NCBI RefSeq assembly: GCF_902498185.1
Contig: NZ_CABVIX010000012.1
Location: 62,001-126,000, forward strand
Origin: Pseudomonas fluorescens
GTDB taxonomy: Bacteria; Pseudomonadota; Gammaproteobacteria; Pseudomonadales; Pseudomonadaceae
Direction: 5' to 3'
Length of the DNA: 64,000 nucleotides
A model generated the notes under the pieces. The model was not told the origin of the DNA. It worked only from the letters and a program-made list of their open reading frames with translations, and made no database searches. Positions 1-64,000 of the stretch are shown one piece after another. Every line of letters starts with the position of its first letter. Position 1 is the first letter of the stretch. The position numbers were made by a program, and so were the translations under genes.

Positions 1-21
1 ATCCTGGCCATCAGCAACTGA
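1..21 (+). CDS. possible 3' tail of an upstream gene (partial)
   Basis: An open frame from base 1 ends in TGA at 19-21, encoding only ILAISN before the stop. That stop overlaps the ATG of the next gene as TGATG, an arrangement typical of translationally coupled genes. Seven codons are too few to name a product, and the frame may be fortuitous. Confidence 0.25.
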   Translation: MLAISN

Positions 22-647
22 TGACCCGCCCTGCCGGCACCCGCAAGCCCCGCGCCAGCAGCCAGGCCAGGATCGACTCGATCCTGACGACGGCGCGGGC
101 GCTGCTGGCGGACGAGGGTGTTGCCAGCCTGTCGATCTACAGCGTTGCCGAGCGGGCGCAGATCCCGCCGTCTTCGGTGTATCACTTCTTCGCCAGCGTT
201 CCGGCCCTGCTCGAAGCACTGACCAGCGACGTGCACCGTGCCTTTCGCGCCTGCTTGCAAGCGCCCATCGACAGCCACGCGCTGAACACCTGGCACGACC
301 TGTCGCGCCTGGTCGAACAGCGCATGCTGGCGATCTACAACGAGGATGCCGCCGCCCGGCAACTGATCCTTGCCCAGCACGGACTCAGCGAAGTGATTCA
401 GGCCGACCGCCAGCATGACATCGAGCTTGGGGACCTGATGCGCAAGGTGTTCGAGCAGCATTTCCAGCTGCCGGTGATGCCTGAGGAGGTGGAGGTATTT
501 GCCTTGGCGATGGAACTGGGCGACCGGGTGTATGCGCGGTCGGTGCAGCTGCATGGCGTGATCACCCCGCGCATGGCCGAGGAAGGGCTGCGGGTGTTTG
601 ATGCGTATCTAGGCTTGTACCTGCCGCTGTACCTGCCCAAACGCTGA
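21..647 (+). CDS. TetR/AcrR-family transcriptional regulator
   Basis: This 208-residue protein has the TetR layout: a basic N-terminus, then a helix-turn-helix at about residues 19-63 (ARIDSILTTARALLADEG followed by SVAERAQIPPSSVYHFF). A longer, variable helical ligand domain follows. It should bind DNA as a dimer and be released by a small molecule that I cannot identify. No clear ribosome binding site precedes the ATG, which overlaps an upstream TGA, so translation may be coupled to a gene outside the window. It converges on ssuF, so a role in sulfonate metabolism is only a guess from position. Confidence 0.85.
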   Translation: MTRPAGTRKPRASSQARIDSILTTARALLADEGVASLSIYSVAERAQIPPSSVYHFFASVPALLEALTSDVHRAFRACLQAPIDSHALNTWHDLSRLVEQRMLAIYNEDAAARQLILAQHGLSEVIQADRQHDIELGDLMRKVFEQHFQLPVMPEEVEVFALAMELGDRVYARSVQLHGVITPRMAEEGLRVFDAYLGLYLPLYLPKR

Positions 648-670
648 GGTCCTCGGGTTGCCATGCAACC

Positions 671-693
671 CATCGCGGGACAGGCCCGCGATG
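671..693. repeat. REP-like palindrome / terminator stem
   Basis: Perfect 9-bp arms (catcgcggg and cccgcgatg) flank a 5-base loop, between the convergent tetR-type gene and ssuF. The sequence resembles the short palindromes scattered between Pseudomonas genes. It has no T-run, so any termination role would be secondary. Confidence 0.6.
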
Positions 694-722
694 GAGGGCA
701 AAGCCCACCCGGGGGTCATCCA

Positions 723-938
723 TCACAACTTGGCGATGGACACCTCAGTCGATTTCACGAAGGCGATCACTTCACTGCCCACCTGCAGCTCCAGCTCGCG
801 TACCGAGCGGGTGGTGATGACGGAGGTGACGACACCCGAAGCAGTCTGTACGTCGATTTCGGACAGGACCGGGCCTTCCAGGATTTCCTTTACGGTGCCT
901 TTGAACTGGTTGCGGACGTTGATCGCTTTGATAGTCAT
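723..938 (-). CDS. ssuF: molybdopterin-binding (Mop/TOBE) protein SsuF
   Basis: This 71-residue protein is a single Mop/TOBE fold of the kind found in molbindins, starting MTIKAINVRNQFKGTV and containing the SEIDVQTASGVVTSVIT core. Such proteins bind molybdate or a similar oxyanion. In pseudomonads a gene of this type closes the ssu operon and has been reported as needed for sulfonate use, although its exact role is unclear. It lies 28 bp downstream of ssuB on the same strand. The length is normal and the frame intact. Confidence 0.85.
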   Translation of the reverse strand: MTIKAINVRNQFKGTVKEILEGPVLSEIDVQTASGVVTSVITTRSVRELELQVGSEVIAFVKSTEVSIAKL

Positions 939-966
939 GGTTGTATTCCTTCTCGCTCGATGGGAT

Positions 967-1779
967 TCAGTGCGCCCAGCGCAGTTGCGTGGGCAATGGG
1001 GCTACAGGTTCCGGCTCGGGCGCCTTGCCCGGGTCGGACAGAACACGGTTGAGCACTTCGCTCTCAAGGGCCGCCAAACGATGGGAGCCGCGTGCCCGCG
1101 GCCTGGTCAGGTCGACCAGCAAGTCCAGGCCGACCTCACCGTCTTCGATGAGGATCACCCGGTCGGCCACGGCGACCGCTTCGCTGACGTCATGGGTGAC
1201 CAGCAGGACGGTGAAGCCATGCTGACGCCACAGGCGTTCGATCAATTGCTGCATTTCGATGCGGGTCAGGGCATCGAGCGCGCCCAGCGGCTCGTCGAGC
1301 AGCAGCAGGCGCGGTTGGTGAATCAGGGCACGGGCCAGGGCTACACGCTGTTTCTGGCCGCCCGACAGTGCCGCCGGCCATTCATTGGCGCGGTCGGCCA
1401 GGCCTACCGCCTCCAAGGCTTCCAGGGCGCGTGGGCGCCAATTGCCGGCAAGACCCAGGCCGACGTTGTCGATCACCTTCTTCCACGGCAGCAGACGCGC
1501 GTCCTGGAACATCAGGCGGGTTTCCTCCCCGGCCTGCGACAGTGGCGCGGCGCCTGCCAGCAGCTGGCCGCCGGTTGGCTGGTCGAGGCCGGCCAGCAGG
1601 CGCAGCAAGGTGCTCTTGCCGCAACCGCTGCGCCCCACGATGGCAACGAACTGGCCAGCAGGAATGTGCAGGTCGATGCCCTTGAGCACCTCGCGCGGGC
1701 CGAACGCCTTGCGCGCACCTTGCACCGCCAGGGGTATGCCACGCAGCAGGCGTGGCGGCTGTTGCTTGAGCACGGTCAT
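967..1779 (-). CDS. ssuB: aliphatic sulfonate ABC transporter, ATP-binding protein SsuB
   Basis: This 270-residue cytoplasmic ATPase energises sulfonate uptake. Visible motifs are Walker A GRSGCGKS (about 49-56), signature LSGGQ (138-142) and Walker B LLLLDE (158-163), followed by a typical H-loop region ([11 protein letters not shown]). An open frame extends far upstream, but I chose the ATG at 1779. It follows a strong AGGAGGG ribosome binding site, and its codon overlaps the ssuC stop as ATGA. The transporter partners are SsuA (binding protein) and SsuC (permease). Confidence 0.93.
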
Positions 1780-2573
1780 GCGCCCTCCCTCCTGGCAGCT
1801 TGATAAGCCGGGTGCCAGCGCAGCCACACACGTTCCAGGCCACGAGCGGCAAGGTCGGCGAGCTTGCCGAGCACGGCATAGAGGACGATGGCCAGCACCA
1901 CCACGTCGGTCTGCAGGAATTCGCGGGCGTTCATCGCCAGGTAGCCGATGCCTGCATTGGCCGAGATGGTTTCGGCGACGATCAGCGTCAGCCACATGAA
2001 GCCCAGGGCGAAGCGCACGCCCACCAGGATCGACGGCAAGGCACCCGGCAGGATCACCTGAGTGAACAGCGAGAAGCCCGACAATCCATAGCTGCGCGCC
2101 ATTTCCACCAACGCCGGATCGACGTTGCGGATGCCGTGGTAAGTATTCAGGTAGATCGGGAACAACGTGCCCAGCGCGACCAGAAAGATCTTCGCCGACT
2201 CGTCGATGCCGAACCAGAGGATCACCAAGGGAATCAGCGCCAGGTGCGGCACGTTGCGGATCATCTGCACCGAACTGTCGAGCAAGCGTTCGCCCCAGTT
2301 CGACAAGCCGGTGATGAAGCCCAGCACCAGGCCGATGCTGCCGCCGATGACAAAGCCCAGTGCGGCTCGCCAACCGCTGATCGCCAGGTGCGACCAGATT
2401 TCGCCACTGCGCACCAGCTCGACCCCGGCAGAGACTACCGCGCTTGGCGCGGGCAGGATGCGTGTCGACAACCAGCCTGCGCTGACCGCCAGTTGCCAGA
2501 CCGCCAGCAGCAGCACCGGCAGGGCCCAGGGCGCCAGGCGGTGTGACCAGGATGATGAAATCGAACGACTCAT
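1776..2573 (-). CDS. ssuC: aliphatic sulfonate ABC transporter permease SsuC
   Basis: A 265-residue inner-membrane permease of the BPD-transport family with about six hydrophobic segments. The cytoplasmic EAA-type loop is visible near [21 protein letters not shown], where SsuB docks. The start [11 protein letters not shown] at 2573 is 10 bp after the ssuD stop. A longer upstream open frame overlaps ssuD and is rejected. It is coupled to ssuB by a 4-bp overlap. Confidence 0.93.
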
Positions 2574-2583
2574 GTCCGCTTCC

Positions 2584-3732
2584 TCAGCTCTGAGCCGCAG
2601 CTTTGGGCAAGATATCGTTGGCCACCATCTCGCCAAACGGGCTGACGTAATTCGCGCCGTGTGGCTGCTCCGGACGGTTGATCTCAAGATGCGGGAACAA
2701 CAGCTCGGCCACGCGGTACGACTCTTCCAGGTGTGGATAACCCGAGAAAATGAATGTATCGATGCCCAGGTCCGCGTACTCCTTGACCCGCGCCGCCACC
2801 GTCGGTCCATCGCCGACAAGCGCCGTGCCTGCCCCGCCGCGCACCAGGCCAACGCCTGCCCACAGGTTTGGGCTGACCTCGAGGTTGTCGCGGTTGCCAC
2901 CATGCAAGGCAGCCATGCGTTGCTGGCCGACCGAATCGAATCGTGCCAGCGAAGCCTGGGCGCGCTGGATGGTGTCATCGTCGAGGTGCGAAATCAGGCG
3001 ATCGGCCGCCTGCCAGGCCTCGGCATTGGTTTCACGCACGATCACATGCAGGCGGATGCCGAAGCGTACGGTACGGCCTTGCGCGGCGGCCTTGGCACGC
3101 ACCTGCTCGATCTTTTCGGCCACTGCCGCGGGGGGCTCTCCCCAGGTCAGATACAGCTCGACCTGCTCGGCGGCCAGGTCCTGCGCCGCCTCCGACGAGC
3201 CGCCGAAGTACAGCGGCGGACGTGGTTGCTGGACGGGCGGGTATAGCAGCCTGGCGCCCTTGACCTGAATGTGTTGACCGTCATAGTCGACAGTTTCGCC
3301 TTCCAGCACGCGGCGCCAGATACGGGTGAACTCCACCGAGGCCTGGTAGCGCTCTGCGTGGCTCAGGAACAGGCCATCACCGGAGAGCTCCTCTGGGTCG
3401 CCACCGGTCACCAGGTTGAACAGCGCACGGCCGTTGGACAGGCGGTCAAGCGTCGCCGCCTGGCGAGCCGCAACGGTGGGTGAAATGATCCCCGGGCGCA
3501 GGGCCACCAGGAATTTCAGGCGTTGGGTTACCGGGATCAGCGACGCTGCTACCAGCCAGGAGTCTTCGCACGACCGGCCGGTAGGAATCAGTACGCCACC
3601 GAAGCCGAGACGGTCGGCGGCCTGGGCGATCTGCTGCAGGTAGCCGTGATCGACCGCGCGGGCACCTTCGGAGGTCCCCAGGTACTTGCCGTCGCCGTGT
3701 GTAGGAAGAAACCAGAAAATATTCAGGCTCAT
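2584..3732 (-). CDS. ssuD: FMNH2-dependent alkanesulfonate monooxygenase SsuD
   Basis: This 382-residue member of the bacterial luciferase-like flavin monooxygenases uses FMNH2 and O2 to cleave C1+ alkanesulfonates to aldehyde and sulfite. It matches the SsuD family over its full length. The N-terminus [15 protein letters not shown], the conserved cysteine in GRSCEDSW (C55) and the basic RLHVIVRET segment are characteristic. A GAGGAG site precedes the ATG. The reduced flavin normally comes from SsuE, whose gene is missing upstream here, so SsuD must depend on another FMN reductase or be inactive. Confidence 0.95.
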
Positions 3733-3792
3733 TGGAGTTGTCTCCTCAAGGATGGCTCAGACCGGGGCGGCGCCCCGGCGCAGGCGAAACAG

Positions 3793-4758
3793 TCAGGGCG
3801 CGATGGCGACCTTGGCCGGGGGTGTCCAGATCACATCCTTGATGCTCAACGGCTTGGGGATGAGCTTCAGGGCATGGAAGGTATCGGCGATCTTCTGCTG
3901 CGAGGCGATCACTGCCGGGGTCAGCGGCGCGGCTCCATAGCCCTGGCGCTTGACCGAGGTCAGGGTGATGTCGGCGGGCAGGCCCAACAGCGGCGCGACC
4001 TGGTCGGTCACCTCCTGCGGGTTGGCCTGGGACCATTCGCCTACGGCACGCACTTCGTCGATCACAGCGCTGACCACCGCTGGATGCTGGGTCGCATAGT
4101 CGCGGGTGGCCAGGTAGAACTGGTGATTGTCGACCAGGTCCTTGCCGTCTCTCAGGGTGCGGGCCTGCAGCTGCTTCTCGGCAGCGGCCTGGTACGGGTC
4201 CCAGATGACCCAGGCATCGACGCTGCCACGCTCGAAGGCAGCGCGGGCATCGGCCGGCGGCAGGTACACAGGTTGGATATCGCTGTATTTCAGGCCGGCG
4301 TCTTCAAGGGCGCGGACCAGCAGGTAGTGAACGTTGGAGCCTTTGTTCAGCACGACCTTCCTGCCCTTGAGCTCCTTGACCGACTGGATCGTCGAGCCCT
4401 TGGGCACTAGGATGGCTTCGCTGTGCGGCGCAGGTGGCTCATAGGCCACGTACAGCAGGTCGGCGCCAGCGGCCTGGGCGAACACAGGCGGGGTCTCGCC
4501 GGTCACGCCGAAGTCGATCGAGCCTACGTTGAGCCCTTCGAGCAGCTGGGGGCCGCCGGGAAATTCGGTCCATTGGACCTGGATGCCCTGGTCGGCAAGG
4601 CGCTTTTCCAGCGTGCCCTTGGCCTTGAGCAGCACCAGGGTGCCGTATTTCTGATAACCGATGCGCAGGCTCTCGGCCTGGGCTTGGGTAATGGCGCCGA
4701 GGGACACAGCCGCCGCAAACAGGGCGACCAGACCGCGACGCAAGAAGACTGTGCGCAT
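3793..4758 (-). CDS. ssuA: aliphatic sulfonate-binding periplasmic protein SsuA
   Basis: A 321-residue periplasmic binding protein delivering alkanesulfonates to SsuBC. A Sec signal peptide covers about residues 1-28, with cleavage after TQAQA. The mature protein starts ESLRIGYQKYGTLVLLKAKG, the usual opening of the SsuA/TauA-like NMT1 fold. An AGGAGAG ribosome binding site precedes the ATG. It lies 60 bp before ssuD and 89 bp after the ssuE remnant stop. Confidence 0.93.
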   Translation of the reverse strand: MRTVFLRRGLVALFAAAVSLGAITQAQAESLRIGYQKYGTLVLLKAKGTLEKRLADQGIQVQWTEFPGGPQLLEGLNVGSIDFGVTGETPPVFAQAAGADLLYVAYEPPAPHSEAILVPKGSTIQSVKELKGRKVVLNKGSNVHYLLVRALEDAGLKYSDIQPVYLPPADARAAFERGSVDAWVIWDPYQAAAEKQLQARTLRDGKDLVDNHQFYLATRDYATQHPAVVSAVIDEVRAVGEWSQANPQEVTDQVAPLLGLPADITLTSVKRQGYGAAPLTPAVIASQQKIADTFHALKLIPKPLSIKDVIWTPPAKVAIAP

Positions 4759-4847
4759 GGCGCTCTCCTGCGAAAGGGTTCGGGTTGCACCTGCTTGCCC
4801 GTTGGCGGGCGAGTAAGGTGGAAAAACGGTAAGGCGTGGCTGCCGGC

Positions 4848-4886
4848 TCAGATGCTCCAGCGGGCGCTGAGCAGGCGTTCGAAGAT
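4848..4886 (-). pseudogene. ssuE: 3' remnant of ssuE (NADPH-dependent FMN reductase)
   Basis: In the 161 bp between ssuA and lsfA the minus strand encodes IFERLLSARWSI followed by TGA (stop at 4850-4848). From memory, P. putida SsuE ends in nearly the same residues (NERLISARWSI), and ssuE normally occupies this place between lsfA and ssuA. Upstream of the match the frame reads ILVALRLAIAG back to the lsfA stop and is not recognisable as SsuE. About 570-590 bp of ssuE therefore appears to have been deleted. An assembly error, or a different gene tail such as an ABC permease, is the alternative. Confidence 0.65.
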
Positions 4887-4919
4887 CCCTGCTATGGCTA
4901 AGCGCAGTGCAACAAGAAT

Positions 4920-5558
4920 TCAGCGATTGGGTTGAGGTGTCAGGCGAAGGTATGGCTTGACGGCGCGGTAGCCGCGCGGGAAGCGTTGCTTGATCTCTTC
5001 CTCGTCCTTGAGCGACGGCACGATCACCACTTCGTCCCCGTCCTGCCAGTTGGCCGGCGTGGCGACCTTGTGGTTGTCGGTCAGCTGCAGTGAATCGATC
5101 ACCCGCAGAATCTCGTTGAAATTCCGGCCGGTACTGGCCGGATAGGTGATGGTCAGACGCACCTTCTTGTTCGGGTCGATCACGAACAGGGAGCGTACGG
5201 TCAGGGTATCGTTGGCATTGGGATGGATCAGATCGTACAGGTCCGAAACCTTGCGGTCGGCATCGGCGATGATCGGGAAGTTGACCACGGTATTCTGGGT
5301 TTCATTGATGTCATCGATCCAGCGATGGTGCGAATCGACCGGGTCGACCGACAGTGCGATTGCCTTTACCCCACGCTCGGCGAACTGGTCCTTGAGCTTG
5401 GCGGTGAAGCCCAGTTCGGTGGTGCACACTGGCGTGAAATCGGCGGGATGGGAGAACAGCACACCCCAGCTGTCGCCGAGCCATTCGTGGAAGCGGATGT
5501 TACCGACGCTGGATTCCTGTTCGAAATCGGGGGCGATGTCGCCGAGTCTGAGGCTCAT
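4920..5558 (-). CDS. lsfA: 1-Cys peroxiredoxin LsfA (sulfate-starvation induced)
   Basis: A 212-residue peroxiredoxin of the Prx6/1-Cys group that reduces hydroperoxides. The peroxidatic cysteine sits in HPADFTPVCTTELG, and the family's long C-terminal domain is present. I chose MSLRLGDIAPDF at 5558, preceded by AAGGAG, over an ATG 13 codons upstream that lacks a good site. LsfA is known as a protein induced by sulfate starvation in Pseudomonas. Its position at the head of the ssu cluster fits protection against oxidants produced during flavin-dependent desulfonation. Confidence 0.93.
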   Translation of the reverse strand: MSLRLGDIAPDFEQESSVGNIRFHEWLGDSWGVLFSHPADFTPVCTTELGFTAKLKDQFAERGVKAIALSVDPVDSHHRWIDDINETQNTVVNFPIIADADRKVSDLYDLIHPNANDTLTVRSLFVIDPNKKVRLTITYPASTGRNFNEILRVIDSLQLTDNHKVATPANWQDGDEVVIVPSLKDEEEIKQRFPRGYRAVKPYLRLTPQPNR

Positions 5559-5611
5559 GGGGTGCGGCTCCTTGGCTGTGTGCTTCATGGACTTCAATGT
5601 GCCTGCATCGG

Positions 5612-5660
5612 CAAAAAAATAAAAAGAATAAATATCGATTTATTTATAACTACATCGCAT
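5612..5660 (-). promoter_or_regulatory. AT-rich promoter region of lsfA/ssu with an inverted repeat
   Basis: About 40 bases of almost pure A/T interrupt GC-rich DNA just upstream of lsfA. Inside is a perfect inverted repeat, aataaat (5627-5633) and atttatt (5638-5644), around atcg. Sulfur-starvation promoters are bound by CysB at AT-rich sites, so this is a reasonable candidate, but no consensus match can be claimed. Confidence 0.45.
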
Positions 5661-5674
5661 ATCGGAATGCAGGT

Positions 5675-5702
5675 AAAAAAAAGCCTCGCATCAAGCGAGG
5701 CT
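5675..5702 (-). terminator. Rho-independent terminator of the porin gene
   Basis: On the minus strand, GCCTCGC, a 5-base loop and GCGAGGC are followed by eight T residues. It lies just after the porin stop codon and upstream of the lsfA promoter, separating the two transcripts. Confidence 0.9.
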
Positions 5703-5718
5703 CTCTTTCTCAATACAC

Positions 5719-7047
5719 TTACAGGAAGTTGTAAGTGTAGTTGAAGATCAGACGAGTCTGGTCCTGGTCCGCCAGGGAGTTGCCACCGCTGCCACGGTAG
5801 ACACCGTGACGCAGGGAAGTACCCAGGCCTTTGAACGTACCTTGCTGGATGACGTAGTCGATCCGTGCATCACGTTCCCACTCGCTGTAGGTGCCGTTGC
5901 CGTTCGTGTTGCGCACGTCGTCGCCACGCAGGTAGGAAACCGATGCCTTCAGGCCAGGTACACCCAGGCGCGCGAAGTCATAGGAGTACTGACCGAAGGT
6001 GGTGTTGGCACCGGCCTTGGCGAACTGGTTGATCATGCTGTCGGTGAACAGGTAGAAGCTCGCACCGGCGTTACCTTCAGGGTTGCCATTGCCGTCGACC
6101 ACGTTGCCCTGGTTCAGCCAGACGAAACCGCCGTCGTCGCTGATCTGCTGGTGGCCGAGCATCAGCGCGTGGCCACCCAGGGTGTAGGTGAACATGGCGC
6201 TCCAGGTCTTGTTGTCGACCTCGCCTGCGTTCTTGGCATAACCGCTGTTGTTGTTGAAGCGGTAGCCGGCGTCGCCGTTCTTGCCGTCGCTGCTGCTGTC
6301 AAAATAGCGCAGGTCAGTCTTGAACGACTGGTCCTCGGAGATCGGGTAGACATGTACCAGACCCAGGAAGTGCTGCTTATAGAAGTCTTCCAGGTTCGAG
6401 TAGTAGTACTGCAGGGTCAGGTCTTTGGTGACCTTCCAGTCAGCACCGCCGTAGCGGAACTTGTTGCTGTCCTCGGTGGCACCTGCCACGGACAGACCAG
6501 TCCGGTTGCTCGAAGCACGGCCCATCGCGTGGGTCAGCTGACCGGCGTTGATGGTCAGGCCGTCGATTTCCTTGGAGGTGATGGTGCCACCTTCAAAGGT
6601 CTGTGGCAGCAGACGACCGTCGTTGGAGACCAGGATCGGCAGGGCTGGGGCCAGAGCGCTACCGAAGTGCGCCTCGGTCTTGGAGAAGCGTGCCTTGGCA
6701 TTACCGCCGATACGCGACCAGTCATGGACCGCGGAACCGTCCGAATCGCTCGGGAAGAACGAGCTGTTGTCCGGGTGATGGCCACGGCCGCCATCCAGGT
6801 GAATACCCCAAAGGGCCTGAACATCGACACCGAAACCGACGGTACCCTGGGTGAAGCCAGACAGGTAGTCGAGCTTGAAGCCTTGACCCGATTCGCGGTT
6901 GTCGCTGCCGCCGTCACGGTTATCGTTGTCGAAGTACATGGTGCGCGAGCTCACCGAGAGCTTGCTGTCTTCGATAAAACCTGCGGCGGCTGCCTGCTGG
7001 GACAGAACCCCCAGTGCCACGGCCAAAGCCAGGCTGGACTTGTACAT
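5719..7047 (-). CDS. OprD/OprE-family outer-membrane porin
   Basis: A 442-residue outer-membrane protein with a signal peptide (MYKSSLALAVALGVLSQQAAAA, cleaved near residue 22) and the OprD-family opening GFIEDSKLSVSSRTMYFDND. It ends in an aromatic-rich strand finishing NYTYNFL, as expected for outer-membrane insertion. OprD-family channels admit small solutes such as amino acids or organic acids. Its place between the ssu and tau operons suggests entry of sulfonates, which is inference from context. It is divergent from tauA. Confidence 0.9.
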   Translation of the reverse strand: MYKSSLALAVALGVLSQQAAAAGFIEDSKLSVSSRTMYFDNDNRDGGSDNRESGQGFKLDYLSGFTQGTVGFGVDVQALWGIHLDGGRGHHPDNSSFFPSDSDGSAVHDWSRIGGNAKARFSKTEAHFGSALAPALPILVSNDGRLLPQTFEGGTITSKEIDGLTINAGQLTHAMGRASSNRTGLSVAGATEDSNKFRYGGADWKVTKDLTLQYYYSNLEDFYKQHFLGLVHVYPISEDQSFKTDLRYFDSSSDGKNGDAGYRFNNNSGYAKNAGEVDNKTWSAMFTYTLGGHALMLGHQQISDDGGFVWLNQGNVVDGNGNPEGNAGASFYLFTDSMINQFAKAGANTTFGQYSYDFARLGVPGLKASVSYLRGDDVRNTNGNGTYSEWERDARIDYVIQQGTFKGLGTSLRHGVYRGSGGNSLADQDQTRLIFNYTYNFL

Positions 7048-7574
7048 GTTTTGCTCCTCTACGTTCTAATTCTTGTGTGTCGCGGAAGGCGGGGTCTAGT
7101 GCCCTGCTCGTTCGTCGATGGCGATTTAGCACCAAGATGCGACCATTCAGTCAATCGTTACTTTTGATTTCACGACCTTGGTCTAATACGCGGCCGGGAT
7201 GACAGGATAATGACAATCCTATAAATCCAGAATGATTGTTTAACAAAATTCTCAGATTATTCAGGAATAACCATGAAACCTTTGAAACCGGAGGCTGTAT
7301 CGGCACCCTCTTCTCATTCCTTTAGGTTATTGCCAACGTTTGCCGTCTGAATGCTTTGCAGCCTGACGCGATCAACTGCGCTCGCCGCGCCAGAGCCTAG
7401 CACCGGGATTCCCTTTCTGCCGTACACCGAGCCGGGGAGGCGGCTGCCATTCGTCGCCAACGACAGAGCAAACAGCTCCTAAGCTAATGCTAAAAAGTTA
7501 TTTATTTGCGGTTTCTTAGATCATCTAGTCTAGACGTCATTCAGTCACCCCGATTGCCTGACGAGGGTTCTCCC
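7048..7574. promoter_or_regulatory. divergent intergenic region between porin and tauA
   Basis: 527 bases without a recognised gene. They must hold the porin and tau promoters. Visible are an AT-rich stretch near 7490-7506 containing ttatttat, also seen in the lsfA promoter. An 11-bp palindrome tctag-t-ctaga lies at 7524-7534, 40 bp before the tauA ATG. A 25-codon frame at 7273-7350 has AGGA before its ATG. I cannot place exact -35/-10 boxes. Confidence 0.45.
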
Positions 7575-8546
7575 ATGATTCCGCACGCTCCACTGCGCCT
7601 GTTTACTGCCCTTGCCCTGGCTGGTGCCAGCTGGTTCGCCCAGGCAGCCGACCTTACCGTGGCCTACCAGACCACCGTCGACCCCGCGAAAGTGGCCCAG
7701 GCCGATGGCACCTATGAAAAGGCCAGCAACGCCAGCATCGATTGGCGCAAGTTCGACAACGGCGCTGACGTGATCACCGCCGTGGCCTCGGGTGATGTCC
7801 AGATCGGCTATCTGGGCTCCAGCCCGTTGGCCGCCGCCGCCACCCGCAAGCTCCCGGTGGAAACCTTTCTCATCGCCACCCAGATCGGCGCTGGCGAGGC
7901 GCTGGTAGCCCGCGACAGCATCAAGACGCCGCAGGACCTGATCGGCAAGAAGATCGCCGTACCCTTCGTGTCCACCGGGCACTACAGCCTCCTGGCCGCG
8001 CTCAAGCAGTGGAATATCGACCCCTCCAAGGTGCAGATCCTCAACCTGGCGCCACCGGCGATCATCGCCGCCTGGAAGCGTGGCGACATCGACGCCACCT
8101 ACGTATGGGACCCAGCCCTGGGCGTGGCCAAGGAAAACGGCAAGGTGCTGATCACCTCCGGCGAGCTGGCGAGCAAGGGCGCGCCGACCTTCGACGCGTG
8201 GATCGTACGCAAGGACTTCGCCGCCAGGCACCCCGAGATCGTAAAGTCGTTCGCCAAGGTGACCCTGGACGCTTACGCCGAGTACCGCAAGGATCCGCAA
8301 GCCTGGCTGGCCAACCCGGACAACGTCAGCAAGCTGGCCAAGCTCTCTGGCGCCAAGCCGAGCGACATTCCGGTGCTGCTTGAAGGCAACGTGTTCCCAC
8401 TGGCCGCCGACCAGATCAGCGCGCTGGGCGCTCCAACCACCAAAGCCCTGACAGATACCGCCGCCTTCCTGAAGCAGCAAGGCAAGGTCGAAGCCGTACT
8501 GCCGGACTACTCGCCGTACGTCAGCGCCCACTACATCGCCAACTGA
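7575..8546 (+). CDS. tauA: taurine-binding periplasmic protein TauA
   Basis: A 323-residue binding protein with a signal peptide ending SWFAQAA (about residue 24) and a mature start DLTVAYQTTVDPAKVAQADG. That start is characteristic of TauA, as are YLGSSPLAAA and the TYVWDPALG segment. It captures taurine for TauBC. I chose the ATG at 7575 with GAGGG upstream, because the 23 codons before it would bury the signal peptide. It heads a four-gene operon ending in tauD. Confidence 0.93.
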   Translation: MIPHAPLRLFTALALAGASWFAQAADLTVAYQTTVDPAKVAQADGTYEKASNASIDWRKFDNGADVITAVASGDVQIGYLGSSPLAAAATRKLPVETFLIATQIGAGEALVARDSIKTPQDLIGKKIAVPFVSTGHYSLLAALKQWNIDPSKVQILNLAPPAIIAAWKRGDIDATYVWDPALGVAKENGKVLITSGELASKGAPTFDAWIVRKDFAARHPEIVKSFAKVTLDAYAEYRKDPQAWLANPDNVSKLAKLSGAKPSDIPVLLEGNVFPLAADQISALGAPTTKALTDTAAFLKQQGKVEAVLPDYSPYVSAHYIAN

Positions 8547-8558
8547 TCGGAGCCTGTC

Positions 8559-9353
8559 ATGGCCTTGCTTGAACTGGAGCGCATCAGCGCACAGTACCCC
8601 GGCGCCGCTGAACCGGTGCTGGCCGATATCAACCTCACCCTCGGGCCACGCCAGTTGCTGGTGGCCTTGGGACCCTCGGGCAGCGGCAAGACGTCGCTGC
8701 TCAACTTGATTGCAGGTTTCGTCTCGCCCAGTAGCGGTCGCATCACCCTTGATGGCGTTCCGGTGCAAGGTCCTGGCGCCGACCGCGGGGTCGTGTTCCA
8801 GGACGACGCCCTGCTGCCCTGGCAGGATGTGCTGGGCAATGTCGGCTTCGGCCTGGAACTGGCGGGCGTGCCGCGTGCCAAGCGGGAGCAGACCGCGCGT
8901 GAAATGCTGTCCATGGTGGACCTCGCCGGTTTCGGCGAGCGGCGTATCTGGCAGCTCTCGGGCGGGCAGAAGCAACGCGTGGGCCTGGCCCGCGCGCTGG
9001 CAGCCGACCCGCGTGTGCTGTTGATGGATGAGCCTTTCGGCGCCCTCGACGCGTTCACCCGCGAGCAGATGCAGGAGCTGCTGCTGCAGGTCTGGCAGCG
9101 TACCGCCAAGCCTGTGTTCCTGATCACCCACGACATCGAGGAAGCGGTCTTCCTGGCCAGCGAGCTGATACTGCTGGCGCCCAATCCCGGGCAGATCGTC
9201 GAGCGCCTGCAGCTGGACTTCGGCCAGCGCTATGCCGCGGGCGAGTCGGCGCGGGCGATCAAATCCGACCCCCGTTTCATCGAGACCCGCGAACACGTCC
9301 TGGCGCGGGTCTTCTGCCAACGCAGCGCCGCCCAGCGGCAGGAGTCCGCATGA
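8559..9353 (+). CDS. tauB: taurine ABC transporter ATP-binding protein TauB
   Basis: A 264-residue cytoplasmic ATPase with Walker A GPSGSGKT (38-45), signature LSGGQ (133-137), Walker B VLLMDE (153-158) and an H-loop in [10 protein letters not shown]. It energises taurine uptake through TauC. It starts 12 bp after tauA and overlaps tauC by 4 bp (ATGA). Confidence 0.93.
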
Positions 9354-10189
9354 GCAGCCTGGACCTTCCGGTGGTCGACAAGCCTGTGGCTGCAAAGCCG
9401 CCCGCCAATGCGCCACGACGCTCGCTGAGCACGCGCTGGATCAGCACCGTTACCCTCGCAAGCCTGCTGCTGGTGTGGTGGCTGGTGACTGCCGCCGGCT
9501 GGATCGAGCCACTGTTCCTGCCCTCGCCCGGCGACATCCTGAGCAGGGCCTCATCGCTGCTGACCCAGGGTTACATGGACGCCAGCCTCTGGCAGCACCT
9601 GGGCGCGAGCCTGGGCCGCATCGGCCTGGCGCTGGGCGCCGCGGTGCTGACGGCGATCCCGGTGGGCATCGCGATTGGGTACAACCGTATCGCCCGCGGC
9701 ATTCTCGATCCGCTGATCGAGTTCTACCGGCCAATTCCACCGTTGGCCTATCTTCCGCTGATCGTGATCTGGTGCGGCATCGGTGAGCTGTCCAAGGTGC
9801 TGCTGATCTTTCTGGCGATCTTCGCCCCGATCGCCATTGCCACCGCGACCGGCGTGCGCACCGTCGACCCGATGAAGCTGCGCGCGGCTCGATCGCTCGG
9901 CGCGACACGCTTGCAGTTGATTCGTCATGTGATCCTGCCCAGCGCCCTTCCCGATATCCTGACCGGCATCCGCATCGGCCTCGGGGTTGGCTGGTCGACC
10001 CTGGTGGCGGCCGAGCTGATCGCGGCCACCAGCGGCCTGGGCTTCATGGTGCAGTCCGCTGCGCAGTTCCTGGTCACAGACGTCGTGGTACTGGGGATTC
10101 TGCTGATCGCACTGATCGCCTTTTCGCTGGAGATGGGCCTGCGCGCCCTGCAACGCAAGCTGGTGCCCTGGCATGGGCAGAGCCACTGA
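9350..10189 (+). CDS. tauC: taurine ABC transporter permease TauC
   Basis: A 279-residue inner-membrane permease with about six hydrophobic helices. Its cytoplasmic EAA loop runs [20 protein letters not shown], where TauB binds. It has a proline-rich cytoplasmic N-terminus of about 25 residues before the first helix. Translation is coupled to tauB. Confidence 0.93.
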
Positions 10190-10223
10190 TTCCGAATGGC
10201 CACGCCGACACATCGGCGTCTGA

Positions 10224-11069
<846 letters not shown>

Positions 11070-11072
11070 CAG

Positions 11073-11103
11073 ACGGTGCCGCCCCTGCCCGGGGCGGCAC
11101 CGT
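11073..11103. terminator. bidirectional terminator between tauD and the BCCT transporter
   Basis: Perfect 13-bp arms (acggtgccgcccc and its complement) enclose a 5-base loop immediately after the tauD stop. They lie just before the stop of the convergent transporter gene. There is no T-run, so termination may be only partly intrinsic. Confidence 0.7.
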
Positions 11104-11108
11104 GCGAA

Positions 11109-13112
11109 CTACCTCACCATGTGCAGGAATTGCATATGCCGCTCGTACTGGTCGAGGATGTCGTTGATGATCTGCTCCTTGCTGTAGCCGACCAGGTCAT
11201 AGTCCTGGCTGCCTTCGCTCAGGTGCACCTCGGCGCGGTAGTAGCGGCGGTTCCTGAGGTGATCCTGGCTGCCCAGCCCACCCAGCGCGAACGACGGTGT
11301 GAAGTATCCACGCATCTGCACCTGGTAGATGAACGGCTGCTCCTCGCCATGGCCGACCTTGAGGCTGACGTTGTCATGGCTCGGATCCTCCTGGGTGATG
11401 ATGGTCAGGCCCTTCTGCTCGAACACCTCCGTCACCTCGGTTATGGCCGGACGCACCACGGTATCCATGAAACGGTAGACCTCGTCGCGGGACGGGAAAT
11501 GCACCGCCTGGCTCAGGCGCTGGCGCCAGCCGCCGCGGCCACGCCGCGGATTGGCGAACGGCGCCAGGGAGTGCATCTGCGCGATCTGGCGTTGCGATTC
11601 GAGGTAGAACGCCTTGTGCAGCCCCCACATCATGGCCAGCAGGATCACCGAGAACGGCAGCGATGTCAGTACGACCGCGGACTTGAGCGAATCGATGCTG
11701 CCAGCGAACAGCAGGCTGCTGGTGATCAGCGCGGTCATGGCCCCCCAGAAGATCCGCAGCCAGTTCGGCCCGTCTTCATCGGCATTGCCGCCACGGGCCG
11801 ACAGGGTCGCGAGCACGACAGTGCCGGAGTCGGCCGAGGTGACGAAGAACACGAAGCTGATGAACACCGTGATGGCAATCACCGCCTTGCTCCAGGGGTA
11901 GGTCTCGAGCAGCAGGTAGAGCGTCATCGACGGGTTTTCCAGTGCCGACTGACCGAGGGCGGTCATGCCGTGGTCGAGCACCTGGGTGAGAGCGCTGTTG
12001 CCGAAGATCGACATCCACGCGAGCGTGAAGCCCAGCGGGATAAGCAATACGCCGAAGACGAATTCGCGAATGGTCCGTCCCCGGGAGATCCGCGCGATGA
12101 ACAGCCCCACGAAGGGCGCCCAGGCAATCCACCAGGCCCAGTAGAACACCGTCCAACCGCCTAGCCAGCCCTTGGCGTCGTTGTAGGCGTAGACGTCGAA
12201 GCTCTTGCTCGGCAAGGCGCCGAGGTAGTCGCCGATGTTCTGGATAAGCGTGTTGAGCAGGTGCTGGGTAGGCCCTGCGAACAGTACGAACAGCAGCAGC
12301 GCACAGGCCAGGAACAGGTTGATGTCGGACATCACCCGCACACCCTTCTCGACGCCCGCGACCGCCACGGCCACTGCCGCGCCCATCATCAGGACGATCA
12401 GCGCCAGCTGCACCCACTGGGAGTGCGAGATGCCGAACAGGTAGTCCAGGCCCGCGTTCAGGTGCAGCACGCCGAAGCCCATGTCGGCGCCCAGGCCGAA
12501 TACCGTGGCAATGATCCCGAAGCCGTCCACTGCGTAGCCGATCGGACCGTTGATACGCTTGCCGATCAGCGGGTAGAGCGCGGAGCGCAGGGCCAGGGGA
12601 AGATTATGGCGATAGGCGAAGTAGGCCAGCGCCATGCCGACAAAGGCGAACACGCCCCAGCCATGCAGGCCCCAGTGCAGGAACAGCAACTGCATGGCCT
12701 GGCGTCCTGCCTCCTCCGTGCCCGCCTCGCCGATAGGCGGCTGCAGCATGTGGGTCAGAGGTTCGGAGACGCAGAAGAAGAACAGCGTGATGCTGATGCC
12801 GGCGGCAAACAGCATGCCGGCCCAGGACAGGTAGCTGAACTCGGGTTCGTCGTGGTCGGCACCGAGCTTGATCTTGCCGTAGCCAGACAAGGCGGTGACC
12901 ACCACGAAGACCAGGTACAGCGTCATGGCCAGCATGTAGTACCAGCCGACCGTATTGGCCGCCCAGTTCTGCGCGGCGAGCAGCCAGTCACCTGCCGCCT
13001 GGGGGTTGCTGATGACGATGATGCCGAATATCAGGATGAAGCTTGCCGCGAAATAGAACACGGGCGGGTTCATGCGAATCTTGCCGTCGACGACAGCGTC
13101 CGGTGCACTCAT
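11109..13112 (-). CDS. betT: BCCT-family choline/betaine transporter BetT
   Basis: A 667-residue inner-membrane transporter with about twelve hydrophobic helices and a cytoplasmic tail of roughly 160 residues, the long form typical of BetT-type high-affinity choline carriers. The BCCT signature is clear in TVFYWAWWIAWAPFVGLF followed by ARISRGRT. I start at MSAPDAVVDGKIRM (13112). The open frame extends to a TTG at 13217 that lies inside a palindrome and has no ribosome binding site. Substrate could also be betaine or carnitine. Confidence 0.9.
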   Translation of the reverse strand: MSAPDAVVDGKIRMNPPVFYFAASFILIFGIIVISNPQAAGDWLLAAQNWAANTVGWYYMLAMTLYLVFVVVTALSGYGKIKLGADHDEPEFSYLSWAGMLFAAGISITLFFFCVSEPLTHMLQPPIGEAGTEEAGRQAMQLLFLHWGLHGWGVFAFVGMALAYFAYRHNLPLALRSALYPLIGKRINGPIGYAVDGFGIIATVFGLGADMGFGVLHLNAGLDYLFGISHSQWVQLALIVLMMGAAVAVAVAGVEKGVRVMSDINLFLACALLLFVLFAGPTQHLLNTLIQNIGDYLGALPSKSFDVYAYNDAKGWLGGWTVFYWAWWIAWAPFVGLFIARISRGRTIREFVFGVLLIPLGFTLAWMSIFGNSALTQVLDHGMTALGQSALENPSMTLYLLLETYPWSKAVIAITVFISFVFFVTSADSGTVVLATLSARGGNADEDGPNWLRIFWGAMTALITSSLLFAGSIDSLKSAVVLTSLPFSVILLAMMWGLHKAFYLESQRQIAQMHSLAPFANPRRGRGGWRQRLSQAVHFPSRDEVYRFMDTVVRPAITEVTEVFEQKGLTIITQEDPSHDNVSLKVGHGEEQPFIYQVQMRGYFTPSFALGGLGSQDHLRNRRYYRAEVHLSEGSQDYDLVGYSKEQIINDILDQYERHMQFLHMVR

Positions 13113-13202
13113 TTCGGGCACACCTCGCACAGGGACGAAGGGTTGGGATTGAACGGGTTCAGCAAAGGGTTTCCTCCTGTTGAACGCCGGCAGCGAACCA
13201 CC

Positions 13203-13232
13203 GTTTAACTTGAACAAGCGTTCAAGTTAAAC
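13203..13232. promoter_or_regulatory. 30-bp palindromic operator-like site upstream of betT
   Basis: Two perfect 13-bp arms, gtttaacttgaac and gttcaagttaaac, flank aagc. The TTGAAC-N4-GTTCAA core resembles sites bound by TetR-family choline repressors such as BetI. It sits 91 bp upstream of the chosen betT start. No betI gene is in the window, so the regulator would be encoded elsewhere. Confidence 0.7.
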
Positions 13233-13531
13233 ATGAATGGAGGGTGCAACGCGAACCGAAGGGCCGGGCGGCAGGCGCTTATCCGGGGGCACGACGCTAT
13301 CTCTGTGAGAGAACTGTCTTCGATAAGTCCTGACAAGACAGCTACACAGGTACAGCAGTGCGCAAGCTTTGCCGGGCCTGTGGGGGCTTCAGCCGCGAAG
13401 AAGTTGGCGCGGTATCTGGCACCGGCTGCGCCGGTGTTCGCGGCTGAAGCCGCTCCCCCGAATCCCCTGACCGGCGCAGCCATCTCCCACAGAGGCCTCA
13501 TCAATCCGACGCGCTCCTTCCAGGCCTGGGC
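13233..13531. repeat. intergenic stretch with a REP-like hairpin
   Basis: No gene is recognisable. Bases 13385-13451 form a large imperfect hairpin with perfect 15-bp outer arms (ggcttcagccgcgaa and complement). The enclosed segment contains accggctgcgccggt, itself palindromic. It resembles P. putida REP elements and lies between the betT upstream region and the 3' end of epsC. Confidence 0.65.
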
Positions 13532-14464
13532 CTACTTCTGGGTGCCATCGTCGTGCTGCAGGTTCGCCTGGGTCAGGTTGCTGCCGGGCAGGACGCTGCG
13601 CGTCAGCCAGACGTTGCCACCGATAGTCGAACCCTTGCCGATGGTGATACGCCCGAGGATGGTTGCGCCGGCGTAAATGACGACGTCATCTTCGACAATC
13701 GGATGGCGCGGATGTCCCTTTTGCAGTTGCCCTGACTCATCGGCCGGGAAGCGCTTGGCCCCGAGGGTCACGGCCTGATAGATGCGCACCCGCTCGCCAA
13801 TGATCGCCGTCTCGCCGATCACCACGCCGGTGCCATGGTCGATGAAGAAGCTCGGACCGATCTGCGCACCCGGGTGGATATCGATGCCAGTGGCCGAGTG
13901 GGCCAGTTCCGAGCTGATCCGCGCCAGCAATGGCAGGCCGGCGTTGTACAGGTGATGGGCAAGGCGGTGATGGATCACGGCCAGGATGCCCGGATAGCAC
14001 AACAGCACCTCGTCGACACTGCGCGCGGCCGGATCACCGTGATAGGCCGCCAGGACATCGGTGTCCAGCAAACTGCGCAGGCCTGGCAAGGCCGCCGCAA
14101 ACCCCTGAATCACGCGGAGGGCCCTGGTGTCAGCGTCCACCTCGTCGATCCTGCCCTGGCGGGCGGCGTAGCGCAGCTCCAGGCGCGCCTGCGCGAGCAA
14201 GCCGGTCAGGGCTGCGTCCAGGGTGTGACCGACGTAGAAATCCTCGCTTTCTTCGCGCAGGTCGACGGGGCCGAGCCGCATGGGAAACAACGCCCCGCAC
14301 AACTGCTCGAGAATGTGGCGCATGGCCTCGCGTGATGGCAGCTCGCGGCCACCTTGCTCGCCGCTGCTGCGGCCATTGCGGGTACGCCATTGCTCACGGG
14401 CACCGCGCAGGCCACTGACGATGCTCTGCAACTGCCAATGCCCGGATGCTGGATGTTCGCTCAC
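13532..14464 (-). CDS. epsC: serine O-acetyltransferase (EpsC/CysE type)
   Basis: A 310-residue enzyme acetylating L-serine with acetyl-CoA for cysteine synthesis. The C-terminal half is a left-handed beta-helix of hexapeptide repeats, starting ATGIDIHPGAQIGPSFFIDHG, with the catalytic HG and the GAKRFP loop of this family. It starts at a GTG (14464) preceded by AGGAGA at good spacing. The ATGs further upstream lie beyond the likely promoter. Being divergent from the cystine transporter, it belongs to the sulfur theme of this end of the window. Confidence 0.9.
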   Translation of the reverse strand: MSEHPASGHWQLQSIVSGLRGAREQWRTRNGRSSGEQGGRELPSREAMRHILEQLCGALFPMRLGPVDLREESEDFYVGHTLDAALTGLLAQARLELRYAARQGRIDEVDADTRALRVIQGFAAALPGLRSLLDTDVLAAYHGDPAARSVDEVLLCYPGILAVIHHRLAHHLYNAGLPLLARISSELAHSATGIDIHPGAQIGPSFFIDHGTGVVIGETAIIGERVRIYQAVTLGAKRFPADESGQLQKGHPRHPIVEDDVVIYAGATILGRITIGKGSTIGGNVWLTRSVLPGSNLTQANLQHDDGTQK

Positions 14465-14582
14465 GGTAGTTCTCTCCTGCCAAGGCAAGTTGTAGGAAGA
14501 TTCCTGGGCCAACTCTACGGCAAATACGACACTGCAAAATAACAACGGTTTATTCCATCGCGCACTAAGGAAGGCATAAGCA

Positions 14583-14627
14583 ATGAAGAAGTCAGTTGGC
14601 GATTTCTCGCCTACCCTAAGGAATTGA
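14583..14627 (+). promoter_or_regulatory. possible 14-residue leader peptide upstream of tcyJ
   Basis: A short frame MKKSVGDFSPTLRN with a good AAGGAAGG site 8 bases before its ATG ends 33 bp before the tcyJ start. It could be a translated leader controlling the operon. It has no cysteine codons, so classical cysteine attenuation is not indicated, and chance remains likely. Confidence 0.3.
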
Positions 14628-14660
14628 ACGCCAACCTCCAATTCAAGCGTGGGGCCTGCC

Positions 14661-15455
14661 ATGACGATTTTCGCCAAACCTCTTCTCAATGCCAGCCTGG
14701 CTCTGCTGCTGGGCTGCGGGCTGCTCGGCCAGTCGTTCGCCGGCGAACAGCTGAAGACCATCCAGGAAAAAGGCGTGATCAACGTCGGCCTCGAAGGCAC
14801 CTATCCGCCGTTCAGCTTCGTGGATGAAGGTGGCAAGCTGGCGGGCTTCGAGGTGGAGCTTTCCGAGGCGCTGGCCAAGCAGCTGGGTGTGAAGGTCAAG
14901 CTGCAGCCGACGCCGTGGGACGGCATCCTCGCCGCACTGCAGTCCAAGCGCCTGGACGTGGTCGTCAATCAGGTGACCATTTCCGAGGAGCGCAAGGCCA
15001 AGTACGATTTTTCAGAGCCCTACACCGTGTCGGGCATCCAGGCCCTGGTGCTGAAAGAGAAGCTTGAGTCGTTGAAGATCAACGGGGCCGCTGACCTTGC
15101 CGGCAAGAAAGTCGGCGTCGGCCTGGGTACCAACTACGAGCAATGGGTCAGGCAGGAGGTTCCCGAGGCCGATGTGCGCACGTACAACGACGACCCGGCC
15201 AAGTTCCAGGACCTGCGTGTAGGCCGCATCGACGCGATCCTGATCGACCGCCTGGCGGCGCTGGAGTACGCGAAGAAGGCCCAGGACACCGCGCTGACGG
15301 GCGAGAAGTTTTCTCGACTGGAATCAGGCATCGCATTGCGCAAGGGCGAGCCTGAGCTGCTCGGCGCCCTCAACAAGGCACTGGCCACGCTGCGGTCCGA
15401 CGGCACGCTGGCCAAGCTGTCAGAGAAGTACTTCGGCGCCGACGTGACTAAATGA
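14661..15455 (+). CDS. tcyJ: cystine-binding periplasmic protein (FliY/TcyJ type)
   Basis: A 264-residue family-3 solute-binding protein. The signal peptide covers about residues 1-29, ending GQSFAG. The mature protein has the family motif GLEGTYPPFSFVDEGGKLAG, then FEVELSEALAKQLGVKVKLQ. The two permease/ATPase genes following in the same operon match the E. coli cystine system FliY-YecS-YecC. The ATG at 14661 gives a compact signal peptide, since the GTG four codons earlier has no better site. Cystine rather than another polar amino acid is inferred from similarity and the neighbouring epsC. Confidence 0.85.
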   Translation: MTIFAKPLLNASLALLLGCGLLGQSFAGEQLKTIQEKGVINVGLEGTYPPFSFVDEGGKLAGFEVELSEALAKQLGVKVKLQPTPWDGILAALQSKRLDVVVNQVTISEERKAKYDFSEPYTVSGIQALVLKEKLESLKINGAADLAGKKVGVGLGTNYEQWVRQEVPEADVRTYNDDPAKFQDLRVGRIDAILIDRLAALEYAKKAQDTALTGEKFSRLESGIALRKGEPELLGALNKALATLRSDGTLAKLSEKYFGADVTK

Positions 15456-16120
15456 TCGCAGAAAGCCTGCAACTGGCCATCGACTCCGCGCCCTTTCTGC
15501 TCAAGGGCGCGTACTTCACGGTGGTGCTGAGCGTCGGCGGGATGTTCTTCGGCCTGCTCATGGGCTTTGGCCTCGCGCTGATGCGCCTGTCGCGCTTCTG
15601 GCCGATCAACTGGCTGGCGCGCATCTATGTGTCGTTCTTTCGCGGCACGCCGTTGCTGGTGCAGCTGTTCGTCATCTACTACGGCCTGCCCCAGATAGGC
15701 CTTGAGCTCGACCCGCTGCCCGCGGCGCTGATCGGCTTTTCGCTGAACATGGCCGCCTACACCTGCGAGATCCTGCGGGCCGCCATCGGCTCGATCGACC
15801 GAGGCCAATGGGAAGCCGCCGCCAGCATCGGCATGACCCGTGGCCAGGCGATGCGCCGGGCGATCCTGCCGCAAGCCGCGCGCACCGCCCTGCCGCCACT
15901 GGGCAACAGCTTTATCTCGCTGGTGAAGGATACCGCCCTGGCTGCCACCATCCAGGTGCCCGAGCTGTTCCGCCAGGCCCAGCTGATCACCGCACGCACC
16001 TTCGAAGTCTTCACCATGTACCTGGCCGCCGCGCTGATCTACTGGATTCTGGCGAGCATCCTCGCGCACCTGCAGAACCGCCTGGAAGCGCGGGTCAACC
16101 GGCATGACCAGGAGCAATAG
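15452..16120 (+). CDS. tcyL: cystine ABC transporter permease (YecS/TcyL type)
   Basis: A 222-residue polar-amino-acid permease with about five hydrophobic helices. The HisM-type signatures SFFRGTPLLVQLFVIYYGLP and the EAA loop QWEAAASIGMTRGQAMRRAI are visible. It overlaps the tcyJ stop by 4 bp (ATGA) and ends 3 bp before tcyN, so the three genes form one transcript. Confidence 0.88.
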   Translation: MIAESLQLAIDSAPFLLKGAYFTVVLSVGGMFFGLLMGFGLALMRLSRFWPINWLARIYVSFFRGTPLLVQLFVIYYGLPQIGLELDPLPAALIGFSLNMAAYTCEILRAAIGSIDRGQWEAAASIGMTRGQAMRRAILPQAARTALPPLGNSFISLVKDTALAATIQVPELFRQAQLITARTFEVFTMYLAAALIYWILASILAHLQNRLEARVNRHDQEQ

Positions 16121-16123
16121 CCC

Positions 16124-16879
16124 ATGATCGTCGTAGAGCGCCTGAGCAAGCAGTTCAACGGCCAGACCGTGCTGGACGGCATCGACCTGCGTGTCGAGGC
16201 CGGCGAGGTGATCGCCATCATCGGGCCCAGCGGCTCGGGCAAGACCACCTTCCTGCGTTGCCTGAACCTGCTGGAAACCCCCAGCGGCGGCAAGATTCGC
16301 GTGGGCGATATCGACATCGACGGCGACCGGCCCCTGGCCAGCCAGCAAGGCGCGATTCGCCGCCTGCGCCAGCAAGTGGGCTTCGTGTTCCAGAACTTCA
16401 ATCTCTTTCCCCACCGCACCGCCCTCGAAAATGTCATCGAAGGGCCGGTGATCGTGAAGAAGACCCCGCGTGACCAGGCACTTGCCCTGGGCCGCAAGCT
16501 GCTGGCCAAGGTCGGCCTGGCAGGCAAGGAAGACGCCTATCCGCGTCGGCTCTCGGGCGGGCAGCAGCAACGCGTGGCCATCGCCCGTGCCCTGGCCATG
16601 GAGCCGCAGGTGATCCTGTTCGACGAGCCCACCTCCGCGCTCGACCCGGAGCTGGTGGGCGAGGTGCTGGCGACGATCCGTGGCCTGGCCCAGGAGAACC
16701 GCACGATGATCATCGTCACCCACGAAATGAGCTTTGCCCGCGATGTGGCCAACCGGGTGATCTTCTTCGACAAGGGGGTGATCGTCGAGCAAGGCGATGC
16801 CAGATCGCTGTTCGCCAATCCACGGGAAGAACGCACCCGGCAGTTCCTCAGCAAGTTCCTCGATACCTCTGCCTCCTGA
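16124..16879 (+). CDS. tcyN: cystine ABC transporter ATP-binding protein (YecC/TcyN type)
   Basis: A 251-residue ATPase with Walker A GPSGSGKT (34-41), signature LSGGQQQRVAIARAL, Walker B VILFDEPTSALDPE and H-loop IIVTHEMSFARDV, the pattern of polar-amino-acid importers. It is the last gene of the tcy operon. The convergent RND pump gene ends 30 bp beyond it with no obvious terminator between them. Confidence 0.9.
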   Translation: MIVVERLSKQFNGQTVLDGIDLRVEAGEVIAIIGPSGSGKTTFLRCLNLLETPSGGKIRVGDIDIDGDRPLASQQGAIRRLRQQVGFVFQNFNLFPHRTALENVIEGPVIVKKTPRDQALALGRKLLAKVGLAGKEDAYPRRLSGGQQQRVAIARALAMEPQVILFDEPTSALDPELVGEVLATIRGLAQENRTMIIVTHEMSFARDVANRVIFFDKGVIVEQGDARSLFANPREERTRQFLSKFLDTSAS

Positions 16880-16909
16880 ACCGGTTCTGGTATCCACTCC
16901 CTGGCGCCC

Positions 16910-19900
16910 TTACTCCCGCTGCGGCTCCTTGATCCTGTACCAGGCCACATACAACGCCGGCAAAAACAGCAGCGTCAGCAGCGTGGCACTGACGATGCCG
17001 CCGATCATGGCGTAGGCCATGGGGCCCCAGAAGACTTCGCGCGCGATGGGGATCATGCCGAGGCTGGCGGCGGCGGCGGTCAGGAGGATCGGGCGGCGGC
17101 GATGGTTGGTGGCTTCGAGCACGGCGTCCCAGGGCGCGTACCCCTGGGCCTCGAATGCATCGATCTGCGTCACCAGGATCACCGAGTTGCGGATGATGAT
17201 GCCGATCAGCGCCAGAATCCCGAGAATCGCCACAAAGCCCATCGGCGTGCCGGTCGGCACCAGCGCCACCACGACACCGATCAATCCAAGCGGCGCCACG
17301 CTGGCCACGAGGAACAGCTTCTGCACGCTGTGCAGCTGGATCATCAGGAATGTTGCCATCAGGAACAACATCAACGGCAGTACCTTGGCGATCGGGCCCT
17401 GGGCCTTGCCGCTCTCCTCCACCGTCCCGCCCGTGGCGACCTCGTAGCCAGGCGGCAACTTCGATGCGAATTCCTCGATCCTGGGCTTGAGTTGCGCCAC
17501 CAGGTCCGTCGGCTGGATTTCACCGTTGACGGCCGCCTTGATGGTAATGGTCGGCTTGCGGTCGCGGCGCCATACCAGCGGCTGCTCAAGCTCGTAGCGC
17601 ACGGTGGCAAAGGCCAGCAACGGGATGGAGGTGCCGCTCGGGCTGACGATCTGCAGGTTCTGCAAGGTCTCGGGCGAGCCGCGCTCGCTGTCGTCGGCGC
17701 GGGCGATCACGTCGACCAGGTAGATGCTGTCGTTGACCTGGGTCACCGGCGCGCCGCTGACGATGCTGTTCATGACGTTGGCAACGTCCTCGGACGACAA
17801 GCCGAGCTGGCGCGCCTTGTCCTGGGCGATTTCGACGCGCAGCACCTTGCCTGGCTCGTTCCAGTCGTAAATCATTTCGCCAATGTGCTCGTCGCCGTCA
17901 AGCAGGGTGGCCAGATCAATGGCGTGCTTGCGCACCTGATCGATATCCTTGCCGCTGACCCGGTACTGGATCGGCCGGCCCACCGGTGGTCCCATTTCCA
18001 GCGACTGGACGAATGAGCCGATGCCGACGAAATCCTCGCGCAGGCGCTTCTGCAAACGTCCCATCAGCTCGCCGCGGGAGTCCAGCCCTTTGCTGACGAT
18101 CACCAGCTGCGCGTAGTAGGGGTTCTGCAACTGCTGGTCCAGGGGCAGGTAGAAACGAATCGCACCCTGGCCGATGTAGGTGCTCCAATGTGCGATGTCG
18201 GGGTCGTCCTTGAACGTCGCTTCCAGGCGATCGACCACGCGGCGGGTTTCTTCGATCGAGGCATTCTGCGGCAGGTTGATGTCGACCAGGATCTCTGGCC
18301 GGTCCGATGACGGGAAAAACTGGTTTTGCACGAAACGCATGCTGAACAGCGCCAGGGCGAACAGCAGGACGGTGCCGATGATGGTCAGCCAGCGGTGGCG
18401 CATCGACCACTCGAGACTGTGCTCGAAGGCCCGTCCGATACGCCCTGGCTCGGCATCGTGGGCTTTGACCTTGGCGCTGAGGATATGCACCCCCAGTACC
18501 GGCGCGAAGAACACAGCGACTACCCAGGACACCAGCAGCGCCACGGCAATGACCGCGAACAGTGTGAAAGTGTACTCACCCGCCGAACTGGCGTTGAGGC
18601 CGATGGGCACGAAGCCCGCGACGGTCACCAGGGTGCCCGTGAGCATGGGGAAGGCCGTGGAGGTGTAGGCAAAGGTTGCTGCGTCCTCCTTGCTGTCACC
18701 CATTTCGAGGCGCGTGACCATCATCTCCACCGTGATCATCGCGTCGTCCACCAACAGCCCAAGGGCAATGATCAGTGCCCCGAGGGAGATCCGCTGCATG
18801 GTGATGCCGCTGTACTCCATGAAGACGAAGACCATGGCCAGCACCAGCGGGATCGAACAGGCCACCACCAGCCCGGCGCGGACGCCAAGGCTGATGAAAC
18901 TGACCACCAGCACGATGATCACCGCCTCGAACAGCGCGCTGGTAAAGCCGCCGACCGCTTCCTCCACCACCACCGACTGGTCCGACACGGTGTGTACGCC
19001 AACGCCAACCGGCAGTTCGGCGGTGATGTCTTGCATCTTCTGCTTGAGCTGTTCGCCGAAGACCTGGATGTTGCCGCCATCCTTCATGCCGATGGCAAGG
19101 CCGATGGCGGTCTGGCCGTTGTAGCGGAACATCGGCGCGGGCGGGTCTTCGTAGCCGCGCTCGATGGTGGCAATGTCGGCGAGGCGGAAGAAGCGGTCGT
19201 TGATGCGCAGGTTGACCGCTTCAAGGTCTTTCTCCGAAGCGAACTGCCCGGTGGTCCGTACTGAAATCCGCTCGGGACCCGCCTCGATCACCCCGGCCGG
19301 GGTCACCGCGTTCTGCGCCTGCAGGGCTTGCAGCGCCTGCCGCTGGTCGATACCCAGCGCAGCGAGTTTGCGGGTCGAGAACTTGAGGTAAAGCACCTCG
19401 TCCTGGATGCCGATCATCTCGACCTTGCCCAGGTTGGGCACCTCGCGTACCTCTGCCCTGACCTGTTCCACGTAGTCGCGAAGCTGGCGCATGGACAGGC
19501 CGTCTGCGGTAAAGGCGTAGATGGAGCCGAACACGTCGCCGAACTCGTCGTTGAAGCCCGGCCCCTGGATGCCTTGGGGAAACTCGCCGCGGATGTCTTG
19601 GATCTTCTTGCGTACCTGGTACCAGATCTCCGGGATGTCGTCCGCACTCGTGGTATCGCGCAGATAGACGTAGACCGTGGATTCGCCCGGACGTGTGTAG
19701 CTTTTGACGTAGTCGAGCGAGTCCAGCTCTTCGAGCTTCTTCTCGATGCGGTCGGTGACCTGATAGAGCGTCTCGTCCTGGGTGGCACCGGGCCAGCGGG
19801 TCTGGATGACCATGGTCTTGATGGTGAACGATGGGTCTTCTTCGCGGCCCAGGTTCATGTAGGAGAACACGCCCATCAGCAAGCCGACGAACATCAGGTA

Positions 19901-19957
19901 CCAGACAAAGGATTGGTGCTTGAGCGCCCACTCCGAGAGGTTGAAGCTTCCTTTCAT
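16910..19957 (-). CDS. RND-family efflux pump, inner-membrane transporter
   Basis: A 1015-residue RND transporter with the duplicated architecture of the family: helix 1, a large periplasmic porter domain, helices 2-7 and a repeat of the same. The TM4 aspartate pair is seen in GLLVDDAMITVEMM. Length and the presence of two adaptor genes resemble P. aeruginosa TriC of TriABC, which uses two adaptors, but the substrate cannot be read from sequence. It starts inside the stop of the upstream adaptor (ATGA). Confidence 0.9.
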   Translation of the reverse strand: MKGSFNLSEWALKHQSFVWYLMFVGLLMGVFSYMNLGREEDPSFTIKTMVIQTRWPGATQDETLYQVTDRIEKKLEELDSLDYVKSYTRPGESTVYVYLRDTTSADDIPEIWYQVRKKIQDIRGEFPQGIQGPGFNDEFGDVFGSIYAFTADGLSMRQLRDYVEQVRAEVREVPNLGKVEMIGIQDEVLYLKFSTRKLAALGIDQRQALQALQAQNAVTPAGVIEAGPERISVRTTGQFASEKDLEAVNLRINDRFFRLADIATIERGYEDPPAPMFRYNGQTAIGLAIGMKDGGNIQVFGEQLKQKMQDITAELPVGVGVHTVSDQSVVVEEAVGGFTSALFEAVIIVLVVSFISLGVRAGLVVACSIPLVLAMVFVFMEYSGITMQRISLGALIIALGLLVDDAMITVEMMVTRLEMGDSKEDAATFAYTSTAFPMLTGTLVTVAGFVPIGLNASSAGEYTFTLFAVIAVALLVSWVVAVFFAPVLGVHILSAKVKAHDAEPGRIGRAFEHSLEWSMRHRWLTIIGTVLLFALALFSMRFVQNQFFPSSDRPEILVDINLPQNASIEETRRVVDRLEATFKDDPDIAHWSTYIGQGAIRFYLPLDQQLQNPYYAQLVIVSKGLDSRGELMGRLQKRLREDFVGIGSFVQSLEMGPPVGRPIQYRVSGKDIDQVRKHAIDLATLLDGDEHIGEMIYDWNEPGKVLRVEIAQDKARQLGLSSEDVANVMNSIVSGAPVTQVNDSIYLVDVIARADDSERGSPETLQNLQIVSPSGTSIPLLAFATVRYELEQPLVWRRDRKPTITIKAAVNGEIQPTDLVAQLKPRIEEFASKLPPGYEVATGGTVEESGKAQGPIAKVLPLMLFLMATFLMIQLHSVQKLFLVASVAPLGLIGVVVALVPTGTPMGFVAILGILALIGIIIRNSVILVTQIDAFEAQGYAPWDAVLEATNHRRRPILLTAAAASLGMIPIAREVFWGPMAYAMIGGIVSATLLTLLFLPALYVAWYRIKEPQRE

Positions 19958-21024
19958 CGCGGGTCTTCCTCGTTGACGATGACCTTCTGCCCAGGCGACA
20001 GGCTGTTGACCCCGGCCGTGACCACGCGCTCGCCCGGCTGCACGCCGGAGGCCAGGATGATGGTGTCGGCCGTGCGGTCGAGCAGGGTCACGTCACGGCT
20101 GGAAACGGTGCTGTGCTGCGGGTCCACTACCCATACCTGGGTCTTGCCATCGCGTTCCAGCAACGCGGTGCGTGGCAGCTCGCTGCGTGGCGAGACCGCT
20201 GACGTCAGGGTCACGCTGATGGCCGTGCCGAGGTAGAAGGCGTTGGGCGTGTTGTCCAGCGTCAGGCGGGCGCGCCGGGTGCGGGTCGCGGCATCGGCCC
20301 GGGGTTCGAGTTCGCGCAAGCTGGCAGTGGTGTTGATGCCGGGCTCCAGCTGCGAGGCGACGGTGAATTTCAGGTCGGGGGTGAGCTGCTCCGCCAGGTA
20401 CGCCGGCAGGTCGATGACCGCTTCCTTGATGTCTGGCCGCGCGAGGGTCACGACTTCCTGGCCGACACTGACGGTCTGTCCGGCCTCGGCATGCCAGGCC
20501 GTGACCACGGCCTGGTGATCGGTACGCAGTTCACTGTAGCCAAGCTGGTCGCGCGCCTGGCTCACGGCCGAGCGCGCCTGCTCCAGGGAGGCACCGGTGG
20601 TTTTCAGATCGGTCTGGGCGATATCCAGCTGGGCCTGGGCGCCGACGCCGCGGTCATACAATTGCTGCTGGCGGCGGGCATCGGCCTGGGCGTTGATCCA
20701 TTGTGCCTGGACCCGCGCCAGGTCGCCTTCGGCGGCACGCAGCTGGTTTTGCTGATCCGTGGGGTCGAGGCTGGCGAGGGTATCGCCCGGCTTGACCTGG
20801 GCACCAACATCCACCCAACGGCGAGCGATGCGCCCCGACACGCGGAAACCCAGGGTGCTCTCGTAGCGCGCCTGGATACTTCCGGCAAAGCGGCCCAATT
20901 GCGCCTGCCCCTGGGGCTCCACCAGGGTCGAGAGTACCGGCCGCACCGGGTCGGGCTTTTCCTCATCCTTGCCGCACCCGGCCAGCAGCGCCAGAGCGGA
21001 CAGCACCAATACCAGGCGCTTCAA
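19954..21024 (-). CDS. RND efflux periplasmic adaptor (lipoprotein), second of two
   Basis: A 356-residue membrane-fusion protein. The N-terminus has a lipoprotein signal with lipobox LLAGC (C17), so it should be anchored to the inner membrane. A lipoyl half-motif (GFRVSGRIARRWVDVGAQVK), a coiled-coil hairpin at about 95-160 and a beta-barrel follow. The start codon is TTG, overlapping the previous stop as TTGA, and is preceded by a strong GGAGG. Confidence 0.88.
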   Translation of the reverse strand: MKRLVLVLSALALLAGCGKDEEKPDPVRPVLSTLVEPQGQAQLGRFAGSIQARYESTLGFRVSGRIARRWVDVGAQVKPGDTLASLDPTDQQNQLRAAEGDLARVQAQWINAQADARRQQQLYDRGVGAQAQLDIAQTDLKTTGASLEQARSAVSQARDQLGYSELRTDHQAVVTAWHAEAGQTVSVGQEVVTLARPDIKEAVIDLPAYLAEQLTPDLKFTVASQLEPGINTTASLRELEPRADAATRTRRARLTLDNTPNAFYLGTAISVTLTSAVSPRSELPRTALLERDGKTQVWVVDPQHSTVSSRDVTLLDRTADTIILASGVQPGERVVTAGVNSLSPGQKVIVNEEDPR

Positions 21025-22112
21025 GGCGGACCTCCACCGGCTTGCGGCGCGACACGTTCCACCTGCATGCCAGGGTGCAGCAGCTGGCCGCCGCTGAGTA
21101 CCACCTGTTCGCCGCCCTTGAGGCCATCGCTGATCATCACCTTGCCGGTGAGATAGCGTGCTACTTGCACCGGCCGCAGTTCGACCTTGTCGCCTTCGCC
21201 CACTACCCAGACAGCCGGATCGTGCAGCGCCTTGGTCAGGGCCGACCAGGGCAGCTCGATACTCGGCTTGCCTTGACCGCTGGCAGTGGCCGTTACCGGC
21301 GAGCCCAGTTCCATGCCTGCGGGCACATTGCGCAGGGCGACCTTGACCTGCACCGTGCCGCTTTCGGCCGATACGGTCGGGGTGATCTCGCGGATATGGC
21401 CCTCGGCCTGGACCTTGGGGTTGTCGAGCAGGCTGACCATCACGACGTTGTCGCTCGGCGGGGCGACCAGGAGCGATTCGTAGACGTTGAACACCGCGTC
21501 GCGGCTGCCATCACGGGCGAAGCTGAAAATCGGCATGGTTGCCTGCACCACCTGTCCGACTTCGGCCTGGCGCGCGGTGATCACACCGTCGGCTTCGGAA
21601 ACCAGCGCCGTGTAGCCCAACTGCTCCCGAGCATTGGCCAGTTGCGCCTGGGCGGCCTTGAGCGCGCTCTGGCTGCCGCGCAGGGCGGCCTGGGCGGAAT
21701 CGTATTCGCTCTGGCTGGTGTAGCCCTTGGGCAGGAGTTTCTGCTGGCGAACGAAGGCGGCGCTGGTCTGGGTGACCCGCGCCTGGGCGGCGAAGACTTC
21801 GGCCTTGGCCGAATCGACATTGTTCTGCAGGTCCTTGGGGTCCAGTCGCGCCAGCACCTGATTGGCCTTGACGTGATCGCCCACGTCCACCGCCCGGGAG
21901 ATGATCTTGCCGCCCACGCGGAACGACAGGTCGGCTTGTACCCGCGCCTGCACGTCGCCAGTCAGGGTGACGGGCGCGGCGAACTCGCTGGATTGCACCT
22001 GCATGACGCCGACCCTAGGCAGGTCGGCGGGTGCCGGCTTGTCTTCCCCACAGCCCGAGAGCACGAACAGCAGCCCCAGGCAGACCACCTTCAACGGACG
22101 CCACATGGTCAT
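21021..22112 (-). CDS. RND efflux periplasmic adaptor (lipoprotein), first of two
   Basis: A 363-residue membrane-fusion protein, the first gene of the operon. The lipobox is VLSGC (C21). A lipoyl half (LSFRVGGKIISRAVDVGDHVK), an alpha-hairpin rich in Ala/Gln at about 100-165 and a C-terminal barrel are visible. A second in-frame ATG two codons on is possible, but AAGGAG is better spaced for 22112. Two different adaptors with one pump suggests a heterodimeric adaptor ring. No outer-membrane channel gene is nearby. Confidence 0.88.
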   Translation of the reverse strand: MTMWRPLKVVCLGLLFVLSGCGEDKPAPADLPRVGVMQVQSSEFAAPVTLTGDVQARVQADLSFRVGGKIISRAVDVGDHVKANQVLARLDPKDLQNNVDSAKAEVFAAQARVTQTSAAFVRQQKLLPKGYTSQSEYDSAQAALRGSQSALKAAQAQLANAREQLGYTALVSEADGVITARQAEVGQVVQATMPIFSFARDGSRDAVFNVYESLLVAPPSDNVVMVSLLDNPKVQAEGHIREITPTVSAESGTVQVKVALRNVPAGMELGSPVTATASGQGKPSIELPWSALTKALHDPAVWVVGEGDKVELRPVQVARYLTGKVMISDGLKGGEQVVLSGGQLLHPGMQVERVAPQAGGGPP

Positions 22113-22225
22113 GGCTGCTCCTTGCTTGTGCCTGAACTATCAGGGAATGCGACTGTTAGCGTAGATCAGGGTTCCGCGGGGTGGGGAGTTGGATGAGTCA
22201 GAGAGATTGCGCAGGGCGGCGAAAC

Positions 22226-22257
22226 CCTGTGGGAACTGGCGAGCCAGTTCCCACAGG
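22226..22257. repeat. REP-like palindrome after spuH
   Basis: Two perfect 15-bp arms (cctgtgggaactggc and complement) separated by 2 bases lie just beyond the spuH stop. The gtgggaac core is typical of Pseudomonas intergenic palindromes. It could end or stabilise the spu transcript. The rest of the gap up to 22112 shows nothing else. Confidence 0.7.
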
Positions 22258-22264
22258 TAAGTGA

Positions 22265-23158
22265 TCACGCCGACGCTGGCGTCACCGCTGGACGCCGCAC
22301 CTCAGGCTGCTTCCAGTTCCCTGCGGCGCTCTCCTCGATCGCCTGCTGGATCGCACGGCGCCGGCGCTCTTCGGCCTGGCGGCTGAAGTACCAGACCAGG
22401 AAGGTCACCAGCGACACCGACAGCAGTATCAGACTCGCCACGGCGTTGATCTCGGGCTTCACACCCAGGCGCACGGCCGAGAACACTTCCATCGGCAAGG
22501 TGGTCGAGCCCGGCCCGGAAACAAAGCTCGCCAGCACCAGGTCGTCCAGCGACAGGGCAAACGACATCATGCCGCCGGCCGCCAGCGATGGCGCGATCAT
22601 CGGGATGGTGATCAGAAAGAACACCTTCCACGGCCGTGCACCCAGGTCCATGGCCGCCTCTTCGATCGACAGGTCGAGCTCACGCAGACGCGCCGACACC
22701 ACCACGGCTACATAGGCCGCACAGAACGTGGTGTGGGCGATCCAGATGGTCACGATGCCACGTTCCTGAGGCCAGCCGATCAACTGGGCCATGGCCACGA
22801 ACAGCAACAGCAGCGACAGACCGGTGATCACCTCGGGCATCACCAGCGGCGCGGTGACCAACCCACCGAACAGCGTGCGGCCCTTGAAGCGGGTGACGCG
22901 GGTCAGCACGAATGCCGCCAGCGTGCCCAGCGCCACTGCCGCGACCGCCGTGTAGCAGGCGATCTCCAGCGAGCGCATCACCGAGCCCATCAGCTGTGTA
23001 TTGTCGAGCAGGCCGACGTACCACTTGACCGACCAGCCGCCCCATACCGTCACAAGCTTGGAGGCGTTGAACGAATAGATCACCAGGATCAGCATCGGCA
23101 GGTAGATGAACACCAGGCCCAGCACCAGCATCAGCTTGGAAAAACCGAAGCGCTTCAT
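22265..23158 (-). CDS. spuH: polyamine ABC transporter permease SpuH
   Basis: A 297-residue PotI/PotC-type permease with about six hydrophobic helices and an EAA loop (SIEEAAMDLGARPWKVFFLI). Its cytoplasmic C-terminus is longer than usual and charged (about 40 residues). It is the last gene of the spuB-H cluster and overlaps spuG by 4 bp. With SpuG it forms the channel for spermidine/putrescine uptake. Confidence 0.9.
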   Translation of the reverse strand: MKRFGFSKLMLVLGLVFIYLPMLILVIYSFNASKLVTVWGGWSVKWYVGLLDNTQLMGSVMRSLEIACYTAVAAVALGTLAAFVLTRVTRFKGRTLFGGLVTAPLVMPEVITGLSLLLLFVAMAQLIGWPQERGIVTIWIAHTTFCAAYVAVVVSARLRELDLSIEEAAMDLGARPWKVFFLITIPMIAPSLAAGGMMSFALSLDDLVLASFVSGPGSTTLPMEVFSAVRLGVKPEINAVASLILLSVSLVTFLVWYFSRQAEERRRRAIQQAIEESAAGNWKQPEVRRPAVTPASA

Positions 23159-24075
23159 GCCCTGCCCTCCATTTCCTTGGCCTGGCTGCGGTTGAACAGC
23201 AGGATCGGCACGATCAGGATTACCAGCATCACCACCGCCAGGGCGGACGCCACCGGCCAGTCACGGTTGTTGAAGAACTCCTGCCACAGCACCTTGCCGA
23301 TCATCAGGGTCTCCGGGCCGCCAAGCAGTTCCGGAATCACGAACTCGCCCACCACCGGGATGAACACCAGCATGCAGCCGGCGATAATGCCGTTTTTCGA
23401 CAGCGGCACGGTGATCTTCCAGAAGCTGTTGAAAGTGCTCGAGCCGAGGTCCGACGCGGCTTCAAGCAGGCTCTGGTCATGCTTCACCAGGTTGGCGAAC
23501 AGCGGCAGGATCATGAACGGCAGGTACGAATAGACCACGCCGATATACACCGCGAGATTGGTGTTGAGGATCTGCAGCGGCTGGTCGATCAGGCCCAGCC
23601 ACATCAGGAAGCTGTTGAGCAGCCCGTTGTTGCTGAGGATGCCCATCCAGGCATAGACGCGGATCAGGATCGCCGTCCAGGTCGGCATCATGATCAGCAG
23701 CAACAGCACGGTCTGGGATTCCTTGCGCGCGTTGGCGATCGCGTAGGCCATCGGAAAGCCGATCAGCAGGCACAGCACGGTGCTGATGAAGGCCATCTTC
23801 AACGAGCCGAGGTAGGCCGCGATGTACAACTCGTCCTCGGTCAGCAAGCCATAGTTGGCCAGGTTGAGGACCAGCTGGATCTTGTCTTCGACGTAGCTGT
23901 AGATCTCGGTGTACGGCGGGATCGCGACGTCGGCTTCGGCAAAGCTGATCTTCAGCACAATGAAGAACGGCAGCATGAAGAACAGGAACAGCCAGATGAA
24001 CGGCACGCCGATCACCAGGTGCCGCCCCTCCGGGGTCAGGCGCTGGAAGGCTCGCTTGAGCTTGCGGACTTTCAT
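23155..24075 (-). CDS. spuG: polyamine ABC transporter permease SpuG
   Basis: A 306-residue PotH/PotB-type permease with six hydrophobic helices and the EAA loop LLEAASDLGSSTFNSFWKIT. I start at MKVRKLKRAFQRL (24075), whose ATG overlaps the spuF stop. The longer frame upstream runs into spuF. It is the partner of SpuH. Confidence 0.9.
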   Translation of the reverse strand: MKVRKLKRAFQRLTPEGRHLVIGVPFIWLFLFFMLPFFIVLKISFAEADVAIPPYTEIYSYVEDKIQLVLNLANYGLLTEDELYIAAYLGSLKMAFISTVLCLLIGFPMAYAIANARKESQTVLLLLIMMPTWTAILIRVYAWMGILSNNGLLNSFLMWLGLIDQPLQILNTNLAVYIGVVYSYLPFMILPLFANLVKHDQSLLEAASDLGSSTFNSFWKITVPLSKNGIIAGCMLVFIPVVGEFVIPELLGGPETLMIGKVLWQEFFNNRDWPVASALAVVMLVILIVPILLFNRSQAKEMEGRA

Positions 24076-25214
24076 GACCGCAGGACCACGCCGCTGTCGT
24101 CTTCCCACCAGACGTAGACCTGGTCACCCCAGGTCGGCCGCGCACCCTGGCGCTCGGCGTTGGCGACGAACGACTGGACTACCTTGCCGCTGGGCAGCTC
24201 GACGTAGAACACCGAGTGGCCGCCCAGGTAGGCAATGTCGTGGACCTTGCCGCGCGACCAGTTGTATTCGTGGCCCGGCTGCTGGGTGGTGACGAGCAAT
24301 TTCTCGGGACGCAGCGCGTAGGTGATGCTTTTGTCCTCGACCGAGGTGCTGACCCCGTGGCCAACGTAGATGCTGCGCTCAAGCTCCGGGCTGGCGATCA
24401 GTGCGTGGCCTTCGGCATCGTCGACCACCTCACCGTCGAACAGGTTGACGTTGCCGATGAACTCGCAGACCAGACGGCTGGTCGGGGTCTCGTAGACGTC
24501 CACCGGCGAGCCGATCTGGGCAATCCAGCCCAGGTGCATGATGGCGATGCGCTGGGCCATGGTCATGGCCTCTTCCTGGTCATGGGTCACCATCACGCAG
24601 GTCACGCCGACGCGCTCGATGATCTCGACGAGCTCCAGCTGCATCTGCGAGCGCAGCTTCTTGTCCAGCGCGCCCATCGGCTCGTCGAGCAACAGCAACT
24701 TGGGACTCTTGGCCAGGGAGCGGGCCAGGGCGACCCGCTGGCGCTGGCCACCGGAGAGCTGGTGGGGCTTGCGCTTGGCGTACTGGGTCATGTGCACCAG
24801 CTTGAGCATCTCGCCGACACGGGCCTCGATGTCAGCCTTGGACATCTTGTCCTGCTGCAGGCCGAAAGCGATGTTCTGCGCCACGGTCATGTGCGGGAAC
24901 AGCGCGTAGGACTGGAACATCATGTTGATCGGACGCTCGTACGGCGGCATGTCGGTGATGTCGACGCCGTCGAGAAAGATCCGTCCTTCGGTCGGGCGTT
25001 CGAAGCCTGCCAGCATGCGCAGTAGGGTGGACTTGCCCGAACCCGAGCCGCCCAGCAGGGCAAAGATCTCGCCTTTGCGGATTTCCAGGGACACGTCGTC
25101 CACGGCGACCGTTTCGTCGAATTTTTTCGTGACCCTGTCGATCTTGACGAGCACCTGCTTGGGCTGCTGGTCGCCCTCGAGGGCTTTCTTATAGGCACCG
25201 GTGGCAACTGCCAT
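24072..25214 (-). CDS. spuF: polyamine ABC transporter ATP-binding protein SpuF
   Basis: A 380-residue PotG/PotA-type ATPase with Walker A GGSGSGKS (55-62), signature LSGGQRQRVALARSL, Walker B LLLLDEPMGALD and an H-loop in VMVTHDQEEAMT. A C-terminal TOBE-type regulatory domain spans about residues 260-380. It starts MAVATGAYKKALEG behind GGGAG. It drives polyamine import with SpuGH and the two binding proteins. Confidence 0.93.
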   Translation of the reverse strand: MAVATGAYKKALEGDQQPKQVLVKIDRVTKKFDETVAVDDVSLEIRKGEIFALLGGSGSGKSTLLRMLAGFERPTEGRIFLDGVDITDMPPYERPINMMFQSYALFPHMTVAQNIAFGLQQDKMSKADIEARVGEMLKLVHMTQYAKRKPHQLSGGQRQRVALARSLAKSPKLLLLDEPMGALDKKLRSQMQLELVEIIERVGVTCVMVTHDQEEAMTMAQRIAIMHLGWIAQIGSPVDVYETPTSRLVCEFIGNVNLFDGEVVDDAEGHALIASPELERSIYVGHGVSTSVEDKSITYALRPEKLLVTTQQPGHEYNWSRGKVHDIAYLGGHSVFYVELPSGKVVQSFVANAERQGARPTWGDQVYVWWEDDSGVVLRS

Positions 25215-25271
25215 GAGTGAAACTCCCAACAAGATTTATGCGCCCGCCCCTTGCACGGCGGGCCTGGATTT

Positions 25272-26438
<1,167 letters not shown>

Positions 26439-26482
26439 TTACATGCGCTGCCTCGATGCAGCAAAACAAATTTTTCTTCGCA

Positions 26483-26520
26483 CACTCGCACGAACCGCTC
26501 TGGGGCGGCACGTGCGAGTG
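26483..26520 (-). promoter_or_regulatory. intercistronic stem-loop between spuD and spuE
   Basis: Perfect 10-bp arms (cactcgcacg and complement) enclose an 18-base loop that itself can pair ccgc with gcgg. On the transcript it lies 10 bases after the spuD stop and is followed by an A-rich then T-rich run. It may partly terminate, or protect upstream spuD mRNA, giving more SpuD than downstream proteins. Confidence 0.6.
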
Positions 26521-26530
26521 CAGCCGGGGC

Positions 26531-27628
26531 TTACTTGCCCGACTTGATCTTGGTCCAGCTGCGGGTAATCAGGCGCAAGGTGCCTGGTTCCAGGTCGCTG
26601 ATCGCGTACAGCTGCTTCTTCACTTCATCCGAAGGATAGATGGCCGGATCGCCGGTGATGTCCTTGTCCACCAGCGGCGTGGCCGCCTTGTTGCCGTTCG
26701 GGAAGCGGACGGCATTGGTGATCTCGGCCATGACTTCAGGCTGCATCAGGTAGTTCATGAAGGTATAGGCGGCGTCGAGGTTGGCAGCATCCTTGGGGAT
26801 GGCGACCATGTCGTAGAAGGTGCCTGCGCCTTCTTTTGGAATGGTATAGGCCAGTTTGACCTTGTCGCCCGCTTCGTGGGCGCGAGCCTTGGACTGCTCC
26901 AGGTCGCCTGAGTAACCCACGGCGACGCAGATGTTGCCGTTGGCCAGGTCCGAGATGTACTTGGAGGAGTGGAAGTACGCGACCGAAGGACGGATCTTCA
27001 TGAACAGGTCTTCGGCGGCCTTGAGGTCAGCCTTTTCCTTGCTGTTGGTCGGCTTGCCCAGGTAGTGCAGCGCCGCCGGGATCATCTCGGTCGGTGCGTC
27101 GAGGAAGCTCACGCCGCAGCTCTTGAGCTTTTCGATGTTCTCGGGCTTGAACACCGCGTCCCACGAGTCGATCTTGTCTACGCCCAGCGCGGCCTTGACC
27201 TTCTCGGGGTTGTAGCCGATGCCAATGGAGCCCCACATGTAGGGGAAGGCGTGCTTGTTGCCCTGGTCGCTGGCGTCGCCAACGGCCTTGAGCAGGTCTT
27301 CGTCGAGGTTCTTCCAGTTGGGCAGCCTGGACCTGTCCAGTTCCTGGTAGACGCCGGCCTTGATCTGCTTGGCCAGGAAGTTGTTCGACGGCACGACGAT
27401 GTCATAGCCGGACTTGCCCGCCAGCAGCTTGGCTTCGAGGGTTTCGTTGCTGTCGAAGACGTCGTAGACCACCTTGATGCCGGTCTGCTTCTCGAACTTG
27501 GCCACGGTGTCGGCCGCAATATAGTCAGACCAGTTGTAGACGTGCAGCACCTTGTCATCCGCCTGGACTGCAGTGGCCATGGCCCCCATCAGGGCTGCGG
27601 CCAGCAACGTCTTGCCCATTTTCATCAT
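26531..27628 (-). CDS. spuD: polyamine-binding periplasmic protein SpuD (probable putrescine)
   Basis: A 365-residue PotF-like binding protein with a signal peptide ending TAVQA (about residue 23) and a mature start [19 protein letters not shown]. The conserved polyamine-site blocks [12 protein letters not shown] and [19 protein letters not shown] are present. It lies directly after spuC, the place of SpuD in P. aeruginosa, which binds putrescine. GGAG precedes the ATG, and a second ATG follows at once. Confidence 0.88.
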
Positions 27629-27724
27629 GCGTCATGCTCCGGAATTTTTGATTAGCCATCGGTTCAGCAGCCAGGGTCCGCGGTAGACGCCTCGATCGAC
27701 TGAAACAGCCGCGTAGTCTGGCAA

Positions 27725-27764
27725 GTTACAAGGTACTGTTTCAAGGAAAGCAGGACCTTGTAAC
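27725..27764 (-). promoter_or_regulatory. intercistronic stem-loop between spuC and spuD
   Basis: Perfect 10-bp arms gttacaaggt and accttgtaac enclose 20 bases, within the 169-bp spuC-spuD gap. It could be an mRNA-stability or attenuation element, or an operator for a promoter serving spuD. No terminator-like T-run follows. Confidence 0.5.
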
Positions 27765-27797
27765 CGCTTAATGTCACAACGCTAGCCTAGCAGGCGG

Positions 27798-29159
27798 TCA
27801 ACGGACCGCTTCGAGGGTCAGGTCCAGGCATTTGCGGGCCTTTTCGATCAGCTCGTCGATCTCCTCGAAGCTGATCACCAGCGGCGGCGCGATGATCATC
27901 GTGTCGCCGACCGCGCGCATCACCAGCCCGTTCTCGAAGCAGAAGTTACGGCAGATCATGCCCGCGCCCTTGCCCTCGAAGCGGCTGCGGCTTGCCTTGT
28001 CCTTGACCAGCTCGATCGCGCCGAGCAGGCCCAGGCCGCGAACCTCACCCACCAGGGGGTGATCGCCAAGCTCGCGCAGACGCTTTTGCAAGTATGGTGC
28101 CGTTTCCGTCCTGGCCTTTTCGACGATCTTCTCGTCCCGCAGGATGCGCAGGTTTTCAAGGCCGACGGCCGCCGCAACCGGGTGACCGGAATAAGTGAAG
28201 CCGTGGTTGAAGTCACCGCCCTCGCTCAACACCTTGGCCACGGTGTCACGAACAATCACGCCGCCCATGGGGATGTAACCGGAGGTCAGCCCCTTGGCGA
28301 TGGTCATCAGGTCCGGTTTCAGGCCGTAGTAGTCGGAGCCGAACCACTCGCCTGTGCGGCCGAATCCACAGATCACTTCGTCCGCGACGAACAGGATGTC
28401 GTACTTGGCGAGGATTTCCTTGATCTTCGGCCAGTAGGTGTCTGGCGGGATGATCACACCGCCAGCGCCCTGAATAGGCTCGGCGATGAACGCTGCGACC
28501 TGGTCTTCGCCGACCTCGAGAATCTTCTTCTCCAGCTGCTCGGCTGCCCAGACGCCGAATTCATCCGGAGTCATGTCGCCGCCCTCACCAAACCAGTAGG
28601 GCTGCGGGATATGCACGATGCCCGGGATCGGCAGGCCGCCCTGCTCGTGCATGCCGCTCATGCCGCCAAGGCTTGCGCCCGCCACCGTGGAGCCGTGATA
28701 GCCGTTGACCCGGCCGATCAGCGTCTGCTTGTTCGGCTTGCCCTTCAGGGCCCAGTAATGGCGCACCATGCGCAGCACGGTGTCGTTGCCTTCGGAGCCG
28801 GAGCCGGTGAAGAACACATGGCTCATGCCTTCGGGCGCAACCTGGGTGATCGCCTTGGCCAGTTCCAGCGCCGGAGGGTGTGCGGTCTGGAAGAACAGGT
28901 TGTAGTACGGCAGCTCGCGCATCTGTTTTTCCGCCGCCTGCACCAGTTCCTCGCGACCATAGCCAACCGCCACGCACCACAGGCCAGCCATGCCGTCGAG
29001 GATCTTGTGACCCTCGCTGTCCCACAAATGCACGCCCTGGGCGCGGGTAATGATGCGCGGGCCCTTTTCCTTCAGCTGCTTGTAGTCGCTGAAAGGTGCC
29101 AGGTGGTGCTCGCCGCTCAGGGCTTGCCATTCACGGGTTTGCGGGTTGTTGGCGCTCAT
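27798..29159 (-). CDS. spuC: putrescine--pyruvate aminotransferase SpuC
   Basis: This 453-residue class-III PLP aminotransferase transfers the amino group of putrescine (or a related polyamine) to pyruvate. The PLP lysine is K289 in DLMTIAKGLTSGYIP, and the aspartate contacting the pyridine nitrogen is D260 in FVADEVICGFGRTG. Length and sequence fit the SpuC group. It lies 48 bp after spuB, within the polyamine operon. Confidence 0.93.
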   Translation of the reverse strand: MSANNPQTREWQALSGEHHLAPFSDYKQLKEKGPRIITRAQGVHLWDSEGHKILDGMAGLWCVAVGYGREELVQAAEKQMRELPYYNLFFQTAHPPALELAKAITQVAPEGMSHVFFTGSGSEGNDTVLRMVRHYWALKGKPNKQTLIGRVNGYHGSTVAGASLGGMSGMHEQGGLPIPGIVHIPQPYWFGEGGDMTPDEFGVWAAEQLEKKILEVGEDQVAAFIAEPIQGAGGVIIPPDTYWPKIKEILAKYDILFVADEVICGFGRTGEWFGSDYYGLKPDLMTIAKGLTSGYIPMGGVIVRDTVAKVLSEGGDFNHGFTYSGHPVAAAVGLENLRILRDEKIVEKARTETAPYLQKRLRELGDHPLVGEVRGLGLLGAIELVKDKASRSRFEGKGAGMICRNFCFENGLVMRAVGDTMIIAPPLVISFEEIDELIEKARKCLDLTLEAVR

Positions 29160-29207
29160 GTGTTTCTCCGTTATCCGACGGCCGCGCTCCTGCGGCTTCA
29201 GGGTTGA

Positions 29208-30566
29208 TCAGACGGCAAACAGCAGGAACTCGCGTTCCCAGGAGCTGATTACCCGTTTGAAGTTTTCATGTTCGGCGCGCTTGGTCGCCACGTACCCCGC
29301 GATGAATTTCTTGCCCAGGTATTTTTCCAGGGACCTGCAGTTCTCCATCCGCTCCAGCGCGTCCTCGAGGGTCAGCGGCAGGCGTAGGTTACGCCGCTCG
29401 TAGCCACGGCCCTGGACCGGTGCGCTTGGGGTGAGGCCCTCGACCATGCCGATGTAGCCGCACAACAGGCTCGCGGCGATCGCCAGGTAGGGGTTGGCAT
29501 CGGCGCCCGGCAGCCGGTTCTCGACGCGGCGGTTCTGCGGGCCGGCATCGGGCACGCGCAGGCCAACGGTGCGGTTCTCCTCGCCCCACTCGACGTTTAC
29601 CGGCGCCGAGGTGTCGGGCAGGAAGCGGCGGAACGAGTTGACGTTCGGCGCGAACAGCGGCAGCACTTCGGGGATGAACTTCTGCAGGCCGCCGACGTGG
29701 TGCAGGAACAGCTGGCTCATGCTGCCGTCTTCGTTGGAGAAGATGTTCTTGCCGGTATCTACGTCGATGATGCTCTGGTGCAGGTGCATGGCACTGCCCG
29801 GCTCGCCGGTCATGGGCTTGGCCATGAAGGTGGCGGCGACGTTGTGCTTGAGCGCGGCCTCGCGCATGGTGCGCTTGAACACCAGGATCTGGTCGGCCAG
29901 GTGCAGGGCATTGCCGTGACGGAAGTTGATTTCCATCTGCGCCGTGCCGTCTTCGTGGATGAGCGTGTCGAGATCGAGGTTCTGCAGTTCGCACCAGTCG
30001 TAGACGTCTTCGAACAAAGGGTCGAATTCGTTGGCGGCTTCGATGGAGAACGACTGGCGGCCAGTCTCGGGGCGGCCCGAGCGGCCGATCGGCGGCTGCA
30101 GCGGGAAGTCCGGATCTTCGCAGCGCTTGGTGAGGTAGAACTCCATCTCGGGCGCCACGATGGGCTGCCAGCCTTTCTCGGCATAGAGCTTGAGCACCTT
30201 CTTGAGCACGTTGCGCGGCGACAGCTCGACCGGATTGCCCATCTTGTCGTAGGTATCGTGGATCACCTGCGCGGTCGGCTCTATGGCCCAGGGCACGAGA
30301 AACACCGCGTTCTCGTCAGGACGGCAGATCATGTCGATGTCGGCCGGGTCGAGCAGTTCGTAATAGATGTCGTCGTCGACGTAGTCACCGGTCACGGTCT
30401 GCAGCAGCACGCTCTCGGGCAGCCGCATGCCTTTTTCGGCGATGAACTTGTTGGTCGGCGAGATCTTGCCACGGGTGATCCCGGTCAAGTCGCTGATCAG
30501 GCACTCGACTTCGGTGATCTTGTGTTCTTTCAACCAATCGGTGAGCTGGTCGAGGTTGCTACTCAT
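29208..30566 (-). CDS. spuB: glutamine synthetase-like gamma-glutamylpolyamine synthetase SpuB
   Basis: A 452-residue GS-fold enzyme that probably ligates glutamate to putrescine or other polyamines, the first step of the gamma-glutamylation route. GS motifs are visible: VAPEMEFYL, the HLHQSIID loop, ENRTVGLRVP and GADANPYLAIAA. I start at MSSNLDQLTDWLKEH (30566) behind TGAGG, because the extension upstream is low-complexity Arg/Asn-rich. It heads the minus-strand spuBCDEFGH cluster. Confidence 0.9.
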   Translation of the reverse strand: MSSNLDQLTDWLKEHKITEVECLISDLTGITRGKISPTNKFIAEKGMRLPESVLLQTVTGDYVDDDIYYELLDPADIDMICRPDENAVFLVPWAIEPTAQVIHDTYDKMGNPVELSPRNVLKKVLKLYAEKGWQPIVAPEMEFYLTKRCEDPDFPLQPPIGRSGRPETGRQSFSIEAANEFDPLFEDVYDWCELQNLDLDTLIHEDGTAQMEINFRHGNALHLADQILVFKRTMREAALKHNVAATFMAKPMTGEPGSAMHLHQSIIDVDTGKNIFSNEDGSMSQLFLHHVGGLQKFIPEVLPLFAPNVNSFRRFLPDTSAPVNVEWGEENRTVGLRVPDAGPQNRRVENRLPGADANPYLAIAASLLCGYIGMVEGLTPSAPVQGRGYERRNLRLPLTLEDALERMENCRSLEKYLGKKFIAGYVATKRAEHENFKRVISSWEREFLLFAV

Positions 30567-31141
30567 AAAGACCTCAGGAGGTAATGCCCTTGCCGTCAGG
30601 TTCGGGCGCTGTGCGCCGCCGTTGCGCCGCGTTGTAACGTCCACAGGACGGTATCTGCCATTCTGGCTGGCATTGCGGTCTCGTGGCAAAGGCTCGGGGA
30701 CAACAAAATGCGGTCGTCGGCAGTCGCGCTATATTGAGAGGGCAGGCCTTGCAGAAGGGAGAAGGGAAGCGATGTGCCCGAGCCGTCAATTATTGCGGCC
30801 AGGCTGGGCATTTTTGCCGGCCAGGTGCTGGCGGCAGCGCCGATCGATGACGGGCGAGACATGTAACCCCCGATGTTTTTATGCTGTTATGGGTTGAGGT
30901 CGAGCTTAGCCTTGTTCATTTTTTTTCACAACATCCCTGTAAAAAATAAAAGACGGCCTGCCTGGATAGCTCTTTTCAGCAGAAATAGCGGATAATGGCG
31001 TGCCCTGATTTGCAGCAAAATGGCCGTCGCAGTGCCATTTCGGGGCATCAATGGGTTGACTTGACTTCACAAAGCCTTTCCGATTGACTGGCACTGCAAG
31101 CCCCCCTTGATTGATATTTTAAACAAAAAAGGTGTTGCATC
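30567..31141. promoter_or_regulatory. divergent intergenic region between spuB and spuI
   Basis: 575 bases holding the divergent promoters of the two GS-like genes. The spuI-proximal part (about 30910-31141) is AT-rich, for example ttttttttcac and tattttaaacaaaaaa. The spuB-proximal part is GC-rich and carries an 88-codon minus-strand frame (30596-30862) whose product I do not recognise and do not call. No clear sigma-54 or sigma-70 boxes could be placed. Confidence 0.5.
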
Positions 31142-32518
31142 ATGTCGGTACCCCCGCGTGCCGTTCAGCTTAACGAAGCGAACGCGTTCCTTAAGGAACA
31201 TCCTGAGGTTCTCTACGTTGACCTTCTGATTGCAGATATGAATGGTGTGGTGCGTGGCAAACGCATCGAACGGACCAGCCTCCACAAGGTTTACGAGAAA
31301 GGCATCAACCTGCCGGCCTCCCTATTCGCCCTCGACATCAACGGTTCGACCGTCGAAAGCACAGGCCTTGGCCTGGACATCGGCGATGCCGACCGCATCT
31401 GTTATCCGATTCCGGACACCCTCTCCAACGAGCCATGGCAGAAGCGCCCTACCGCGCAGCTGCTGATGACCATGCACGAGATCGAAGGCGAGCCGTTTTT
31501 TGCCGACCCTCGTGAAGTGCTGCGTCAGGTCGTCAGCAAGTTCGACGACATGGGCCTGACCATCTGCGCCGCATTCGAGCTGGAGTTCTACCTGATCGAT
31601 CAGGAGAACGTGAACGGCCGTCCGCAGCCGCCGCGCTCGCCGATCTCGGGCAAGCGTCCGCAATCGACCCAGGTGTACCTGATCGACGATCTCGACGAGT
31701 ACGTCGACTGCCTCCAGGACATCCTCGAAGGTGCCAAGGAGCAGGGCATTCCTGCCGACGCCATCGTCAAGGAAAGCGCCCCGGCGCAGTTCGAGGTCAA
31801 CCTGCACCACGTCGCCGACCCGCTCAAGGCCTGTGACTATGCGGTGCTGCTCAAGCGCCTGATCAAGAACATCGCCTACGACCATGAGATGGACACCACC
31901 TTCATGGCCAAGCCCTACCCGGGCCAGGCAGGCAATGGTCTGCATGTCCACATTTCCATCCTGGACAAAGATGGCAAGAACATCTTTACCAGCGAGGATC
32001 CCGAGCAGAACGCCGCGCTACGTCACGCTGTCGGCGGTGTGCTCGAGACCCTGCCCGCGTCGATGGCGTTCCTGTGCCCGAACGTCAACTCGTACCGCCG
32101 CTTTGGTGCACAGTTCTATGTGCCCAATGCGCAGACCTGGGGCCTGGACAACCGTACCGTGGCCGTGCGCGTGCCAACCGGCTCGCCGGACGCCGTGCGT
32201 CTTGAGCACCGCGTGGCGGGCGCCGACGCCAACCCGTACCTGCTGATGGCGGCGGTGCTGGCCGGTGTGCACCATGGCCTGACCAACAAGGTCGAGCCTG
32301 GCGCCCCGATCGAAGGCAACGCCTACGAGCAGCTGGATCAGAGCCTGCCGAACAACCTGCGCGATGCCTTGCGCGAGCTGGATGACAGCGAGATCCTCAA
32401 CAAGTACATCGATCCGAAGTACATCGACATCTTTGTCGCGTGCAAGGAAAGCGAACTGGAAGAGTTCGAGCACTCGATCTCCGACCTCGAGTACAACTGG
32501 TACCTGCATACGGTGTAA
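31142..32518 (+). CDS. spuI: glutamine synthetase-like gamma-glutamylpolyamine synthetase SpuI
   Basis: A 458-residue second GS-fold enzyme, divergent from spuB. The same motif set is present: CAAFELEFYLID, GLHVHISILD, DNRTVAVRVPTG and GADANPYLLMAA. In P. aeruginosa SpuI and SpuB both gamma-glutamylate polyamines with different substrate preference. Which one prefers putrescine here cannot be read from sequence. A strong terminator follows 5 bases after the stop. Confidence 0.88.
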   Translation: MSVPPRAVQLNEANAFLKEHPEVLYVDLLIADMNGVVRGKRIERTSLHKVYEKGINLPASLFALDINGSTVESTGLGLDIGDADRICYPIPDTLSNEPWQKRPTAQLLMTMHEIEGEPFFADPREVLRQVVSKFDDMGLTICAAFELEFYLIDQENVNGRPQPPRSPISGKRPQSTQVYLIDDLDEYVDCLQDILEGAKEQGIPADAIVKESAPAQFEVNLHHVADPLKACDYAVLLKRLIKNIAYDHEMDTTFMAKPYPGQAGNGLHVHISILDKDGKNIFTSEDPEQNAALRHAVGGVLETLPASMAFLCPNVNSYRRFGAQFYVPNAQTWGLDNRTVAVRVPTGSPDAVRLEHRVAGADANPYLLMAAVLAGVHHGLTNKVEPGAPIEGNAYEQLDQSLPNNLRDALRELDDSEILNKYIDPKYIDIFVACKESELEEFEHSISDLEYNWYLHTV

Positions 32519-32522
32519 GCAG

Positions 32523-32550
32523 AAACGCCGTCGAAACGACGGCGTTTTCC
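32523..32550. terminator. bidirectional Rho-independent terminator (spuI / argA)
   Basis: Arms aaacgccgtcg and cgacggcgttt enclose a 3-base loop, with T-run character on either strand. It sits between the convergent spuI and argA genes. Confidence 0.88.
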
Positions 32551-32575
32551 GGCCTGCCGCGCAGCGGTGCCGGGC

Positions 32576-33874
32576 CTAGATGCTCTTCTCGAAGATCTTC
32601 GAGTTGCGCTGATAGTTGTACAGCGACGCCCGCGCCGCGGGCAGCCGCTCTACCCCGCTTGGCGCAAAGCCGCGCTCGCGGAACCAGTGCGCCGTGCGGG
32701 TCGTCAGCACGAACAGGGTATTCAACCCCATCTGCCGAGCACGCACCTCGATGCGTTCGAGCAAGTCATCACCCCGCCCACCATGACGGTACTCGGGATT
32801 GACCGCCAGGCACGCAAGCTCTCCTGCCTCTGAACCGGTAATCGGATACAGTGCCGCGCAGGCGATGATCATTCCATCGCGCTCGACCACGCTGAACTGC
32901 TCGATTTCGCGCTCCAGGACCTCGCGCGAGCGACGAACCAGGATGCCTTGTTCTTCCAGCGGGCTGATGAGCTGCAACAGGCCGCCGACGTCTTCGATGG
33001 TCGCTTCACGCACGATCTCGAACTGCTCCTGGGCTACCAGGGTGCCCCCACCATCACGGGTGAACAGCTCGGTGAGCAGTGCGCCGTCTTCGGCGTAACT
33101 GACGATATGGCTGCGCGCCACGCCGCCCTTGCATGCCTCGGCAGCGGCGTCGAGCAGCTCGCCCTGATAGTCGCTGCCCAGGCGCTGCAAGTGTGCCGGG
33201 ACCTGCTGTGGGCGTAACTCGCGCACCAGCCGGCCCTGCTCGTCGAGCAAGCCCGACTCGGCACCGAACAGCAGCAGTTTGTCGGCACCGAGCTCGATGG
33301 CCGCGCGGGTGGCGACGTCCTCGCAGGCCAGGTTGAAGATCTCGCCGGTCGGCGAATAACCCAAAGGCGACAGCAGCACGATGGTGCGCTCGTCGAGCAG
33401 GCGGCTGATGCCCTTGCGGTCGATCCGGCGTACTTCGCCCGTGTGGTGGTAGTCCACTCCTTCGAGCACGCCGATCGGCCGCGCGGTCACCAGGTTGCCC
33501 GAGGCCACGCGCAGGCGCGCGCCCTGCATGGGCGACGCAGCCATGTCCATCGACAGGCGGGCTTCAATGGCCACGCGCAGGCTGCCGACTGCATCGATCA
33601 CGCAATCCAGGGTCGGCGCATCGGTGATGCGCATGCCGTGATGGTAATGCGGGGTCAGGCCGCGGGCGGCCAGGCGCGTTTCGATCTGCGGACGCGAGCC
33701 ATGCACCAGCACCAGGCGTACGCCGAGGCTGTGCAACAGCACCAGGTCGTGCACGATGTTGCCGAAGTTGGGGTGCTCGACGCCATCGCCAGGGAGCATG
33801 ACCACGAAGGTGCAGTCGCGATGGGCATTGATGTAGGGAGAAGCATGACGCAGCCAATTGACGTATTCGGGCAT
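32576..33874 (-). CDS. argA: N-acetylglutamate synthase ArgA
   Basis: A 432-residue enzyme making N-acetyl-L-glutamate for arginine synthesis. It has an N-terminal amino-acid-kinase-like domain (about 1-280, LVLVHGSRPQIETRLA) that normally binds arginine for feedback control. The C-terminal GNAT acetyltransferase domain (about 290-430) has the acetyl-CoA loop NPEYRHGGRGDDLLERI. Length is normal. argE lies 111 bp upstream on the same strand. Confidence 0.93.
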   Translation of the reverse strand: MPEYVNWLRHASPYINAHRDCTFVVMLPGDGVEHPNFGNIVHDLVLLHSLGVRLVLVHGSRPQIETRLAARGLTPHYHHGMRITDAPTLDCVIDAVGSLRVAIEARLSMDMAASPMQGARLRVASGNLVTARPIGVLEGVDYHHTGEVRRIDRKGISRLLDERTIVLLSPLGYSPTGEIFNLACEDVATRAAIELGADKLLLFGAESGLLDEQGRLVRELRPQQVPAHLQRLGSDYQGELLDAAAEACKGGVARSHIVSYAEDGALLTELFTRDGGGTLVAQEQFEIVREATIEDVGGLLQLISPLEEQGILVRRSREVLEREIEQFSVVERDGMIIACAALYPITGSEAGELACLAVNPEYRHGGRGDDLLERIEVRARQMGLNTLFVLTTRTAHWFRERGFAPSGVERLPAARASLYNYQRNSKIFEKSI

Positions 33875-33985
33875 AACCGGAGCCTGTATGAAAAGTGAGC
33901 AAGAAGCGGGATGGCACAGCGCTCGATGGGTTATCGTCGGTTCAGGCTAGGCGTCACGCGCAGTCTCCTTTTGAAACGTTTCGAC

Positions 33986-35143
33986 TCAGCGGGCAATTAC
34001 CGGGCTGAGGCAATAGTATTGGATCAGTTCACGCAATAGACGCACGGTAGGCTCGATGCGTGACATTTCAAGGTATTCGCCGGGCTGGTGGGCGCAGGCG
34101 ATATCACCTGGGCCGAGCACCAGTGTCTCGCAGCCGAGACGCTGAAAATACGGCGCTTCAGTGGCAAAGGCCACCGCTTCGGCACGATGACCGGTAAGAC
34201 GTTCGGCAAGCCGCACCAGTTCCGCATCCGCGTCCTGCTCGAAGGCTGGCGCTTCGGGAAACAGCGGCGCATAGTCGATTTCTACCTGATGCTGCTCGGC
34301 CAGCGGCGCCAGCTTCTGGCGGATGGCCGCGCGCAGCTGCTCGGCGTCCATCCCTGGCAAGGGGCGCAGGTCGAACTCCAGGGCGCACTGGCCGCAGATG
34401 CGGTTGGGGTTGTCGCCCCCGTGAATGCAGCCGAAGTTCAGGGTCGGCTGCGGCACCGTGAACTGCGGGTTGCGATAGGCCTGCTGCCATTGCCGGCGCA
34501 GGCCCATCAGCTCACCCATCACCGCATGCATGGCTTCCATGGCGCTGTGGCCCAGGCTTGGGTCCGACGAGTGGCCGCTGCGCCCGAGAATATCGATGCG
34601 CTCCATGAGAATGCCCTTGTGCATGCGGATCGGCTTCAGGCCGGTCGGCTCGCCGATCACCGCTGCCCGTCCCAGGGGCCGGCCAGCCTCGGCCAGAGCG
34701 CGGGCACCGGCCATGGAGCTTTCTTCATCGCAAGTGGCCAGGATCAGCAGCGGCTGCTTGAAGTCATGCGCCAGCAATGGCTGCACGGCCTCGACGATCA
34801 AGGCGAAAAAGCCCTTCATGTCACAGCTGCCCAGCCCTACCCAGCGGCCATCGACTTCCGTCAGCTTCAGCGGATCGCTTTTCCACAGCTGCGGGTCATA
34901 GGGCACCGTGTCGCTGTGCCCGGCCAGCACCAGCCCGCCGGGACCGCTGCCGTAGCTGGCCAGCAGGTTGAACTTGCCTGGGCTCACCTGCTGGATCTCG
35001 CAGGCAAATCCCAGGTCGTTCAGCCAGCCGGCGAGCAGGTCGATCACTGCACGGTTGGACTGGTCCAGCGCAGGCTGGGTGCAACTGACCGACGGTGTGG
35101 CGATCAGGGCGGCGAACTGGTCTTTCAGCGACGGCAGGGGCAT
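33986..35143 (-). CDS. argE: acetylornithine deacetylase ArgE
   Basis: A 385-residue M20-family zinc hydrolase releasing ornithine from N-acetylornithine. Metal and catalytic residues are visible in GHSDTVPYD, GSCDMKGFF, the catalytic CDEESS pair and the distal ACAHQPGEYL. I start at MPLPSLKDQF (35143), with GAGGAG at 7 bases. Pseudomonads usually recycle acetyl groups through ArgJ, so ArgE here may be a salvage or alternative route. Confidence 0.9.
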   Translation of the reverse strand: MPLPSLKDQFAALIATPSVSCTQPALDQSNRAVIDLLAGWLNDLGFACEIQQVSPGKFNLLASYGSGPGGLVLAGHSDTVPYDPQLWKSDPLKLTEVDGRWVGLGSCDMKGFFALIVEAVQPLLAHDFKQPLLILATCDEESSMAGARALAEAGRPLGRAAVIGEPTGLKPIRMHKGILMERIDILGRSGHSSDPSLGHSAMEAMHAVMGELMGLRRQWQQAYRNPQFTVPQPTLNFGCIHGGDNPNRICGQCALEFDLRPLPGMDAEQLRAAIRQKLAPLAEQHQVEIDYAPLFPEAPAFEQDADAELVRLAERLTGHRAEAVAFATEAPYFQRLGCETLVLGPGDIACAHQPGEYLEMSRIEPTVRLLRELIQYYCLSPVIAR

Positions 35144-35269
35144 GCGCGTTCTCCTCGGATTCATTCCTCATAGTAGAGCCATCGGGCGCTGGGAATAAAC
35201 CGTCGGCGGCCGACTGCTGTACACTGCCCGGCCAAGACGCCCTGTCCTCAAAGCCTGGATCACCCAGCA

Positions 35270-36649
35270 ATGCACAAAGAAACCGAACTCAAGCTGCGGG
35301 CCAGCCGCGAGACCCTCGCTGCCCTGCGCGAGCACCCGCTGCTCAAGAAACGCAACAAATCCGGCTGGCAGACCCGCGAACTGCTCAATCAGTATTTCGA
35401 CACGCCTGAGCGCGACCTGTCGGCCGCCAAAGTGGCCCTGCGCCTGCGCCGTGACGGCGATGCGGTCATCCAGACCCTCAAGTGCCGTGGCCAGAGCGTG
35501 GCCGGCCTGTCGGAGCGCAACGAATACGAGTGGCCGCTGGACAAGGCCAAGCTCGACCTCAAGAAGCTCGACGCCAGCTGCTGGCCGGCGCAACTGGCCG
35601 AGCTGGACAAGAAGTCCATCAAGCCGCTGTTCACCACCGACTTTACCCGCGAATTCGCCGAGATCGCCTGGGGCCGTGGCAAGGCCAAGGTCGTGATCGA
35701 AGCTGCCCTTGACCTGGGCACGGTCACCGCTGGCAAGCGCAAGGAAGAGATCTGCGAGCTCGAGCTCGAACTGCGTGAAGGCTCGCCTGAAGCGCTGCTC
35801 GAACTGGCCGCGGAGCTGTCCGCTACCCTCGCACTGATGCCATGTGACATCAGCAAGGCCGAGCGCGGCTACCGCCTGCTCGACGAAGGCAGCTACAACC
35901 TGGGGCTGCCAAGCGCGGTCCTCGACCCTGAGATGCCGGTCGACGACGCCTTCGCCGCCCTCGCCTGGCAACTGCTGGGCAGCAGCCAGCGTCTGGCCGA
36001 GCAATACCGCCACACCGGCCACTGGCGCCTGCTGCAGGACTGGGTCCAGTGCCTGGCCGAACTGCGCGCCCTGGCCAGCAGCCTGGGCCAGGCCGCGCCA
36101 CGCGCTACCACCCGCGCCTTGCGCACCAGCCTCGACGCCCTGCTCGAAGACTGGCGCCCGCTGGTGCTGGCCGGTAACGACGACGAAGACGTCCGCCGCG
36201 CCGCGCCCGAGCAGTTCGCCGAAGAGCTGCTGGATCCTCGCTGGGGCCAGTTCTCGCTGGAAACCTCGCGCTGGCTGCTGGCACGTGGCTGGACTGTCGA
36301 GCGCACCAAGCGTGGCGATCGCCAGGGCAGCGCGCAGCTGGCCAACTGGCTGGCCCACCTGCTGTTCGAAGAGGCGCGCACCTTGCAGCTGCCGCTGTAC
36401 CAGCAGCAGCCCGAGGATCTTGCCGAACAGCTGCCGCGCATCGAACGCCTGCTGGCCTGGATGCACCACGCCCGCCAGGTGCTCGAATCGCCTGAGCTCG
36501 ATCGCCTTTACGGCGAATTGAACAAGCTGCACGACCTGGCCAACCAGCCGATCAGCGACGAGGTGCTCGAAGCACGCGTACAGCAAGCCATGGCAGTGTT
36601 CCAGGGCCGCGCCTGGAAACACTTGCTCAAGTCGCCGTCAGCGCGATAA
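35270..36649 (+). CDS. CYTH-CHAD domain protein (inorganic triphosphatase, YgiF-like)
   Basis: A 459-residue protein. An N-terminal CYTH domain (about 1-200) begins with the signature ExExK (ETELKL) and has the alternating charged tunnel strands typical of triphosphate hydrolases. A helical CHAD domain (about 230-455) rich in Arg/His/Leu follows and is associated with polyphosphate binding. E. coli YgiF hydrolyses tripolyphosphate. The last 12 bp overlap the convergent AsnC-type gene. Confidence 0.85.
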   Translation: MHKETELKLRASRETLAALREHPLLKKRNKSGWQTRELLNQYFDTPERDLSAAKVALRLRRDGDAVIQTLKCRGQSVAGLSERNEYEWPLDKAKLDLKKLDASCWPAQLAELDKKSIKPLFTTDFTREFAEIAWGRGKAKVVIEAALDLGTVTAGKRKEEICELELELREGSPEALLELAAELSATLALMPCDISKAERGYRLLDEGSYNLGLPSAVLDPEMPVDDAFAALAWQLLGSSQRLAEQYRHTGHWRLLQDWVQCLAELRALASSLGQAAPRATTRALRTSLDALLEDWRPLVLAGNDDEDVRRAAPEQFAEELLDPRWGQFSLETSRWLLARGWTVERTKRGDRQGSAQLANWLAHLLFEEARTLQLPLYQQQPEDLAEQLPRIERLLAWMHHARQVLESPELDRLYGELNKLHDLANQPISDEVLEARVQQAMAVFQGRAWKHLLKSPSAR

Positions 36650-37108
36650 GGGCAGGCTGGTCGTGGACTTGATCTCGGACAAGGCCACGATCGAGTTGAC
36701 CTCCTGGATCCCCGGCACCATCGACAGTTTTTCGAAGAAGAAACGCTCGTAGGCTTCGATGTCCGGGGTGACAATGCGCAACAGGAAGTCCACCGATCCC
36801 ATCAGCACATAGCATTCCAGCACTTCAGGGAAACCGCGGATCGCCTCGGTGAACTCGGTGAAGTTGGAGCGCCCATGGGCGTTGAGCTTTACCTCGGCGA
36901 AAATCTGCGTGTTCAGCCCGACTTTCTTGCGGTCGAGCAAAGAGACCTGGCCACGGATCACCCCTTCTTCCTTCAGGCGTTGAATGCGCCGCCAGCACGG
37001 CGATTGCGACAATCCCACGCGTTCGGCGATCTGCGCGCTGGACAGCGACGCATCTTCTTGCAGCAGCGCCAATATGCGCCGGTCGTAGGCATCCAGCTCA
37101 GCTTGCAT
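36638..37108 (-). CDS. AsnC/Lrp-family transcriptional regulator
   Basis: A 156-residue Lrp-type protein. The N-terminal helix-turn-helix is at about residues 20-48 (SSAQIAERVGLSQSPCWRRI), followed by a RAM ligand-binding domain (about 65-150). Such proteins form octamers and respond to amino acids. It is divergent from the small ACT-like gene next door, which may be its target. The effector is unknown. Confidence 0.9.
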   Translation of the reverse strand: MQAELDAYDRRILALLQEDASLSSAQIAERVGLSQSPCWRRIQRLKEEGVIRGQVSLLDRKKVGLNTQIFAEVKLNAHGRSNFTEFTEAIRGFPEVLECYVLMGSVDFLLRIVTPDIEAYERFFFEKLSMVPGIQEVNSIVALSEIKSTTSLPLSR

Positions 37109-37234
37109 GAATATTCCTCTTTCCGTGCTCTTTGCGAATAGTCTGATTCGCCGGACTAGTGATTCTGGTCAATCATAGAGAAAAAATACCGAACCCGACG
37201 TGCAAAAATTTCGCCATCGATTTCGGAGAACGCC

Positions 37235-37570
37235 ATGAACGCACTCGAACGCTCCAGCGCCCCCTTGCGGACCGACGCCTGGGCCGCCAGCGCCGCCCAC
37301 AGCAGCGTGTGCTACCAGCTGCAGGCCGAGGCCGAGCCAGATAGCCTGTGCCGCGTGCTCAACCTCTTCGCCCTGCAGTTCCTGACCCCGCATCGGGTAC
37401 AGGTGGACCAGCAGGCCGACATGCTGTGCATGGAGATCGATGTGGCCGGTCTGAGCTGGCACCGTGCCGAGGTGATCGGGCAAAAGCTGCGTAACCTGGT
37501 CTGTGTTGGCGAGGTCAGCCTCCAGTCCGTGGCGCAGTTGCACGAAGTGCTCCCGGTGCAGGCGAGCTGA
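37235..37570 (+). CDS. small ACT-like protein of unknown function
   Basis: An intact 111-residue soluble protein with no signal peptide. The central part (about 25-95: YQLQAEAEPDSLCRVLNLFA, RVQVDQQADMLCMEIDVAGL) alternates strand and helix in a beta-alpha-beta-beta-alpha-beta order. This resembles ACT domains such as the acetolactate synthase small subunit, but I do not recognise the family for certain. A GGAG site precedes its ATG, and it is divergent from the AsnC/Lrp regulator. A role in amino-acid sensing is inference. Confidence 0.7.
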   Translation: MNALERSSAPLRTDAWAASAAHSSVCYQLQAEAEPDSLCRVLNLFALQFLTPHRVQVDQQADMLCMEIDVAGLSWHRAEVIGQKLRNLVCVGEVSLQSVAQLHEVLPVQAS

Positions 37571-37662
37571 GTACCGCAAGATTCGGTAACTGTTGCCTGA
37601 GGCGCACCCGTCGTTCGCCGACTAGCCTTTGCGGTCTTGCAAAGCCTGGCACGGATGCCCGC

Positions 37663-39318
37663 ATGTACGCACGTCCTGATAACACTCTCGATCCCTACCG
37701 CCTGATCGACGCCTTGTACGTCGAGCAGCGCCTTGATGCCGATCAGGCCAGCGCGCTGCGTCAGCGTGTGGCCGCCCATCCCGAGATCCACCCGCTTGAA
37801 CTGCTGGCATGTCCACGCAGGGACCAGGACCTGGACAGCCTGTGCCAGTGGCTGGCGGAAAAAACCGGGCAGCCCTATCAGCGCATCGACCCGCTGCAAA
37901 TCGATGTGGCCGAGGTCACCGGGCTCATGTCCGCAGCGTTCGCCCAGCGCCACGGCATCCTGGCACTCGGGGTGGACGGCCGTGAGGTAACGGTGGCCAG
38001 CGCGCAGCCCTACGTCCGCGACTGGGAAGCCGACCTTGCCCAGAGCCTGGGCAAGCGGGTGCGACGGGTATTCGCCAGCCCGGTGCAGATCCGCCAGCTG
38101 AGTCAGACGTTCTTTCGTCTTGCGCATTCGGTACATGGCGCACGCCATGAACAGTTGCCTGGCCTGGGCGAGCTCGAGCAACTGCTCGAATCGGGCCGCG
38201 GCCAAGCCAGCGCCAGCGCCGACGACGCTCACATCGTCCATATCGCTGACTGGGTGCTGCAGTACGCCTTCGAGCAGCGCGCCAGCGATATTCATCTGGA
38301 GCCCAGGCACGACCAGGGCCGCTTGCGCTTTCGCATCGACGGCCTGCTGCATCAGGTCTACGCGTTTCCGGCCAGTGTCACCCTGGCGCTGGTCAGCCGC
38401 CTCAAGCATCTGGGCCGCATGAACGTGGCTGAAAAACGCCGTCCGCAAGATGGACGCCTGAAGAGCCGGCTGCCCAGTGGTGAGGAAATCGAGGTACGGC
38501 TGTCGACCCTGCCCACCCCGTTTGGTGAAAAACTGGTGCTGCGCCTGTTCGATCCGCAACAACTGCAACAGGGCTTCGTCCAGCTAGGCCTGGAGGGCGA
38601 CTTGCTGGTTCGCTGGAAACGCCTGTTGCAATGCCGCCAGGGCATGCTGCTGGTCACGGGCCCCACGGGCTCGGGCAAGACCAGCACGCTGTACGCCAGC
38701 CTCCAGCAGCTGGCCACACCGCAGGTCAACGTGTGCACCATCGAAGATCCGATCGAAAGGCTCGACCCAGCCTTCAATCAACTGCAGGTGCAACCGGGTA
38801 TCGACCTGGGTTTTGCAAGTGGGGTGCGCGCCCTGCTGCGCCAGGACCCGGACATCATCATGATCGGCGAGATCCGTGACCAGGAGACTGCCCAGGTAGC
38901 GGTCCAGGCAGCGTTGACGGGGCACAGGGTGTTGTCGACCCTGCACACCGACGACTCGTGCAGCGCCATTACCCGCCTGCAGGAGCTAGGTGTCGCCGAT
39001 TACCTGATCAAGGCTACGCTGCTCGGGGTGCTGGCCCAGCGCCTGGTACGCACATTATGCCCATCGTGCAAGGCATCTCCCGATACCGGCGCCAGCTGCC
39101 GGCTGTGCCGCGATACGGGATACCACGGCAGGACGGGTCTGTTCGAACTCCTGTCCATGAGCGATGGGCTGCGAGCATGCATCAGACCGGCCACCGACCT
39201 GGGCGAGCTGCGCCGGAAGGCCTTGAGCGAAGGCCTCTGCGATTTGCGTCGCAGCGGCGTGCAGAAGATCGAGTCAGGCCTGACCAGCGAAGCCGAGGTA
39301 CTGCGCGTGTGCGCCTGA
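37663..39318 (+). CDS. GspE/PilB-family secretion ATPase (orphan)
   Basis: A 551-residue hexameric ATPase of type II secretion or type IV pilus type. An N-terminal T2SSE-N domain (about 10-140) precedes the catalytic half. Visible are Walker A GPTGSGKT (333-340), Asp box (TIEDPIE), Walker B IIMIGEIRD (398-406), His box (GHRVLSTLHTDD) and the zinc tetracysteine C466/C469/C479/C482. All key residues are intact, so it should be active. No pilus or secretion gene accompanies it here, so its partner machine must be encoded elsewhere. Confidence 0.9.
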   Translation: MYARPDNTLDPYRLIDALYVEQRLDADQASALRQRVAAHPEIHPLELLACPRRDQDLDSLCQWLAEKTGQPYQRIDPLQIDVAEVTGLMSAAFAQRHGILALGVDGREVTVASAQPYVRDWEADLAQSLGKRVRRVFASPVQIRQLSQTFFRLAHSVHGARHEQLPGLGELEQLLESGRGQASASADDAHIVHIADWVLQYAFEQRASDIHLEPRHDQGRLRFRIDGLLHQVYAFPASVTLALVSRLKHLGRMNVAEKRRPQDGRLKSRLPSGEEIEVRLSTLPTPFGEKLVLRLFDPQQLQQGFVQLGLEGDLLVRWKRLLQCRQGMLLVTGPTGSGKTSTLYASLQQLATPQVNVCTIEDPIERLDPAFNQLQVQPGIDLGFASGVRALLRQDPDIIMIGEIRDQETAQVAVQAALTGHRVLSTLHTDDSCSAITRLQELGVADYLIKATLLGVLAQRLVRTLCPSCKASPDTGASCRLCRDTGYHGRTGLFELLSMSDGLRACIRPATDLGELRRKALSEGLCDLRRSGVQKIESGLTSEAEVLRVCA

Positions 39319-39386
39319 GCCTCGGGAACTTGATCCTGCTGACCAGATCAAAGCGGGCATCGTCCCCAAACAAGAGTGAACCCAAC

Positions 39387-39701
39387 ATGCGTCTCAAATC
39401 AGCCGTCGCCGCTGTTGCCCTGATGTCCCTGCCCATGGGTTATGCCATGGCGGATGGTTTCTGGCGTGATGTGATTTCGTCCGGTGCCACCACGGCATCG
39501 ACCTACCTGACCTTCAAGGACCACAAATTGATCGTCGCGGCGCAGGATGATGCCGGCAGCTATGTCGCCAGTGAAGGCTCGATCCGCGGGCCGTACCTGG
39601 AGGCTGCAATGCAGAAGGTTCGCGCTGACAATCCAGGCCTTCAGGCCAGTGACATGGACCTGGCAAACGCTATCCTGGCGAAGAACGCCGTAGCCCAGTA
39701 A
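39387..39701 (+). CDS. small exported protein, DUF2388-like
   Basis: A 104-residue protein with a clear signal peptide (MRLKSAVAAVALMSLPMGYAMA, about 22 residues). The short mature domain opens DGFWRDVISSGATTASTYLTF, which I associate with the Pseudomonas DUF2388 family of unknown function. The start is placed at the ATG giving the signal peptide, since the frame continues upstream into the GspE-like gene. It converges on gcvP with 15 bp between stops. Confidence 0.8.
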   Translation: MRLKSAVAAVALMSLPMGYAMADGFWRDVISSGATTASTYLTFKDHKLIVAAQDDAGSYVASEGSIRGPYLEAAMQKVRADNPGLQASDMDLANAILAKNAVAQ

Positions 39702-39716
39702 TCAGTGCGGGGGCGG

Positions 39717-42590
39717 CTACCGATAGTCGCCCACCGGCACGCACGCACAAAACAGATTCCTGTCCCCATACACATTGTCCACCCGGTTCACCGCCGGCCA
39801 GTACTTGTACTGGCGCACATGCGCGGTGGGCGCCACGCCCTGCTCGATTCCATACGGCCGCTCCCAGGGCCCCAGCACATCGGCCAGGGTATGCGGCGCA
39901 TGCCTGAGCGGGTTGTCTTCTGCCGGCCAGTTGCCTTCCTGCACCTGGGCGATCTCCGCACGAATCGCCAGCATGGCCTCGACGAAACGGTCCAGCTCAG
40001 CTTTCGATTCGCTCTCGGTCGGTTCGACCATCAAGGTGCCGGGCACGGGAAACGACATGGTCGGCGCATGGAAGCCGTAGTCCATCAGGCGCTTGGCCAC
40101 GTCCTCCTCGGTAATGCCGGTCTGGGCCTTGAGCGGACGCAGGTCGAGAATGCACTCGTGGGCCACACGCTGGTTGCGCCCGCGATACAGTACCGGGAAG
40201 GCGCAGGCCAGTTGGCTGGCGAGGTAGTTGGCGCTGAGGATCGCCACCTCGCTGGCGTCGGCCAGCTGCGGTCCCATCATGGCGATGTACATCCAGCTGA
40301 TGGGCAGAATGCTCGCGCTGCCCCACGGGGCGGCGCTGATCGCGGTGTTCTGCGGGTCGGGGCCGGGCACTGGGATCACGGGATGGCTGGCGACGAAGGG
40401 CGCCAAGTGCGCGCGCACGCCAATCGGACCCATGCCCGGTCCGCCTCCGCCATGGGGAATGCAAAAGGTCTTGTGCAGGTTCATGTGCGAGACATCCGCG
40501 CCGATGTCGGCCGGCCGCGCCAGCCCGACCTGGGCGTTGAGGTTGGCGCCGTCCATGTAGACCTGGCCGCCATGCCGATGCACGACCTCGCAGATTTCGC
40601 GGATGCCTTCCTCGTAGACGCCATGGGTCGAGGGGTAGGTGACCATCAGGCATGAGAGTCGCGCGCCCGCTGCGTGAGCCTTGGCCTTGAGGTCCTCCAG
40701 GTCAACGTTGCCGTCCTCGTCGCACTCGACGATCACCACTTCCATGCCGGCCATCTGCGCCGAGGCGGGGTTGGTGCCGTGGGCCGATGACGGGATCAGG
40801 CAGAGCGTGCGTTCTGCCTGCTGGCGGCTGCGATGGTAGGCAGTGATCGCCATCAGACCGGCGTATTCACCCTGTGCGCCAGAGTTGGGCTGCATGCAGA
40901 TGGCATCGAACCCGGTGATCGCGCACAACCAGGCCTCAAGCTCTTCGATCATTGCCTTGTAGCCCTGCACCTGGGCAGCCGGGGCGAAGGGATGGAGCAA
41001 GGCAAAGCCAGGCCAGGTGATGGGGATCATCTCGCTGGTGGCATTGAGCTTCATGGTGCAGGAGCCCAGCGGGATCATCGACTGGTTCAGCGCGAGGTCC
41101 TTGTTCTCCAGCTGCTTGAGGTAGCGCAGCATCTCGGTCTCGCTGTGGTGCAGGTTGAACACGGGATGCGTCAGGAAGGACGTGGTTCTTGCCAGCTCGC
41201 CCGGGATGCCCGCGGGAAGGTCCTGCCCATCCAAGGTGTCGATGTCCAGGCCGTGGTCGGCGCCTGTGAAGATATCGAGCAGACGCAGCACTGTGGCCTC
41301 GCTGCAGGTTTCGTCCAGGCTCACGCCAAGATGGCCGCGGCCCAGGATACGCAGGTTGATCCGCGCGGCTTCGGCGCTTTCGATGATGGCCGTCTGGCTG
41401 CCGCCGACGTCAAGGGTCAGGGTGTCGAAGAAGTGCGCATTGATACGCTTGATGCCCTTGGCTTGCAGCCCAGCCGCGAGTATCACGGTCAGCCGGTGCA
41501 CGCGCTGGGCAATGCGCAAAAGCCCCTCGGGGCCATGGTAGACAGCGTAGAAACCGGCAATATTGGCCAGCAGCACCTGGGCGGTGCAGATGTTGGAGTT
41601 GGCCTTCTCGCGGCGGATGTGCTGCTCCCGGGTCTGCAGGGCCATGCGCAGCGCGGTGTTGCCACGGGCATCGCGCGACACGCCGATGATACGCCCGGGC
41701 ATGGCGCGCTTGAATTCGTCGCGGCAAGCAAAGTAGGCCGCGTGAGGCCCGCCGTAGCCCATGGGCACGCCGAACCGCTGGGTCGAGCCCAGCACCACGT
41801 CAGCGCCCTGCTCGCCCGGGGGTGTGAGCACCACCAGGCTAAGGATGTCGGCAGCAACGCACGCCAGCGCCTGCTGGTCATGCAGTTGCTGGATCAGCGG
41901 GCGCAAGTCACGGACTTCACCCTGGGTGTCCGGGTATTGCAGCAAGGCACCAAACACCGCGTAGTCGCCCAGGTTATCCACGGTATCGATCACCAGCTCG
42001 AATCCAAACCCTTCGGCGCGTGTCTTGAGCACCGACAACGTCTGTGGGTGACAGTGTTCGTCGGCGAAAAACGCATTGCTCCTGCTCTTGGCCATGCGCT
42101 TGGCCAGCGCCATGGCTTCGCCAGCGGCTGTCGCTTCATCGAGCAGCGAGGCATTGGCCAGTGGCAGGCCCGTGAGGTCGATGACCATCTGCTGGAAATT
42201 GAGCAAGGCTTCCAGGCGACCCTGGGCGATCTCTGGCTGATAAGGCGTATAGGCGGTGTACCAGCCGGGGTTCTCGAGCACGTTGCGCAGGATGACCGTG
42301 GGCGGCAGGGTGCCGTGATAACCCATGCCGATCAGGCTGGTCCAGACCTGATTCCGTTGTGCATAACCGGCAAGCTTGGCCAGCGCGGCCTGTTCGTCCA
42401 GGGCGGGCGGCAGGTCCAGCGGGCGGTTGAAGCGGATGCCAGGCGGCACCGTCTGCTCGATCAGTTCGCTGCGGCTGGCAACGCCCAGTACATCGAGCAT
42501 GGCCTGCTGCTCCGAGGCATCAGGCCCCAGGTGACGGCGCAGAAAAGGGTTGAGCTCTTGCAGTTGACGCAGGGGTGGCGACTGGGACAT
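39717..42590 (-). CDS. gcvP: glycine dehydrogenase (aminomethyl-transferring), P protein
   Basis: A 957-residue PLP enzyme that decarboxylates glycine and passes the aminomethyl group to lipoyl-GcvH. It is the long, fused homodimeric form. The PLP lysine lies in [20 protein letters not shown], with the glycine-rich loop following. It is the third gene of gcvT-gcvH-gcvP, 78 bp after gcvH. Confidence 0.95.
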
Positions 42591-42668
42591 GACGACGCTC
42601 TCTTCCTGGACCAGGTCTCATGGAGACTTACAAGTCTAGGAAGGGATCGTCGTTCATGCCGGGGAAAC

Positions 42669-43052
42669 TTACTCGCCGATCGCGGCCTTGTACCCCGCGG
42701 CGTCCTTGAGGCTTTCAAGCTCGGCCAGATCGCTTGGCTTGAGCTTGAAGATCCATGCGCCATACGGGTCTTCGTTCAGCTGCTCCGGGCTGTCGGCCAG
42801 GCCGTCGTTGACCGCGATCACTTCGCCGCTTACCGGCGAGTAGATGTCGGAGGCCGCCTTTACCGACTCGACCACGCCAGCAGCGTCGCCAGCGGCAAAC
42901 ACCTTGCCGACCTCTGCCAGTTCGACGAACACCACGTCACCCAGGGCTTCCTGAGCGTGGTCGCTGATACCGACAGTCACGCTGCCATCGGCTTCCCGGC
43001 GTGCCCACTCGTGGCTTTCGGCGTAACGCAGTTCGGCGGGGATATTGCTCAT
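42669..43052 (-). CDS. gcvH: glycine cleavage system H protein
   Basis: A 127-residue lipoyl carrier shuttling the aminomethyl group between GcvP and GcvT. The lipoylation lysine is in [19 protein letters not shown]. It starts [20 protein letters not shown], 46 bp after gcvT. Full family length. Confidence 0.95.
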
Positions 43053-43098
43053 CGTATTGTCCTCGATTGGGTCAGCGGTTGGCCCGCCAGAAAAATGT

Positions 43099-44181
43099 TC
43101 AGATCAGAATCTTGCCATGGCGCACGAAGGTCGGCTTGACCACCCGTACCGGATACCATTTGCCGCGGATTTCCACCTCGGCGCGGTCGCCGGTCGCCAT
43201 TGGCACACGGGCCAGGGCAATGGACTTGCTCAGCGTAGGGGAGAAACTACCACTGGTGATCTCTCCTTCGCCAATCCCGGCAACCCGTACCACCTGATGA
43301 GCACGCAGAACGCCCCGCTCTTCAAGCACCAGGCCCACCAGTTTCTCCTGCACGCCATGCTCGATTTCCGCCAGCAGGCCGCTGCGGCCGATGAAGTCGC
43401 GGTCAGCAGGCTCCCAGGCCACGCTCCAGCCCAGATTGGAGGTCAGGGGGGTGTGGGCTTCGTCGATATCCTGGCCGTACAGGTTCATACCGGCCTCAAG
43501 ACGCAACGTATCGCGGGCGCCCAGGCCACTGGGGGCAATGCCTGCTCCGACCAGGTCGTTGAAGAACGCAGGCGCCTGCTCGGCGGGCATGATGATCTCC
43601 AGGCCATCTTCACCGGTGTAGCCGGTCCGGGCGATGAACCAGTCACCGTCGGCCGCGCCCTCGAAGCTGCGCAGCTCGCGCACCACTGCGGCACGGGCCG
43701 AGCTCAGCAATTCGGCGACCCTGTCGCGGGCATGCGGGCCCTGGACCGCAAGAATGGCCAGTTCTGGACGTTCCTTGATATCGACATCGAAGCCGTCGCT
43801 GTAACCCTGCAGCCATCCGAGCACCTTGTTGCGGGTGGCGGCGTTGACCACCAGGCGGAAGCCCTCGGCACAGCGGTAGACGATCATGTCGTCCACCACG
43901 CCGCCAAGCTCATTGAGCATGGTGCTGTACAGGGCCTTGCCAGCGCCGTCCAGGCGCATGACATCGTTTGCGAGCAAGCGCTGCAGCCAGGACGCAGCGG
44001 CGCTGCCATCGATATCGATAACGGTCATGTGGGAAACATCGAAGACACCGCAGTCGCTGCGCACCTGATGGTGCTCCTCGACCTGCGAGCCGTAGTGCAG
44101 GGGCATGTCCCAACCGCCAAAATCGACCATCTTGGCGCCCAGCGCCAAGTGAAGGTCATACAGAGGCGTACGCTGTCCCAT
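43099..44181 (-). CDS. gcvT: aminomethyltransferase (glycine cleavage T protein)
   Basis: A 360-residue folate-dependent enzyme that releases ammonia and forms 5,10-methylene-THF. Recognisable blocks are [20 protein letters not shown], the catalytic-region CGVFDVSHM, and [13 protein letters not shown]. It is the first gene of the operon. I see no glycine-riboswitch-like structure in the 124-bp gap upstream. Confidence 0.95.
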
Positions 44182-44305
44182 GGGTTTCTCCTTCCGGGCG
44201 TGGCGAAGCGGCGGCGGTCGGCAGCATGTACCGGCTACCAGGTCTTGTAGGACCCGCCGCAGCGAATGCCGCGCATTGTAGCCGCAAGGGCGCGGACTGG
44301 CATCC

Positions 44306-45922
44306 TCACTGAATGTGACCGGGGCGCCGCGCTGAACGGCGAATCAGCCCGATGACTGGCAACAGGCCGACGAGCACCAGGGTCAGTGCCGGCAGCGACG
44401 CCCGTGACCACTCCCCCTCACTGGTCATCTCGAACACCCGCACGGCCAGGGTATCCCAGCCAAACGGTCGCATTAGCAGCGTGGCGGGCATTTCCTTGAG
44501 AACATCGACGAACACCAGCAGCCCAGCACTCAGCGCGCCCGGCAGCAGCAACGGGAGATACACCTTGAAAAACAACCGCGGCCCGCTGACGCCGAGGCTG
44601 CGGGACGCCTCGGGCAATGACGGCCGGATACGCTCGAGGCTGCTCTCCAAGGGGCCGTAGGCCACGGCGATGAAGCGCACCAGGTAAGCCAGCAGCAAGG
44701 CCGCCAGGCTTCCCAGCAGCAGCGGTCTGCCCGCGCCGCCGAGCCAGGTCGACAGCGGCACCACCAGCTGATTATCGAGGTAACTGAAGGCCAGCATGAT
44801 CGACACGGCCAGCACCGAGCCCGGCAGCGCATAGCCCAGGTTGGCGAGGCCCACGCCGGCGCGGATGCCCTGGGTCGGCGCCTGGCGCCGGGCGAAGGCC
44901 AGCAGCAATGCGACGCTCACGGTGATCAGCGCGGCCATGGCGCCCAGATAGAGCGTGTGCAGGATCAGGCCGGCATAGCGCTCGTCCAGGTCAAAGCGCC
45001 CGCGTTTCCAGAACCACACCAGCAACTGCAGCATGGGGATGACGAACGCGCAGGCGAACACCAGCAGGCACCAGGTGCTGGCCGCGAAAGCCTTGATCCC
45101 GCGCAAGTGGTACAGCGCCTTGCCCCTGGGACGTTCTTGGCCGGTACGGGTCGCGCCGCGGGCCCGCCGCTCTCCGTAGAGCACCAGCATCACGACCAGC
45201 AGTAGCAGGCTGGCCAGCTGGGCCGCGCTGGACAGGCTGAAAAAGCCGTACCAGGTCTTGTAGATGGCGGTGGTGAAGGTGTCGAAGTTGAACACCGCCA
45301 CCGCGCCGAAATCGGCCAGGGTTTCCATCAGGGCTAGCGCAATGCCTGCGCCAATGGCCGGGCGCGCCATGGGCAGCGCTACCCGCCAGAACGCCTGCAG
45401 CGGCGACAGGCCGAGCACCCGCGCCGCCTCCATCAGGCCCTTGCCCTGAGCCAGGAATGCGGTGCGTGCGAGCAGGTAGACGTAGGGATAGAAAACCAGC
45501 ACCAGTACCGTGATCACCCCGCCGGTGGAGCGCACGCGCGGCAGTCGCATGGGGCCGAACACCTCGCGCAGCGCGCTCTGGACGGGGCCGGCGAAGTCCA
45601 GCAGGCCGACGAAGACAAACGCCAGCACATAGGCCGGGATGGCGAATGGCAGCATCAATGCCCAGTCGAGCCAGCGCCGTCCCGGAAACTCGCACAGACT
45701 GGTGAGCCAGGCCAGGCTCACCCCCAGTACCGTCACGCCGACACCGACGCCCAGCACCAGGGTCAGGGTATTGCCAAGCAGCCTGCTCATCTGGGTTTCG
45801 AGCAGGTGCGACCAGATCTGCATGTCGATCGACTGCCACGAGAGCAGCAGGACGCTCAGAGGCAGGAGCACCAGGGCGGCGATGAACAGTACCGGGGGGT
45901 ACCAATGGCGGGGGTGTGACAA
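44306..45922 (-). CDS. iron(III) ABC transporter permease (FbpB-type, fused two-domain)
   Basis: A 538-residue permease with two tandem BPD-transport domains and about twelve hydrophobic helices, the FbpB/SfuB layout for ferric iron import. EAA loops are seen in [20 protein letters not shown] and the later [20 protein letters not shown]. The start appears to be TTG ([13 protein letters not shown]), since no ATG lies before the first helix. It follows the binding-protein gene, but no ATPase gene is adjacent. Confidence 0.88.
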
Positions 45923-45967
45923 GAGATCATCTCGATGGGGTGCGGTGGTTTTGCAAACGCGACGCGA

Positions 45968-46022
45968 TCCTGTGGGAACAGACGGGTCCTGCGATCCCGT
46001 GGGAGCGGGCTGGTCCCACAGT
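45968..46022. repeat. REP-like element between the iron-transporter genes
   Basis: Outer arms ctgtggga and tcccacag enclose further gtggg- and cccgt-rich segments. The sequence resembles the P. putida REP family. It lies in the gap between the binding-protein stop and the permease start, so it may lower downstream expression. Confidence 0.55.
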
Positions 46023-46036
46023 GGGTAGATCCAGCC

Positions 46037-47038
46037 TCAATTCCAGCCGGCGCGGTCCATCAGGCGGATCGCCTCGGCCTGGCGCTTGCCGGCCACTTCC
46101 ACCGGGATGCTGTCAGCCTTGAATTCACCCCATGCCGCTACTTCAGCCGAGGGTTTCACCTTCGGGTTGGCCGGGAATTCCTGGTTTATGTCGGCAAACA
46201 GCTTCTGCGCTTCTTCGCTGGTCATCCACTCGACCAGTCTGGTCGCAGCTTCGGCGTGCGGCGCATGCCTGGTCAGGCCAATGCCCGACAAATTGACATG
46301 CACGCCACGATCACCCTGGTTCGGCCAGAACAGCTTGATCGGCAGCTTGGGCTGTTCCTTGTGCAGGCGGCCGTAGTAGTAGCTGTTGACGATGCCCACG
46401 TCGCACTGCCCTGCCTCGATGGCCTGCAGCACGGCAATGTCGTCGGAGAACACGTCGGTGGACAGGTTGTTGACCCAGCCCTTGATGATCTCTTCGGTCT
46501 TCTGCCCGCCATGGGTCTCGATCAGGGTAGCGGTCAGCGACTGGTTGTAGACCTTCTTGGCGGTGCGCAGGCACAGGCGGCCTTCCCACTGTTCGTCCGC
46601 CAGCGCTTCGTAGGTGCTCAACTCTTCGGGCTTCACCCGGTCGCTGGCGTAGGCAATGGTCCGCGCCCGCAGGCTCAGCCCGGTCCACTCATGGCTCGAG
46701 GAGCGGTACTGCGGCGGGATGTTCTGGTCGATGATGGCCGACTCGATTGGCTGCAGAATACCCATGTGCTCGGCCTGCCACAGGTTGCCGGCATCGACGG
46801 TCAGCAACAGGTCGGCCGTCGCGTTCTCGCCCTCGGCCTTGATGCGCTGCATCAGCGGCGCTTCCTTGTCGGTGATGAACTTGATCTTCACGCCGGTCTT
46901 GGCGGTGTAGGCGTCGAACACCGGCTTGATCAACTCGTCGATGCGCGAGGAATACACCACGACCTCGTCCGCCGCCTGAGCGGCTGTGCCGACCAGGGTC
47001 AGGGCCAGGGCGGCCAGTAGGTGCTTGCGTGACGACAT
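46037..47038 (-). CDS. iron(III)-binding periplasmic protein (FbpA-type)
   Basis: A 333-residue binding protein. The signal peptide covers about residues 1-23 (ends AAQAA), and the mature start [18 protein letters not shown] is typical of the Fe3+-binding family. A twin-tyrosine iron site is visible in [14 protein letters not shown] start at [13 protein letters not shown] (47038), behind GAGGA, rather than the longer frame at 47095. Confidence 0.9.
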
Positions 47039-47068
47039 GCTGCAGTCCTCGAAAGATTCGGAAGGGGC

Positions 47069-47091
47069 CAAATGGTAGTGAATCACATTTG
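47069..47091 (-). promoter_or_regulatory. dyad upstream of the iron-binding protein gene
   Basis: CAAATG and ATTTG flank the 9-bp palindrome gtgaatcac, 31 bp upstream of the start. An iron-regulated operator would be expected here. The match to the classical Fur box is poor, so this is only a candidate. Confidence 0.3.
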
Positions 47092-47143
47092 CCATCTCAA
47101 ACCGATCATGGCCTGCAGAGGTTACCGGATGTTGCAGCTAGCC

Positions 47144-48361
47144 TCAGGCGCGCGCCAGGTCAGGAAGATCACCGGACAGGCCCAGCGCCTGGCGCACGAA
47201 CAGCGCCTTGGCCTCAGGCATCCGCTCGACCAGCTTGAGGCCGCTGTTGCGCAGCCAGCGCAGCGGCAGCGGATCGGCCTGGAACAACCGCTCGAAGCTT
47301 TCCATGGCGGCCATCAGGGCCAGGTTGTGCGGCATGCGCCTGCGCTCGTACCGGCTCAGTACACGCTCGTCGGCCAGACGCTCGCCCCGATCACAGGCGT
47401 GCTGTAGCTCCTCGGCGAGCACCGCGGCGTCGAGGAAGCCCAGGTTGACGCCCTGGCCCGCAAGTGGATGGATGGTATGCGCCGCGTCCCCGATCAGCGC
47501 CAGGCCTTCGGCCACGTAGCGCTTGGCATGGCGCTGGCGCAGCGGCACGCAGACGCGCGGATCAGCCTGCAGCACGGTTCCCAGCCGCCCTTCGAACGCG
47601 CGTTCCAGCGCCTGACAGAAGCCCTGATCGTCCATCGCCATGGCCTTTTCGGCCTGCTCCGGGGTGGTCGACCAGACGATCGAGCACCAGTCTTGCCGAC
47701 CCTCGCGCAGCAACGGCAGGAAGGCCAGGGGACCGTGATCGGTGAAGCGCTGCCAGGCCGTGGCCTGGTGCGGCTCGCTGCAGCGCACGCTGGTGACGAT
47801 GGCGTTGTGCAGGTAGTCCCATTCACGCGTCTGGCAACCGGTCAGCCGGCGCACTGCCGATTGCGCGCCGTCGGCGGCAATTACCAATGGCGCGCGCAGG
47901 CGGCGGCCATCGGCAAGGGTGAGCAACCATTCATCACCCGAGCGGCGCATCTGTTCAAGCCGGGCATTGGCCAGAAGGCCAACATCGCTGTCGTGCAGGC
48001 GCTCTAGCAAACTGTCCTGGATCACCCGGTTCTCGACGATATGGCCAAGCACCCGGGCATGCACGCTGGCCGCCGAGAAGTGGATCTGGCCGGTACCGCT
48101 GCCATCCCAGACGCGCATGTCAGAATAGGGGCTCACGCGCCGCTGGCTGATGCCCTGCCACGCGCCAAGCCGTTCGAGGATGCGCTGGCTGGCGGACGAC
48201 AGCGCGCTGACCCGCGGTTCGAACGGCGCTTCGGGGTCGTGTGGCTTGACAGTCATCGGCCCACCGTCGAGCAACAGGATCTCCAGGCCGCTGTGATGCA
48301 GGGCCAGGGCCAGGGCGCTGCCGACCATACCGGCACCGACAATCAGTACATCTGCGCGCAT
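47144..48361 (-). CDS. ubiI: FAD-dependent ubiquinone-pathway hydroxylase (VisC/UbiI type)
   Basis: A 405-residue flavoprotein monooxygenase of the UbiH/COQ6 group. It has the N-terminal FAD motif VLIVGAGMVGSALALAL and the second flavin motif LIGDAAHTIHPLAGQGVNLG. In gamma-proteobacteria UbiI (VisC) hydroxylates C5 of the ubiquinone ring. The second of two close ATGs is preferred because AAGG lies 7 bases before it, while it almost touches the first. It follows ubiH by 9 bp. Confidence 0.82.
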   Translation of the reverse strand: MRADVLIVGAGMVGSALALALHHSGLEILLLDGGPMTVKPHDPEAPFEPRVSALSSASQRILERLGAWQGISQRRVSPYSDMRVWDGSGTGQIHFSAASVHARVLGHIVENRVIQDSLLERLHDSDVGLLANARLEQMRRSGDEWLLTLADGRRLRAPLVIAADGAQSAVRRLTGCQTREWDYLHNAIVTSVRCSEPHQATAWQRFTDHGPLAFLPLLREGRQDWCSIVWSTTPEQAEKAMAMDDQGFCQALERAFEGRLGTVLQADPRVCVPLRQRHAKRYVAEGLALIGDAAHTIHPLAGQGVNLGFLDAAVLAEELQHACDRGERLADERVLSRYERRRMPHNLALMAAMESFERLFQADPLPLRWLRNSGLKLVERMPEAKALFVRQALGLSGDLPDLARA

Positions 48362-48370
48362 TACCATGCC

Positions 48371-49605
48371 TTAGGAGTGCCTCGTTCGCGGGCTGACCCG
48401 CGCATTGGGGGATTCATCGACGTGTGGATCGGGACGGGTACCGAGCCCCATGGCCTGACGAGCGAACCAGCGCTTGGCCGGCGGCAGCAGATCCAGGCCC
48501 AGCAGGCCAAGGTTGCGCCCCGCGGCCAGCAGGGGATGGCCTGTGCCGAACAGACGGGTGACCTGGTCGGAAAAGCCGATGGTCATGGCCTGGTCGAGAC
48601 GCTGACGCTGCTGATAGGCCTGCAAGGTTGCCAGGTCACCGGGCTGCAGGGGGCCAGCGAGCAAAGCGTCTGCCAGCGACTGCACATCACGCAGCGACAG
48701 GTTGAAACCCTGCCCCGCGATCGGGTGCAGGCTGTGCGCGGCATTGCCCAGCACCACCAGATTTGCCCGTACCTGCTCCTGTGACTCGATCAGGGACAAC
48801 GGATAGAGGTGCCGTACGCCCACCTGGCGCAAGGCGCCCAGGCGGTAGCCGAAGACACCTTGCAGCTCTTTCAGGAAACTGCGTTCATCCAGCTCGACCA
48901 GCCGCTTGGCGTCCATCCCCTGACGGGTCCAGACCAATGCGCAGCGGTTGTCGGGCAGCGGCAGCAGGGCCATGGGGCCGTCTTCGGTGAAGCGTTCGAA
49001 GGCCTGGCCGCCGTGGGCTTCGCCTGGCGTTATGTTGGCGATCACCGCGCTCTGGTCATACGGGCGCTGGCGCACGTGGATGCCCAATTGCTCGCGCAGG
49101 CCCGAACGGCCACCATCGGCCAGCACTGCCAGGTCGCATTCGACGAGCGTGTCGTCGTCGAGCTGCAAGCGATAGCCGCCGGCCACGGCCTGCATGGCCC
49201 TGACCTCGGCCGGGCAGCGCCAGCTCACCACCTCGGCGTCCAGGTGTTGCCATAGGCACTGGCCAAGCCAGGCGTTCTCGACTACATAGCCCAGTGCCGG
49301 CACGCCTTCTTCAACGGCTTCCAGGCGGGTCGCGCCGAAGCGGCCGCGGTCGGACACCTGGATCTGACTGATCGGCGCGGCGCGGTGGCTGATGGCCTGC
49401 CAGACAGCCAGTTGTTCGTAGATCTGGCGGGTACCGAACGACAGTGCCGAAGAGCGCGCGTCATAGCTTGGCTGAAAACTGTCACCCGGAGCGAAGGGCT
49501 CGATCAGCAGGATCTTCCAGCCACGCGCCTTGGCGCCAGCCTGCAGGGCCAGCGCCAGGCTGGCACCGACCAGGCCGCCGCCGATGATCGCCAGGTTGAC
49601 CCGGC

Positions 49606-49609
<4 letters not shown>
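48371..49609 (-). CDS. ubiH: 2-octaprenyl-6-methoxyphenol hydroxylase UbiH
   Basis: A 412-residue FAD monooxygenase of ubiquinone synthesis. It has FAD motif AIIGGGLVGASLALALQ and flavin motif VLGNAAHSLHPIAGQGFNLS. It overlaps the pepP stop by 4 bp, reproducing the conserved pepP-ubiH-visC order of E. coli and relatives, which supports the UbiH assignment over other paralogues. Confidence 0.9.
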
Positions 49610-50940
<1,331 letters not shown>

Positions 50941-50961
50941 GGGCGAAGGCCCCCCTGTCTG

Positions 50962-51516
50962 TCAGTGCAGCGATAGCTTGGCCGCAGGCTCGACCGGTTT
51001 GGCAAGCTCGGTGAACAGCAGCAGAGGGGCCACGCGCAGGTATTCCATGACTTCCATATAGTCGCTTTCGCCGTCTTCGGACTCTTCGAGGGCGTCCTGG
51101 ACCTGGGAAATGGCCACCAGGTCCTGCAGCACCTCCTTGGCCTCGGTGCTCAGCTCCAGGCCACCGGCGTTCTGGCCAAAGCCTGCCAGGAAGCCCTGGC
51201 ACCACTGGCCAAGCGCGACGGCACGTTCAGTCAGCGCGGTTTCATCGCCCGGCAGCAGCAGGACGATGGTGACGTCCTCGCCGGTAAGCTCGCCCTTGAC
51301 CATTTCCTGCAGGCCGATCAGGGCATTGCGAACGTTTTCCACAGGTTCGACTTCGAGGAGCTGGGCGGCATCGGCCAGCCAGGCTTCGGCGTCGAAGCCG
51401 GCGCCGGTGCAGCAGCGGCCAAGCAGCAGGCCGTGGAGCTCGGCTGGGGAGACAGGATGGCCATTGCTCGACAGCAGGGTAGCAAAGGCGGTGTACGGGG
51501 AATTGGTATTAGGCAT
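50962..51516 (-). CDS. ygfB: YgfB/UPF0149 family protein
   Basis: A 184-residue all-helical protein of the YecA/YgfB (UPF0149) group, with the family pattern [21 protein letters not shown] and CQGFLAGFG. Its function is poorly defined in general. It begins the ygfB-pepP-ubiH-ubiI cluster conserved in gamma-proteobacteria. Confidence 0.88.
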
Positions 51517-51683
51517 GGTTAACTAGGCGCCAGGCGGCGCAATGACTAGAATGAAGACCTTGTATCCTAGCACCGGCAGGCGCGCCAAGACCATCGGCAC
51601 TGGCCGTTGCAGGCTCAGACGGGGCATGATCGCCCGGCAATCACGTCAGTCCGTATCGAGTGCCACTGAATCGAGTGCAACCC

Positions 51684-51893
51684 ATGCAAGAAAATGACCT
51701 GCAAGCGCTGATGAGCCGGTTCGAATTGCTGATCGAGCGAGTCGAGCAACTCAAGCGGCAAAATGCACTCCTAGTACGTCAGGACAGATCCTGGCGTGAG
51801 GAACGCGCCCACCTCATCGAAAAGAACGAGATCGCCCGACGCAAGGTCGAGTCGATGATTTTGCGCCTCAAGGCCCTGGAGCAAGACTCATGA
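51684..51893 (+). CDS. TIGR02449-type small coiled-coil protein (ZapB-like)
   Basis: A 69-residue, almost entirely coiled-coil protein (MQENDLQALMSRFELLIERV onward) encoded just before zapA with a 4-bp overlap. This gene pair is conserved in Pseudomonas, and the small protein is thought of as ZapB-like. A cell-division role is inferred from the neighbour. An upstream GTG would add eight unlikely residues, so the ATG is preferred. Confidence 0.85.
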   Translation: MQENDLQALMSRFELLIERVEQLKRQNALLVRQDRSWREERAHLIEKNEIARRKVESMILRLKALEQDS

Positions 51894-52207
51894 GTTCAAG
51901 CAATAGCGTCACCGTCCAGATCCTCGACAAGGAATACTCGATCATCTGTCCGCCCGAAGAGCGCAGCAACCTGGTCAGCGCCGCCCGCTACCTGGACGGC
52001 AAGATGCGCGAGATCCGCAGCAGCGGCAAGGTGATCGGTGCCGACCGCATTGCGGTGATGGCAGCGCTGAACATCACTCACGATCTATTGCACAACCAGG
52101 ATCGCCCGGATGTACAGGCCAGCGGGACCACGCGCGAACAGGTGCGCGACCTGCTCGATCGGGTCGATCAGGCATTGGTCGACGAGACGGATTCAAAAAT
52201 CGGTTGA
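51890..52207 (+). CDS. zapA: cell division protein ZapA
   Basis: A 105-residue ZapA: an N-terminal globular part (VTVQILDKEYSIICPPEERS, LVSAARYLDGKMREIRSSGK) followed by a helical tail for dimer/tetramer formation. It crosslinks FtsZ filaments at the division ring. It lies immediately upstream of the 6S RNA gene, as in many gamma-proteobacteria. Confidence 0.93.
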   Translation: MSSSNSVTVQILDKEYSIICPPEERSNLVSAARYLDGKMREIRSSGKVIGADRIAVMAALNITHDLLHNQDRPDVQASGTTREQVRDLLDRVDQALVDETDSKIG

Positions 52208-52214
52208 GCATGGG

Positions 52215-52220
52215 TATACT
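52215..52220 (+). promoter_or_regulatory. -10 element of the 6S RNA promoter
   Basis: TATACT lies 8 bases before the inferred 6S RNA start and just after the zapA stop. It is a near-perfect sigma-70 -10 box in otherwise GC-rich DNA. Confidence 0.6.
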
Positions 52221-52227
52221 GGCGCCA

Positions 52228-52405
52228 CTCCCTGGAGTGCGCGCCAGTCGGTCATGTCCCTGAGCCGATACGCACAACCACGGGGGTTGCACGCTGGGGC
52301 CGGTGTGCATGTCCGCCCGACGGAAAGCCTTAACGCCCCCTGCAATCTCCACCTTGAACTTTCGGGTTCAAGGGCTACACCGACAGCGGTACGTCGGGGA
52401 GCCTG
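52228..52405 (+). ncRNA. ssrS: 6S RNA (SsrS)
   Basis: The 280-bp gap between zapA and fau carries a sequence I recognise as Pseudomonas 6S RNA, about 178 nt. Its two ends (ctccctgg near 52229 and ggggagcc near 52396-52403) can pair into the closing stem. The interior can form the long hairpin with a central bubble that mimics an open promoter and sequesters sigma-70 RNA polymerase. Position between zapA and fau is the classic ssrS location. The ends are estimates. Confidence 0.85.
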
Positions 52406-52417
52406 AATTCTTTTCCT

Positions 52418-52436
52418 GCCCGCCTTCCCGGCGGGC
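52418..52436 (+). terminator. hairpin downstream of 6S RNA
   Basis: gcccgcc, a 5-base loop and ggcgggc are followed by a short atttgcttt. It is a candidate terminator or processing boundary between ssrS and fau. The T-run is weak, so readthrough into fau is likely. Confidence 0.5.
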
Positions 52437-52486
52437 ATTTGCTTTGCCGTGTACCGCGGCGAGGCGCACCTGGGACCGCCTGTGCC

Positions 52487-53095
52487 ATGACCGACACCGC
52501 GCCGCTCACCCGCCCCCAGCTTCGCCGCCTGCTGCGCAATGCCCGCCGAGCCCTCACGCCGGCCGAGCAGCGCCAGGCCGCCTGCGGTCTCTATCGCCAG
52601 CTGGCCCAGCATCCACTGTTTCGCAGGGCCCGCCATATTGCCCTGTATCTGCCCAACGACAGCGAAATCGACCCTCGCCTCTTGCTGCGCGAAGCGCAAC
52701 GCCGCGGCAAGCGTACGTATCTGCCGGTGCTGCATGCTTGGCCACGTACCCGCATGGCGTTCCAGCGTTTCGAGCAGGGCGAGACGCTGCGCCGCAATCG
52801 CTTTCGCATTCCCGAGCCCGTGATCAACCGCAAGCGGCAACGCCCGGTCTGGTCACTGGACCTGATCCTGCTGCCGCTGGTGGGCTTCGATGAAGTGGGG
52901 GGACGGCTTGGCATGGGCGGCGGCTTCTATGACCGCAGCCTGGCCTATCAATCGCGCCGCAAGGCCTGGAAGAAACCCTTGTTGCTGGGGCTGGCCCACG
53001 AATGCCAGAAGGTCGAGCGGCTGGCCCAGGCCAGCTGGGATGTACCTTTGCGCGGGACGGTCTCGGACCGTGGCTGGTACCTGGCGCCGGACTGA
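52487..53095 (+). CDS. fau: 5-formyltetrahydrofolate cyclo-ligase
   Basis: A 202-residue enzyme converting 5-formyl-THF to 5,10-methenyl-THF with ATP. The family signature GGRLGMGGGFYDRSLAY is present, as is the substrate-loop region RNRFRIPEP. I start at MTDTAPLTRPQLRR (52487). The 16 codons before it overlap the 3' flank of the 6S RNA unit. Co-transcription with ssrS is known in other bacteria. Confidence 0.92.
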   Translation: MTDTAPLTRPQLRRLLRNARRALTPAEQRQAACGLYRQLAQHPLFRRARHIALYLPNDSEIDPRLLLREAQRRGKRTYLPVLHAWPRTRMAFQRFEQGETLRRNRFRIPEPVINRKRQRPVWSLDLILLPLVGFDEVGGRLGMGGGFYDRSLAYQSRRKAWKKPLLLGLAHECQKVERLAQASWDVPLRGTVSDRGWYLAPD

Positions 53096-53113
53096 AAGGC
53101 GCCAGTATGGCGG

Positions 53114-53260
53114 TCAGCGTTTCTGCTGCACAGGCTGGATTTGAGTCTGGTAGGACTCGTCGACCTTGCGTTCGAGCAAGCTCTGCGCGTAGCCCGTGGT
53201 GACGACACCCAATCCAAAAATGAAGACCAGGATCCAGAGCACGTCCGGTTTGCGATTCAT
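53114..53260 (-). CDS. 48-residue single-span membrane protein of unknown function
   Basis: A small frame, MNRKPDVLWILVFIFGLGVV onward, ends QPVQQKR. It has one hydrophobic helix (about residues 7-25) and a charged C-terminal tail, with an excellent GAGGAGGG ribosome binding site 7 bases before the ATG. Its stop lies 18 bp from the fau stop (convergent). I regard it as a real gene because of the site, the clean membrane topology and the codon usage. I do not recognise a family. Confidence 0.75.
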   Translation of the reverse strand: MNRKPDVLWILVFIFGLGVVTTGYAQSLLERKVDESYQTQIQPVQQKR

Positions 53261-53442
53261 CTATTGCCCTCCTCGGGCACACTGATTACGCCGACAGCCA
53301 TCCCTCGCTGGGATCGCGGCAATGTCTAGCCTTGAAAATCGGCGCATTCTCCGACAACACGAGTCGACACGCAAACGTTGACGCCAACCGACTGTCGGTT
53401 TCGTGCAACCATTTATTTCAACATCTGTCAGGAGCAGCACCC

Positions 53443-53895
53443 ATGGCCTATTGGCTGATGAAATCCGAGCCGGACGAGCTCTCCATCAAAGCCTTGGCGC
53501 GTCTGGGCCAGACGCGTTGGGATGGGGTACGTAACTACCAGGCGCGTAACTTCCTGAGGGCTATGAGCTTAGGCGACGAATTCTTTTTCTACCACTCCAG
53601 CTGTCCGCAACCTGGCATAGCCGGAATCGCGCGCATCGACGCAGCGGCCTATCCAGACCCGACCGCGCTTGATCCAGAGAGTCCTTACTTCGATGCCAAG
53701 GCCACAGCCGAGAAGAATCCGTGGAGTGCGGTGGATGTGAGCCATGTACGCACGTTCGAGCGGGTGCTGGAGCTGGGTCATCTGAAGCAACAACATGCAC
53801 TTGCGCAGTTGCCGCTGGTGCAAAAAGGCAGCCGCTTGTCGGTCATGCCGGTGACAGCGGAGCAATGGGAAGCGATCAGGGCTTTGGCTGGATAG
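53443..53895 (+). CDS. EVE-domain (PUA-like) protein
   Basis: A 150-residue single EVE domain, from MAYWLMKSEPDELSIKAL through WDGVRNYQARNFLR and FFYHSSC. EVE domains read modified bases in RNA or DNA, and the bacterial stand-alone form has unknown targets. I start at 53443 behind GGAG. The longer frame upstream (from 53332) has no site and a non-conserved N-terminus. Confidence 0.9.
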   Translation: MAYWLMKSEPDELSIKALARLGQTRWDGVRNYQARNFLRAMSLGDEFFFYHSSCPQPGIAGIARIDAAAYPDPTALDPESPYFDAKATAEKNPWSAVDVSHVRTFERVLELGHLKQQHALAQLPLVQKGSRLSVMPVTAEQWEAIRALAG

Positions 53896-53927
53896 CACTT
53901 GGGCCACTCAACCCCGCCCCCCTTCAA

Positions 53928-54335
53928 TCACTGCACTATCAAGTTATTGAACAACAGATCCTCGACGATCGGCTTGCCTTCCTCGGCTTCCAGCACCTGC
54001 TGGACCTGCTTCAACGCTTCCTGGCGCAGCTTTTCCTTGGCCTCGACGTTGCCCATGCTTTCCAGGGTCTGCTGGGTGAACAGCGCTACCAACTGGTTGC
54101 GGATCAGCGGTTCGTGATGCTTGACTGCGGTAGCGGCGGCGTCGCCGGTGACACGGAGGGCAACGTCGGCCTTGTAGACCCGCAGCTTGGGGCCCCCGTC
54201 GAGGGCATAATTGCCGACAAAGGGTGGGCTCAAGGAGATGTAGGCCACCTTGGGCTCTCCTTCCTTGGCTTCCTCGGCGGCCAGGGCCGTCACTGGCAAC
54301 ATCAGCGCCAGTACCATCAAGATCCACGCTTTCAC
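53928..54335 (-). CDS. FliL-like exported protein
   Basis: A 135-residue protein. The N-terminus KAWILMVLALMLPVTALAAE is a signal peptide or anchor, followed by a FliL-type periplasmic domain (VAYISLSPPFVGNY through LLFNNLIVQ). It starts at GTG 54335, with GAGGAG at 7 bases. FliL proper stabilises flagellar stators, but this copy lies far from flagellar genes and is smaller, so the role is open. Confidence 0.8.
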   Translation of the reverse strand: MKAWILMVLALMLPVTALAAEEAKEGEPKVAYISLSPPFVGNYALDGGPKLRVYKADVALRVTGDAAATAVKHHEPLIRNQLVALFTQQTLESMGNVEAKEKLRQEALKQVQQVLEAEEGKPIVEDLLFNNLIVQ

Positions 54336-54666
54336 GAATTCGCTCCTCTTACAGTTGACGCCAGCATACCCAGCGCAGGGGTCAAACCCAAGCGCGGGCC
54401 ATGTCGGCCTATCAGGGTGGACGATGCTCGTTGACCCGGCACCCGCCCCACCTACACTTATCGGCCACCACCCGCAAAGGAATAGCCTCGATGCAAGCTG
54501 TGTCGTAGTTGTTTGCCTGGTAGGGCGAGGGAAGGCTAAAGCCGTGGGTGTCGCGAACGCATCCGCTGGCGGGAAGCAGAGGTGGCGATAGATTGCCTGG
54601 GGCAGCGCCAAGCAACGGGGACGCTGGGGGTGGTGACGCGCTGACACCACCACCGCCCCTGTACGA
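54336..54666. other. intergenic region with no recognised gene
   Basis: 331 bases between the FliL-like gene and the reductase gene. A possible hairpin (ggtggtg at 54629-54635 with caccacc at 54645-54651) lies just past the reductase stop and could act as its terminator, though no T-run follows. The remainder shows no coding or structured signal that I can support. Confidence 0.4.
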
Positions 54667-55635
54667 TCAGCCGCGCGGGGCGTAGGCGAACACGTCGGCG
54701 CGCATCTGGTGCGCGTCCATGCCGGCCTCGACCAGGGCGTCCAGCGTGGCGTAGACCATGGTCGGCGAGCCGCTGGCGTATACATGCACGCTATTGAGGT
54801 CGGCGATGTCTTCGCGAACCGCCTCGTGAAGCATCCCGCACCGCCCTTCCCAGCCACAGAGATCACTGACTACCTGGTGCACAAAGAGATTCGGCAGGCG
54901 CTGCCACTCGTCCCAATGCTCGATCTGGTAGAAATCCTCTGGCCGGCGCACGCCCCAGTACAGATGCACCGGGTATTTGAAGCCCTGGGCGCGGCAGTGC
55001 TCGACCAGGCTGTGCATCTGGCCCATGCCTGTACCCGCCGCGATGAGCACCAGCGGTCCTTCCGGCAACTCGGCCAGGTGCGCGTCGCCGAACGGCAGCT
55101 CGATCCGTGCCATCTGGTTACGTTGCAGCTGGGCGATCAGCTCGCGTGCGCTGTTCTCGCGGGCCAGCACATGCAGCTCGATATCACGCCCGGCATGGGG
55201 TGCGGAGGCGATGGAAAAGGCAGCCTTGTCGGCGCCTTCACGCTCGATCATCAGGTACTGTCCCGCGTGATAGCGCGGCAGCTTGCCCGCAGGCGCGCGC
55301 AGGCGCACGCGCCAGACATCGCCACCCACCTCGACGCACTCGCTCAGGACGCATGCTAGGTTGCGCACCGGCAGTTCGCCCAGTGCCAGCACGCCATCCC
55401 ACAGGAGCACGCAGTCTTCCAGCGGCTCGGCGATACAGGTGAAAAGCTCACCGTGATCGCGGACGTCGCCGTTCTGGCGCACGCGGCCTTCGACCAGCAA
55501 CGCCGCGCAGACATGACAATTACCGTTGCGGCAACTTTGCGGGCATTCATAGCCCAGTCGCCGCGCCGCATCCAGAATCCGTTCTCCAGGTTCGACGGCG
55601 AGTACCGCCCCGGACGGCTGCAAGGTTACCTGCAT
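54667..55635 (-). CDS. plant-type ferredoxin/FNR fusion reductase (glucoseen-reductase-like)
   Basis: A 322-residue electron-transfer protein. An N-terminal [2Fe-2S] ferredoxin domain (cysteines in CPQSCRNGNCHVC and a later C in FTCIAEP) is fused to a ferredoxin-NADP reductase module. That module has an FAD/FMN-binding part (YHAGQYLMIER) and an NAD(P) site in LIAAGTGMGQMHSLVEH. Annotated relatives are called CDP-6-deoxy-3,4-glucoseen reductases. The start overlaps the ubiD stop (TGATG), so it is co-translated with ubiD. Its electron acceptor is unknown. Confidence 0.87.
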   Translation of the reverse strand: MQVTLQPSGAVLAVEPGERILDAARRLGYECPQSCRNGNCHVCAALLVEGRVRQNGDVRDHGELFTCIAEPLEDCVLLWDGVLALGELPVRNLACVLSECVEVGGDVWRVRLRAPAGKLPRYHAGQYLMIEREGADKAAFSIASAPHAGRDIELHVLARENSARELIAQLQRNQMARIELPFGDAHLAELPEGPLVLIAAGTGMGQMHSLVEHCRAQGFKYPVHLYWGVRRPEDFYQIEHWDEWQRLPNLFVHQVVSDLCGWEGRCGMLHEAVREDIADLNSVHVYASGSPTMVYATLDALVEAGMDAHQMRADVFAYAPRG

Positions 55636-57101
55636 CACTCTATTCCCAACTGATCCCACAACTCATCGATACGCCGGGTCACGGCATCGTCCTTGACGAT
55701 GGCACGTCCCCATTCGCGTGAGGTTTCGCCCGGCCACTTGTTGGTGGCATCCAGGCCCATCTTCGACCCCAGCCCCGACACAGGCGACGCGAAGTCGAGA
55801 TAGTCGATCGGGGTGTTGTCGATCATCACCGTATCACGCTTGGGGTCCATGCGCGTGGTGATGGCCCAGATCACGTCATTCCAGTCCCGGGCATTGATGT
55901 CATCGTCGGTGACGATAACAAACTTGGTGTACATGAACTGTCGCAGGAACGACCACACGCCCAGCATGACCCGCTTGGCGTGGCCGGGATACTGCTTCTT
56001 GATGGTCACCACCGCCATGCGGTACGAGCAACCTTCGGGCGGCAGGTAGAAGTCGATGATTTCGGGAAACTGCTTTTGCAGGATAGGCACGAAGACTTCG
56101 TTCAGCGCCACGCCCAGGATCGCTGGCTCATCCGGTGGCCGGCCGGTGTAGGTGCTGTGATAGATCGGGTTGCGCCGGTGGGTGATGCGCTCGACGGTGA
56201 ACACCGGGAAGCTGTCCACTTCGTTGTAGTAACCGGTGTGATCGCCGTAAGGACCTTCGGGGGCCATCTCGCCAGGATGGATCACGCCTTCGAGAATGAT
56301 TTCTGCGGTGGCCGGCACCTGCAAGTCGCTGCCACGGCACTTGACCAGTTCGGTACGGTTGCCACGCAGCAGGCCTGCGAAGGCATATTCGGACAGCGAG
56401 TCCGGCACTGGGGTGACGGCGCCAAGGATGGTCGCCGGGTCCGCGCCCAGGGCAACGGCAACCGGGAACGGCTGGCCTGGATGCTTCTCGCACCACTCAC
56501 GGTAGTCCAGCGCCCCGCCCCGATGGCTGAGCCAGCGCATGATGACCTTGTTGCGGCCGATCACCTGCTGGCGGTAGATGCCGAGGTTCTGCCGCTCCTT
56601 GTTGGGGCCCCGCGTGACGGTCAGCCCCCAGGTGATCAGGGGCGCGACATCGCCCGGCCAGCAATGCTGCACCGGCAGCAGGCCGAGGTCGACATCTTCG
56701 CCTTCGATGACTACCTCGTGACAGGCGGCATCCTTCACCACCTTGGGCGCCATGGAGATGACTTTCTTGAAAATCGGCAGCTTCGACCAGGCGTCCTTGA
56801 GTCCCTTGGGCGGCTCGGGCTCCTTGAGGAACGCCAGCAGCTTGCCGATCTCACGCAGTTCGCTGACCGATTCGGCACCCATGCCCATGGCCACGCGCTC
56901 GGGAGTACCGAACAGGTTGCCCAGCACCGGAATATCAAACCCGGTGGGCTTTTCGAACAGGAGCGCCGGGCCCTTGGCCCGCAGGGTGCGGTCGCAGACT
57001 TCGGTCATTTCCAGGACAGGGGAAATCGGAACCTGGATGCGCTTGAGTTCGCCGCGCTGTTCCAGGCCGCGGATAAAATCGCGCAAATCGCGATACTGCA
57101 T
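55635..57101 (-). CDS. ubiD: 3-octaprenyl-4-hydroxybenzoate decarboxylase UbiD
   Basis: This 488-residue prenylated-FMN-dependent decarboxylase of ubiquinone synthesis works with UbiX, which supplies the cofactor. UbiD blocks are [20 protein letters not shown], the [17 protein letters not shown] region and the catalytic glutamate-containing [15 protein letters not shown] start at MQYRDLR (57101), with GAGG at 8 bases, rather than 23 codons earlier. Confidence 0.93.
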
Positions 57102-57182
57102 GCGTAAGCCTCGTAGTGGCCGTATCGATCGGGCTGCAGAGTTTAGCGCCGAACTGTAGGAAATTGGCAAAGTCCAGACAGC

Positions 57183-57203
57183 AAAAAGCCGGGTCGCCCC
57201 GGC
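57183..57203 (-). terminator. Rho-independent terminator of rho
   Basis: On the minus strand GCCGGG, GCGA and CCCGGC are followed by five T residues, 20 bp beyond the rho stop. Confidence 0.85.
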
Positions 57204-57222
57204 CTTCGCGTATAACGTGACC

Positions 57223-58482
57223 TTACTTGCGCTTCATCGACAAGAAGAACTCATCGTTGGTCTTGGTCTGCTTCAGCTTGTCGACCAGGAACTCGATGGC
57301 GGCGATCTCGTCCATCGGGTGCAGCAGCTTGCGCAGGATCCACATGCGCTGCAGTTCGTCATCGGCGGTCAGCAGCTCTTCGCGGCGGGTACCGGAGCGG
57401 TTGATGTTGATGGCCGGGAACACACGCTTTTCAGCAATACGGCGGTCAAGCGGCAGTTCCATGTTGCCCGTGCCCTTGAACTCTTCGTAGATCACTTCGT
57501 CCATCTTCGAGCCGGTTTCAACCAGCGCGGTGGCGATGATGGTCAGCGAACCGCCTTCCTCGATGTTACGCGCGGCGCCGAAGAAGCGCTTCGGCTTCTC
57601 GAGCGCATGGGCGTCGACGCCACCGGTGAGTACCTTGCCGGAGCTCGGGATCACGGTGTTGTAGGCGCGGGCCAGACGGGTGATCGAGTCGAGCAGGATG
57701 ACCACGTCCTTCTTGTGCTCGACCAGGCGCTTGGCCTTCTCGATGACCATTTCGGCCACTTGCACGTGACGGGTCGGTGGCTCGTCGAAAGTCGAGGCGA
57801 CCACTTCGCCGCGCACGGTGCGCTGCATCTCGGTCACTTCTTCCGGGCGCTCGTCGATCAGCAGGACGATCAGGTGGCACTCGGGGTTGTTACGGGTGAT
57901 GTTGGCCGCGATGTTCTGCAGCATGATGGTCTTGCCCGCTTTCGGCGGGGCGACGATCAGGCCACGCTGGCCTTTGCCGATCGGGGCGCACAGGTCGATC
58001 ACACGACCGGTGAGGTCTTCGGTGGAACCGTTGCCGGCTTCCATCTTCAGGCGCTTGTTCGGGAACAGCGGCGTCAGGTTTTCGAAGAGGATCTTGTTCT
58101 TCGCGTTTTCTGGACGGTCGAAGTTGATGGTATCGACCTTGAGCAGCGCGAAGTAACGCTCGCCTTCCTTGGGAGGGCGGATCTTGCCGACAATGGTGTC
58201 GCCGGTGCGCAGGTTGAAGCGACGGATCTGGCTTGGAGAGACGTAGATATCGTCAGGGCCGGCCAGGTACGAAGCATCGGCGGAGCGCAGGAAACCGAAA
58301 CCGTCCTGGAGAATCTCCAGCACGCCGTCACCGGAGATCTCCTCGCCGCTTTTGGCATGCTTTTTCAACAGGGAGAAAATCACATCTTGCTTGCGCGAAC
58401 GGGCCATATTTTCTATGCCCATCTGTTCGGCCATTTCGAGCAGATCGGTAATCGGCTTTTGCTTGAGTTCAGTTAGGTTCAT
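57223..58482 (-). CDS. rho: transcription termination factor Rho
   Basis: A 419-residue hexameric RNA-dependent ATPase ending transcription. An N-terminal helical and cold-shock-like RNA-binding domain (about 1-130, with [19 protein letters not shown]) is followed by the RecA-like motor. The motor has P-loop [10 protein letters not shown], Walker [16 protein letters not shown] and Q/R-loop regions. It is full length with no insert. Confidence 0.97.
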
Positions 58483-58680
58483 ATGGGAAGTGACGTAATC
58501 ATGTAAGAAGGGAGAATTAAGCTTCTGGCTTAATGAAGCCGCGCCGCAGAGAAGGCGAAAGGATCGCGTGCTGATTCTAATTGGGGGTGCATCGGCGACG
58601 GCGTGCAGGGGGCACTGTAGAAGCAGTGCGAGGCCGAATGTAACACCTGCTTTTTCCGGCGTCTAGTCACCGGATAAAGA
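58483..58680 (-). promoter_or_regulatory. rho leader region
   Basis: About 200 bases upstream of rho after the trxA terminator, with no gene. rho genes are often autoregulated by Rho-dependent attenuation in a long untranslated leader, and this region is a candidate for that. On the minus strand it contains C-rich, G-poor patches, but I cannot define sites. Confidence 0.4.
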
Positions 58681-58710
58681 AAAGCCCCGGCGAATGCGGG
58701 GCTTTTTTTG
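58681..58710 (-). terminator. Rho-independent terminator of trxA
   Basis: Arms agccccg and cggggct enclose a 7-base loop immediately after the trxA stop, followed by a T-rich run on the minus strand. T residues also follow on the plus strand, so it may work both ways. Confidence 0.88.
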
Positions 58711-58711
58711 C

Positions 58712-59041
58712 TCAGATATTGGCGTCCAGGAAGGCCGCCAGCTGAGACTTGGACAGCGCACCGACCTTGGTGGCCTCGACGTTGCCGTTCTTGAACAGCA
58801 TCAGCGTCGGGATGCCACGCACGCCGTGCTTGGCCGGGGTTTCCTGGTTCTCGTCGATGTTCAGCTTGGCGACGGTCAGTTTACCCTGGTAGGTGGTGGC
58901 GATATCGTCCAGTACTGGCGCGATCATCTTGCAAGGGCCGCACCATTCAGCCCAGTAGTCGACCAGCACCGGGCCTTCGGCCTTGAGTACGTCGGCTTCG
59001 AAGCTGGCGTCGGTGACGTGTTTGATAAGATCGCTGCTCAT
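58712..59041 (-). CDS. trxA: thioredoxin 1
   Basis: A 109-residue thioredoxin with the active site [13 protein letters not shown] and the cis-proline in GIPTLMLF. It is the general cytoplasmic disulfide reductant, reduced by thioredoxin reductase. GGAG precedes the ATG. It lies upstream of rho in the order trxA-rho, conserved in gamma-proteobacteria, and is divergent from ppx. Confidence 0.97.
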
Positions 59042-59158
59042 GGAAGTCTCCAGGTCGTAAGCAAAAAAACGTTGCCCATCATAGCTGCACCCGCGTCCTA
59101 CAGGAAGTCAGGACCGATTGAGTGTAACTATAGTTGTGCGTGAGGTTCCAAATCGATG

Positions 59159-59178
59159 CTGTCACAGGAAAGTGACAG
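59159..59178. promoter_or_regulatory. inverted repeat CTGTCAC-N6-GTGACAG upstream of ppx
   Basis: A perfect 7-bp inverted repeat lies in the trxA-ppx divergent gap, 106 bp before the ppx start. It could be an operator or a hairpin in the leader. PhoB boxes are direct repeats of a similar half-site (CTGTCA), so this is not a standard Pho box. Confidence 0.35.
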
Positions 59179-59283
59179 GCTGGCCCGCCACTTGCCCTCG
59201 ATCAAGCCAAGTGACGCTGTGCGTTGGCGCGCGCAGTGGAACATGGCAGGATTGCCGGGTAATCGACCGAGAACACCGAGATC

Positions 59284-60786
59284 ATGCCGCATACTTCCGC
59301 GAAGAACCTGTCCCTGATCGCAGCCATCGACCTTGGCTCCAATAGCTTCCACATGGTGGTGGCCAAGGCCCATCACACCGAGATACGCATCCTCGAGCGG
59401 CTGGGGGAAAAGGTTCAGCTGGCCGCCGGCATCAACGAAGACCGCCTGCTCAGCGAAGATTCCATGCAGCGTGGCCTGGACTGCCTCAAGCGCTTCGCCC
59501 AGCTGATCAACGGCATGCCCCCGGGATCCGTGCGCATTGTCGGCACCAACGCCTTGCGTGAGGCGCGCAACCGTGGCGAGTTCATTCGTCGCGCCGAGGC
59601 CATCCTCGGCCATCCGGTCGAGGTCATTTCCGGTCGTGAAGAAGCCCGCCTGATCTATCTCGGCGTGTCTCATACCCTGGCGGACACCCCTGGCAAACGC
59701 CTGGTGGCCGATATCGGTGGGGGGAGTACCGAGTTCATCATCGGCCAGCGCTTCGAACCCCTGCTGCGCGAGAGCCTGCAGATGGGCTGCGTGAGCTATA
59801 CCCAGCGTTATTTCCGCGACGGCAAGATCACGCCGGCGCGCTATGCCCAGGCCTACACCGCCGCACGTCTCGAGCTGATGAGCATCGAGAACGCGCTGCA
59901 CCGCCTGGGCTGGGACGAAGCTATCGGGTCGTCCGGTACTATCCGCGCCATAGGGCAGGCGCTTAAATCCGGCGGCATGGGCAGTGGCGAAGTCAACGCC
60001 GAGGGCCTGGCCTGGCTCAAGCGCAAGCTGTTCAAGCTTGGCGAGACCGACAAGATCGACTTCGACGGCGTCAAGCCAGACCGCCGCGCCATCTTCCCCG
60101 CGGGCCTGGCGATTCTAGAGGCCATTTTCGATGCGCTGGAACCGGCTCGCATGGACCACTGCGACGGCGCGCTCCGCGAAGGCGTGCTGTATGACCTGCT
60201 GGGCCGCCATCACCATGAAGACGTGCGCGAGCGCACGCTCTCCTCGCTGATGGAGCGCTACCATGTCGACCAGGGCCAGGCGGCCCGTGTCGAACGCAAG
60301 GCGCTGCATGCCTTCGACCAGGTGGCCAAGGACTGGGGGCTTGAGGATGGTATCTGGCGCGAGCTGCTGGGGTGGGCCGCCAAGGTGCATGAAGTAGGCC
60401 TGGACATCGCCCACTATCACTACCACAAGCACGGCGCCTACCTGATCGAGCACTCCGACCTGTCGGGCTTCTCTCGTGAGGACCAGCAGATGCTGGCGCT
60501 TCTGGTGCGCGGCCACCGGCGCAACATCCCCAGGGACAAGTTCGCCGACTTCGGCAAGGATGGGGTCAAGCTGATCCGCCTGTGCGTACTGCTGCGCTTC
60601 GCCATCCTGTTCCACCACATCCGTGGCACCCAGGAAATGCCCGCGGTTGTGCTGCATGCCGCTGATGGCAGCCTGGACGTGGAATTTCCCTCGGGCTGGC
60701 TGGAGCAGAACCAGCTGACCCAGGCCGACTTCGCCATCGAGGCGGAGTGGCTGGCCCGGGTCGGCTTCGTCCTCAGCGTACGCTGA
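59284..60786 (+). CDS. ppx: exopolyphosphatase / guanosine pentaphosphatase
   Basis: A 500-residue enzyme of the Ppx/GppA group that trims polyphosphate from its ends. The ASKHA phosphate-binding loops are clear: [14 protein letters not shown] and the second loop [14 protein letters not shown]-terminal HD-like helical domain (about 310-500) matches the long E. coli-type Ppx. It is convergent with ppk, overlapping it by 14 bp. Confidence 0.95.
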
Positions 60787-60787
60787 G
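60772..60787. other. perfect 16-bp palindrome holding both ppx and ppk stop codons
   Basis: CTCAGCGTACGCTGAG is its own complement. Read on either strand it encodes L-S-V-R-stop, so Ppx and Ppk end in the same residues (VLSVR). The overlap may also act as a short bidirectional hairpin. Confidence 0.9.
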
Positions 60788-63004
60788 CACCGGATTGCTC
60801 AGGCGCTCGAGCAGAGTGGCCTGGGCACTGCGCGGGTTCTGGTTGCCGGTTGGCGTGCTGCGCACATAGCGGCCGTCCGCCTGCAGGATCCAGGCATGGG
60901 TATTGTCGGTCAGGTAGCTTTCCAGCTCCTTCTTGACCCGCAGCAGCAGCTTCTTGCCGTCGACCGGGAAGCAGGTCTCGACACGCTTGTCGAGATTGCG
61001 CTCCATCCAGTCGGCACTCGACAGGTAGATCTGCTCTTCGCCGCCATTGAGGAAGTAGAACGCCCGGGTGTGCTCCAGGAAGCGGCCGATGATCGAGCGC
61101 ACGTGGATGTTGTGCGATACCCCTGCAATACCCGGCCGCAGGCAGCACATGCCGCGGACGATCAGGTCGATGCGCACGCCTGACTGGCTGGCCTTGTACA
61201 ACGCGCGGATGATCTTGGCATCGGTCAGCGAGTTGAACTTGGCAATGATGTGGGCTGGCTTGCCGTCCAGGGCGAACTGGGTCTCCCGGGCGATCATGTC
61301 GAGCATGCCCTTCTTCAGGGTAAACGGCGCGTGCAGCAGCTTTTTCATGCGCAGGGTCTTGCCCATGCCGATCAGCTGGCTGAACAGCTTGCCAACGTCT
61401 TCACAGAGCGCGTCGTCGGATGTCAGCAGACTGTAGTCGGTGTACAAGCGCGCGTTGCCGGCATGGTAGTTGCCGGTGCCGACGTGCGCGTAGCGGACGA
61501 TCTCCCCGGCCTCGCGACGCAGGATCAGCATCATCTTGGCGTGGGTCTTGAACCCCACCACGCCGTAGATCACCACCGCGCCTGCCGCTTGCAGGCGGCT
61601 GGCCATCTGCAGGTTGGACTCTTCGTCGAAGCGCGCGCGCAGCTCGATCACCGCAGTGACCTCTTTGCCGTTACGCGCGGCGTCGACCAGAGCGTCGACG
61701 ATCTCCGAGTTGGCACCGCTGCGGTACAGGGTCTGGCGTACCGCAAGCACGTGCGGGTCCTTGGCGGCCTGGCGCAGCAGGTCGACCACCGGGGTGAACG
61801 ACTCGAAGGGGTGCATCAGCAGGATGTCCTGCTTGCTCACCACGCTGAAGATGTTATCGGCGTTCTGCAGCAACTTGGGGATGTGCGGAGTGAATGGGGT
61901 GTATTGCAGCTCCGGGTGGCTGTCCAGGCCTGTAATGCTGAACAGCCGGGTCAGGTTGACCGGACCTTTCACCTGGTAGAGTTCGCTTTCACTCAGGTTG
62001 AACTGCTTGAGCAGGTAGTCGGACAAGTGTTTCGGGCAGGTGTCGGCCACCTCAAGACGCACCGCATCGCCGTAGCGCCGTGAGAACAGCTCGCCACGCA
62101 GTGCGCGGGCCAAGTCTTCCACGTCCTCGGAGTCCAGCGCCAGGTCGGCGTTACGGGTCAGGCGGAACTGGTAGCAGCCCTTTACCTTCATGCCCTGGAA
62201 CAGATCATCGGCGTGGGCGTGGATCATCGACGACAGGAACACGTAGTTGTCGCCAGGGCCGCCCACCTCTTCCGGCACGCGGATGACCCGCGGCAACAGG
62301 CGTGGCGCCGGAATGATCGCCAGGCCCGAGTCGCGGCCGAAGGCGTCGACGCCCTCTAGCTCGACAATGAAGTTCAGGCTCTTGTTGACCAGCAAGGGGA
62401 ACGGGTGAGTCGGATCGAGACCGATCGGAGTGATGATCGGCGCAATCTCGTCGCGGAAATAGCGGCGCACCCAGGTCTTGAGCTTCTGCGTCCAGTGGCG
62501 GCGACGGATGAAGCGGATCTGGTGCTTTTCAAGCTCCGGCAACAGCACATCGTTGAGGATCGCGTACTGGCGATCGACCTCGATATGCACCAGGTCGCTG
62601 ATACGCGCCAGCGCCTGATGCGGCTGCAGGCCGTCAGCCCCGGCCTGTTCACGGGCAAAGGTAATCTGCTTCTTCAGGCCCGCCACGCGAATCTCGAAGA
62701 ACTCGTCCAGGTTACTGGAGAAGATCAGCAGGAATTTCAGGCGTTCGAGCAGCGGATAGTTCTCGTCCAGCGCCTGTTCAAGCACGCGGATGTTGAACTG
62801 CAACTGCGAGAGCTCGCGATGAATGTACAGGCTGCTGTCGTCCAGGCTTGGAATGGTGATCGCCGGCGCGGGCAATGGGGCGGGCGCAGGCGTCTCGACC
62901 AACGGCTCAGGCACCGCTGGCAGGTCGGGCGGCGTTTGCACCAGTTGCTCGGGCACAGGTTGAGCGTCCTTGATCTCGACAGGGGTTAGCACTTCGTTAT
63001 TCAT
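60773..63004 (-). CDS. ppk: polyphosphate kinase Ppk (PPK1)
   Basis: A 743-residue PPK1 that polymerises ATP gamma-phosphate into polyphosphate. The core starts near residue 55 ([20 protein letters not shown]). The catalytic phosphohistidine is in [16 protein letters not shown], and a further conserved histidine is near [19 protein letters not shown]. An N-terminal extension of about 50 residues rich in Pro, Val, Glu and Ala precedes the core. AGGA precedes the ATG. Confidence 0.96.
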
Positions 63005-63023
63005 CTGGCAGTCCTGAAGGGCG

Positions 63024-64000
<977 letters not shown>

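Follow-up and report, generated by a model that had tools for sequence, protein, structure and literature searches.

Loss of ssuE from a Pseudomonas fluorescens sulfonate operon and its probable coupling to lsfA

The sulfonate operon of the Pseudomonas fluorescens genome examined here bears the mark of a real gene loss in a known operon: ssuE has been deleted, and a short remnant of it lies between lsfA and ssuA. Our preferred explanation, which we hold as a whole with good but not full confidence, combines this deletion with read-through transcription from lsfA and with an SsuD supplied by a general flavin reductase. Across related species the pattern is one of recurrent ssuE loss with convergent rewiring of promoter and terminator. 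By the window we mean the whole 64,000-nucleotide stretch that was analysed (positions 62,001 to 126,000 of contig NZ_CABVIX010000012.1), and its relevant features are as follows.

723 to 938, minus strand: ssuF, 71 aa, intact; an open frame named from its position and from the operon order given in PMC3596284
967 to 1779, minus strand: ssuB, ATPase, 270 aa, intact; an open frame named from position and resemblance, without a family-library run
1776 to 2573, minus strand: ssuC, permease, 265 aa, intact; an open frame named in the same way as ssuB, without a family-library run
2584 to 3732, minus strand: ssuD, FMNH2-dependent alkanesulfonate monooxygenase, 382 aa, intact; TIGR03565 at 639.6 bits (cut-off 518.2)
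3793 to 4758, minus strand: ssuA, sulfonate-binding protein, 321 aa, intact; over the cut-offs of TIGR01728 and NF008588
4788 to 4820, minus strand: conserved hairpin between ssuE and ssuA, retained; from a covariation alignment against slid controls
4848 to 4880, minus strand: ssuE remnant, the last 10 codons (ERLLSARWSI) and stop; agrees with intact ssuE ends at as many as 32 of its 33 bases
4880 to 4881, minus strand: deletion joint, a CG common to both sides (lsfA 3' flank and ssuE codons 187-188); from comparison of the flank and of ssuE ends
4920 to 5558, minus strand: lsfA, 1-Cys peroxiredoxin, 212 aa, intact; recognised by family scan, with 86-96% identity to its counterparts at related loci
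5621 to 5651, minus strand: lsfA upstream element, AT-rich and partly palindromic, a probable promoter or activator region; conserved in relatives

The ssuE remnant and the deletion joint

The lsfA stop codon (4920-4922) and the ssuA start codon (4758), both on the minus strand, lie 161 bp apart, just as the original prediction had put it, and no complete ssuE stands as first gene of the operon, where a 33-nt stump alone is present. The minus strand from 4922 to 4848 translates as ILVALRLAIAGIFERLLSARWSI, with a stop at either end. Compared with SsuE of P. putida 31753 and other related loci, in place of that of KT2440, the 33 nt at 4880-4848 agree at 32 of 33 bases with their best DNA matches, the ssuE ends of loci L006, L012, L013, L018 and L024, and of 69 ssuE ends collected at related loci 50 encode precisely ERLLSARWSI followed by a stop; so close a likeness is not due to chance. 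The peptide FERLLSARWSI had been read as the end of SsuE, which holds for ERLLSARWSI but not for the F, a chimeric codon. The genes downstream had been said to be intact, and ssuA, ssuD, ssuC, ssuB and ssuF are indeed complete open frames in that order, the last three named by position and resemblance. Near the ssu genes, past an outer-membrane porin-like gene, lies a tauABCD-like cluster (7506-11069, plus strand), in which tauA scores over the TIGR01729 cut-off and the remaining tau genes were named by reading.

Among the best 80 ssuA relatives, drawn from a larger number of candidates, 69 have a full ssuE just upstream of ssuA, ten lack ssuE, and one, L077, carries it in out-of-register pieces only, possibly through a frameshift. 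Upstream of ssuE stands lsfA in 64 of the 69, an arrangement of lsfA before ssuEADCBF that is described in PMC3596284; the other five comprise four short contigs and L012, in which ssuE is present and no lsfA was found within 5 kb upstream. The stump, together with the full ssuE in the same slot of most relatives, bears out the proposal that ssuE was deleted and left only its last codons.

Comparison of the flanks places the change-over at 4880/4881. Upstream of the joint the sequence corresponds to what follows lsfA in L009 and other loci, as far as the point where their terminator begins, and the downstream side is the end of ssuE: the L009 flank reads ...AGCAGGGATCTTCGGGCCGTTTCGACGGCCCTTTTTT, an intact ssuE end ...AACGAACGCCTG..., and the window across the joint ...AGCAGGGATCTTCGAACGCCTG..., with a 2-bp CG overlap. 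The stretch ILVALRLAIAGI is lsfA flank, and the codon for the F ahead of ERLLSARWSI is accordingly made up from both sides. The joint had been placed near 4887-4919, on the ground that the frame stays open up to the lsfA TGA; this did not stand, the frame being retained lsfA 3' flank rather than ssuE. From the lsfA stop to ssuA there are 875 bases in L008 and 164 in the window, which leaves about 711 bp missing, and since the spacers of other relatives are longer still we give the deletion as about 700 bp or more. A deletion of that size joined the lsfA 3' flank to ssuE codon 188 through the CG overlap. Comparison with relatives shows that the lsfA terminator, the ssu promoter region, the ssuE leader and ssuE codons 1-187 went with it, and that the ssuA leader hairpin, the ssuA ribosome-binding site and ssuADCBF were left untouched. 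When 149 Pseudomonas genomes were searched with the DNA of the joint region, the window's own genome alone, among the matches listed, matched over the full length.

There is very little doubt in our minds that the deletion is real. That ssuE is present and was collapsed or misjoined in assembly is conceivable in a draft of 80 contigs, but we consider it most improbable: no contig has an SsuE match, the joint shares only 2 bp and thus no repeat such as assemblers collapse, it lies about 66.9 kb into the 148-kb contig C12 and not at a contig end, and other genomes have lsfA-ssuA joints that lack ssuE and bear different scars. Nor do we give appreciable weight to a lineage that never had ssuE and in which the SARWSI tail is the end of another gene. 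The ten ssuE-less loci among the best 80 relatives would fit such a history, but the tail sits in the right place, on the right strand and at the right frame end, it matches ssuE ends at up to 32 of 33 bases, and the relatives around the window's branch have ssuE.

Terminator loss and probable read-through from lsfA

Relatives with or without ssuE carry a terminator behind lsfA (GGGCCG-loop-CGGCCC-T run) and an AT-rich motif, AATAAnCAAATGAAAAAATATGATTT, ahead of the ssuE slot, and both are absent from the window. From its position and conservation we infer that the AT-rich motif is the ssu promoter. The deletion had been thought a clean one of ssuE, which is right as to the gene but missed that the lsfA terminator and ssu promoter region went as well, a loss of whose reality we are highly confident. 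Ten ssuE-less loci compared here all keep the promoter-like motif (by eye). A consensus scan of L008 recovers the lsfA terminator and a weak promoter-like match at the motif; the same scan of the lsfA-ssuA gap of the window gives neither a terminator nor a promoter match, so that by such scans the genes lie as in a fused unit and the operon has no promoter region of its own between lsfA and ssuA. No copy of the ssu motif with three or fewer mismatches was found in the whole window genome, the one genome on which this pattern was run.

The element at 5621-5651 is the only conserved promoter region still upstream of ssuADCBF. In the P. putida group it is kept upstream of lsfA almost throughout, the window included, and it is weaker in L045, L062 and L031; a sigma-70 scan finds no consensus promoter at the lsfA upstream region either. 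With terminator and ssu motif gone and the lsfA upstream region conserved, ssuADCBF probably depends on lsfA transcription. Judged from the sequence, read-through of ssuADCBF from lsfA is quite likely, and the genes would then form a single lsfA-ssuADCBF unit driven by the lsfA promoter. In P. aeruginosa, sulfur starvation raises lsfA expression (PMC12581299), and it induces lsfA in P. putida as well (PMC3596284). Given this induction by sulfate starvation in other Pseudomonas, the fused operon would stay under sulfur control.

The hairpin in the ssuA leader has 12 pairs, and over 41 sequences 96.1% of cells are paired, against 26-48% in slid controls. Four pairs have changed on both sides, a count reached by 3 of 500 shuffles, while the count of pair types is unremarkable (113 of 500). 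Searched with a model of the hairpin, 15 of 20 genomes have a single copy and five have none, and Rfam has no match in the hairpin region. Nearly all loci that have lost ssuE still have the hairpin, which is missing (by eye) from L061, L065, L160 and L161; it may act on the stability or translation of ssuA mRNA.

Reductase supply to SsuD and the age of the deletion

In principle, SsuD requires only free FMNH2. The window genome (reported 100% complete, 80 contigs) encodes one copy of SsuD and has no match at E <= 0.001 to the SsuE family model or to the MsuE family (TIGR03566), so that SsuD is not supplied by MsuE; SfnG is also absent, its best match falling below cut-off. The search for other FMN reductases in the genome left five PF03358 (FMN_red) and four PF01613 (Flavin_Reduct) proteins as candidates. 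NCBIfam scans of these put ArsH and WrbA over cut-off and two proteins in no family, and their azoreductase-like and HpaC/HsaB/FerA-like matches were below cut-off. None of the nine is classed as a sulfur reductase, and a dedicated replacement reductase is not supported. By reading, no sulfur gene stands among the open frames listed around the two C1 reductases of L150, and a plasmid search found nothing. Lacking both MsuE and SsuE, the genome has no dedicated sulfur reductase left. Acinetobacter MsuE supplies electrons to SsuD and drives it in vitro, according to PMC13352529, so a reductase other than SsuE can serve SsuD. The SsuD of the window would draw its FMNH2 from a general flavin reductase, a step of which we are less sure, and we regard the chances that SsuD still works with another reductase as evenly balanced.

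At its roughly 23 non-synonymous sites the stump shows no amino-acid change from the common SsuE end. For a stump evolving neutrally along the entire window branch, this outcome would have a probability of 0.0065 with the dS of ssuA, and a smaller one with the dS of lsfA or ssuD; the deletion thus probably fell late on that branch and is probably recent. Simple Nei-Gojobori counts give dN/dS on the window branch as 0.068 for ssuD, 0.112 for ssuA and 0.060 for lsfA, all within the range of other rows, with ssuA among the higher values (other rows 0.04-0.13). Since the deletion is young, these ratios mostly reflect the time before it, and we reject them as proof of continued SsuD function; the intact downstream genes are, for the same reason, no proof of present SsuD use. 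In pairs from longer-standing ssuE-less groups ssuD has a dN/dS of 0.012-0.024 (0.04 for L016/L021), which as a sequence pattern supports SsuD being used there without SsuE.

The genome's lack of both SsuE and MsuE also suits a loss of function, in which alkanesulfonate desulfonation is abolished, ssuADCBF is starting to decay but too early for mutations, and taurine use continues through tauABCD, a route that needs no FMNH2. The tau-like cluster with its intact tauA at 7506-11069 and the youth of the deletion (a stump without amino-acid change, neutral chance at most 0.0065) agree with this account as well, and we consider it a serious possibility, if a somewhat doubtful one. Against it, G146, G215 and G345 also have SsuD without SsuE and MsuE, ssuD is well conserved in L159 and L016, the two comparable ones, and free FMNH2 is in principle all that SsuD needs.

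Recurrent loss and comparison with known systems

SsuE scores over its family cut-off in 348 of 398 sampled Pseudomonas genomes. The remaining 50, chosen by best E-values, were searched for SsuD and MsuE, which are over cut-off in 15 and 11 of them, respectively. SsuD without SsuE is found in 14 of the 398 genomes, the window's included; left out of the 14 are G080, whose SsuE match is partial and below cut-off, and G206, where MsuE stands beside a 68%-identical SsuD-like fragment on a short contig. MsuE is present in ten of the 14 and absent from G000, G146, G215 and G345, the window's genome being one of these four. The base rate of MsuE is 60 of 149 genomes. A link between ssuE loss and MsuE presence is not established: within the same sample the comparison is 6/8 against 54/125 (Fisher p = 0.14, relatedness uncorrected), and 10/14 against 54/125 gives p = 0.05 but mixes samples, again with relatedness uncorrected. 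The ssu motif is present in 11 of the 14 (nine by regular expression, L121 and L124 by eye); motif and lsfA-ssuA terminator are both absent from three, namely the window, L120 (G215) and L129 (G023).

On a tree of lsfA, ssuA and ssuD (82 rows; seven syringae-type loci, L077 and L078 left out), the 14 ssuE-less rows need seven changes (at least six if well-supported branches alone are counted), and three changes are needed for the fused rows, which belong to three lineages; label changes may be gains or losses, and L161 sits on a long branch. The scars differ too, which favours separate losses: the window keeps 10 ssuE codons, L007 seemingly the last two (AGTATCTGA), and L016 and L166 none (by eye). 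On these sequence comparisons, ssuE appears to have been lost several separate times in related species. The syringae-type loci are wrongly taken as ssuE loss with ssuD kept, as six of the seven are without ssuD too and L051 ends too soon. In the six (L042, L061, L062, L065, L075 and L084) ssuA stands without ssuE and ssuD within the DNA searched, and in L042, L061 and L075 a permease gene (ssuC) and then ssuB directly follow ssuA, a transporter without oxygenase; these six loci are a useful contrast. L078 has a full ssuE and ssuA and no ssuD match in about 5 kb downstream.

Descriptions of two-component flavin monooxygenases usually pair them with a reductase dedicated to them. Strains that have repeatedly lost ssuE in nature and kept the oxygenase are ready-made material to test whether that pairing is obligatory, and the joint is a natural promoter replacement that places a sulfonate operon under an oxidative-stress and sulfur-starvation gene. 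We put forward only tentatively, as a rather unlikely generalization, that Pseudomonas SsuD needs no dedicated reductase, ssuE having been lost at least about six times with ssuD conserved, and that a few lineages, the window's among them, run SsuD on housekeeping reduced flavin, the operon having come under the lsfA promoter independently three times. Selection might favour the coupling to lsfA, since a reductase without its partner makes free FMNH2, which gives rise to peroxide. We recognised no description of ssuE loss or of an lsfA-ssu fusion in the literature searched, which mostly excludes subscription journals, and one may have been published.

The window shares with the P. putida-type lsfA and ssuEADCBF the order lsfA, ssuA, D, C, B, F, the ssuA leader hairpin and the lsfA upstream element, and differs from it in an ssuE cut to 10 codons and in lacking the lsfA terminator and ssu promoter region. 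MsuE systems of Acinetobacter baylyi and Pseudomonas, in which one unlinked reductase feeds several monooxygenases, SsuD included in Acinetobacter (PMC13352529), differ in that MsuE is absent from the window genome. The ssuE-less ssuADCB loci of the P. putida group (11 of the 14 genomes) have, like the window, lost ssuE and kept ssuD; unlike the window, they keep the ssu promoter-like motif and mostly have no recognisable ssuE stump. The joints of G215 (L120/L159) and G023 (L129/L160) resemble that of the window in being without ssuE, ssu motif and lsfA-ssuA terminator, but they leave the stop and start codons 154 and 42 bp apart, show no stump and sit at different places on the tree, and G023, unlike the window genome, has MsuE.
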